45,995 bases of DNA, from the NCBI GenBank assembly GCA_022780515.1, contig JALEUV010000023.1, positions 1 through 45,995 on the forward strand, written 5' to 3'. This DNA is from Anaerococcus sp. (GTDB lineage: Bacteria; Bacillota; Clostridia; Tissierellales; Peptoniphilaceae). Of the stretch, positions 1 through 45,995 are shown piece by piece (within the stretch, counting starts at the first letter, position 1; every line of letters begins with the position of its first letter). The notes beneath the pieces were generated by a model, which saw nothing but the letters and a program-made list of their open reading frames with translations, was not told the origin of the DNA and did not search any database. A program made the translations under genes and the position numbers.

Positions 1-639
1 TCATATTCTGTTGGGAAGGCCTCCACAAAGGAATGGGCCATAGTTCCACTTGCTCCAAAGCCGTATTTTTGGGAACTGTAGGTGTTGGATGTTACAGGGG
101 CTCCTCCTATAAAGGCTGCCCTTGCTCCCTTGACAGAAGCATCAGCTCCTTGGGCACGTCTTGCACCAAATTCCATAACTAGCCTATCGCCTGCACTTTT
201 TACAATCCTGTTGGTCTTGGTTGCAACAAGGGAGTTAAAGTTCATTGATAGGAGCAGGTAGGTTTCGATAATTGATGCTTCGATTATAGGGGCCTTGACT
301 GTAATGATTGGCTCGTTAGGAAACATAACTGATCCTTCTGGGAAGGAGTAAATATCTCCAGTAAACTTGAAGTTTCTCAAATATTCTAGGAAGCCTTCGC
401 TGAAGTTGGTATTTTTCCTAAAGTATTCAATGTCCTCATCGCTAAAGGATAAGTTTTGGATGTATTCTATGATATCGTTTAGTCCTGCAAAGATAGAATA
501 TCCTCCCCCATCAGGATTTTTTCTGTAGTAGGCATCAAAGACTGCAGTCTTATCGCCCATACCTAGGTTAAAGTAGGCATTTGCCATAGTGAATTCATAA
601 AAATCACTAAGCATGGATAAATTTCTATAAGTTTTCATA
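1..639 (-). CDS. pncB: nicotinate phosphoribosyltransferase, partial (C-terminus off the window edge)
   Basis: Reverse-strand reading from ATG at 639: MKTYRNLSMLSDFYEFTMANAYFNLGMGDKTAVFDAYYRKNPDGGGYSIFAGL...FGARRAQGADASVKGARAAFIGGAPVTSN...GTMAHSFVEAFPTEYE, typical NAPRTase motifs. Confidence 0.93.
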
Positions 640-751
640 ATCTCCTCTCAAAAATTCACGTATTAATCTCTATATACCCTATTTTATCACTTTTTATGAA
701 TTTTATAGAATTTATTGGTCAAAGTTAGTATCATTATAGTAAGGAGCTTAT

Positions 752-1402
752 ATGTATATTTTTGATATAGACGGAACATTGCTATATACTATAGATTCAA
801 TTCATTTTCATATGAATAAAACTATGAAGGAATTTGGCTTGGGTCAAGTACCCAAGGATAAGATAAGAGATTTTGTAGGAAATGGGCCAGTTGTCCTTGC
901 TAACAAGTCCCTAGACTATGTGGGGGCAGGAGAAGATGAAAACTTTAGGCAAAAATTTTTGGATGCCTACAACTTATCCTACGACCTGGACCCTTCCTAC
1001 CTAACTAGGCCCTATGATGGTATAAAGGAGAGCCTAGATGCCATAAAGGGTAGGGGAGAGGTCATGGTTTGCTTTTCAAACAAACCCCTATCAACAGCAA
1101 GGAAGGTCATAGGGGATGTTTTTGGTGAGGGTTACTTTGACTATGTCCTTGGCTACGATCCATCCTATGAAAGAAAGCCATCACCAGAGGGAATTTTCAT
1201 CTTGCAAGAGAGGTTTAAGGCGAGATTATCTGATATAATCTACTTTGGTGATAGTGAAGTTGACATAAGATGTGGCAAGAATGCCGGAGTCTTTACAATC
1301 GCAGTGAGCTGGGGCTTTAGGGATTGGGAGATCTTGGAGAGAGAAGACCCTGATTTGATAATAGATAGGACTTCGGATATAAAGGATATAAGGAGGGCGT
1401 AG
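752..1402 (+). CDS. HAD-superfamily hydrolase (phosphoglycolate phosphatase-like)
   Basis: N-terminal FDIDGTLL motif; C-terminal YFGDSEVDIRCGKNAG motif. Confidence 0.88.
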   Translation: MYIFDIDGTLLYTIDSIHFHMNKTMKEFGLGQVPKDKIRDFVGNGPVVLANKSLDYVGAGEDENFRQKFLDAYNLSYDLDPSYLTRPYDGIKESLDAIKGRGEVMVCFSNKPLSTARKVIGDVFGEGYFDYVLGYDPSYERKPSPEGIFILQERFKARLSDIIYFGDSEVDIRCGKNAGVFTIAVSWGFRDWEILEREDPDLIIDRTSDIKDIRRA

Positions 1403-1882
1403 ATGAGTAAGATAAAACTTGCGAGAATTGACTCTAGATTATCTCATGGGAAGCTTGTAGAGATATGGTCTAAGGAACTAGGGATAAATACTGTAATTAT
1501 TGCTAATGATCGCCTCCAAGGAGATGACTTTAGGCAAAAGCTCATGGACATTACCATCCCTGACAAGGTAGCCTGCTATTATTTGAAGCTATCTGATATA
1601 AAGGAATTTTTGGATAGCCACTATGAAGATGTATTTTTGATAGTGGAAAGTGCAAAGGACCTCGAGCAAATAAAGGATGCAGGGGTTATTATAGATGAGA
1701 TTAATATTGGAATAATCCATATGGCCATAGGCAAGAAGGCCCTCACAGAAGAGGTAGCAGTTGATAAGCAAGACCTTAGGATTTTTAAGGAATTTATCGA
1801 TGCTGGATCAGATCTTTATGTAAGAAAAAGCCCCTATTCCCAAAGGATGGAGCTTGATTATCTCTTAAATAGTCAAAAATAA
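1403..1882 (+). CDS. PTS mannose/fructose/sorbose-family IIB component
   Basis: RIDSRLSHGKLVEIWSKELGINTVIIANDRL matches the ManX-type IIB active-site His region. Confidence 0.85.
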   Translation: MSKIKLARIDSRLSHGKLVEIWSKELGINTVIIANDRLQGDDFRQKLMDITIPDKVACYYLKLSDIKEFLDSHYEDVFLIVESAKDLEQIKDAGVIIDEINIGIIHMAIGKKALTEEVAVDKQDLRIFKEFIDAGSDLYVRKSPYSQRMELDYLLNSQK

Positions 1883-1906
1883 AAAGTGGTGCATAGGCAT
1901 CACTTT
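1883..1906 (-). terminator. intrinsic terminator for the minus-strand membrane gene
   Basis: 10-bp stem aaagtggtgc/gcatcacttt, loop atag; T-rich on the minus-strand 3' side (ttatttttg). Confidence 0.6.
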
Positions 1907-2244
1907 AAATTGAATTTTTTTCTCATCCATAATTTTACAATGCCAAATAGCAAGAGAATAAAAAGTAAAACTAATATAGTTATAAGTATGGACAAGTAAG
2001 TTCTGTTTTCAAAAAAATATAAAAACAAGGGAAAGACTATTCCGAAAAATAATATTCCCAATAAAATTGCTAGATTACCTGCAAATTTGTTGCCGTATTC
2101 CCAAGTCTTTTTTGAATAGCAGACTTCCCAAAGGTGAAAGCCAACTTCCATTTGTGGATAGTCCGAATGGAAAGATCTTAGAAATATACCTGCAAAAATA
2201 CAAAAAGCCAGTAATGTAACATCAGCTATTATTAAAGGTCCCAT
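1900..2244 (-). CDS. small membrane protein, SdpI-like family
   Basis: Hydrophobic ORF with ...VGFHLWEVCYSKKTWEYGNKFAG, resembling the SdpI C-terminal signature. Confidence 0.6.
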   Translation of the reverse strand: MGPLIIADVTLLAFCIFAGIFLRSFHSDYPQMEVGFHLWEVCYSKKTWEYGNKFAGNLAILLGILFFGIVFPLFLYFFENRTYLSILITILVLLFILLLFGIVKLWMRKKFNLK

Positions 2245-2326
2245 ATCTCACCTCACTTATCCTTACTATACCACAAAAATCAGAATTATTTAAAAGCGAA
2301 TTTGCTTTATTATATATGAGGTTCTT

Positions 2327-3475
2327 ATGAAAATATTGATAACGAGTGATTTCTACTACCCTGTTGTAAACGGAGTAGTCCGCTCTATTTTAAATTTAAA
2401 AAAATACTTAGAAGGTCAGGGGCATGATGTAAGAGTCCTAACCTTATCCAACACCCTAAGATCCTACAAGTCCAAGGGGGTCTACTACATAGGGTCTTTG
2501 AGTGCGAGGAGGATCTATCCTCAAGCCAGGGTTACCAATATCCTATCAAAGACATACTTTAAGGAAATTGAGAGGTGGAAGCCAGATATAATCCACTCCC
2601 AGTGTGAATTTTCGACCTTCATCATGGCTAAGATCCTTGCCCATGACTTGGAAATTCCCCTAGTCCACACCTACCACACAGTATACGAGGACTACACCCA
2701 CTACCTCATTCCTATGAAGACTACTGGCAAGAAGGTGGTGGCACTCGCATCTAAGAGGTTTGCCAACCTATGTGATAAGATTATAGCACCAAGTGATAAG
2801 ACCTCTGACATCCTAAAGAGATACGGGATTGACCCAAGAAAAATCGCTGTAATTCCAACAGGGATTGATATGCCGGAGATCTACAAGCAAGATAGCAGGG
2901 ACTTTTTGGGGATGGACCAAGACCAAAAGATAATCCTCTACCTGGGGAGGATAGCCGAGGAGAAAAATATCGAAGAGATAATTGACTTCTACCAAAGGCT
3001 AGCAGATCCTACTATAAGGCTATACATAGTAGGTGGTGGCCCCCACCTAGGGATTTTACAAGACTATGGCAGGGACTTTGATAAAAAAATAAACTTCCTT
3101 GGCATGGTGGATCCTTCCCTAGTAAATAAATACTACCAGGCAGCAGATGTCTTTGCTTCGGCATCTACCTCTGAGACCCAAGGACTTACCTACTATGAGG
3201 CCCTAGCCAACGGCCTTCCAGTCCTATGCAAGAAGGATAAGGCCCTGGATGGGGTGGTATTTGATGGCTATAATGGCTTCCAATATACAAATTTTGAGGA
3301 CTTTGACCATAAGCTATCAAAAATCCTAGACAATGACAACTACAAGGCCTACCTTAAGAAAAACGCCAGGGCCTATGCCCTAGATAATTTTTCTATAGAC
3401 TCCTTTGGACAAAAGTGCGAGAAGCTTTATAGGGAAGCGATAAGAGGATATAATTATGAAAGTTTTGATATATAG
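2327..3475 (+). CDS. glycosyltransferase family 4 (GT-B; diacylglycerol glucosyltransferase-like)
   Basis: TSDFYYPVVNGVVRSI N-terminus, LYLGRIAEEKNIEEII, SETQGLTYYEALANGLPV motifs. Confidence 0.9.
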   Translation: MKILITSDFYYPVVNGVVRSILNLKKYLEGQGHDVRVLTLSNTLRSYKSKGVYYIGSLSARRIYPQARVTNILSKTYFKEIERWKPDIIHSQCEFSTFIMAKILAHDLEIPLVHTYHTVYEDYTHYLIPMKTTGKKVVALASKRFANLCDKIIAPSDKTSDILKRYGIDPRKIAVIPTGIDMPEIYKQDSRDFLGMDQDQKIILYLGRIAEEKNIEEIIDFYQRLADPTIRLYIVGGGPHLGILQDYGRDFDKKINFLGMVDPSLVNKYYQAADVFASASTSETQGLTYYEALANGLPVLCKKDKALDGVVFDGYNGFQYTNFEDFDHKLSKILDNDNYKAYLKKNARAYALDNFSIDSFGQKCEKLYREAIRGYNYESFDI

Positions 3476-4469
3476 TAGGGACTATGATGTAGTCAAGGAA
3501 AGTGGAGTCGGCAAGGCCATAGACCACCAAAAGAGAGCCTTAGACAAGGTGGGCTTTGAATATTCCACTGACGAAAATGATGACTTCGACCTAGTCCATA
3601 TAAATACAGTTTTCCCAAGGTCAGTAGTCTTTGCCAAGAAGGCAAAAGATGAGGGCAAAAAAGTCGTTTACCATGCTCATTCCACCATGGAGGACTTCAA
3701 GAACTCCTTTGTTTTTTCAAACAACCTAGCTCCCCTCTTCAAAAAATGGCTTATCCATTCCTACAAGAAGGGGGACCTAGTCCTTACCCCAAGTGACTAT
3801 TCCAAAAATATCTTGGAGACTTATGAGCTAGATAGGCCCATAGAAGTCGTATCCAATGGGATTGACCTAGATTTTTGGAAGAAAGAGCCAGGGGATAGGG
3901 AGGCCTTTTACGAAAAATATGGCCTCGATAAAAATCGCAAGTCGATAATTTCTGTCGGCCTACCTATAAAAAGAAAGGGAATAGATGACTTCCTAGCCCT
4001 TGCTAAGAGGCTTCCCCAATACGACTTCATCTGGTTTGGCAAGCTTGATAAGAACCTCATGAGTCCTAGCATAGCCAAGGCCATCAAGGGAAAATCTTCC
4101 AATGTCTACTTTCCAGGCTATGTTTCATCAGATGAGCTAAGGCTAAGCTATAGTGGCTCAGACCTCTATGTCTTTCTTACCCACGAAGAGACAGAGGGGA
4201 TAGTCCTCCTCGAGGCCCTAAGCACCAAGGCAGATATTCTAATCCGAAACATAGAGATTTTTGAAAAAGACTATGAGGATGGTGTAAATATCTACAAGGG
4301 CCATGACCTAGATAGCTTTGAAAGAAAAATCAAGGGGATTCTTGAGGGAGACCTCAAAAGCCTTGCAGAAGAGGGCTACAAGAAGGCAGAGGAGAAGTCA
4401 ATCGAAAACACAGGAAAGAAATTAGTAGAAATATATAGAAAGGTAGTTAATAATGAGATCGGTAGCTAA
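3456..4469 (+). CDS. glycosyltransferase (GT-B, family 4-like)
   Basis: VVYHAHSTMEDF, LTPSDYSKNIL, ISVGLPIKRKGIDDFL, ETEGIVLLEAL; overlaps the upstream gene by 20 bp. Confidence 0.88.
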   Translation: MKVLIYSRDYDVVKESGVGKAIDHQKRALDKVGFEYSTDENDDFDLVHINTVFPRSVVFAKKAKDEGKKVVYHAHSTMEDFKNSFVFSNNLAPLFKKWLIHSYKKGDLVLTPSDYSKNILETYELDRPIEVVSNGIDLDFWKKEPGDREAFYEKYGLDKNRKSIISVGLPIKRKGIDDFLALAKRLPQYDFIWFGKLDKNLMSPSIAKAIKGKSSNVYFPGYVSSDELRLSYSGSDLYVFLTHEETEGIVLLEALSTKADILIRNIEIFEKDYEDGVNIYKGHDLDSFERKIKGILEGDLKSLAEEGYKKAEEKSIENTGKKLVEIYRKVVNNEIGS

Positions 4470-5145
4470 ATTATTGGGCTTTGTATTTATGGCCCTTGCT
4501 ATACCTGTTTTGGTAATGAGCCTAGTAGGATTATTTACAAATAATCAAATAGTCTTAATCATGAGTCAATTCGTAATAATGATCCTCATGGTCCTAGCCT
4601 TTACCAAGATTTTTGATATAGGTAGGCGTTATGAAAAAAAGACATCAGACTTAATAAAGAAGGCTAAAAATATAGATGAGCTAAAAAAACTTAGAGAAGA
4701 GAGGCTATCTTATAGGTCCAAGGCTAGCATAACTAGTGAAATCTTGATGAAGGAATTCTCAGAAGAAGAGGCCGAAAACCTTAGGAGATATACCAACACA
4801 ACAGAAGATATGAGACACTACTACTCAGCCTACATATCTAACTCCATGGGAGATGAGAGAGAAGCTTACAAGATAAAAAGAGATAACTTTAATAAGAAAT
4901 ACAAAAATAAATTAAGGATTTATCCTGATTTTGAGGAAAACTTAAAGCAAGCCCTAAAGTGGGTGGGACTTTTCTTCCTCCTAGCCTTCATATTTTCCAT
5001 GGTCAAGACCTACTTCAACCCAGGCATTAACCTTGCCTTCTTGATTTATGTGGTAGGACTTGTCGTCCTTTTATCTTTTATGATAAATGGAATAGTGTGG
5101 ATAGTGAGGACAGTAAAATCCTATTGGGACAAAAAATTCCTATAA
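4453..5145 (+). CDS. hypothetical membrane protein
   Basis: Intact ORF overlapping the upstream GT; two N-terminal and two C-terminal hydrophobic segments. Confidence 0.7.
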   Translation: MRSVAKLLGFVFMALAIPVLVMSLVGLFTNNQIVLIMSQFVIMILMVLAFTKIFDIGRRYEKKTSDLIKKAKNIDELKKLREERLSYRSKASITSEILMKEFSEEEAENLRRYTNTTEDMRHYYSAYISNSMGDEREAYKIKRDNFNKKYKNKLRIYPDFEENLKQALKWVGLFFLLAFIFSMVKTYFNPGINLAFLIYVVGLVVLLSFMINGIVWIVRTVKSYWDKKFL

Positions 5146-5149
5146 AGAC

Positions 5150-5180
5150 ATCCTTCTTACGTCAGTAGGGAGGATTTTTA
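5150..5180 (+). terminator. intrinsic terminator
   Basis: 11-bp stem atccttcttac/gtagggaggat (with G-U pairs), loop gtca, then tttta. Confidence 0.85.
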
Positions 5181-5305
5181 TATACCTTACAAGAATTAAT
5201 AAATTAAGTTGAAATATTTAATAATAGTAAAAATAATATTAAAATAATCAACCGGCACTTTACAAAAAATGAAAGTGTAGTATAATTTTATCAAAAGGAG
5301 GAGCT

Positions 5306-5662
5306 ATGATTAACAAATGTCCAAATTGTGGTGGTGAGATGGTGATCACCTCTTATAGATGCAACAACTGCTATACAGAAGTTAGCGGTGAATTCGAAAT
5401 CGACAAATTTCAAAGACTAGACGAAAAAGACAAAGAATTTATAGAACTATTTTTACAAAAAAGAGGATCAATTAAGGATGTTGGAGAAGAACTAGGTATT
5501 TCCTATCCTACAGTTAGAAATAGAATAGATAGGATTGTCAAAAAATTAGGTGGCCAAGTCGACAAGAAGGCTGGCAGAATTGATATCCTAAATATGCTTG
5601 ACAATGGTGAAATAACTCCTGAAAAGGCTAGATCATTATTGGAGGATTTAAAAGATGAATGA
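5306..5662 (+). CDS. DUF2089 family protein (zinc ribbon plus HTH)
   Basis: CPNCGG...CNNC ribbon; FIELFLQKRGSIKDVGEELGISYPTVRNRIDRIV helix-turn-helix. Confidence 0.88.
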   Translation: MINKCPNCGGEMVITSYRCNNCYTEVSGEFEIDKFQRLDEKDKEFIELFLQKRGSIKDVGEELGISYPTVRNRIDRIVKKLGGQVDKKAGRIDILNMLDNGEITPEKARSLLEDLKDE

Positions 5663-6710
5663 AGAAAAACAATTAATATTACAAATGCTTAAAGAAGGCA
5701 AGATTACAGTAGAAGAGGCAAGTGGCTTGCTAGAAGCTATTAGCGATAACAACAAAAATAAGTGGGATAAGTTCTCAGATAGACTAACAGGGGCAGTAGA
5801 TTCTATCATCAAAAAAACTACTGACACTATCCAAAACTTCGATATAGACTCTGCAATAGACCTTACAATCAATACAGGAAAAAACGAAATTAACACTGAA
5901 AAAGAATTAAGAATAGACGATGAAATCAACGAAATTTCCATAGACATCATAAATGGATCTATTGAAATAGACAGGGCAGATGACTCTGCTATAACCATCA
6001 AGGAAGAAATATTCTCCAAGACTAACCTTGGTGAAGACTACTTGGATATAGAAGTTAACGATGATAAGCTAAGTATAAGCGTCAAAGAAGAACACAAGGT
6101 AAGTGATGTGAGAAGCAACATCAAACTTAGCCTAGGCAAGAACCTTTACGATAGCCTAAGGGTTAACCAAGTAAATGGCAAGACCGAGATAAGCGATGTT
6201 GACTTTACAAACCTCGACATAGATACAGTAAATGGCAAGATTGTCTTAATAAACACTGCATCAAATACCACTATCAAAAACACCAACGGTAAGATTGATC
6301 TAAAAAACATAAATGGTGCCTTGAGTATAGAAAATGTCAACGGATCTATCTACCTAACAAACATAGCAGGAGAGCTAGCAGAAGTATCCAACGTCAACGG
6401 TAACATTAGGATAGACGGTCTAAGTGCCAACAAACTTCAAGCAAGCTCTAACGCTGGTAACATCAGAATTTTCAAAATTAGAAATACCAAGGCAATCGAC
6501 CTAGAATCAGGCTTTGGCAATATGGTAGTAGACACAACAGACTACCAAGGCGACATAAGGGCTGATATAGAGAGCAAGGCCATAAATGTTACAGAAAAAT
6601 TCGTAAACAAGATCCAAGATGGCAAGGGCTACGAAATAAGCACCAACACAGAAAAAACCGACCTACAAATCAAAGCAAAATCAGGCTTTGGCAAGGTATC
6701 ATTGAGATAA
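5655..6710 (+). CDS. DUF4097-type beta-helix protein with N-terminal SHOCT-like helix
   Basis: N-terminal LQMLKEGKITVEEASGLLEAI; repeated VNGK/NTNGK/NVNGS beta-helix units; overlaps the DUF2089 gene. Confidence 0.82.
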   Translation: MNEEKQLILQMLKEGKITVEEASGLLEAISDNNKNKWDKFSDRLTGAVDSIIKKTTDTIQNFDIDSAIDLTINTGKNEINTEKELRIDDEINEISIDIINGSIEIDRADDSAITIKEEIFSKTNLGEDYLDIEVNDDKLSISVKEEHKVSDVRSNIKLSLGKNLYDSLRVNQVNGKTEISDVDFTNLDIDTVNGKIVLINTASNTTIKNTNGKIDLKNINGALSIENVNGSIYLTNIAGELAEVSNVNGNIRIDGLSANKLQASSNAGNIRIFKIRNTKAIDLESGFGNMVVDTTDYQGDIRADIESKAINVTEKFVNKIQDGKGYEISTNTEKTDLQIKAKSGFGKVSLR

Positions 6711-6722
6711 GAAAAGCAAAGA

Positions 6723-6745
6723 CGGGGCGAGGGCCTCGTTTTTTT
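6723..6745 (+). terminator. intrinsic terminator
   Basis: cggggc-gagg-gcctcg stem-loop followed by ttttttt. Confidence 0.8.
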
Positions 6746-6842
6746 GTGCCTAAAAATATTTTCTAAAACTTCCTAAAAATTGATTAAATCTTGATTAGTG
6801 TGGTTTATACTATAAGTACAAAAGATAAAGGGGGTGATTTAT

Positions 6843-7246
6843 ATGAAGATTTTAATCATAGAAGATGATCTAAACTTAGTAGCGACTCTAAGAGATGTCC
6901 TTGAGAGTAATGGCTACTAGGTAGATTATTTTATGAGCCTAGAAGAGATAGAGGACTATATCATACTTAATACCTATGACCTAGTTATCCTAGACCTTAT
7001 GCTGGGTAGGTATAATGGCTTGGATTTTTTACGAAGTGTAAGGGATGATATAAAAACTCCCTAGGAGCAAACACGGACCTCTTTGTAACAAGCAATGTAG
7101 GCAGAACATCGGGCAAGGGCTATGGCATAGGCCTCTACTATGTAAAGACCTATATGGATAAAATATTAGGTGAGTTGAAATTACTAAATGGCAATAATGG
7201 AACCAAGGCCACAATGGCAATAGAAATGGAGGATGACTATGACTAA
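6843..7246 (+). pseudogene. remnant of a two-component system: response-regulator receiver fragment fused to a histidine-kinase C-terminal fragment
   Basis: MKILIIEDDLNLVATLRDVLESNGY*VDYFMSLEEIEDYIILNTYDLVILDLMLGRYNGLDFLRSVRDDIKTP* then, in another frame, GANTDLFVTSNVGRTSGKGYGIGLYYVKTYMDK...EMEDDYD*. Confidence 0.82.
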
Positions 7247-7469
7247 GCTATTTGTAGGACTATTTATAATTTTTCTTATCCATGGAGGAAGGAATATATA
7301 TTTAAATAAGGTGAATTTCTATAATTGGTATGAGGCGGCAGCCTTGCCTATCATAGATGAATTTATAATTAGGGGAATACCTAGCTACCTCAGACTAATG
7401 ATATTAATTTACTTTATCTACATCACCTACCGATTTTTAAAAGAAATAGACTCGCTAAAAAGTATTTAG
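7233..7469 (+). CDS. small hypothetical membrane protein
   Basis: 78-aa hydrophobic ORF overlapping the end of the kinase remnant. Confidence 0.55.
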   Translation: MTMTKLFVGLFIIFLIHGGRNIYLNKVNFYNWYEAAALPIIDEFIIRGIPSYLRLMILIYFIYITYRFLKEIDSLKSI

Positions 7470-7495
7470 AAATTATTATAACAAAGGAGAATATT

Positions 7496-7789
7496 ATGAA
7501 AAAACAATCAATAACAGACTTACTACTTCGCCTATTAATTGGTCTCATCTTCCCTATAGCCTACTATTTTGCTATGGCCATGTTCTTTAAGGTCAACCCC
7601 TTCGAAGGCTATTACTGGATACCGACTATTTATATAATAGTGTGCTACCTCTTATTTCCTATATCAGAAAGGAAATTTTCTGAGGCTACCCATGATAAAA
7701 ACCCTTACAAGTGGCTTAACCACAAAATTAATACGATTATACCCTACTTATTCGCTCCCTTTATATTAATAAAATATAGGGATAGGTAA
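7496..7789 (+). CDS. small hypothetical membrane protein
   Basis: 97-aa ORF with RBS (aaaggag) and two hydrophobic segments. Confidence 0.6.
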   Translation: MKKQSITDLLLRLLIGLIFPIAYYFAMAMFFKVNPFEGYYWIPTIYIIVCYLLFPISERKFSEATHDKNPYKWLNHKINTIIPYLFAPFILIKYRDR

Positions 7790-7813
7790 GTTATATAAAC
7801 TTGAGAGTTTTAT

Positions 7814-7841
7814 AAGTCGGGGTTATTCCTGGCTTATTTTT
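7814..7841 (+). terminator. intrinsic terminator
   Basis: aagtcggg-gttatt-cctggctt stem-loop followed by atttttat. Confidence 0.7.
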
Positions 7842-7886
7842 ATAAAATTGTAGGTAAGTTTTTCTTTTTTATGCTATAATAACTAT

Positions 7887-9008
7887 ATGGGATTTGCTTT
7901 ATTTGCTGGCATAGAGTTGTTGCTTTTTGCTATTAATTCTATGGTGGATTTTAAGGATAAGAAACAATTTAATATAGCTGCAGGGCTGATGTTTTTTATC
8001 ATGTTTATCTTTGCTGCCCTAAGGGGAAGTGGAGATGCGGATTATTATAATTACCTGTGGTTTGCGAGGGATATTGGGACAGACCTTGGGAAGGTCTTTG
8101 ATGGGTCTTATCCTGTAGAGTTTGCCTTTAGGCTAGCTTCCTTTGTGGTAAATGTCCTAGGCCTATCTAGGCAGTTTGTCATAATCTTGATGAATCTGGC
8201 ATCAATCTTGCCGATCGCTTATATTTCTATAAAGGAGAGTTATAATCCGTTTTTGTCAGCGATTGTGTTTTTGCCTATTTTTATTCAATTTGATATGCAA
8301 ACTTCAAGGACAGCATCAGCCATAGGTCTTGCCTTTATGGCAGCCTATCTTTTTATTAAGGGAAGGAAGTTTGGAGGATTCATATTTTTTGTCTTATCTT
8401 TCTTCTTTCACAAGTCTGCCCTTATAGTTTTGCCATTTTTGGTCTTGTTAAATTTCAGGATTTCTAATGGCTTTAAGGTCTTTACTAGCATCATAGCCCT
8501 TGGCCTTTCGCTTTTTTCTATGAGCTTTTTTAGGATTATCCAAAGGCTTGTAAGTGCTATGGGACTTGGTATCATAAGTAGGAAGATAGAAAATTATGCC
8601 TTTTCGGGATATTTTGCCCAAGAGATGCATATTATTGATCCTAGGATTATCTTTATGGCTATGCTTTTTGTCTTTTCTATTATGTATTTTGGTAAGGACT
8701 CCTTCGCCAAGAACTCGATAGAAGAAGTTGCATCCAAGGCTATATGGTATGGCCTAGTAGTATTTTTGGTGTTTAGGGCATCTACGGCAGTTGCCTTTAG
8801 GTTTGGGAACTTCTTTACCGTTTATCAGTTGATTTTCCTACCAGTCCTTATAAGGGAGAGTAGGAGGATAGACAAGTCGGGACTATTTTTTATAATCCTT
8901 TCGATTATATTCTTTGTAATCCCCTACGCTATATTTCTGATGAACAAGGCTCCAGCCTATGACTTTTTCTTTACTAACCCTAATGCCATCCATTCATTAA
9001 CAGTATAA
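7887..9008 (+). CDS. EpsG family polysaccharide polymerase-like membrane protein
   Basis: FIMFIFAALRGSGDADYYNYLWFAR and multiple TM segments, EpsG-like. Confidence 0.82.
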   Translation: MGFALFAGIELLLFAINSMVDFKDKKQFNIAAGLMFFIMFIFAALRGSGDADYYNYLWFARDIGTDLGKVFDGSYPVEFAFRLASFVVNVLGLSRQFVIILMNLASILPIAYISIKESYNPFLSAIVFLPIFIQFDMQTSRTASAIGLAFMAAYLFIKGRKFGGFIFFVLSFFFHKSALIVLPFLVLLNFRISNGFKVFTSIIALGLSLFSMSFFRIIQRLVSAMGLGIISRKIENYAFSGYFAQEMHIIDPRIIFMAMLFVFSIMYFGKDSFAKNSIEEVASKAIWYGLVVFLVFRASTAVAFRFGNFFTVYQLIFLPVLIRESRRIDKSGLFFIILSIIFFVIPYAIFLMNKAPAYDFFFTNPNAIHSLTV

Positions 9009-9018
9009 AGAGGAATTT

Positions 9019-10158
9019 ATGAGAAAAATTACAAGTGATCAATTATTAAAAACAGCTAAAAATAACTTGCTTCTGATATTACTTCCAGGGCTTGTGCTTT
9101 TTGGACTAATATTTTATCTAACAGCTGCCAAGGGCTCTAAGTCTTATGAAGCAGAGGCTATGCTTATGGTTAAGGGGCTTGATGATGAAGAGGGACTTTC
9201 ATACAACAATATTCTCCTTAATGAAAAACTTTCTAATATCTACGGACAATTCCTAGAATCAGCTGATCTCTATGATAAGGTCAGCGATAAGCTAGGAGCT
9301 GATTTTGAAGGGGAAGATATTAAAGGAAGACTAGCTTATGAAGTAGATCCGGCTTCAGGCCTTATTACCTTTACCTACAAGGATAAGAATGAAGCCCGAG
9401 CAGCTGATACTTTGACCCTTATTACTGAAGAGTATAGGTCAGAGATTAAAGATTTTTTGAATATGGATAATATAGACTATCTTCAAAAGGTCAAGGTAAG
9501 CGAAAGTTCTAATGTAAAAGGTATTATTTTTTCTGTCCTAGGATTTTTTATGGGAGCCTTCTTTGGCATCTTCCTAATAATACTAAAGGCTATTTTATCT
9601 GACAAGATAGGAGGGCCAGAAGATATTGAGAACCTAGGCCTAAGGCTTTTGGCCTCTAACAAGGATGACTTCCTTAGGGTTAAGGTTGCCATAAATAACC
9701 TAACCGACAATTCTGTCATAGGAATAGCAGGACTAGGCAGGGATGAGACCTTTGACTTTACAGAGGGACTTGCCTTGGAAATGGCGAATTCTCTGGGAGT
9801 CTTGCTAGTAGATGGCAAGAGAAAAGTTGACATAGATGATAAGTACCTAAGCACTAAGGATGAGATTAAGGTCCTAAGAAAGGGCAGTTTTGACCTTATA
9901 AAGCCAGATAGCCCAGAAGAAGAAATCCTCGATTCCTATGAATTTGAAGATAAACTCATAGACGTGAAGAATTCTTACAACTATGTCTTTATAGATGAGG
10001 GTGGCCTTGATTCTAATATAGCGACTGTTGGACTTAAGTATGAGGACTACAAGATTTTGCTAGTGGATAAGAAGATCAAAAAAGAAGAACTAGTCGGCAA
10101 GGTCAGAGATATAGAAAACCTTGGAGTTAAGGTATTAGGGGTGGTCTACTATAAATAA
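9019..10158 (+). CDS. Wzz/CapA-like chain-length determinant domain protein
   Basis: N-terminal TM, YEAEAMLMVKG and periplasmic segment, second TM VKGIIFSVLGFFMGAFFGIFL, C-terminal degenerate BY-kinase-like region. Confidence 0.75.
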   Translation: MRKITSDQLLKTAKNNLLLILLPGLVLFGLIFYLTAAKGSKSYEAEAMLMVKGLDDEEGLSYNNILLNEKLSNIYGQFLESADLYDKVSDKLGADFEGEDIKGRLAYEVDPASGLITFTYKDKNEARAADTLTLITEEYRSEIKDFLNMDNIDYLQKVKVSESSNVKGIIFSVLGFFMGAFFGIFLIILKAILSDKIGGPEDIENLGLRLLASNKDDFLRVKVAINNLTDNSVIGIAGLGRDETFDFTEGLALEMANSLGVLLVDGKRKVDIDDKYLSTKDEIKVLRKGSFDLIKPDSPEEEILDSYEFEDKLIDVKNSYNYVFIDEGGLDSNIATVGLKYEDYKILLVDKKIKKEELVGKVRDIENLGVKVLGVVYYK

Positions 10159-10165
10159 GAAAATT

Positions 10166-10468
10166 TTGATGCTGGGTCTAGTCTTGACTCTCACATCTTG
10201 TGGCGAGGAAGTAGCTTATCAAAAACAGGATATAGAGCTTAGGGAAGGCGAACCTAGCTATGTAAAAGAAGCCTATGCCCTTGGCCTTCCCTATGAGCTT
10301 ATAGAAGATAGCGAGCTTTATGAGGATGAAGAAGCTAAGAGGTCTTTTGAAAAACTAGCCAAGGGATCTCTTGTCAAAATCCTTGGAGAAGCTGAGGGAG
10401 ATCTTATCCTGGTTGACTATAATGGACTAAGGGGCTATGTCGACAAGACAAGGCTAAAAGAAATTTGA
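10166..10468 (+). CDS. putative lipoprotein with SH3-like C-terminus
   Basis: MLGLVLTLTSCGEE lipobox; SLVKILGEAEGDLILVDYNGLRGYVDKTRLKEI SH3b-like; start codon uncertain. Confidence 0.6.
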   Translation: MMLGLVLTLTSCGEEVAYQKQDIELREGEPSYVKEAYALGLPYELIEDSELYEDEEAKRSFEKLAKGSLVKILGEAEGDLILVDYNGLRGYVDKTRLKEI

Positions 10469-10498
10469 TAAGGTCATTTAAAAATATATAATATTAAC

Positions 10499-10575
10499 GA
10501 ACACTAGGGGTGCCTTATGGCTGAGATAAACCCTTTAACCTGATCCGGGTAATGCCGGCGGAGGTAAGTTGTTAT
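10499..10575 (+). promoter_or_regulatory. TPP (thi-box) riboswitch
   Basis: ggggtgcc...ggctgagataaaccctttaacctgatccgggtaatgccggcggagg matches the THI element consensus; precedes thiT. Confidence 0.96.
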
Positions 10576-10611
10576 TTGCCTCCTTGGGTTTTGTTCAAAG
10601 GAGGATTTTTT

Positions 10612-11151
10612 ATGAAAAAAAGTTGGTCAGTAAAGGTCCTAGTCGAAGCAGGCTTGTGCATAGCCCTTGCCTTTGTACTAGGAAACATAAAGATATTTAC
10701 CATGCCTCAAGGTGGATCTATAACAGCAGGACAAATGATTCCTCTTATAATATTCGCCCTAAGACATGGTCTAGGTAAGGGAATGATAGTGGGCGCGGCC
10801 TATGGATTCTTGGATATGATTACTGGTGGCTATATAGTTCACCCAGCCCAAGCCCTACTTGATTACCCCCTAGCCTTTGGAGCCTTGGGACTTGCAGGAA
10901 TTTTCTCAGAAGAATTTATGACAACAAGGTCAATCAAGACTGTATTTGTAGGAAGTGCCTTGGGAGTAGTAGTTAGATATATCTGCCACGTATTGACAGG
11001 AGTTATCTTCTTCTCATCTAGTGCAGGTAGCCAAAATGTATGGGTCTACTCATTGCTCTACAATTCATTCTTGCTAGTAGAATTCTTGATAACAGGTCTA
11101 ATCATCTACCTACTAAGGGAAATGATAACAAAAGATATGGCTAAAATGTAA
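10612..11151 (+). CDS. thiT: thiamine ECF transporter S component ThiT
   Basis: LVEAGLCIALAFVLGNIKIFTMPQGGSITAGQMIPLI...GAAYGFLDMITGGYIVHPAQALLDYPLAFGALGLAG; start set at 10612 after AAGGAGG rather than at 10552. Confidence 0.95.
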   Translation: MKKSWSVKVLVEAGLCIALAFVLGNIKIFTMPQGGSITAGQMIPLIIFALRHGLGKGMIVGAAYGFLDMITGGYIVHPAQALLDYPLAFGALGLAGIFSEEFMTTRSIKTVFVGSALGVVVRYICHVLTGVIFFSSSAGSQNVWVYSLLYNSFLLVEFLITGLIIYLLREMITKDMAKM

Positions 11152-11161
11152 GAAAAAAGAA

Positions 11162-11195
11162 AAGCCTCGGAGCAAAAGCTTCGGGGCTTATTTTT
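11162..11195 (+). terminator. intrinsic terminator
   Basis: aagcctcggagc-aaaa-gcttcggggctt followed by attttt. Confidence 0.88.
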
Positions 11196-11198
11196 GTA

Positions 11199-12833
11199 TT
11201 AAGACCTAATTCTAAAGGTCTTGTGGCCTATCTTGTAGACTAAAAATAAGGTAAGAGCTACAAAGTTTATGGAAAATATTATGACTATGGAAATAAAGAC
11301 GTAGAAACCAACAAAGTCAAATAGTTGAGGGGATAAGAAGATACACACCCAATATAGGATTATATCTATTGTTGCTGATATTTTTCCAACAGGCTTACCT
11401 TCTTGGTCAAAGGGTTGGAAGATATAGTATTGCATAAGGGGTAGGCAGGTGAAGAATAATCCCATAAAGACTATAGAGATTGCTCCACCGATCATCTCTC
11501 CTATCCTAATTCCTGTTACCTCAGATGTAACAAGGCTAAAGGAGATTATCAAGGATAGGGTTGGCACTATCATTATCTTAAGGAGGGAGATAAGCCTTTG
11601 CTTGAACATGGCAAGGAGGTTCTTATTTTCCCTATAAAAACCATAAGGGATAAGGCCCTGGTCGCAGTTTAAATACATGGTCTTTATTATATTATTTTGC
11701 TTGCACAAGATATACATAACCATAGGCAAGAAATATACCAAGGAGTCAGAGTCTTCTTGGTCCAAAGGTTTGGCTACAAACTTCAATATAAAGAAGAGTA
11801 GGAAGCCCAGGGCTAAAACTATGAGGGACCTAATTATAATAGGCTTAGTTATTAACTTCTTGTGCCTTATAAAAAACAAGTTGTTGAGGTAGGCAAAGCC
11901 AGTTCCCTTTACTTTTTCGTATCCAACATCCTTAACATCAATTTTGGTAGTAAGGTCATTAATGGTATCTAACTTATCAAGGTTAATTTGATATTCCCTG
12001 TTGGCCTTTTCTATGACATAGGCATAGGAAGTGAAATTTTTAATATAGGCTAATCCTGCGATAAGGCTTATAAAGCCAAGGGCGAAGGCTATAAGGCTTA
12101 GGGCAAGAGGGCTTAGACCTATCCACAAAACTCCTAGGGCGAGGGCAAAGTTTATTAGAGTCATTAGGGCCAACTGAAGAAATCCATTTTGAAAGATGGT
12201 CTTTTTATCCTTCATATAAATTCTTAGCCAAAAAACCGAAGCTCCAAGCTCTAGGCAGAAGATGGCAGCTGACATAAGGATACTTACATAAATAGGCACA
12301 TCTCCAAAGACCTTAAAGTAGAATGCAAAGACCAGGCTTCTCCCTACAAACCTAAAAGCTGGGTTATAGTAGAGGAAGGACTTGAATAAGTCCTTAGGCT
12401 CCATATGAAAGATATTATAATAATCATTAATAGTTGCGAAATTATCAGTGATGAAATTTCTAAATAGGGCTAGGGATAGGTAGAAGATTGGCACTATCAT
12501 TCTTCCTGCCAGATAATTATTTAGCTCCATCATAGATCCTGGCTTGTATCCTATAAGACTTACGATGGGATCAATATTGATTAATATAGAAAAAACCATC
12601 AAGTCTAATACTAATGGAACTAATAAGGAAAAAACAGATTTTATTGCCTTTCCTAGGAGGGATAATATTGGATAAAAGGCATAGACTACTTCCTTAAATT
12701 CAAAAAAGTTATACTTGTCTCCTAGTCTTTTTCCGATTATCGGTAGCTTTCTTGTAGTCCAAACCAGACTATTTATGGTCTTGGTGAGGTTTACTTTTTG
12801 GATGATAGAAAAGGCCCTATAGCTCTTGTTCAT
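11199..12833 (-). CDS. ABC transporter permease-like large membrane protein
   Basis: Many hydrophobic segments; coupled to and overlapping the ATPase gene by 17 bp; likely start MNKSYRAFSIIQKVNL at 12833. Confidence 0.75.
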   Translation of the reverse strand: MNKSYRAFSIIQKVNLTKTINSLVWTTRKLPIIGKRLGDKYNFFEFKEVVYAFYPILSLLGKAIKSVFSLLVPLVLDLMVFSILINIDPIVSLIGYKPGSMMELNNYLAGRMIVPIFYLSLALFRNFITDNFATINDYYNIFHMEPKDLFKSFLYYNPAFRFVGRSLVFAFYFKVFGDVPIYVSILMSAAIFCLELGASVFWLRIYMKDKKTIFQNGFLQLALMTLINFALALGVLWIGLSPLALSLIAFALGFISLIAGLAYIKNFTSYAYVIEKANREYQINLDKLDTINDLTTKIDVKDVGYEKVKGTGFAYLNNLFFIRHKKLITKPIIIRSLIVLALGFLLFFILKFVAKPLDQEDSDSLVYFLPMVMYILCKQNNIIKTMYLNCDQGLIPYGFYRENKNLLAMFKQRLISLLKIMIVPTLSLIISFSLVTSEVTGIRIGEMIGGAISIVFMGLFFTCLPLMQYYIFQPFDQEGKPVGKISATIDIILYWVCIFLSPQLFDFVGFYVFISIVIIFSINFVALTLFLVYKIGHKTFRIRS

Positions 12834-13590
12834 ACTTATCTTCTTTCTTATTGGATAGCTTCCTTGAGGCTTCCTTAAATTCATCATCTTCCTTATCACG
12901 AGTCAATAGGGAGATTACAGTATCTTCAAAGTTAGGGTCGTCTTTTATAAGGCCGTCCACAGCATGGAGATTTTTGCTATGGAGGAGGCAGATCTTATCG
13001 CAGATATCCTTGGCAAGGCCCATGATATGGGTAGAAAATATTATAATATGGTCCTTACGGATTTGCCTGATTATATTTTTCATCTGAGCTTGGACAACTA
13101 CATCGAGGCTTGTCAAAGGCTCATCCATTAGGATAACGATGGGTCTTAGGATTAAGAACATAATCATCTGTAACTTGTTTTTCATACCGGTTGAGTAATC
13201 TTGGATTAGCCTATCGGCATCACCCAGGTCAAAGTCAACCAGGTCAAAAAATTCATTAATATCTACATTTCCTTCTATCTTATCCTTGTTGGCATCTACG
13301 AAGAACCTGATAAATTCCCTACCAGTCAAAAACTTAGGGAGGTCAGGCTCGCTTACCATAAAGAATATATCCTTAAAATCTAACTTACGGGTAGAGTCTC
13401 CATCCTCTAGGTAGACCTCTCCACCATCCTTGTCTATACTTTCATTAATTATCCTAAATAGGGTAGTCTTTCCCGCTCCATTCCTACCGAGGAGGGCATA
13501 GACATAACCCTTGTCAAAGCTAAAGCTTGCTTTGTTTAGGACTTCTTTATTCCCAAATGACTTATCAATATCTTTTAAAACTAATTCCAT
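12817..13590 (-). CDS. ABC transporter ATP-binding protein
   Basis: Walker A LLGRNGAGKTTLF, YSTGMKNKLQMI signature, Walker B ILMDEPLTSLD, STHIM H-loop. Confidence 0.93.
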   Translation of the reverse strand: MELVLKDIDKSFGNKEVLNKASFSFDKGYVYALLGRNGAGKTTLFRIINESIDKDGGEVYLEDGDSTRKLDFKDIFFMVSEPDLPKFLTGREFIRFFVDANKDKIEGNVDINEFFDLVDFDLGDADRLIQDYSTGMKNKLQMIMFLILRPIVILMDEPLTSLDVVVQAQMKNIIRQIRKDHIIIFSTHIMGLAKDICDKICLLHSKNLHAVDGLIKDDPNFEDTVISLLTRDKEDDEFKEASRKLSNKKEDKYEQEL

Positions 13591-13686
13591 AATATCCTCT
13601 CTATTCTTTTACTATAAAAATAACATAATAACTATAATTTAGTCAAAATAAAAATTATTAATGAATATTTATACGATATTATGGAC

Positions 13687-13715
13687 TTGACTATTTAAGA
13701 AATTAAAAGTATATT
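13687..13715 (+). promoter_or_regulatory. predicted sigma-A promoter for the RiPP-like cluster
   Basis: TTGACT - 17 bp - TATATT upstream of the radical SAM gene. Confidence 0.65.
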
Positions 13716-13749
13716 GCTTAAAATAGCTAGCTGAAATGGGGGAAAAATT

Positions 13750-14973
13750 TTGACCAAATTATCTCAGTTTAATGGTTATATTAATGATAAGAATGATATT
13801 ATTGTATATAATTTAAATAAAAATTCATGTATTAGATTTAAAAACATTAGAGATATTGAAAAAGTAAAGCAAGTTTTACTACATAATGAAGTATTTGATT
13901 TTAAGAAATACGGATTCATCGTAGATGTAAATGAATCGTTACTATGTAGGGAAAATTATATGAAAATTAGAGAAGATGACTCAAAAATTATGGTTAACAT
14001 AGTTATGACCTACGATTGTAATTGTGAATGCACTTACTGTTTCGAGAAAATTGATTCTGAAAAAATTAATTACAAACATGATATTAGCGAATTAGATAAA
14101 ATAATTCAATATATCAATAAAATATCATACAATAAAGACCTCTATATAAATTATTTTGGAGGAGAGCCGTTATTGAATTATCCAGATATTTTTTATATTC
14201 ATGATAATTTACAAGGCAATAAAAAATTATTTGAAAATATTACTACAAATGGGACCTTGATTAGTAAAGATTTATCTAAACATCTAATAAGTAGAGGTAT
14301 TAAAAGTTATCAGATAACATTGGATGGTCCAGAAAATATACATAATATGAGGAGACCTCTCAAAAATGGAAAATCATCTTGGAAGTATACAATTAAAGGT
14401 TTATTAAATTTATTAGAAATTGATGATGATATTAATTTGAATATTAGAATAAATGTTGATGAAAATAATTATAAGAAACTAAAATCAATAATAGATGAAA
14501 TACCTAATAAAATAACAGAATGTAAAAATACTAATATATATTTGTCGCCTGTTTTTGGTAATAGTAAATATAATTCGGATGAGATTTTGAAGAAAAGAGC
14601 AAATATGATTATTGAACTATGGAAGCTTATAGATAAAGAAAAACTCTCTATAAAAAAATCTTTGCCAAAATTTTCTCCATGTACTAAAGATAGCTTATTT
14701 GGAAGTTTCTATATAGATTTGCAGTCTAATATATATTCATGTGGAGCTGATTTGGGAAATTATAAAAGAATTGAAGGGAATCTTGACAAAAGGAATTATA
14801 TTTTTGAAAAAAGAAAATCGTATTTTCCTGATGCATGTTATACTTGCATGTTTTTTTATAAGTGCATGGGTGGATGTAACTACGAGAAAGAAGCTTGTAA
14901 TATACATTGTCAATATCAATATCTTAAAAAAATATATGATTATTATTTTGCTCATATTAAAAGAGATAAGTAA
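13750..14973 (+). CDS. radical SAM/SPASM domain peptide maturase
   Basis: CNCECTYC radical SAM Cx3Cx2C motif, YFGGEPLLN, ITTNGTLI, QITLDGPENIHNMRRP; C-terminal SPASM pattern C...NIYSC...CYTCMFFYKCMGGC...C; TTG start after ggggga. Confidence 0.93.
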   Translation: MTKLSQFNGYINDKNDIIVYNLNKNSCIRFKNIRDIEKVKQVLLHNEVFDFKKYGFIVDVNESLLCRENYMKIREDDSKIMVNIVMTYDCNCECTYCFEKIDSEKINYKHDISELDKIIQYINKISYNKDLYINYFGGEPLLNYPDIFYIHDNLQGNKKLFENITTNGTLISKDLSKHLISRGIKSYQITLDGPENIHNMRRPLKNGKSSWKYTIKGLLNLLEIDDDINLNIRINVDENNYKKLKSIIDEIPNKITECKNTNIYLSPVFGNSKYNSDEILKKRANMIIELWKLIDKEKLSIKKSLPKFSPCTKDSLFGSFYIDLQSNIYSCGADLGNYKRIEGNLDKRNYIFEKRKSYFPDACYTCMFFYKCMGGCNYEKEACNIHCQYQYLKKIYDYYFAHIKRDK

Positions 14974-14978
14974 GACCT

Positions 14979-16565
14979 ATGAAAAAATATTTAAAAGAAA
15001 CAAAGACTATACAGTTAGTTATCATACTAACAATGATCCTATCAAGTCTTTTGATGGTTATTAACTCTTACTTCAATACTTGGATGACTAACGCTATTAT
15101 AGATGGCAATATAAGTAAATTTATAAAACTTGCCATAGGGGTAGTTATCTCTATGAGCCTTGTTCCACTTTTATCCTACATAAATGGAAAATTCATATCA
15201 AGATCTGACCAAAGGATAGCGAATAATTTAAGAGAAGATTACATAGACAATTTTATTATGACTTATACTCCAAAGACTGATAGGAAAAAGTTATCAGCAG
15301 ATGTTATAAGCCAGATGACTAATGATGTAAATTTTATTATAGATAAAGGAGTAAATGTATTTTATAGTTTTCTTGAGGGATGTTTTGGTGTAGTATTCCC
15401 TCTCTTGGGTGCAGCTCTTATCCATCCTATTTTCCTACTAGTATTTCCCCTAAGCGTGGTATTTCAAACTATCCTTATAGGAAAAATCAGCCCTAAGATT
15501 CAGGCCCTTGCTGGCAAGTATTCAAAACAAAACCAAGTCTTTGTATCAAGTCTATCGGACTTATTTGAAGGATTCGATACATATTTTAGGATGGGTAATA
15601 GTGGTATTTTTAAGGATAAATTCATTTCATCATCAGAAGGCATAGAGGAGAAAAAATATATCCATAGCGAAAAACAATTTTTTTATAAGTCTATTATGAT
15701 GGGGCTAATGATTATATCCCAATTTCTTTACATCCTTGTAGCGGGTATTCTCGTTGCCAAGAGAGTAACTAGTCCTGGTAGCATAGTCGGACTAATTAGC
15801 CTGGCACAAAGTTTTTATAGCAATACTCAAGTGGCTATGAACCAGTATATGAACCTCAAGTCATCAGATGCCATATTAGAGAAATTAACAAGTTTTGATG
15901 AGTCTTTGGATAAAATAAAGATAGGTGAGATAAGGGAGGGGGTATTTGTAAGAGACCTTAGCTTCTCCTACAAAAATAAAAAGATCCTGATAGATAAAAT
16001 GAGCCTAGATTTAGTAATGGGAAAGAAATACCTCCTCATTGGCCCTTCTGGGGCAGGGAAATCTACCCTGATGAAGATTTTGGCAGGATATATAGGTGAC
16101 TATGAGGGAGAGATCTTATATGATGGGATAGAGGCAAGGAAGATAGACTTCAAAAGTCTAATGAATCAAATAATTTATATAGACCAAGATGTCTATATCT
16201 TCAATGATAGCATCAAATTTAATATAAACCTGGGTAAGGAAATAGACGAAAAAACCTACCAAAAGGCCTTGGACCTAGCATGCTTAAATAAGCTTATAGA
16301 AAGTAAGAATGAGGGAGATAACTTTGTAATAAATGCTGATGGCTCCAATATATCAGGAGGAGAAAGGCAAATGATAGCCATAGCTAGGGCCATAGCTTCA
16401 GGCAAAGAAGTCTTCTTTGTGGATGAGGGACTCCAAGGAATGGATGTAGCCACCAAAAATCAAATCGAGCTAAACCTCTTAGGGGAAAATATCATGCTCG
16501 TAATGATATCACATGTGTCAGATGATAATAAAAAACTTTATGATGAAATCATAGAATTAAAGTAG
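14979..16565 (+). CDS. ABC transporter, fused permease/ATPase (peptide exporter type, no C39 peptidase domain)
   Basis: N-terminal TM domain; Walker A LIGPSGAGKSTL, signature ISGGERQMIAIARAI, Walker B VFFVDEG, H-loop VMISHVS. Confidence 0.92.
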   Translation: MKKYLKETKTIQLVIILTMILSSLLMVINSYFNTWMTNAIIDGNISKFIKLAIGVVISMSLVPLLSYINGKFISRSDQRIANNLREDYIDNFIMTYTPKTDRKKLSADVISQMTNDVNFIIDKGVNVFYSFLEGCFGVVFPLLGAALIHPIFLLVFPLSVVFQTILIGKISPKIQALAGKYSKQNQVFVSSLSDLFEGFDTYFRMGNSGIFKDKFISSSEGIEEKKYIHSEKQFFYKSIMMGLMIISQFLYILVAGILVAKRVTSPGSIVGLISLAQSFYSNTQVAMNQYMNLKSSDAILEKLTSFDESLDKIKIGEIREGVFVRDLSFSYKNKKILIDKMSLDLVMGKKYLLIGPSGAGKSTLMKILAGYIGDYEGEILYDGIEARKIDFKSLMNQIIYIDQDVYIFNDSIKFNINLGKEIDEKTYQKALDLACLNKLIESKNEGDNFVINADGSNISGGERQMIAIARAIASGKEVFFVDEGLQGMDVATKNQIELNLLGENIMLVMISHVSDDNKKLYDEIIELK

Positions 16566-16621
16566 GTATTAATATATATAAATAATATATGTTGATATAA
16601 ATAATTATATAGGAGGAACAA

Positions 16622-16777
16622 ATGAAAGAAAATGAAAATCTAAAAAATGACATTGATGATTTATCTAATGTAAAAATTGAGGTTGAATGTGAACCTTATG
16701 AAGAAGAAAGAATTGCTCATGATCAAACGTTCTTTACATGTGGATGCTTCGGAGGCAATACAATAACAGAAGATTAA
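16622..16777 (+). CDS. candidate RiPP precursor peptide (51 aa), not in the supplied ORF track
   Basis: RBS aggagg; MKENENLKNDIDDLSNVKIEVECEPYEEERIAHDQTFFTCGCFGGNTITED*; acidic leader-like N-terminus and Cys-Gly-Cys C-terminal segment immediately downstream of rSAM maturase and exporter. Confidence 0.8.
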   Translation: MKENENLKNDIDDLSNVKIEVECEPYEEERIAHDQTFFTCGCFGGNTITED

Positions 16778-16792
16778 AGTAAGAATTGATGG

Positions 16793-16818
16793 CAAAGGGA
16801 TGTTGTAGCATCCCTTTG
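16793..16818 (+). other. stem-loop 3' of the precursor ORF
   Basis: 10-bp perfect stem caaagggatg/catccctttg, loop ttgtag; no T-tract follows. Confidence 0.7.
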
Positions 16819-16946
16819 TACAACATCATCTAGGATATATTAATATATTAAAATATTCTAATAGATAAATTAAACAATATTACGGAGAGGATAAAATAGC
16901 ATAAAGGCAGATAGGTCGTCTTTGCCTTATAGGATTTTTCTAATTT

Positions 16947-17548
16947 TAGTGTACTTAATTGACACTTTAGTATAGAAACTCTGCTAATTTTTTTTCTACT
17001 GTTTATATGTCATCTGATGTGTAGATAAGCTTAATATCATTTGCTACTTCTAGTTTATCTTTTGCTCTTACTTTGCTTTCTATTCTATCACTTACAAAGA
17101 GTAATATACTTTCTAACAGGTTTGCTACTTCTCTTGTAGTACAAGCTTCTTATATAGAGTAATAACCAGATTATAAAGATTAACTGTGCTTCTAGCATTT
17201 CTTGCTTAAATTGATCTAATCTATCCCTGGGTATTTAAAGGTCAATGTTTCCGAATTTTGTTTATAAATTTCTATGATAATACTCGTTTCTTGAATTAGC
17301 AGAACCATAGTATTTATATTTCATTTGTCATAATCTAAAAATACTGCTAATCCTGATTTTAGGAGATATTTATAGAAATATCAAACGTCTTCTAAAAATT
17401 CATTAATATCTAATCCTTGGATTAGTATTTGCATTAAATCTATGTTAAAATTTTCCATAAGAGAACTCCTTGTTGTTTTATTCTTTTATATTAAAACTTT
17501 GAAAGTTTGAGTTCTCTTTTTCTATTTTTCCCATAATATTTTACACTA
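16947..17548 (-). mobile_element. eroded IS256-family insertion sequence remnant
   Basis: Degenerate IS256-like transposase segments on the minus strand with facing TAGTGTA (16947) and TACACTA (17542-17548) ends; about 0.6 kb, so internally deleted. Confidence 0.7.
16975..17459 (-). pseudogene. IS256-family (mutator-type) transposase fragment
   Basis: Minus strand reads MENFNIDLMQILIQGLDINEFLEDV*..., FGNIDL*IPRDRLDQFKQEM..., KVRAKDKLEVANDIKLIYTSDD; multiple stops and deletions. Confidence 0.75.
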
Positions 17549-17609
17549 TGATTTAAATTTTTTTAAATGAAAGTAAAATTAGAAATAAGAATATTTTTAG
17601 GAGTTAATT

Positions 17610-18509
17610 ATGAAAGATGTATTATTCATCTACAATCCAAATAGTGGTCAACAAAAACTTGCTGAGTATTTGCCACAAATTATTAATTATTTAAGTTCAA
17701 AGGGCATTCTTGCGAGCATTTATGCTACCCAAGAGGTAGGAGATGGTAGGGAAGTTGTCCAAAAGTATGGCAAGGACTATGAGAAGATAATAGTCTCTGG
17801 AGGAGATGGTACCCTAGATGAGGTTATATCAGGTGCCTTAAAGTCAGACATTAATCCAGTTTTTGCATATATTCCTACTGGATCAACAAATGATTTTGCA
17901 AGTTCGCTAAATATATCATTAGATATAGAAGAGGCGACTGCTATGACTGTAGAAGGTCAGGCTGACCCGATTGATGTAGGTATGATTGACGATAAATATT
18001 TTGTCTATGTAGCAGCATTTGGTACTATATCAGATGTATCCTTTAATACTGATCAAGGCATCAAGAATGTCTTTGGCAGGAGTGCCTATGTTTTTGAAGG
18101 ACTAAGAAAGGCCCTTCCTCTCCAAAATATGGAATCTTACCAAACCGAAGTCGAGGTAGATGGGGAGGTAATAAGTGGGGACGTAGTCCACTTTATGATC
18201 ACCAACTCCTATAGTGTGGGTGGCTTCAAAAATCTCATGGGTAATAATGTCGGTCTTAATGATGGAATCTTTGAGCTAACTATGATAAAAAAACCTACCG
18301 GCCTTGCCGATATTAATAAAATTGTAGCAGGCCTCACATCCAAAAAAGAAAATGACATGGTTATCTTTAGGCAAGGTAAGTCCTTCAAGATAAAAACTGA
18401 CAAGCCAGTAGCTTGGGCATTAGATGGAGAATATGGTGGCGAAACTAGTGAGAGCCAGATAGAGATCCTTAAGGAGAAAATTAGGATAATAAATGGCGTC
18501 AATCATTGA
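17610..18509 (+). CDS. diacylglycerol/lipid kinase family protein (YegS/BmrU-like)
   Basis: FIYNPNSGQ, VSGGDGTLDEVISG, IPTGSTNDFASSLN motifs. Confidence 0.93.
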   Translation: MKDVLFIYNPNSGQQKLAEYLPQIINYLSSKGILASIYATQEVGDGREVVQKYGKDYEKIIVSGGDGTLDEVISGALKSDINPVFAYIPTGSTNDFASSLNISLDIEEATAMTVEGQADPIDVGMIDDKYFVYVAAFGTISDVSFNTDQGIKNVFGRSAYVFEGLRKALPLQNMESYQTEVEVDGEVISGDVVHFMITNSYSVGGFKNLMGNNVGLNDGIFELTMIKKPTGLADINKIVAGLTSKKENDMVIFRQGKSFKIKTDKPVAWALDGEYGGETSESQIEILKEKIRIINGVNH

Positions 18510-18600
18510 AATGATTGATCTAGTGTGATATAATTTTATGCTTACGTTTACTAAATTTACCGAATAGGTTATAATATAAGTAGGAGCCTAGGAGGTATAA

Positions 18601-19080
18601 ATGTTTAAAATCGGCGATAAAATCGTATACCCTATGCATGGGGCAGGTACCATAGACGCAATTGAAAAGAAAGAATTTTTGGGAGAGGAGAAGGAATATT
18701 ATATCCTAAAAATGCCTATTGGAGATATGGATATTTCTATACCTACATCAAAAATCAACGATATGCATATCAGGGAAGTAATTAGTAAGGAAGAAGGCGA
18801 TAAGGTACTCGCAATCTTGGATGATGAGCCAAGCAAGATGAGTAACAATTGGACTGCAAGATATAGGCAAAATCAAGAAATTTTAAAGCAAGGAGATATT
18901 TACGAGATAGCAGAGATGGTAAGAAACCTTGCCCTCCTTGATAAGAAAAAGGGACTTTCCACAACAGAAAAGAAGCTATTAAACAGGGCGAGGAGGATCC
19001 TTGCAAGCGAGCTTGTTATGGCAGGCTCTCTGAAGAAAGAAGAAGCAGAAGAGATTATAGATGAGTCTATAGGACTCTAA
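18601..19080 (+). CDS. CarD/CdnL family transcriptional regulator
   Basis: FKIGDKIVYPMHGAGTIDAIEKKE...YYILKMPIGDMDISIP CarD RID. Confidence 0.93.
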   Translation: MFKIGDKIVYPMHGAGTIDAIEKKEFLGEEKEYYILKMPIGDMDISIPTSKINDMHIREVISKEEGDKVLAILDDEPSKMSNNWTARYRQNQEILKQGDIYEIAEMVRNLALLDKKKGLSTTEKKLLNRARRILASELVMAGSLKKEEAEEIIDESIGL

Positions 19081-19087
19081 GGAGTAG

Positions 19088-20212
19088 TTGATGAAGAGAA
19101 TAATACGATTGGTGCTTTTAATAATCGGAGCTGTTCTTGGAATTGTGCTATTTAGATTAATAAATGCCGGATTGGACTTTTTACCGGGACCTGGCATATA
19201 TTTTATTTTAGCCAATGTGATAGCAGCCATATTAGGAGCATTACTTTTTTATGTACTAGTAGATACCTTTGGTGATAGGCTTGCCAGGAGTTTTATAAAT
19301 TTTGAAGACAATTTAAAGAAGATGCCCGCCAAGAATTTGATTGTGGGGATTATAGGAGCTATATTAGGATTTTTAATTGCAGCCTTAGTTTCAAGACCTT
19401 TGACCGAACTAAGCCTACCTTATGTAGGAAATTCAATTTTTGTGCTATTATCTATTTTATTGTATATAGGTTTGGGTTACTTGGGATGGAGAGTTGCAGG
19501 CGATTCCACCGATGATATTGTAAATATTTTCCAAAGAAAAGATAGCAAAGAAAATAAGGAATCTAAGGAAAGTAAAGACTTCAAGTCCTATAAGCTTGAA
19601 AAAAACAAGGGCCTTGCTTCACCAAAGATACTAGATACTTCTGTTATTATTGATGGTAGGATCCTAGATATAATCGAAACAGGCTTCATAGAAGGCGACC
19701 TTGTAGTAAGTGACTTCGTCCTAGAAGAACTCCAACACATAGCCGATAGCCCTGACGACCTCAAGAGAGAAAGGGGCAGGAGGGGTCTTGATATAATCAA
19801 AAAGATCCAAGAAAATGACAAGATTAATTTGAAGCTAAGCCACAAGGATTACAAGGACATCAAGGAAGTTGATTCAAAACTTCTAAAACTTGCCTTAGAT
19901 TTTAAGGGTAAGGTCTTTACCAATGACTACAACCTAAACAAGGTGGCAGATGTTCAAGGTATTCCTATCTTAAATATAAATGATCTAGCCAATGCCCTAA
20001 AGCCAGTAGTAATTCCTGGAGAGCCAATGAGGATAGAGGTAATCAAGGAAGGTAAGGGCAAGAACCAAGGGGTAGGCTACCTCGAAGATGGAACTATGGT
20101 TGTTGTAGAAGATGGGCTTAAGTATTTAGACCAAACTATAGATGCCGTAGTAACTTCAGTCTTGCAAACTAGTGCAGGAAGAATGATATTTGTAAGGTCA
20201 AAAAATGATTGA
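19088..20212 (+). CDS. PIN/TRAM domain membrane protein (YacL-like)
   Basis: N-terminal TMs, KILDTSVIIDGRILDIIETGFIEG PIN domain, VIPGEPMRIEVIKEGKGKNQGVGYLEDGTMVVVE TRAM domain. Confidence 0.93.
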   Translation: MMKRIIRLVLLIIGAVLGIVLFRLINAGLDFLPGPGIYFILANVIAAILGALLFYVLVDTFGDRLARSFINFEDNLKKMPAKNLIVGIIGAILGFLIAALVSRPLTELSLPYVGNSIFVLLSILLYIGLGYLGWRVAGDSTDDIVNIFQRKDSKENKESKESKDFKSYKLEKNKGLASPKILDTSVIIDGRILDIIETGFIEGDLVVSDFVLEELQHIADSPDDLKRERGRRGLDIIKKIQENDKINLKLSHKDYKDIKEVDSKLLKLALDFKGKVFTNDYNLNKVADVQGIPILNINDLANALKPVVIPGEPMRIEVIKEGKGKNQGVGYLEDGTMVVVEDGLKYLDQTIDAVVTSVLQTSAGRMIFVRSKND

Positions 20213-20909
20213 TAATAAATTTTTATCCTGCATAGTAATTGCTGCAGGATCTGGCTCCAGGATGGCAAGTGAGATCAACAAGCCCTATATCGACCTAGGT
20301 GGAAGGAAGGTCTTGGAGATTACCCTAGATACAGTATGCAGTATAGATGAAATTGATGAGCTAATCCTTGTAATTAGGAGGGGAGATGAGGAGTTCCTAG
20401 AGGAGTTTTTGAATAAGTATGACAAAAAGATAAGGGTTATTTATGGCTCTTCTACTAGGGAGCTATCTACCTTTGAGGGACTCAAGGCCCTTGACCCTAG
20501 GACAAAGCTTCTTATAACCCACGATGGGGTGAGGCCCTTTGCGACTAGGGAGCTTTTTTATAAGGTTATAGATGCTCTAAGTACCAACAAGGCTGTAGTT
20601 AGTGCTGTAAAAACAAAGGATACAGTCAAAATCGTAGATGAAAATATGTACGTAGACTTTACGCCAAATAGGGACTTTGTTTATTCTATCCAAACTCCCC
20701 AAGGCTTTGACAAGGACCTCCTTTATTCCATGTATGAAGATTATATAAATAGTGAGTTTAAGGTAACCGATGATTCTGGGCTCTTTGAATTTTATAAGAG
20801 AAAGGAAGGGGTCAAGGTCTTGGAGGGTGAGTATTCCAATTTTAAAATCACGACCAAGGAAGATATTATTTTTGCCAGAGCCTATATAGAAGAGAAAGAA
20901 AACGTATAA
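20205..20909 (+). CDS. ispD: 2-C-methyl-D-erythritol 4-phosphate cytidylyltransferase
   Basis: IAAGSGSRMASEINKPYIDLGGRKVLE; THDGVRPFATREL; QTPQGF. Confidence 0.94.
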   Translation: MIDNKFLSCIVIAAGSGSRMASEINKPYIDLGGRKVLEITLDTVCSIDEIDELILVIRRGDEEFLEEFLNKYDKKIRVIYGSSTRELSTFEGLKALDPRTKLLITHDGVRPFATRELFYKVIDALSTNKAVVSAVKTKDTVKIVDENMYVDFTPNRDFVYSIQTPQGFDKDLLYSMYEDYINSEFKVTDDSGLFEFYKRKEGVKVLEGEYSNFKITTKEDIIFARAYIEEKENV

Positions 20910-21382
20910 TGAGAATTGGAATAGGATACGATGTTCATAAACTAGTTCAAAATAGGGACCTTATCCTAGGTGGAGTTAAATTTGACTATGAGCTTGGACT
21001 TTTGGGTCATAGTGATGCAGATGTCCTAACCCATGCCATAATGGATGCTATCCTTGGAGCCCTCTCTCTACCAGATATTGGGAACTTGTTTCCGGATACA
21101 GACCCTGCCTACAAGGATATTTATTCGGTTGAGCTTTTGGATAAGGTAGTTGAGCTTATGGATGAGAAGGGTTATAGGATTACTAATTTGGACAGTGTAA
21201 TTATTTGTGAGATGCCCAAGATCTCACCAAAAAGAGAAGAGATAAGAGAGCTTTTAGCCAAGCATCTTAGGACAGATATAGAAAATGTAAGTGTCAAGGC
21301 TTCAACCAGTGAAAAGCTAGGCTTTACAGGAAGAGCTGAGGGGATTGAGGCCAGGGCAGTTGTTTTATTAGAGGAGAAATAA
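20909..21382 (+). CDS. ispF: 2-C-methyl-D-erythritol 2,4-cyclodiphosphate synthase
   Basis: RIGIGYDVHKL, LGHSDADVLTHAIMDAILGA, DIGNLFPDTDP, KASTSEKLGFTGRAEGI. Confidence 0.96.
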   Translation: MRIGIGYDVHKLVQNRDLILGGVKFDYELGLLGHSDADVLTHAIMDAILGALSLPDIGNLFPDTDPAYKDIYSVELLDKVVELMDEKGYRITNLDSVIICEMPKISPKREEIRELLAKHLRTDIENVSVKASTSEKLGFTGRAEGIEARAVVLLEEK

Positions 21383-22552
21383 GTGAAGAGATTAATAACA
21401 AGTGAATCAGTTACTGAAGGACATCCTGACAAGGTATGCGATCAAATTTCTGATGCTATCTTGGATGAATGCCTTAAGCAAGATCAAAATTCTAGGGTAG
21501 CCTGTGAAACAGTAACAACATCGGGCTTGGTCCTAGTTGTAGGAGAAATTACAACCAAGGCCTATGCCCCTATAGAAAAAATCGCAAGAGATACAATTAA
21601 GGAAATTGGATACGATGATCCAAAGCTAGGCTTCGATTATTCAAATGTAGCAGTTTTGACCTCCCTTATCGAGCAATCATCAGATATTGCCCAAGGAGTT
21701 GATAAGGCTCAAGGCTATGAAGAGGGCAAGGAAGACTACGATAAGATAGGAGCAGGAGACCAAGGAATGGTCTTTGGCTATGCTGACAATGAATCAGATA
21801 GCTACTTGCCAATATCTGTAGTCTATGCTCAAAGACTAGCTAAGAGGCTAAGCGATGTCAGAAGGGAAGGAATCTTACCTTACCTAAGACCAGATGGCAA
21901 GAGCCAAGTAACTGTAGAATATGATGATGGAAAATTAACAAGAATAGATTCCATAGTTATATCTGCCCAACATAGTGCAGATGTAGAACTTGCTACTATA
22001 AGAGAAGACATAATAAGAGAAGTAATAGATGAAGTAATTGATAAGGACCTAATCGATGAGAATACCAAGATTTATGTAAATCCAACAGGAAAGTTCGTCA
22101 TAGGTGGTCCCAAGGGCGATAGTGGACTTACAGGAAGAAAAATCATAGTAGATACCTATGGTGGCTACTCAAAATCAGGTGGTGGAGCCTTCTCTGGAAA
22201 AGATCCTACTAAGGTAGATAGGTCAGCAGCCTACATGGCAAGGTATGCAGCAAAGAATATGGTAGCAGCAGGACTTTGCGATAAGCTTGAGATAGGCCTA
22301 TCCTATGCCATCGGTGTGGCAAGACCACTTTCTATCTATGTGGATAGCTTTGGTACTGGAAAATATGATGATGAGAAACTCTTAGAAATAGTAGAAGAAA
22401 ACTTTGATTTTAGACCTCAAGCCATCATTGACAAACTAGAGCTCAAAAGACCAATCTACAAGAAGACAGCAGCCTTTGGACATTTTGGTCGTGATGATGA
22501 GGACTTTACCTGGGAAAGACTTGATAAGCTAGAAGAGCTAAAGAAGTATTAG
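21383..22552 (+). CDS. metK: S-adenosylmethionine synthetase
   Basis: [57 protein letters not shown] start. Confidence 0.97.
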
Positions 22553-22560
22553 GAGCAAAA

Positions 22561-23610
22561 ATGGCAAGACTAAGAAGAGCTATAGCAATAGATTTAGGAA
22601 CATCATCAGTTTTAATCTATGTAAACAACAAGGGGATTGTAGTAGAAGAACCGTCAGTTATAGCACTTGACGAGCTTACAGGAGATATTCTTGCAGTAGG
22701 TAATGAAGCAAAAAAAATAGTGGGAAGGTCAGCAGGCAACGTAAAAATCGTAATGCCCCTAAAGGATGGAGTCATAGCAGACTTTGAAGCAACTGAGAGG
22801 ATGCTAAAGTACTTTTTGGAAAAGGCAACAAATAAAAGTCTCCTAAAGCCTGATCTTTTAATCTGTGCCCCTTCAAGATCATCCCAAGTAGAAAAAAGAG
22901 CCCTCCTCCAAGCAAGCGATAATGCTGGAGCCCATAGGACTTACCTTATAGAAGAGGGCCTTGCTAGTGCCATAGGAGCTGGAGTAGATATAGCAGATCC
23001 CAAAGGAAGTTTAGTAATAGATGTAGGTGGAGGCACCACAGATATAGCAGTCATATCCATGGGACAAATCATAACCAGCTCATCAATACCAATAGGGGGA
23101 CTAATCTTTGATAGGGCCATCAAGGACTTCCTTAGACAAAGATATGGAATCCTTATTGGAGAAATAAAGGCTGAAGATATAAAAATCGCAGCAAGTTCAG
23201 GAAGTAGTGAAGGATCAATAGAAGTTACAGGCAGGTCTATAACCAATGGCCTAGCTCAAAAAATCTACCTTCCTACAGGAGAGGTTTTTGAAGTCATAAG
23301 GGAAAATATAGACCTCATAATTTCATCTATAGAAGAAGTCATAGAGGTAACTCCACCAGAGCTAGTATCAGATATCTATGAAAGACCAGTAATTCTAACA
23401 GGTGGTGGCGCCCCAACCCTGGGACTTGCTAAGAGAATAAAAGAAAAATTAAAAATTGATGTAGAAATCTCTGAAAATCCTTCAGAATGTGTTATAATAG
23501 GAACAGCGAAGGCACTAAACTGGATTGATTCGCTAGATGAAGAACGCAATGAAGCTATAAAAGATAAGCAAAGGGAAATGGAAACAAAGGAAAAATTAAG
23601 GAGACGATAG
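22561..23610 (+). CDS. rod shape-determining protein, MreB/Mbl family
   Basis: [13 protein letters not shown]...[35 protein letters not shown] actin-like motifs. Confidence 0.93.
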
Positions 23611-23611
23611 G

Positions 23612-24298
23612 ATGAAAAAACTAGTTCTAGTAAGACATGGACAAAGTGAATGGAACCTTGCCAACAAATTTACAGGTTGGGTAGATGTTGACCTTAGCGA
23701 AAAAGGTGAAGAAGAAGCAAAAGAAGCTGGTAGAAAGATCAAGCAAGCAGGCATCAAATTTGACCATGCTCACACATCAATTCTAAAAAGAGCTATCAAA
23801 ACTTGTAACTATGTCCTAGAATATTCTGACCAAATGTATGTTCCAGTGGAAAAAACATACAGGCTAAACGAAAGACACTACGGTGCCCTTCAAGGACTAA
23901 ACAAGGCAGAAACAGCAGAAAAATACGGAGATGATCAAGTTCATATCTGGAGAAGATCTTATGATACCCTACCCCCAGAACTAAGTGAAGAAGAAATCAA
24001 AGAACAAAGCCAACTAGACATCTACAAGTCACTACCAGTAGATGTAATTCCTAAGGCAGAAAACCTAAAAGTTACCCTAGAGAGAGTATTGCCATACTAC
24101 TTTGATAGCATTGCTCCAGAACTACTAAGGGGAGAAACGGTCCTAGTAGCAGCTCACGGTAACAGCCTAAGAGCCCTAGCTAAGCACCTAGAGAAAATTT
24201 CAGATGATGATATCATGGACCTAGAAATTCCAACAGGTCAACCTTTGGTTTATGAACTAGATGATGAACTAAATGTAGTTAAAAAATATTACCTATAA
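23612..24298 (+). CDS. gpmA: 2,3-bisphosphoglycerate-dependent phosphoglycerate mutase
   Basis: [51 protein letters not shown]. Confidence 0.97.
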
Positions 24299-24310
24299 AT
24301 TTATAGGTAG

Positions 24311-24343
24311 ATAGGGGACCTAGAGATGGGCCCCCTTTATTTT
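24311..24343 (+). terminator. intrinsic terminator
   Basis: aggggacc...gggccccct stem followed by ttatttt. Confidence 0.7.
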
Positions 24344-24417
24344 AACTCAAAAGACAAATTATTTTTAGTTTTAATTATAATAATAATAAAATTTCGATTT
24401 AAAGAGGGAAATTAATA

Positions 24418-25080
24418 TTGAGAATAGCATCAGTAGAAAATGAAAATGGGGTATCCTCTCTAATAAACACTCGCTTTGACAAAAAAGAAGTAGTAGTTGA
24501 TAAGATAGATTCCATAGAAGAGCTTATATTTTCGGACCTATCAAAGTATGACTTGATTCTTGTGGATATGAGCCACAATATGTGCTTGCAAGCCATACAA
24601 TTTATCAAACAAGAAAGCAATATACCAGTTATCTATCTAACCCAAGAATACAAGAAAAACCCCTTTGAGACTGATATAGATGATGAGGAGTTTGTAATCC
24701 ATTCCTACACCAGGGAAGAATTTACTAATAGAATTATAAGAAAGGTAAATGAACTAAGGTCTGCCAATATAATAAGCTTAGGCTTTTGTACTTTGGATAA
24801 GGATAATGGGGTCTTTAGGATAGGAAATAATATATTGGATCTTACTACAAGTGAAATTGAAGTTTGTGCGATACTAATAGAGCATATGGGAGAAGTCTTA
24901 TCTAAGGACTATATAGCTGATGAGATGGCTGATAGGGGGATAAAGACTACGGCGAGGTCTGTTAGAGAGTATATAAGAAAAATTAGAAATGAATTTAAGA
25001 AGGCAGATATTAATCCGATAAAGACTATAAATAGGCAGGGATACAAGTGGGTAATAGAGAAATGTGAGAACATTCTTTAG
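24418..25080 (+). CDS. OmpR-like winged-helix response regulator with atypical receiver
   Basis: C-terminal LTTSEIEVCAILIEHMGEVLSKDYIADEM...VREYIRKIRNEFKKADINPIKTINRQGYKW; TTG start. Confidence 0.78.
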   Translation: MRIASVENENGVSSLINTRFDKKEVVVDKIDSIEELIFSDLSKYDLILVDMSHNMCLQAIQFIKQESNIPVIYLTQEYKKNPFETDIDDEEFVIHSYTREEFTNRIIRKVNELRSANIISLGFCTLDKDNGVFRIGNNILDLTTSEIEVCAILIEHMGEVLSKDYIADEMADRGIKTTARSVREYIRKIRNEFKKADINPIKTINRQGYKWVIEKCENIL

Positions 25081-25144
25081 AAAATTTGCTTATTATAAGC
25101 TTTGTGGTAATATGTATTTATAAATATAATAAATTATATTGATC

Positions 25145-25265
25145 TAAGGATCGTCTTCAGGGTGAGGTGAGATTCCTTGACCGGCGGTAAAGTCCGCGAG
25201 TTCTGTGAACTGAATCAGTGAAATTCTGATACCGACAGTATAGTCTGGATGGAAGAAGAAAGGAA
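25145..25265 (+). promoter_or_regulatory. FMN (RFN) riboswitch
   Basis: tcttcagggtgaggtgagattccttgaccggcggtaaagtccgcgag...tgataccgacagtatagtctggatggaagaaga matches RFN consensus; precedes ribU. Confidence 0.96.
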
Positions 25266-25276
25266 TCTTTTTTGTT

Positions 25277-25297
25277 GCCCTGAACTGGGGCTTTTTT
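25277..25297 (+). terminator. FMN riboswitch expression-platform terminator
   Basis: gccct-gaact-ggggc hairpin followed by tttttt, between RFN aptamer and ribU. Confidence 0.7.
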
Positions 25298-25319
25298 CTT
25301 GCCCTAAAAAGGAGGAATT

Positions 25320-25913
25320 ATGAATAAAAATAAAATATTTTCTTTGAATTCTATTGTTAAAATTGGTATCTTGTCAGCCATATCCTATGTGCTTATGTTT
25401 ATCCAACTACCTATCCCTATAGCACCACCCTTCATGAAGGTAGACCTAGCAGATGTGCCTGCCCTCCTTGGTGGCTTTGCGGGAGGACCTCTTGTTGGAG
25501 TTATCGTTCAATTAATTAAGAATGTCCTAAACCTAACCAAGACCACAACAGCAGGAGTTGGGGAGCTATCAAACTTTATAGTAGGAGCTAGCTTTGTTTT
25601 TGTAGCAGCTAGTGTCTATAGGAAGAGAAAGAATAAGAAGAATGCTATAGTGTCCCTAGTTCTAGGAGTTATCGCTATGACAGTAATAGCAACCCTATCA
25701 AACGCCTTTGTAGTATTTCCAGCCTATGGTAAGGCTATGAATCTTGATATGATGGCCTTTGTTGAGATGACCCAAGGGGGTAATGGCCTTGTAAGCTCAT
25801 ACTTTACCTTGATGCTCTTATCAGTTGCTCCTTTTAATATAATTAAGGGCTCTGTGGCATCTATCGTAACCTACTTCCTCTACAAGAGGGTATCACCACT
25901 GCTTAAAAAATAA
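25320..25913 (+). CDS. ribU: riboflavin ECF transporter S component RibU
   Basis: IGILSAISYVLMFIQLPIPIAPPFMKVDLADVPALLGGFAGGPLVGVIVQLIKNVL; FMN riboswitch upstream. Confidence 0.94.
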   Translation: MNKNKIFSLNSIVKIGILSAISYVLMFIQLPIPIAPPFMKVDLADVPALLGGFAGGPLVGVIVQLIKNVLNLTKTTTAGVGELSNFIVGASFVFVAASVYRKRKNKKNAIVSLVLGVIAMTVIATLSNAFVVFPAYGKAMNLDMMAFVEMTQGGNGLVSSYFTLMLLSVAPFNIIKGSVASIVTYFLYKRVSPLLKK

Positions 25914-25991
25914 GAAACCTATAGGTCCTGCCTCCTGGTGGGACTTTTTCTATTTTTATCCTTTGGAGTATAATAGTGTAAGGAGTTATTT

Positions 25992-26438
25992 ATGGAAATT
26001 AAGAATTTAGAAGAACTTGAGTCCTTTGCTCATGACTTATCAGCTCTCTTAGTTGAGGGAGATGTTATTAATTTGGTTGGAGAAATGGGAGCAGGCAAGA
26101 CCACCCTAACTTCTCTTATAGCAAAAGAGCTCGGCATAGATGATTCATCATCACCAACCTTTGCCCTAGTAAATATCTACGAGGGTGATAAGAAGATTTA
26201 CCACTTAGACCTCTATAGGCTAGATGATCCGGATGATATCTTGGATATAGACTTTGAAGAGTATTTTTATCCGACTGATGCCATTAGCTTTATAGAGTGG
26301 GCAGAAAATGCCAAAGACTACCTGCCAGATGAAATGATTGATATAAATATAGATAAAATAGACGAAAGAACTAGAGATATTACAATATCAGATAAGAGCC
26401 AACGAGGAAGGGAAATAAATGCTCATTTTAGCAATTGA
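25992..26438 (+). CDS. tsaE: tRNA t6A biosynthesis ATPase TsaE
   Basis: GEMGAGKTTLTSLIAKELGI, SPTFALVNIYEG, HLDLYRLDDPDD, FIEWAENA. Confidence 0.95.
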   Translation: MEIKNLEELESFAHDLSALLVEGDVINLVGEMGAGKTTLTSLIAKELGIDDSSSPTFALVNIYEGDKKIYHLDLYRLDDPDDILDIDFEEYFYPTDAISFIEWAENAKDYLPDEMIDINIDKIDERTRDITISDKSQRGREINAHFSN

Positions 26439-27102
26439 TACATCAACTATGATTTCAACTGTAACTATAGCAGATGAAAATGAGATTATAGGGGATTTTA
26501 ATGTTAACCAACAAAAGACCCATAGCGAATCTATGGTACCTATGATTGAGACCTTGCTAGAGCTTTTGGGAATGGAAATAGCTGATATTGACAAGTTTGT
26601 AATAGCCAAGGGCCCAGGATCCTTTACAGGTCTTAGGATTGGGATGACTATAGCAAAAACCCTTGCCCAAGTTTATAAGAAGGACCTAATCCCTATAAGC
26701 ACCCTTCTCGCCCTAGCCAATAATAGCTCATCAGATAGGGTCAAGGTCCCTATGATTGATGCCAGGGGCAATAGGGTCTATGGGGCAGCCTATGACAAGG
26801 ACTTTAATGAGATAATCAAAGAAGACCTTTATATCATAGATGATTTTTCAAGGAAGGTAAATGAGCTTGGCCAAAACGTTGAGCTTATAGGAACTATGAA
26901 TGAAAAGTATGGGGATAGGTTCGATAGGGCCATCTCCCTTCCCATAAATTTCAACAATTCTATAGGGAGGTCCTTGATAAAGATTGCCCTAGAAGGTGAG
27001 CTTGTGGGAGAAGATCTCTATACTATAAAGCCAAATTACCTTAGGAAAAGTCAAGCTGAAAGGCAATTAATAGAAAATGATAAGAAAGATGGAAATAAGT
27101 GA
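26419..27102 (+). CDS. tsaB: tRNA t6A biosynthesis protein TsaB
   Basis: ILAIDTSTMISTVTI, KGPGSFTGLRIGMTIAKTLA. Confidence 0.94.
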   Translation: MLILAIDTSTMISTVTIADENEIIGDFNVNQQKTHSESMVPMIETLLELLGMEIADIDKFVIAKGPGSFTGLRIGMTIAKTLAQVYKKDLIPISTLLALANNSSSDRVKVPMIDARGNRVYGAAYDKDFNEIIKEDLYIIDDFSRKVNELGQNVELIGTMNEKYGDRFDRAISLPINFNNSIGRSLIKIALEGELVGEDLYTIKPNYLRKSQAERQLIENDKKDGNK

Positions 27103-27514
27103 TACCGATAGGGTTTACCAAATCGAAAATGAGTCTTTTTTTGAGCCTTGGAGCAAGAAGCAACTTATAAGGGAGCTTACCCAAAATAGCCTACTAAGCC
27201 ACTATGTCTACGAGGATAAGGGCGAGATACTAGGATTTTACATAGCAAGCAAGGTCCTAGATTTGGTAGAGGTCTTTACTATAGCGGTCGATAAAAATTA
27301 TAGGAAAAGGGGGATAGGAAGCGAATTATTATCCCACCTAATAGATAAGTCGCTCAGAGAAGGGGTAAGCGAAATATGGCTAGAAGTATCTACCAAAAAT
27401 AAAAGAGCCCTCGCCCTATATGAAAAATTCGGTTTTGAAAGAGTAGGCATTAGAAAGAATTACTACCAAAAGTTAGGAGAAGATGCCTACAATATGAAAA
27501 GGATACTTAAATGA
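27077..27514 (+). CDS. rimI: ribosomal protein S18-alanine N-acetyltransferase
   Basis: GNAT motif FTIAVDKNYRKRGIGSELLSHLI; within the tsaE-tsaB-rimI-tsaD operon. Confidence 0.92.
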   Translation: MIRKMEISDTDRVYQIENESFFEPWSKKQLIRELTQNSLLSHYVYEDKGEILGFYIASKVLDLVEVFTIAVDKNYRKRGIGSELLSHLIDKSLREGVSEIWLEVSTKNKRALALYEKFGFERVGIRKNYYQKLGEDAYNMKRILK

Positions 27515-28521
27515 CAGATTTTTATACACTGGGAATAGAGACAAGCTGTGATGATAGCTCTGTTGCTATTCTCAAAAATGATAGAGAAGTTCTCGTAAAT
27601 TTAATATCATCTCAGATAAATATCCACACCCTCTTTGGTGGAGTGGTACCTGAGATTGCAAGCAGGAAGCACCTAGAGGCTATAAATCCTCTGATAGATA
27701 AGGCCCTTAGTGATGCGGGCTTGACCTATGAAGATATAGACCTTATATCAGTAACCAAGGGGCCTGGTCTTATGGGTTCACTCTTGGTGGGTATATCAGC
27801 TAGCAAGGCCCTATCCCTCGCTCTAAATAAGCCAATGATAGGGGCAAATCACATGCAAGGTCATATTTGTGCCAACTACCTATCCCACAAGGACCTAGAA
27901 CCTCCCTTCATATCCCTAGTGGTATCAGGAGGCCACACCTATCTATGTAAGGTAAACTCCTATACAGACTATGAGGTTGTAGGTAGGACCCGTGATGATG
28001 CAGTAGGAGAATCCTTTGACAAGGTTGCAAGAAAGATAGGCCTTGGCTATCCTGGTGGACCAAAGATAGATAAGCTCGCAAGAGAAGGTGATAAGGATGC
28101 CATAGACTTTCCTAGGATAATGCTCGATAAGGATTCCTATGACTTTTCCTTCTCAGGGCTAAAGACTGCAGTCCTAAACTACGCCCACACCCAAGAGCAA
28201 AAGGGTATAGAGGTAAATAAGGCTGACCTTGCTGCAAGCTTTGAGGAGGCAGTGGTCGATGTTTTAGTAGCCAAGTCTATGAGACTCCTAAAGGAAACAG
28301 GCATTAAGACCCTCGCAGTAAGTGGGGGAGTCGCTGCCAATTCTAGACTTAGAGAGAGACTTAAAGAAGAACTTGATAAGGAAGGAATGAAGCTTTACTA
28401 TCCAGACCTAATCTTATGTACTGACAATGCAGCTATGATAGCCATGGCAGGCTACCTAAATTACAAAAATGGCGATACAGACAGCAAATTTATGAAGGTT
28501 TATCCAAACTTGGAATTATGA
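27511..28521 (+). CDS. tsaD: tRNA t6A transferase TsaD
   Basis: LGIETSCDDSSVAIL, HMQGHICANYL, SLVVSGGHTYL, SGGVAANSRLRERL. Confidence 0.97.
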   Translation: MTDFYTLGIETSCDDSSVAILKNDREVLVNLISSQINIHTLFGGVVPEIASRKHLEAINPLIDKALSDAGLTYEDIDLISVTKGPGLMGSLLVGISASKALSLALNKPMIGANHMQGHICANYLSHKDLEPPFISLVVSGGHTYLCKVNSYTDYEVVGRTRDDAVGESFDKVARKIGLGYPGGPKIDKLAREGDKDAIDFPRIMLDKDSYDFSFSGLKTAVLNYAHTQEQKGIEVNKADLAASFEEAVVDVLVAKSMRLLKETGIKTLAVSGGVAANSRLRERLKEELDKEGMKLYYPDLILCTDNAAMIAMAGYLNYKNGDTDSKFMKVYPNLEL

Positions 28522-28522
28522 T

Positions 28523-28876
28523 ATGGCAAGAAGAGACAGGTCTAACCCTCAGGTTAGAAATATTATCAAAAAATATAATAAACTAAATAAGATAAGTGCG
28601 ATAATATGGTTTTTGGCAGGTCTTGGAGTCCTAGGCTTTGGCATATACTTTAGGGAAATATTTGAAGTGGTATTTGGGGTCTTTGCCATCCTATATTCTT
28701 TCGGTGTCTTTAAGGGAAGGTCTTATTCCATAGGGGGAATCAGAAAGGCTGAGGTCAAGAAACTTTACTTTATTATGGTCTTTATAGGAATCTATTCCCT
28801 AGTAAACCCTATAGGAAATATAGCCCTCTTATTTGACCTCTACAAGAGGGACCTAGTCCTAAATGGAGACCTCTAA
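28523..28876 (+). CDS. hypothetical membrane protein
   Basis: 117-aa ORF, several hydrophobic segments, tightly packed in the operon. Confidence 0.7.
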   Translation: MARRDRSNPQVRNIIKKYNKLNKISAIIWFLAGLGVLGFGIYFREIFEVVFGVFAILYSFGVFKGRSYSIGGIRKAEVKKLYFIMVFIGIYSLVNPIGNIALLFDLYKRDLVLNGDL

Positions 28877-30264
28877 TGAAGGTCAAGGCAAAAATTCTTA
28901 GTCTTATCTTGCTCATAAGCCTTCTAACATCCTGCGCACCTAGAAGGTTTGACCAGCTTATGGCAAGGAGGGCCCAGTTTACCTACAAGAGAGAAGGACT
29001 AGTCCTCACAGATGGGAAATTTCACCCAGATGAGATAGAAGAATTTAGTGTAGATGAGTATTTAAAATGGTACGAGGGACTAAAAAGCCCCCTAAAACTT
29101 GAACTTCCTGACCCCAAAAAACCCAAAGAGCTAACCAAGGATGAAATGATAGAAGACTTTGAATTTTTATTTAAGGAACTAAAGGAGAACTACCCCTTTT
29201 TTGAAGTCCTAAAGAGAAGGCATAAAATCGATTTTGTGAAGTCCCATGACAAGTATTTGACTATGGTCAAAAAAGCTAAGACCGATGAGGAATTTATCGA
29301 AACCTTAAAAATGATTATAGGAGACCTCAAAAGCGACCATGCCAAGATAGCTGATAAGGCCTATGTCAAGGAAACCCTAGAATACTTTGCCCAAAATTTT
29401 AAGTCCCCATCTATTTATTATGAATTTCTTAACCTTAATCGATCTGTGGTAAGGAATAGGTATGACCTAAAGGGCAAACAATCTGACGAAGATAACATAG
29501 ACCTCAATAGGAGAAGGGACATCTTTGAAACGGCTGATCCCAACAACCTTAGCTTTGAAGACCTTGGCAAGGGCCTTGGCCTTATTAAAATAAAGGAAAT
29601 GGCAGGAGTATCTAAGTATAGCGAAGACTTAAAGGTCCTAAAAGACTTTCTAAAAAACAAGCACCTCTATAAGGCCCTTATCATAGATATTAGGGGCAAT
29701 TCTGGAGGAAACGAGGACTATTGGCAAAACTTCCTCCTACCAAAACTATTAACCAGTCCTAAAAAAGTAACTAACAGTTTATTCTTCAAGGATTCTGACA
29801 AGACCAAGCTCATCTTTGCAGATGAGAACCTAAATGCAGAAAGGCTAGAAAACATGGATACCTCTGCCCTAAATATCTCAAATACAAAGGACATAGAAGG
29901 CTTTGATCTCTATATGAAAGACATTATTTCAATTAGTCCCGATAAGTCCGATAGGGACTATGGTTTTGATGGAGAAATATTTATCCTAGTTGACAAGGAA
30001 GTCTATTCAGCAGCAGAAGGCTTCACCAACTTTATGAAAAACTCAAATGCTGCTATCCTCTTGGGAGAGCAAACCAAGGGGGACGGAATAACCCTTGGCA
30101 TAATAAACTCAGTCTTGCCAAATTCAGGTCTCGTCTTTACCTATACAAACACCCTAGGCTTTGATAGCGAAGGCAAACTAAATGAAGAAAACCCAACTAA
30201 ACCTGACATAGAAACAAATTCCTACAAGGATAGCATAAGGACAATCCAAGAGATGATAAGATGA
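28876..30264 (+). CDS. S41-family peptidase-like lipoprotein
   Basis: LLTSCAPR lipobox; ALIIDIRGNSGGNEDYWQNFLLP, DKEVYSAAEGFTNFMKNS, LLGEQTKGDG. Confidence 0.85.
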   Translation: MKVKAKILSLILLISLLTSCAPRRFDQLMARRAQFTYKREGLVLTDGKFHPDEIEEFSVDEYLKWYEGLKSPLKLELPDPKKPKELTKDEMIEDFEFLFKELKENYPFFEVLKRRHKIDFVKSHDKYLTMVKKAKTDEEFIETLKMIIGDLKSDHAKIADKAYVKETLEYFAQNFKSPSIYYEFLNLNRSVVRNRYDLKGKQSDEDNIDLNRRRDIFETADPNNLSFEDLGKGLGLIKIKEMAGVSKYSEDLKVLKDFLKNKHLYKALIIDIRGNSGGNEDYWQNFLLPKLLTSPKKVTNSLFFKDSDKTKLIFADENLNAERLENMDTSALNISNTKDIEGFDLYMKDIISISPDKSDRDYGFDGEIFILVDKEVYSAAEGFTNFMKNSNAAILLGEQTKGDGITLGIINSVLPNSGLVFTYTNTLGFDSEGKLNEENPTKPDIETNSYKDSIRTIQEMIR

Positions 30265-30287
30265 CCTGATTTATATCAGGTTTTTTC
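30264..30287 (+). terminator. intrinsic terminator
   Basis: acctgat-ttat-atcaggt followed by tttttt. Confidence 0.88.
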
Positions 30288-30333
30288 TTTTTAAAAGTTC
30301 TCTTAATAAAATTTAGTCATTTAACTTAATAAC

Positions 30334-30362
30334 TTGATTTTAAATTGTAAAAATGTTATGAT
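30334..30362 (+). promoter_or_regulatory. predicted sigma-A promoter of the sialic-acid-type operon
   Basis: TTGATT - 17 bp - TATGAT upstream of the SBP gene. Confidence 0.6.
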
Positions 30363-30442
30363 TAAAAATGTAGGAAAATGTTTGCGATTATAAGGCTTTT
30401 CAAGCATTACAAACTTTTCGAAAATAAACAATTGGAGGAAAC

Positions 30443-32134
30443 ATGAATAAGAAATTTTTATCTTTAGCCTTGTCTACAATGATGCTTCTTACTGCATGTG
30501 GTGGGGGAAACTCAAACCAACCAGCAGAAAATTCTAGTACAGAACAAGGCACAGAAAATGCTACTACAGAAGTAGCTGAGACAAATGAAAGTCAAGATCA
30601 AGAAGGTAAATCTCTAAGGATGCTTTTTGATAAACAAGGTGAAGGAACAAACTTCGATACACCTTGGTGGAACAGAGGAGATATTTACAAGGTAATTACT
30701 TTTAGATCCCTATTCAAAGCTAATCCAGAACTAACAGAATTTGAACCAGATCTATTAGCTGACTATACTATGGCTGATGATGGAATGTCTTACGAATTCA
30801 ACTTAAAAGAAGGTGTTAAATGGTCAGATGGAGAAGCTTTAACAGGTGATGATGTTAAATTCTCAATAGAAGGTGCTTTAAAGGGCGCAAAAGTCAATAC
30901 CATTTATACAGGAGCTTTTTCATCAATCAAGGGAGCAAGTGCTTACAAAGACGGTTCAGCTGAAGAAGTTGAAGGAATAAAAGTAGACGGAAATAAAGTT
31001 ACTTTAGAGATGGAAAAATCTGTAGGTAATATGATTCCGGTATTATCACAATTTGCAATTCTCCCTGCTCATGGATTTGAGGGAGTCGATATGACAGAAT
31101 ACCACACAGCTGATTTCTGGAAAGCTCCTATAACAGACGGTATGTATAAGGTTAAAGAAGTTGTTACAGACTCTTATATAGCCCTTGAGCCAAATGAAAA
31201 TTATGAAAACCAAGCTCCAAAGATCCAATCTGTAGTAGTAAATATAGTACCATCTGACGCTAAACTAAACTCAGTATTAGGTGACCAAGCTGACGTATTT
31301 AATACCAAGGCTCCAACTGAAGTTACATCTGTTGATAAGAAGGAAAACTGGGAAGGTCAAACTGTAGATACCCTATTCTATTACTACCTAGTATTTAACC
31401 AAACAGGTAATGAACAAAGACCTGCTAATAAATGGGTACAAAATCCTAAGTTTAGACAAGCAATTTACTATGCTATAGATAGGGATAACTTAGCAGCATC
31501 ACTATTCCCTGAACTAGCAGAAAAGTCTACCTATGGTGTACCAGAAAAAGACTCAGCAAACAAGAATACAGAACTTGAAAAATTTGATTACAACCCAGAA
31601 AAAGCGAAAGAACTATTACAAGAAATAGGCTACACAGATGATCAACCACTAGAATTTAGATACTATATGGCTGACCAAGCTTCAGTAGACCTATATAACT
31701 CTATAGCTCAAAACTTACAAGATGTAGGTATCAGTGTAAATGTTCAAAAATTTGCAGGAGATGCATCACAAGAGTTAATGGAGCTAAGAAATTATGATAT
31801 TGCTCTAAAGGGGCTATCAGCATTTGGTTATGAAGAGTGGTACGGAGAATATGTTCCACAAAATAACAACCTTGTTAAAGTATTTGGTGAAGAAGTAGGA
31901 TCTAAATACGATGCTAAATACCAAGAATTACTACAAGAAACTGACGAAGCAAAGAGAGCAGAAATACTAAAAGAACTTCAAAAGATAGAAGCAGAAGACC
32001 TATCAAAAGAAGTAATCTTTATGCTAAAGAATGATATTTTTGTCAATACTGATAATGTAGAAACCAATGGTGCAACTTTCACTAACCCATGGTTTGCAGC
32101 TGACATAGGATTTGAAAATTGGGAACTAAAATAG
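30443..32134 (+). CDS. ABC transporter substrate-binding lipoprotein, family 5 (oligo/dipeptide type)
   Basis: LLTACGGG lipobox; DGMSYEFNLKEGVKWSDGEALTGDDVKFSIE; KFRQAIYYAIDRDNL. Confidence 0.93.
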   Translation: MNKKFLSLALSTMMLLTACGGGNSNQPAENSSTEQGTENATTEVAETNESQDQEGKSLRMLFDKQGEGTNFDTPWWNRGDIYKVITFRSLFKANPELTEFEPDLLADYTMADDGMSYEFNLKEGVKWSDGEALTGDDVKFSIEGALKGAKVNTIYTGAFSSIKGASAYKDGSAEEVEGIKVDGNKVTLEMEKSVGNMIPVLSQFAILPAHGFEGVDMTEYHTADFWKAPITDGMYKVKEVVTDSYIALEPNENYENQAPKIQSVVVNIVPSDAKLNSVLGDQADVFNTKAPTEVTSVDKKENWEGQTVDTLFYYYLVFNQTGNEQRPANKWVQNPKFRQAIYYAIDRDNLAASLFPELAEKSTYGVPEKDSANKNTELEKFDYNPEKAKELLQEIGYTDDQPLEFRYYMADQASVDLYNSIAQNLQDVGISVNVQKFAGDASQELMELRNYDIALKGLSAFGYEEWYGEYVPQNNNLVKVFGEEVGSKYDAKYQELLQETDEAKRAEILKELQKIEAEDLSKEVIFMLKNDIFVNTDNVETNGATFTNPWFAADIGFENWELK

Positions 32135-32207
32135 CTTAGTATAGAATTAAGGGGTTGTTTTTAATTTACTATAAACAACTCCTTAAATATTTGAAAGAAG
32201 GGAAATT

Positions 32208-33173
32208 ATGAACAATAATAATATTTTTAAGTACATATTAAAGAAATTATTACAGATGATCCCAATGCTTATAATAATTTCTTTTTTAATTTTTGTAGCT
32301 TTGCAAGCTATGCCAATAGATCCTATCAACTATTTGCTTCCACCAGGAACCGCAAGAGATCCTGCCATGATTGAAGCCTTGAGAGACAGATACGGTCTAA
32401 ATGATCCTATTATTATTCAATATTTTAGATGGATTAGCAATGTTGTTAGAGGAGACTTTGGTTATTCTATAATTAATGGTCAAGCTATTAGTGATATACT
32501 TGCCCAAAAGCTTCCAGCAACTTTGGAATTAGCAGTTGCTTCTTTAGTTATTTCAACATTTTTAGGAATATTTTTAGGTATCCTATCAGCCGTTAACCAA
32601 AATGGTCCAATTGACTATATAGCGAGAGTTATCGGTGTTGTAGGCCAATCTATACCAGAATTTTTATTTGGAATAGTTTTGATATCAATCTTTGCCCTAT
32701 CCCTAGGATGGTTACCAGTAGGAGGTAGGAATATATATGGTATGAGTACTTTTGTAGATAGAATCAAGAACTTGATCCTTCCTGCTGGAGCCTTATCCAT
32801 AGCCATGATTGCAACAGTTCTAAGGTATACTAGAAACTCAATGCTAGGAGTTATGAATCAAGAGTATATAAAGACTGCAAGGTCTAAGGGTATTAGAGAA
32901 TCCAAGGTATATTTGATGCACGCCTTTAGAAACTCTATGGGACCTATCCTAGTTACTATAATGCTTAGAATACCTGGACTTGTAGGTGGTTCTGTAGTTA
33001 TTGAGTCAGTATTTAACTGGCCAGGAATTGGATCTACACTCATGGGGGCTGTAACTAGTGGTGATTATCCTATCATAATGGTAACAACCCTACTTATTGC
33101 TACAGTAATGTTGGCGATATCTTTCTTAGTAGATGTTATATCAGCCTTACTTGATCCAAGGATTAGATTATAG
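32208..33173 (+). CDS. ABC transporter permease, DppB/OppB family
   Basis: MIPMLIIISFLIF N-terminus; YIKTARSKGIRESKVYLMHAFRNSMGPILV EAA loop. Confidence 0.94.
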   Translation: MNNNNIFKYILKKLLQMIPMLIIISFLIFVALQAMPIDPINYLLPPGTARDPAMIEALRDRYGLNDPIIIQYFRWISNVVRGDFGYSIINGQAISDILAQKLPATLELAVASLVISTFLGIFLGILSAVNQNGPIDYIARVIGVVGQSIPEFLFGIVLISIFALSLGWLPVGGRNIYGMSTFVDRIKNLILPAGALSIAMIATVLRYTRNSMLGVMNQEYIKTARSKGIRESKVYLMHAFRNSMGPILVTIMLRIPGLVGGSVVIESVFNWPGIGSTLMGAVTSGDYPIIMVTTLLIATVMLAISFLVDVISALLDPRIRL

Positions 33174-33182
33174 GAGTTTATT

Positions 33183-34061
33183 ATGAGTGAAAATAAAATC
33201 AATGTAAAAAGAAAGCCAAAATCATCTCTAGCTAAGAGATCTATTCAAAAGTTTTTTTCTAATAAGCTTGCTATATTAGGTCTAATTATAGTTTTGGCGA
33301 TGATTATATTATCAGTATTTGCTCCGATTTTTGCAACTTATGATCCAAACCAAATTGATATGGCATCGTTAAACCAAGCACCCAGTGGGGCCCATATCTT
33401 TGGGACTGATTCTACTGGACGTGATTTATATTCAAGGTTACTATATGGTGGTAGAATTTCTATAATGATAGGAGTTGTATCAGCTATGACAACATCAATT
33501 ATAGGAACAGTCTTGGGTCTAATAGCTGGATATTTTGGAGGTTTTATTGACTCCATTCTTATAAGAATTTCCGAAATCCTCCAATCCTTCCCTCTAATTA
33601 TCTTGGTAATGGTCTTGGTTACAATCATAGGACCATCAGTAACCAATATGATTTGGGTATTTACCTTTGTAGGTTGGATGACAGTATTTAGAATTGTAAG
33701 AAATGAAGTATTGAGACTTAGAGAAGAAACATATGTTGATGTAAACAGGGCCTTTGGAATATCTGACTGCAAGATAATGTTTAAAGATATCCTACCAAAC
33801 ACTCTAAGTCCTATCATAGTAGCAACTACAATAAACATAGCTTACTTTATCCTCCAAGAGACTGGCCTATCCTTCTTGGGACTAGGTGTACCAACTAACG
33901 TTCCTACTTGGGGAACTATAATAAATGCAGCTAAGTCTATTACTGTTATACAAATGTATAAGTGGCAATGGATAATTCCAGGTCTAGTAATATCATTATT
34001 TGTAATGAGTATCAACTTCTTAGGTGATGGTCTAAGGGATGCTCTCGACCCTAGAAATTAG
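33183..34061 (+). CDS. ABC transporter permease, DppC/OppC family
   Basis: HIFGTDSTGRDLYSRLLYGGRISIMIG; TGLSFLGLGVPTNVPTWGTII. Confidence 0.94.
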   Translation: MSENKINVKRKPKSSLAKRSIQKFFSNKLAILGLIIVLAMIILSVFAPIFATYDPNQIDMASLNQAPSGAHIFGTDSTGRDLYSRLLYGGRISIMIGVVSAMTTSIIGTVLGLIAGYFGGFIDSILIRISEILQSFPLIILVMVLVTIIGPSVTNMIWVFTFVGWMTVFRIVRNEVLRLREETYVDVNRAFGISDCKIMFKDILPNTLSPIIVATTINIAYFILQETGLSFLGLGVPTNVPTWGTIINAAKSITVIQMYKWQWIIPGLVISLFVMSINFLGDGLRDALDPRN

Positions 34062-34069
34062 GAGATATT

Positions 34070-35083
34070 ATGGAAAATATTATAGAATTAAGAAATTTGT
34101 CTACTGAATTCAAGGTAGGTAAAAATATCATAAGAATAGTAAAGAATGTTTCATTAGATGTAAAAAAAGGACAAATCCTTTCTATAGTAGGGGAGAGTGG
34201 TTCTGGTAAGTCAGTTACAGTAAATTCTATAGTTAATCTCTTGCCTAAGAATGGAAAAATAGCATCAGGAACGTCAATGTTTAAGAGTGAATCTCTAAAA
34301 GATGTAGACATCCTTGCCCAAAAACCTTATGGAAAGACTATGAGAAAAATTAGGGGAAATGAGATCGGCATGATCTTCCAAGACCCTATGCAATCCCTAA
34401 ACCCAGTATATACTGTAGGATATCAAATTATGGAAAATATAAGAGAGCATAGGGATATATCAAAAAGCGAAGCTCGTTCTATAGGTATAGAGATGATCAA
34501 GAAGCTTGGCATACCTGAAGCTGAGTCAAGGTTTGACAACTACCCTCACCAATTCTCAGGCGGTATGAAGCAAAGGGCAATGATTGCTATTGCCATGGTA
34601 AATAACCCTGACCTTCTTATAGCAGATGAGCCAACAACAGCCCTTGACGTAACAATCCAAGCCCAAATTATGGACCTTATGAAGGATATGAGAGATAAGG
34701 AAGGTAAGTCAGTTATCCTTATTACCCACAATATGGGACTTGTGGCAGAAGTGGCTGACCAAGTAGCTGTTATGTATATGGGAAGAATTGTAGAATATGG
34801 TGAAGTAGCGGATATTTTCACTAACCCATCACATCCTTATACCAAGGCTCTTCTTAAATCAGTTCCTATTCCAGGAATGGATAAGAATAAAAAACTTGCC
34901 ACAATACCAGGCGAGACTCCAGACCCTGCTTCTTATGTAAAGGGATGTGAGTTTGCATCAAGATGCCAATATGCAAAAGAAGAATGTAAAAATAGGGATA
35001 TTCCTTTATATAATATAGATAACAACCATGTAGCAAGGTGTATCTTACATGAAGGTAGCAAGGAGATTGTAGATGAAAACTGA
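34070..35083 (+). CDS. ABC transporter ATP-binding protein, DppD/OppD family
   Basis: GESGSGKSVT, IFQDPMQSLNPV, FSGGMKQRAMIAIAM, LIADEPTTALDVTIQAQI, SRCQYAKEEC. Confidence 0.94.
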   Translation: MENIIELRNLSTEFKVGKNIIRIVKNVSLDVKKGQILSIVGESGSGKSVTVNSIVNLLPKNGKIASGTSMFKSESLKDVDILAQKPYGKTMRKIRGNEIGMIFQDPMQSLNPVYTVGYQIMENIREHRDISKSEARSIGIEMIKKLGIPEAESRFDNYPHQFSGGMKQRAMIAIAMVNNPDLLIADEPTTALDVTIQAQIMDLMKDMRDKEGKSVILITHNMGLVAEVADQVAVMYMGRIVEYGEVADIFTNPSHPYTKALLKSVPIPGMDKNKKLATIPGETPDPASYVKGCEFASRCQYAKEECKNRDIPLYNIDNNHVARCILHEGSKEIVDEN

Positions 35084-36167
35084 TAATACAAATCAAAAAA
35101 CAGTTGATAATTCAAATTCGGATATAAAATCAGCAATTCACACAAATCTTGACAATAAAGATATGAAGTCTAGCAATAATGAATTGGTTTTTGACGTAAG
35201 AGGTCTCAAGACCTACTTTCCTATCTATGAGGGAACCTTTAAGAAAAAGAAAGTAAATGATGTAAAGGCAGTAGATAATGTAACATTTACAGTAAAAAGA
35301 GGAGAAACCATTGGGGTTGTAGGAGAATCTGGGTGTGGTAAGACAACCCTAGGTAGGTCTATCATGAGACTAGAAGAACCTACGGGTGGAGAAGTTTTGT
35401 ATAACCTCCATGGAACTATGACTGATATAACTAAGTTTAGCAAGGATCAATTATTTGACTTTAGAAAAGAAGTACAAATGGTCTTCCAAGACCCGTACTC
35501 TGCTCTAAACCCAATGAGAAAAATTTATGATTCCTTTGCTGAACCGCTCAAAGCCCATGGTATAAAAAGCAAAGAAGACCTTGAGATGATAATGGAGGAT
35601 AGGCTAAGAAGGGTTAACCTAAGACCAGAATTTATTTATAGGTATCCCCATGAATTTTCTGGTGGTCAAAGGCAAAGACTTTGTATAGCCAGAGCCTTAT
35701 CAGTATCGCCTGATGTAGTAATACTTGATGAGCCTGTATCAGCCCTAGACGTATCTATCCAAGCCCAAGTTATAAACCTACTTCAAGATATACAAAAGGA
35801 ATTGGAATTAACCTATGTATTTATTGCCCATGACTTATCAGTTGTAGAATATATTTCTGATAGGATAATGGTAATGTACCTAGGTCATATACTAGAATAT
35901 GCTGACAGTGTTGAATTAAATAGAAAGCCTGCCCACCCTTATACAGAGGCCCTTCTATCTGCTGTGCCAATTCCTGAAGTTGGAAGAGAGTCAAAGAGAA
36001 TAGTCCTAGAAGGGGATGTACCAAGTCCAATCCACAAACCTTCTGGCTGTCCTTTCCATAATAGATGTCCAAAATATATAGGAGAAATTTGCGAGCAAAA
36101 AGTTCCAGAATTTACGGACTTAGGAAATGGTCATTTTGTAGCTTGTCACCTATACCAAGGAGAATAG
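35073..36167 (+). CDS. ABC transporter ATP-binding protein, DppF/OppF family
   Basis: VGESGCGKTTLGRSIMRLEEPTGGEV, FSGGQRQRLCIARAL, LDEPVSALDVSIQAQV, CPFHNRCP. Confidence 0.94.
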   Translation: MKTDNTNQKTVDNSNSDIKSAIHTNLDNKDMKSSNNELVFDVRGLKTYFPIYEGTFKKKKVNDVKAVDNVTFTVKRGETIGVVGESGCGKTTLGRSIMRLEEPTGGEVLYNLHGTMTDITKFSKDQLFDFRKEVQMVFQDPYSALNPMRKIYDSFAEPLKAHGIKSKEDLEMIMEDRLRRVNLRPEFIYRYPHEFSGGQRQRLCIARALSVSPDVVILDEPVSALDVSIQAQVINLLQDIQKELELTYVFIAHDLSVVEYISDRIMVMYLGHILEYADSVELNRKPAHPYTEALLSAVPIPEVGRESKRIVLEGDVPSPIHKPSGCPFHNRCPKYIGEICEQKVPEFTDLGNGHFVACHLYQGE

Positions 36168-36168
36168 A

Positions 36169-37701
36169 ATGATCAAAAAACATTTTAATAGTGTAGATGA
36201 AATGTCCTATACAAAGCTTGAAAACCACAAGCCAGCTGACTTTGAAGATTTTTGGGCTGGTCAAATCAAAGATTTAGAAGGTCTAACTCCATCTTATAAG
36301 ATAGAGAGGGCCTTTGAAGATGACTTTGAGAGAGGTGACTTTTACCACCTATACTTTGAGAGCTTTGATCAAAGCATGATCCACTGCAAGTACCTAAGAC
36401 CAAAGACAGAAGAAAAATTTCCCCTAGTTGTAACCTTCCATGGTTATCCTGGAGCTACACGTTCATATTTTGAATATTCTTCCTTCCTAGACCAAGGTAT
36501 CGCAGTCCTTGCTATGGATTGTAGGGGCCAAGGGGGACTAAGCTTTGAGATGGAGAAGGCTAGACTTAACAAGGGACCTACTGTATCTGGCCACATCATA
36601 GATGGGATAAATGGAGACAAAGAAGACTTATTTTATATAAATATCTTCAAGGACGCCTACTTGACTGTAAATCTTGCCAAGAGCTTAGAGGGAGTAGATG
36701 TAGATAAAATTTACCTGGCTGGCTCTTCCCAAGGGGGAGGGATTACCATCGTTACAGGAGCTTTGCAAAGAGAAGTAGTAAAAAAGGCCTACATTCTATA
36801 TCCATTCCTCACAGACTATAGGAAGGTATATGAATTAGACTATGATGAATTAGCCTATGAGGGACTAAGATACTATATGAGATGGTTTGACCCGCAAGGC
36901 AAGGATCTAGATAAGTTTTTTGATAAACTTGCTTATATAGATGCGGCAAACTTTGCTGATAAGATAGAGGCAGATATAATTTATGGTATCAGTCTAGCAG
37001 ATGAAGTAATCCCCCCAGAAGTGCAACTTGCAGTATATAATGAAATAAAGGCACCTAAGAAACTCTTTCAATTTAAGGGATTTGGTCATGAGAAAATTTG
37101 CCCTATGGAAGATGAAGTCCTTCCATTTTTTAAGGATGATCAGACTTTAAATGATAATATAGCAAGAAGGGAAGATTCATTTACCTACAAGTACATAAAT
37201 GAAGGAAATGATAGCTTGCTTTTCTACCTAAACCCTACTATAAATATGGGCTGCCATTACCTAAGAAGGTTCTCTGAGCTTAATATGGATAGCTTATCAT
37301 ATGACTTCACTAATAGCGAAGAGAATCTGGCTAATGTAGATGCTCTTTGGGATAAATATAAGGATAAGTATGAGAATATTTATATAATAGGTCAAAGGGA
37401 AGCTACAGATATCGCCCTAGATCTAGGATGCGATAAGAAGCTAAGGGGCCTTATATTACAAGGAATGCTCTTTGATGAGAAATCTATAGACAAGGCAAAG
37501 AAGATAAAAGCACCTGTCTTTATGGCATCTGCAGGACTTGATGATTTGGAAAATAAGGATTTAACTAAGAAAGTAGCCGAGTCTTTTAATAAGGCTAAAA
37601 TACTATATTATCCAAAGTATGAGTATGAAAGAATTAACGATTTTGAAGATGAAAAGATGGTATTTTTAAATAAAATAAAAAAAGAGGATAGCAATGAGTA
37701 A
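36169..37701 (+). CDS. AXE1-family (acetyl xylan / cephalosporin-C deacetylase-like) esterase with extra C-terminal domain
   Basis: FHGYPGATRSYFEYSSFLDQGIAVLAMDCRGQGG, YLAGSSQGGGITIVTGAL nucleophile motif; about 190 aa beyond a typical AXE1 domain. Confidence 0.85.
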   Translation: MIKKHFNSVDEMSYTKLENHKPADFEDFWAGQIKDLEGLTPSYKIERAFEDDFERGDFYHLYFESFDQSMIHCKYLRPKTEEKFPLVVTFHGYPGATRSYFEYSSFLDQGIAVLAMDCRGQGGLSFEMEKARLNKGPTVSGHIIDGINGDKEDLFYINIFKDAYLTVNLAKSLEGVDVDKIYLAGSSQGGGITIVTGALQREVVKKAYILYPFLTDYRKVYELDYDELAYEGLRYYMRWFDPQGKDLDKFFDKLAYIDAANFADKIEADIIYGISLADEVIPPEVQLAVYNEIKAPKKLFQFKGFGHEKICPMEDEVLPFFKDDQTLNDNIARREDSFTYKYINEGNDSLLFYLNPTINMGCHYLRRFSELNMDSLSYDFTNSEENLANVDALWDKYKDKYENIYIIGQREATDIALDLGCDKKLRGLILQGMLFDEKSIDKAKKIKAPVFMASAGLDDLENKDLTKKVAESFNKAKILYYPKYEYERINDFEDEKMVFLNKIKKEDSNE

Positions 37702-38641
37702 ATTTACTATAAAAGATTTTAGGGGTGTAATACCTGCAGCGATATCAGTATTTGATATTAATGAAGAATTAGATTTAGATGCAACCAAGGAATTTATAGA
37801 CTTCCTACTAAGTTTTGATATAAATGGACTCTACCTAACAGGTTCAACTGGTGAAGGCTTCTTGATGAAATCTGAAGAGAGAATAGCAGAAGTAGAAGCT
37901 GTTATGGAAGTGGCAGGAGATAAGGTGCCGGTAGTTGTTCACGTTGGTAATATCGGAACAAAGAGGACAATCGAGCTTGCCAAGTGTGCCAAGGATGCTG
38001 GGGCTACTGCAATTTCATCAGTACCTCCATTTTATTGGGCCTTCAATAGCAAGCAAATCTTTAAATACTACAAGGACATAGCTGAGGCTGTAGATATCCC
38101 TATGATAATCTACAATGTTCCCCTAGCAGGACTTATGAGTGAAGAGATGATAGTAGAATTATCAAAGATTGACAATATCCAAGGTGTAAAATACACAAGC
38201 ACAGACATCTTCCAAATTCCTGTTATTAGAGATGATATAGATAAGGACTTTATGATCTACGGTGGAGCAGATGAGCTAGCAAGTTCCAATGTCTTACTCG
38301 GAGTTGATGGTATAGTAGGATCTTTCTACAACATCTTCCCTGATATCTTCATCCAAATCTATAAAAATGTAAAAGAAGGAAATGTTGAGAAGGCTTACAA
38401 GCTCCAAAGAAGTGCAGTAGTTCTCATAACCCATATAGTAAGAACTGGTAACATGGTGGCTGGTATCAAGGCCCTACTAAGAGAAGCAGGAGTCAATGCA
38501 GGTTATGCTAGAAGACCATTTATAAACTTCTTTGATGAAGACCAAAAACAACTTGCTAAGGAAGTTGTAGAACTTGCTGACAAATATGAGATAGAAGATA
38601 TCAAAGTTATTGATAAATTAAGGAAAAAACTTGGTAGATAG
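37694..38641 (+). CDS. nanA: N-acetylneuraminate lyase (DHDPS family)
   Basis: GLYLTGSTGEGFLMKSEER, YNVPLAGLMSEEMI, IQGVKYTSTDIFQ; followed by ROK kinase and NanE. Confidence 0.88.
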   Translation: MSKFTIKDFRGVIPAAISVFDINEELDLDATKEFIDFLLSFDINGLYLTGSTGEGFLMKSEERIAEVEAVMEVAGDKVPVVVHVGNIGTKRTIELAKCAKDAGATAISSVPPFYWAFNSKQIFKYYKDIAEAVDIPMIIYNVPLAGLMSEEMIVELSKIDNIQGVKYTSTDIFQIPVIRDDIDKDFMIYGGADELASSNVLLGVDGIVGSFYNIFPDIFIQIYKNVKEGNVEKAYKLQRSAVVLITHIVRTGNMVAGIKALLREAGVNAGYARRPFINFFDEDQKQLAKEVVELADKYEIEDIKVIDKLRKKLGR

Positions 38642-38644
38642 ACC

Positions 38645-39526
38645 ATGAATGTACTTTGTTTTGATATAGGTGGTACGGAAATAAAATCCATGCTCAAAAC
38701 AGCAGACCAGGCTATATTTTTTGAAAACTTTGAATCCAAAGCAGGTATAGATGCAAGACTTATAGTTGATGACATCTTTGGAAGAATTAGGAAAGTCCAA
38801 GAAGACTATGACCTTGATGGAATAGCCATATCTACAGCAGGGATGGTTGATAGCAAGACAGGAATCATAACCTACACCAACGAAAACTTTAAAAACTATA
38901 TGGGCCTTGACTGGAAAAAACTAATCGATGAAGAATTTTCCCTCCCTGCCCTAGTAGAAAATGATGTAAAGGCTGCAGCTATGGGAGAATTTCACCAAGG
39001 AGCAGGCAAGGACTTTGCTTCAACCTTCACCCTAACAGTAGGAACTGGTATAGGTGGAGCCTTGATCCTAGATGGAAAAATAAATAGAGGAGCTTCAGGT
39101 CAGGCAGGAGAGATAGGTTATATGGATTTCTTTGGGAAAAGTTTCGAAAACCTAGCCTCTACATCTGCCCTCCTAAGAAGGGCCAAGGAAGACTATCCAA
39201 CCAAGACCTATGCCAATGGCAAGGAAATCTTTGAAGCCATAGAAAAGGGCGATGAAGACGCCAAGGCCCTTGTTGGAACTATGACAGATATAATAGCCAT
39301 GGGCATCTCCCACATCATGCTTATAGTTAACCCTGAAGCTATTATAATTGGTGGGGGCATTAGCCAACAAGAAGAATTATTTATAGACCCTATAAGGGAT
39401 AAGGTAAAAAAACTTCTTCCCCCAAATATATATGAATCTACAACCATAACAAGCACAAAACTAGGAAACAAGTCTGGCATGTATGGGGCCTATCATTTAT
39501 TTTTAGAAAAATATAAAGACAATTAA
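38645..39526 (+). CDS. ROK family kinase, probable N-acetylmannosamine kinase
   Basis: CFDIGGTEIKSML, LTVGTGIGGALILDGKINRG, PEAIIIGGGIS; between nanA and nanE. Confidence 0.86.
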   Translation: MNVLCFDIGGTEIKSMLKTADQAIFFENFESKAGIDARLIVDDIFGRIRKVQEDYDLDGIAISTAGMVDSKTGIITYTNENFKNYMGLDWKKLIDEEFSLPALVENDVKAAAMGEFHQGAGKDFASTFTLTVGTGIGGALILDGKINRGASGQAGEIGYMDFFGKSFENLASTSALLRRAKEDYPTKTYANGKEIFEAIEKGDEDAKALVGTMTDIIAMGISHIMLIVNPEAIIIGGGISQQEELFIDPIRDKVKKLLPPNIYESTTITSTKLGNKSGMYGAYHLFLEKYKDN

Positions 39527-39601
39527 GAAAAAAGGTAAGATGGTAGTGAAGACCATATTTGCAATAAGGAATTAGTTTTCTAGGGAATACAAGGAGGAAT
39601 A

Positions 39602-40291
39602 ATGAGTATAGAAGATGTAAAGGGAGGCTTGATAGTATCATGCCAAGCCCTAGCAGACGAACCACTCCACTCATCATTTATAATGGGAAGGATGGCACTA
39701 GCTGCAAAAATGGCAGGAGCAGTTGGTATTCGTGCCAACACAGTTGAAGATATTGAAGAAATTAAAAAAAATGTAGACCTTCCAATAATAGGAATCATCA
39801 AACAAGTATACGATGATTCAAATGTCTATATATCACCAACTATGGATGAAATAGATAAGCTTGTAGAAACTAATGTAGAAATAATAGCAACTGATGCTAC
39901 AGATAGACCTAGACCTAATGGGGAAAGCCTAGATGAATTTTACAAAAAAATTAGAGAAAAATATCCTGATATAGTCCTAATGGCTGACTGCTCAACAGTT
40001 GAAGAAGCCCTACACGCAGACGAGCTTGGCTTTGACTTTATTGGAACAACTATGGTTGGTTACACTGAAGAATCTAAGGGCTTAAAGATTGACGAAGATG
40101 ACTTCAAGATCCTAAGGGAGATAGTGGAAAAATCAGACCACCCAGTAATTGCTGAGGGAAATATAGATGTTCCTGAAAAGGCAAGAAGGGTATTAGAGCT
40201 TGGTGCCTACACAGTTGTAGTAGGAGGAGCTATTACTAGACCTCAAAATATAGCCAAAAAATTTGTGGACGAAATAAATAGGGACAAATAA
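39602..40291 (+). CDS. nanE: N-acetylmannosamine-6-phosphate 2-epimerase
   Basis: [64 protein letters not shown]. Confidence 0.94.
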
Positions 40292-40332
40292 AAATTTAAT
40301 AGCTGTGGCTTTATAGCCATGGAAATAAAGAA

Positions 40333-40354
40333 CTGGCCGAGTGTCAGCTTTTTT
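40333..40354 (+). terminator. intrinsic terminator after nanE
   Basis: ctggc-cgagt-gtcag hairpin (one G-U) followed by cttttttatttt. Confidence 0.65.
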
Positions 40355-40414
40355 ATTTTGTATTATTATTTTAAATCTTTAAAATATATAATATAATATT
40401 AAAAAGGAGAAATT

Positions 40415-41686
40415 ATGGGAGAAAATTTAGAAATATTACAAAGCGTACAAAGCCAATACAAGAAAGCTGTCGAAGACCTAAGTCTAGATCAAGCTGTATA
40501 TGAAATATTAAAAGATCCTGAAAGGCTTATAGAGGTAAGCCTTCCAATAAAGATGGACGATGGTTCAACCAAGGTATTTAAGGCCTTTAGGTCTGCCCAC
40601 TCTTCAATCCTAGGCCCTTCAAAGGGAGGAGTTAGGTTTAATGAGAATGTAAATGCCAACGAAGTTAAGGCCCTATCTATGATGATGACAATCAAATCTG
40701 CCCTCCTATCCTTGCCCCTAGGTGGAGGCAAGGGAGGCCTTAGGGTTGATCCTAAATCTTTAAGTGAAAGAGAAGTAGAGAGCCTAGCCAGATCTTATGT
40801 AAGGGCTATGAATAATTACTTGGGAAGTGACATTGATGTGCCAGCCCCAGATGTAAATACCAACCCTAAGATTATGGGATATTTTGTAGATGAATATATA
40901 GCCTTAAATAGGGGAAGGCTTGATCTTGGAACTTTTACTGGTAAGCCTATATGCCTTGGAGGGTCCTTGGCAAGGACAGAAGCCACAGGCTACGGTCTTG
41001 CCCTAAGTGTAAAATATGCCTATGAAAAACGAGGAGAAAGCCTTGAGCTAAAGACCTTTGCTATACAAGGTTTTGGTAATGTCGGCTACTTTGCTGCAAA
41101 ATACCTTAGCGAATTTGGAGCGAAATTAGTAGCGGTAAATACAAGCGATAAGACAGCCGAGTCTGGATCATCTGCCATTTATAAGGCTTCTGGCTTTGAT
41201 GTAGAAGATCTACAAGCTATAAGAGAAAAAGAAGGTTCTGTCTTAAAATATGATGAGGCAGAAAAAATTACCAATGAAGAATTCTTCGCCCTAGATGTAG
41301 ATATCCTTCTTCCTTGTGCCTTAGAAAATTCTATCGATGAAAAGATTGCTCCAAGTATCAAGGCAAGACTTATAGGAGAAGGGGCAAACGGCCCAACAAC
41401 TGATAAGGCAGTAGAGATATTAGAAGATAAGGGAGTTCTTATTATTCCAGATATCTTGGCCAACTCTGGTGGAGTCCTAGTTAGCTATTATGAATGGGTT
41501 CAAAACCGTACAGGAGAATATTTAACCTTCGAAGAAGTCCAAGACAAACAAAGGGAGAAGATGACCAGGGTCCTTGACGAAGTCTTTGCCATAGCTAATG
41601 ACAAGAAGGTAAATTTAAGAAGGGCATCCTTTATGAAGGCCCTTCAAAGGCTTTCTGATGGCCTAAAATTTAGGGGAAGATTTTAA
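40415..41686 (+). CDS. Glu/Leu/Phe/Val dehydrogenase, probable glutamate dehydrogenase
   Basis: LSLPLGGGKGGLRVDPKSLSEREVESLARSYVRAM; DVPAPDVNTNPKIMGYFVDEY; AIQGFGNVGYFAA. Confidence 0.93.
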   Translation: MGENLEILQSVQSQYKKAVEDLSLDQAVYEILKDPERLIEVSLPIKMDDGSTKVFKAFRSAHSSILGPSKGGVRFNENVNANEVKALSMMMTIKSALLSLPLGGGKGGLRVDPKSLSEREVESLARSYVRAMNNYLGSDIDVPAPDVNTNPKIMGYFVDEYIALNRGRLDLGTFTGKPICLGGSLARTEATGYGLALSVKYAYEKRGESLELKTFAIQGFGNVGYFAAKYLSEFGAKLVAVNTSDKTAESGSSAIYKASGFDVEDLQAIREKEGSVLKYDEAEKITNEEFFALDVDILLPCALENSIDEKIAPSIKARLIGEGANGPTTDKAVEILEDKGVLIIPDILANSGGVLVSYYEWVQNRTGEYLTFEEVQDKQREKMTRVLDEVFAIANDKKVNLRRASFMKALQRLSDGLKFRGRF

Positions 41687-41730
41687 AAATTAGCATATAA
41701 TACTTATATAAGCTAATTTAAGGAAGATAT

Positions 41731-42921
41731 ATGAAATTTAAAAGATTTTTAGTAGCCATCTTAGTTGCGGCTATAACATTTTTTGGGTCGAATTTTGCCC
41801 TCAACAAGCTTCAAGCAAGCGAGAAAAAGAAGATTTATGGGGAAAATTCATCCTTTGATGACGATGCAGTAAATACAAATAAAAATGAACACCTAATCCT
41901 AGTAGTTGGAGTTGACAAAAATGGAGAGGATGATAACCAGGACTTCACGAGGACGGATACCATTATGCTAGTCAAGACCAACACCCAAACTGGTAAGATA
42001 GATATCTTATCAGTTCCTAGGGATAGTAGGGTCAAAATTAGAGAAAGCTTTGACAAGGTAAACCACGCCCACGCCTATGGGGGTATAGAGCTAACCATGC
42101 AGACCCTTAGAGATTTCTTGGGCCTAGATATAGATTACTATGTAGAAGTTAATTATGATGCTATAGAAGAGCTAGTTGAAGATATGGGTGGAGTAGACTT
42201 TGTAGTTCCAAAGGGAGTTTCGATAGATAAGGGGTCTGTAAAAATTAGAGAGGGCCTCAACCACTTTGACAAAAAAGATGTTATTTGGTACCTAAGAACC
42301 AGAAATATTTACGAAAATGGAGATATAGGCAGGGTAGAAGCCCAACAAGGCTTTATGAAGGCCATGGTAGACCAAATGGTTGAAAAAAGTGGCGAATTAG
42401 ACTTAGTTTCCCTCGCTCGCAATTTCATGAGAAATGTTAAGACCAATGTCCCACTTTCTTTAATGATAGACCATATCAAAAACATCAAAAACTTCTCATC
42501 AGATAAGGTTGATACCCATACCATACCTGGCTATGAGCAAGGAATAGATGGAGTATCCTATTATATAGTAGATTTTGAAAAGGCCTATGACCTTGTTGAT
42601 AAATATTTTTCTGGCTTTAAGCTTAAAAATTGGACCAAGGAAAAGGCTGGCCTTGATGAAGATAATCAAATAATAGAAGAATACAATGAGGAGCTACCAG
42701 CACCAGTAAATTCATATCAGCAACCAGATCCTTCACAAGCTGGATCAGCTTACAATGATGAGCAATACTATAATCAAAACTATCAAGATGAAGTAGAATA
42801 CGAGTACTACTATATCGAAGTACCGGTTACAGAAAGTGAAGAATCTGGTGAAGAGCTAATAGAAGAGGCTCCATCAGAGCAATATTCCGAAGAAGAAAGC
42901 GAAGTAGAAGAAACAGAGTAG
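41731..42921 (+). CDS. LytR-CpsA-Psr (LCP) family protein
   Basis: DFTRTDTIMLVKTNTQTGKIDILSVPRDSRVKI; KVNHAHAYGGIELTMQTL; YLRTRNIYENGDIGRVEAQQGFM. Confidence 0.93.
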   Translation: MKFKRFLVAILVAAITFFGSNFALNKLQASEKKKIYGENSSFDDDAVNTNKNEHLILVVGVDKNGEDDNQDFTRTDTIMLVKTNTQTGKIDILSVPRDSRVKIRESFDKVNHAHAYGGIELTMQTLRDFLGLDIDYYVEVNYDAIEELVEDMGGVDFVVPKGVSIDKGSVKIREGLNHFDKKDVIWYLRTRNIYENGDIGRVEAQQGFMKAMVDQMVEKSGELDLVSLARNFMRNVKTNVPLSLMIDHIKNIKNFSSDKVDTHTIPGYEQGIDGVSYYIVDFEKAYDLVDKYFSGFKLKNWTKEKAGLDEDNQIIEEYNEELPAPVNSYQQPDPSQAGSAYNDEQYYNQNYQDEVEYEYYYIEVPVTESEESGEELIEEAPSEQYSEEESEVEETE

Positions 42922-42925
42922 ACCT

Positions 42926-43939
42926 ATGAGTAAGAAAAGACGTGAAAGAAAAGATGAACATATAGAAAATTACCTAAAGAGTAGAACTACTACCGATAAC
43001 TTGTTTGAAGATGTCTATATAGAACACCAAGCCTTATCAGATATAAACTTTGATGAGATAGACACGTCCATAGAATTTATGGGCAGGAGAATTTCCATGC
43101 CCATCATGGTAAATGCCATGACAGGTGGAGGAGAAATAGGCCGGGATATAAATGAAAACTTATCATCCCTATGCCAAAAATTCAATATTCCTATGGCTGT
43201 GGGCTCTGAAGCCATAGCCATAGATGATGAAGAAACAAGGGAATCATTTAGCCTTATGAAGGAAAAGGACATAGTTAGGATTGGAAACCTTGGAAGTGAG
43301 AGAGACCTTGAGGACTTTACCTTTGCAAAAGATTTGATAAAGGCAGATGCCATGCAAGTCCACCTCAACATGGCCCAAGAACTCGCCATGGGAGAAGGAG
43401 ATAGGGACTTTAGTAATACTAAGGCTTGTATCAAAAACCTAGTAGATAATTTCGACCTACCTATCATAGTAAAAGAAACAGGTTGCGGCATATCACAAAG
43501 AGTGGCCAAGGACCTAGTAGACATTGGGATCCAATATATAGATATATCTGGCAAGGGTGGTACAAACTTTTTAGAAATAGAAGACCTTAGAAATGTAGAA
43601 ACTGACTTCTCAGACCTCTATGATTGGGGGATACCTTCAGCAAAATCAATTATAGATGCAAGAAGGACATCAGAAGATGTCTTTATCATAGCAAGTGGTG
43701 GCATAAAAACAGGGCTAGATGTTGTAAAATCTATTATCCTAGGAGCAGATATGGCAGCCATGTCAGGGGAGATCCTTAGGTACCTCCTCATGGGTGGCTA
43801 CGAAATCCTAGAAAACTTCCTAAAAGAGCTTCGCTACAAAATAAAAATGATAATGTGCCTATTAGGGGTAAAAAATATAGAAGAGCTTAAAAAAGTTGAC
43901 TACAAACTTACAGGAAGATTAAAAGATCTAGTGGACTAA
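42926..43939 (+). CDS. fni: type 2 isopentenyl-diphosphate delta-isomerase
   Basis: RKDEHIENYL, IMVNAMTGGGEIGRDINENLS, IVKETGCGISQRVAKDL, YIDISGKGGTNFLEIE, IASGGIKTGLDVVKSIILGADMAAM. Confidence 0.94.
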   Translation: MSKKRRERKDEHIENYLKSRTTTDNLFEDVYIEHQALSDINFDEIDTSIEFMGRRISMPIMVNAMTGGGEIGRDINENLSSLCQKFNIPMAVGSEAIAIDDEETRESFSLMKEKDIVRIGNLGSERDLEDFTFAKDLIKADAMQVHLNMAQELAMGEGDRDFSNTKACIKNLVDNFDLPIIVKETGCGISQRVAKDLVDIGIQYIDISGKGGTNFLEIEDLRNVETDFSDLYDWGIPSAKSIIDARRTSEDVFIIASGGIKTGLDVVKSIILGADMAAMSGEILRYLLMGGYEILENFLKELRYKIKMIMCLLGVKNIEELKKVDYKLTGRLKDLVD

Positions 43940-43954
43940 CAAAAGCTAGCTGGT

Positions 43955-43986
43955 AGAGCCGAGGGACCTCTCTCAGGCTCTTTTTC
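43955..43986 (+). terminator. intrinsic terminator
   Basis: agagcc...ggctct stem followed by tttttct. Confidence 0.75.
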
Positions 43987-44110
43987 TATAAAAATATAGA
44001 GGATAGCTAAATTACTTTATACTTTTGCCATTAAAGGATATACTTAAATAATAAAGGTCAGAATAACGTTTTTAAAACTATCACATATAAAAAAGAAGAG
44101 GTGTTGGCAT

Positions 44111-45995
44111 ATGATGCTCAGACAAAAACAAATTTTAAAAAATATACTAAACAAGGACTATTCTTTGGAAGAACTTGCATCTTACTACAAGGTTTCTACT
44201 AGGACAATAAGGTCTGATATAAAGGCAATTAACCAAGAAATAGAAGACTTTGACCTAAAGATAGTAAAGAAGAACCTAGGCAAGTATTATTTGGCCTATG
44301 ACAATGAAGCAAGCATTGAAAAATTAAAGTCCTCTGATATTTTTAAAAATATACTCGATAACACAGAACCCGAAATAAGAGTTATCCACCTAGCCCTAAC
44401 CTACCTCCTATCGCCTTCTTATATAAAAATCGAAGAATTGGAAGATGAACTCTACCTATCTAGGGCTACCATCCAAAACGACCTCAAGGAAGTTAAGAAA
44501 ATTTTTGCTGACTACGACATAGAACTAGTAGCCAAGCCCAACTACGGTCAAATAATCAAGGGCAAGGAAGATAAAATTAGAAAGCTTATAACTTCCCTCA
44601 TATATAGACTAAACGATAAGTACCTCAATGACCTAAAAAGTGAAAACTTGTTTTTGCTAGACAGGGACAAATTTAACCAAGTATATGAAATCTTAATAAG
44701 AAATATCCTAAAATACAAGGTTAAACTATCAGATATTGCCCTAAACAACCTAGCCATCCACATCCTCGTAGCCACAAAGAGGATTGAACTAGGTCAATAT
44801 GTAAACAAAAACATAGATAACGACATAAAAAATACCAACCACTACCTGGTTGCCCTAAATATAGTAAGGGACCTTAATCAAAAAATGGATATAGAATTTC
44901 CCAATGACGAGGTCTATTATATAGCCATGCACCTTATGGGAACCAATTTGCTGAGCGAAGAGGAATCAGTCAATGAAGAATATGACATCCTAGAAAAGGT
45001 CTATCAAGAGATTGTAAAGGAAATAAGGGAGGTCCTAGGCATAGACCTAAGCTCTGACAAAGACCTAAAAACAGCCATTCTTCTCCATCTAAAGCCTGCT
45101 GTATTTAGATTTGAGAACAACCTGACCTTGAGAAATCCCCTCCTCGATTCAATAAAGGTCAACTACCCACTAGCCTACGAAACTGCTGTCATAGGATCCA
45201 AGATAATAAAAAAAGAACTTGGCATATCCTTTAATGAGGATGAGCTAGGCTTTATTGCCATGCACCTGGGAGCAGCCATTGAGAGAATAAGGTCCAACAA
45301 TGACCCTATAAGGACAATACTGGTATGCACAACAGGACTTGGTAGCTCAAAATTAATGGAATACAAACTAAAAAACAAGTTCCCTAAGGACATAAAAATA
45401 GTTGCTACAAGCGAACTCTATAACCTAGACAAGCACTCAGAAGATTCCTATGACCTAATCATATCAACAGTGCCAATAAGTACTCCTACCAAGAAAAAAG
45501 TCATCTTCGTAAAGGACATCTTTGGTGATGTGGGTTTTGAAGCAATCGAAGACTATATAGAAGAATATAAACTAAGAAAAATAAAGTACCTAGACCTAAA
45601 CGATATATACCTAAACCTTGACTATGACAACAAGGAAGACCTACTTCGCTATATGACAGAAGACCTCCACAAGAGAGGCAAGGCCCCTAAGGACCTCTAC
45701 GAATCCATAATGGAGAGGGAAAATGTTGCAAGCACAAGCTTTGGCAACCTCCTTGCCATACCCCATCCCCTAAAACTTATGACCGATGAGACCTTTATAA
45801 GCATAGCAACATTGAAACATGAAATATCTTGGGGAGATAAGCCTGTAAGACTTGTCATAATGCTAAATATATCCAAAAATGCAGGAGAGCTTATAGAAGA
45901 AATCTACAAATTTATCATCGACATAGTAGATGATATGGACACAGTCAAGGACATCCTAGATTCAAAAAGCAAAATAGACCTTTACAAGAAATTCC
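44111..45995 (+). CDS. BglG/MtlR-type PRD-containing transcriptional regulator, partial (runs off window)
   Basis: MMLRQKQILKNILNKDYSLEELASYYKVSTRTIRSDI HTH; VYYIAMHLMGTNLL and LGFIAMHLGAAIERI PRDs; ILVCTTGLGSSKLMEYKL IIB-like; VASTSFGNLLAIPHPLKL IIA-like. Confidence 0.93.
   Translation, partial: MMLRQKQILKNILNKDYSLEELASYYKVSTRTIRSDIKAINQEIEDFDLKIVKKNLGKYYLAYDNEASIEKLKSSDIFKNILDNTEPEIRVIHLALTYLLSPSYIKIEELEDELYLSRATIQNDLKEVKKIFADYDIELVAKPNYGQIIKGKEDKIRKLITSLIYRLNDKYLNDLKSENLFLLDRDKFNQVYEILIRNILKYKVKLSDIALNNLAIHILVATKRIELGQYVNKNIDNDIKNTNHYLVALNIVRDLNQKMDIEFPNDEVYYIAMHLMGTNLLSEEESVNEEYDILEKVYQEIVKEIREVLGIDLSSDKDLKTAILLHLKPAVFRFENNLTLRNPLLDSIKVNYPLAYETAVIGSKIIKKELGISFNEDELGFIAMHLGAAIERIRSNNDPIRTILVCTTGLGSSKLMEYKLKNKFPKDIKIVATSELYNLDKHSEDSYDLIISTVPISTPTKKKVIFVKDIFGDVGFEAIEDYIEEYKLRKIKYLDLNDIYLNLDYDNKEDLLRYMTEDLHKRGKAPKDLYESIMERENVASTSFGNLLAIPHPLKLMTDETFISIATLKHEISWGDKPVRLVIMLNISKNAGELIEEIYKFIIDIVDDMDTVKDILDSKSKIDLYKKF

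Follow-up and report, generated by a model that had tools for sequence, protein, structure and literature searches.

Does the short stretch at positions 16622-16777 of this Anaerococcus DNA, which is absent from the ORF track, encode a peptide, and if so, what would that peptide become? A sequence-only reading of the window (the whole stretch of DNA that was analysed, 45,995 nucleotides) had proposed an overlooked 51-residue peptide with a Cys-Gly-Cys motif, and the proposed translation was reproduced exactly. The features on which the answer draws are the following.

13687..13715, + strand: possible cluster promoter TTGACT-17-TATATT (consensus match only; the promoter scan overall did not rise above shuffled sequence)
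13750..14973, + strand: radical SAM/SPASM peptide maturase, 407 aa, with CX3CX2C at C90 and a putative RRE-like region at the N-terminus
14979..16565, + strand: ABC exporter, 528 aa, permease and ATPase, with no C39 peptidase domain
16609..16614 (approximate), + strand: Shine-Dalgarno sequence AGGAGG of the peptide gene
16622..16777, + strand: putative 51-aa RiPP precursor gene, core D34-QTFFxCGCFGG-45, leader residues V17, K18, I19 and V21 kept
16792..16819, + strand: stable hairpin just past the 3' end of the peptide gene (z -4.7), partly conserved in Anaerococcus sp. AGMB09787
16880..17480, - strand: remnant of a decayed Mutator-family (IS256-type) transposase next to the cluster (PF00872, E 1.7e-7)

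A short gene behind a maturase and an exporter

The peptide ORF opens with ATG, a short way 3' of the AGGAGG. Shine-Dalgarno sequences as strong as this one are rare among the starts in the window, and those that precede a gene-length frame belong mostly to ordinary genes. The ORF lies on the same strand as the exporter, 56 nt from its end, and is the third and 3'-most gene of a cluster that spans 13750-16777 in the order rSAM-SPASM maturase, ABC exporter, peptide. We regard this 51-residue gene as almost certainly genuine. Its context, its homologues and its codon pattern all argue that it is very probably the precursor of a radical-SAM-modified RiPP, as the earlier reading had supposed: maturase and exporter stand directly upstream, and a copy in another genus (G075, same family) also follows a homologous exporter. 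On the other side of the balance, the precursor is the last gene of its cluster, the maturase falls far under every curated cut-off, and the homologues are just two, neither of them beside an intact rSAM gene: that of AGMB09787 is truncated, and that of G075 would lie off the contig end. The situation that was to speak against the proposal, with no homologues next to rSAM genes and a non-coding substitution pattern, was thus not the one encountered, albeit on this small number of copies.

The hairpin downstream of the gene has no U-tract and is likely to mark the transcript end or to stabilise the transcript. Over 16792-16831 (+), two mutually exclusive hairpins are possible, AAAGGGATG/CATCCCTTT and GATGTTGTA/TACAACATC; the pairing AAAGGGATG/CATCCCTTT is retained in AGMB09787 with one compensatory change.

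Homologues, conserved core and origin of the cluster

In AGMB09787, the equivalent location carries a peptide copy with 49 of 51 amino acids identical, which differs from that of the window by three synonymous and two non-synonymous changes (S15C, E50K); nucleotide identity is 96.8% in the peptide gene vs 86.3% in the 3' spacer. The G075 copy is more distant (17/29 amino acids identical from V17 to G45, E 1e-7) and lies directly 3' of a partial transporter that shares 53% identity with the window exporter. Its 28 nucleotide differences from the window are spread 8/4/16 over codon positions 1/2/3 (chi-square p=0.018). When 28 substitutions were placed at random in a simulation, the frame stayed open with 17 or more identities in only 0.09% of trials. 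Within DQTFFxCGCFGG, 11 of the 12 residues are identical between G075 and the window, with five of those codons changed. The near-identity in AGMB09787, together with a G075 core kept despite five synonymous codon changes, argues that the peptide is under protein-level selection, with a conserved C-terminal core. The G075 copy may be a relic or contain a sequence error, since an in-frame start codon is missing, the contig opens within the transporter gene and the genome is 68%-complete; the cluster rSAM gene was not found there, the contig stopping within the exporter.

The peptide was present in just two genomes of the genus sample, and searches of plasmids, viral contigs, 249 genomes of the order and 399 of the phylum returned no further homologue. 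Similarly, a search for the motif TTYNNNTGYGGNTGYTTYGGNGG led to one class genome and to 31 loci on viral contigs, none of which proved homologous on inspection. No CGC peptide was recognised close to the exporter relatives in other genomes, and the small ORFs that adjoin maturases in plasmid and phage records were other peptides or none.

All three copies share V17, K18, I19, V21, P25 and E28, followed by D34-Q-T-F-F-x-C-G-C-F-G-G45. The earlier reading had asked whether CGC and FF were the conserved residues, and both are invariant in all three. It had also placed cysteines at 23, 40 and 42; the positions are correct, but conservation is confined to 40 and 42. As Cys23 is replaced by Gln in G075, it appears dispensable, and FFxCGCFGG can be taken as the core on the strength of the alignment.

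Several observations bear on where the cluster came from. The rSAM gene has a GC content of 23.9% (GC3 18%), the peptide gene 29.5% and the exporter gene 34%, against 36.8% for the window, so that the rSAM and peptide genes show a sharp AT bias relative to their neighbours. The transposase remnant at 16880-17480, which has several stops and frame changes, is common to AGMB09787. The cluster occupies a variable slot (13591-17609) bounded by a conserved ABC pair and a lipid-kinase gene; across the genus, this position just ahead of the lipid-kinase gene is taken by a GntR-ABC-ABC module in G038, G015, G033, G023, G016 and G020, by the RiPP cluster in two species and by a transposase insertion in G013. 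Moreover, the cluster remnants shared by the window and AGMB09787 are 93-98% identical vs ~90% for the flanking genes. Base composition, transposase remnant, slot contents, rarity and this excess identity together fit a recent horizontal acquisition or exchange of the cluster.

The copy in AGMB09787 (L004 6995-8156) has decayed. An 803-bp deletion, equivalent to 13693-14495 of the window, cut into the putative promoter and removed about 248 maturase codons, and an in-frame deletion of 1119 bp reduced the exporter to a frame of 155 aa. The precursor ORF itself remains intact behind a Shine-Dalgarno sequence slightly weaker than that of the window, and may have stayed so because little time has passed since the maturase and exporter were lost. 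A sister species that kept the precursor ORF and lost both of these genes provides a natural producer/non-producer comparison.

Maturase, exporter and the chemistry of the product

The maturase gene starts with TTG. The SPASM cysteines of the enzyme (C311, C331, C363-X2-C366-X5-C372-X3-C376 and C387) are invariant in its relatives, and 24 alignment columns are invariant across 15 relatives. The best NCBIfam profiles were CefB (134.6 bits, cut-off 600), the geopeptide maturase (133.6, cut-off 400), TIGR04463 (120, cut-off 525), PapB (92, cut-off 340) and Clo7bot (90, cut-off 600), so that the protein scores far below the cut-off of every curated family it matched; GggB was not among its 25 best hits. 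In 130 genomes of the family, the closest intact relatives were 28-32% identical (the truncated AGMB09787 copy set aside), and in 391 genomes of the class the only match at E<=1e-30 was in the window's own genome. By these comparisons the maturase appears to be an orphan, with no intact relative above ~32% identity among those found. The nearest solved structure by family-profile comparison is CteB (E 5e-43), a RiPP maturase that forms thioethers. A fold search gave TigE first among its top matches, with CteB and anSME; it started from an AlphaFold2 model that is weak (mean pLDDT 59), too weak for substrate modelling. In this low-confidence model the N-terminus is predicted to form three strands and then helices, which would fit, at low confidence, an RRE.

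The exporter starts 5 nt past the rSAM stop codon. Bacteriocin-exporter profiles align to it only from about residue 151 onward, and it scored 106 bits against the GggC profile, short of the cut-off of 750. The cluster revealed no protease, no regulator and no obvious immunity gene. The divergent ABC pair at 11199-13590 was considered as dedicated immunity genes and rejected, as it is syntenic in other Anaerococcus that have no cluster. Further upstream, a TPP riboswitch (RF00059, 65 bits) at 10496-10583 (+) precedes a ThiT-like transporter gene (10552-11151); the start of the annotated-length ORF overlaps the riboswitch, so that translation of this gene probably begins at the internal ATG at 10612, preceded by a separate Shine-Dalgarno sequence.

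The pathway that we propose would begin with docking of the acidic leader on the RRE-like domain of the maturase, probably via V17-K-I-x-V21. The enzyme would then oxidise the core by means of its SAM cluster and the auxiliary clusters of the SPASM domain, most likely joining Cys40, Cys42 or both to nearby residues through one or two thioether crosslinks. Short i,i+3 rings are the first guess, given the Cys-x-x-Gly spacing from C42 to G45 and the equal spacing from C40 to F43. The ABC transporter would export the peptide, and a host protease encoded outside the cluster would trim it, perhaps along with the variable post-GG tail. The product would probably serve as a narrow-spectrum antimicrobial or a signal.

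The type of modification can be read in several ways. A sactipeptide, with alpha-carbon thioethers in short Cys-x-x-acceptor rings (C42-G45, possibly C40-F43), is a tentative but reasonable reading: streptosactin acquires its rings from an rSAM enzyme in a similarly small peptide/enzyme cluster (PMC8172795, PMC13361665), C42-x-x-G45 and C40-x-x-F43 are kept in all copies, and the exporter matches GggC, albeit with a small part of the required bits. However, the maturase is closer to ranthipeptide-type families than to GggB, and the literature compared offers no precedent for i,i+3 rings that overlap at C40 and C42. These same profiles, with CteB, would favour a ranthipeptide carrying a non-alpha-carbon thioether, for example from Cys42 to a residue in the segment past FGG; PapB also tolerates Cys-Xn-Asp with n=0-6 (PMC9413430). 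This is a rather doubtful reading, as the residues after GG are unconserved and the conserved core contains no Cys-X3-Asp/Glu; the single match, C23-X3-E27, is gone in G075, and a PapB-type link at that site was set aside as unlikely. Some other rSAM modification (a C-C link with a conserved Phe, epimerisation or cyclopropanation), with CGC acting as a disulfide or in metal binding, would suit the conservation of FF and F43, which equals that of the cysteines, and the first rank of TigE, whose literature, in the part available, concerns non-thioether chemistry (PMC9062424). We consider it unlikely, since that ranking comes from a weak model and the relatives of the maturase mostly adjoin Cys-rich peptides. 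The chemistry class is therefore left unassigned: the spacing recalls streptosactin, the enzyme leans towards the ranthipeptide type, and the PapB rule is unmet in the core.

Two readings would deny the peptide this role or this core. The cluster could be decaying and the ORF a non-functional remnant, as the large maturase and exporter deletions in AGMB09787, the missing start in G075 and the adjoining transposase remnant might suggest; yet the window has a full-length maturase, a full-length exporter and a strong Shine-Dalgarno sequence, and the core has been kept between genera while its codons changed synonymously, all of which makes this highly unlikely. Cleavage at GG 44-45, raised in the sequence-only reading and pictured here as a double-glycine bacteriocin cut after G45 to free its C-terminal residues, has in its favour the conservation of the two glycines. 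It fails on other grounds: the product would be a six-residue tail that differs among the copies, the conserved block precedes GG, and the exporter lacks the C39 domain. We rejected a double-glycine leader for these reasons and regard such a bacteriocin as extremely improbable; with no C39 peptidase to cut a leader there, GG would instead be part of the core or a site for removal of the follower or tail. For the favoured reading, a modified RiPP, a bolder version is conceivable, if itself unlikely: an orphan maturase lineage that builds a compact bicycle of an unseen type on C40-G-C42-F-G-G, or forms links between Cys and the flanking Phe, as a new RiPP class in rare mobile clusters of Peptoniphilaceae.

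Comparison with known systems

By analogy, the cluster would work like a RaS-RiPP cluster. The streptosactin system (GggA/GggB, GggC) is likewise a small cluster of a short precursor, an rSAM-SPASM enzyme and a peptidase-less ABC exporter, and its rings, Cys31-Gly34 and Cys25-Ser28 (PMC8172795), similarly lie in a short C-terminal core with Cys-x-x-Gly. In contrast, the window maturase is not closest to GggB, and the window precursor is last rather than first. For the streptococcal RaS-RiPPs, 16 core motifs are named, including CGx and CGG (given by name only), and CGC is not listed among them; FFxCGCFGG falls outside these 16 (PMC13361665). Unlike those clusters, that of the window has no recognised Rgg/SHP regulator adjoining it.

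PapB is among the nearest rSAM-SPASM families; however, its 92 bits compare with a cut-off of 340, and its rule of Cys-X3-Asp/Glu (PMC9413430) has no conserved counterpart in the window peptide. The Clo7bot, CefB, geopeptide and TIGR04463 maturases provide the best profiles (90-135 bits), and related genes within the same bacterial family also adjoin small Cys peptides and ABC transporters. These relatives are ~420-440 aa long, whereas the window maturase has 407 aa; their peptides are mostly of 60-75 aa and Cys-rich, and three of the relatives tested against Clo7bot score 270-300 bits vs 90. CteB, the SCIFF maturase (PDB 5WGG/5WHY), is close by family profile and fold, but with 17% identity in the fold alignment, and the window precursor is not a SCIFF peptide. 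Among published Anaerococcus radical-SAM clusters, that of A. tetradius was considered and is different and larger (PMC3132745).

Other loci came to light beside these comparisons. In one relative (L010 1171-3093, genome G068), three Cys-rich peptides of 65-73 aa surround one maturase gene. Related rSAM genes also stand beside very short Cys peptides at L122 4263-4635 and L114 4306-4404 (one 467-kb viral-labelled contig) and at L120 2598-2699, with three tandem peptides of 35-37 aa of the type ..EYCDGCDQVSDWTGTCRGTDQ at L122; these may be rSAM RiPPs on phage-labelled DNA. An unannotated human faecal 'Bacteriophage sp.' scaffold (MT836237.1; L109 1109-5334), which is probably bacterial DNA, carries, besides an ABC transporter and two rSAM genes, an acidic Cys peptide of 39 aa.

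The locus adds a precursor family from an anaerobic commensal genus, with a core, FFxCGCFGG, unreported within the reach of our searches, and its three genes in 3 kb are open to co-expression testing. More generally, this is a known kind of system, in which the core motif is new and the maturase an orphan.
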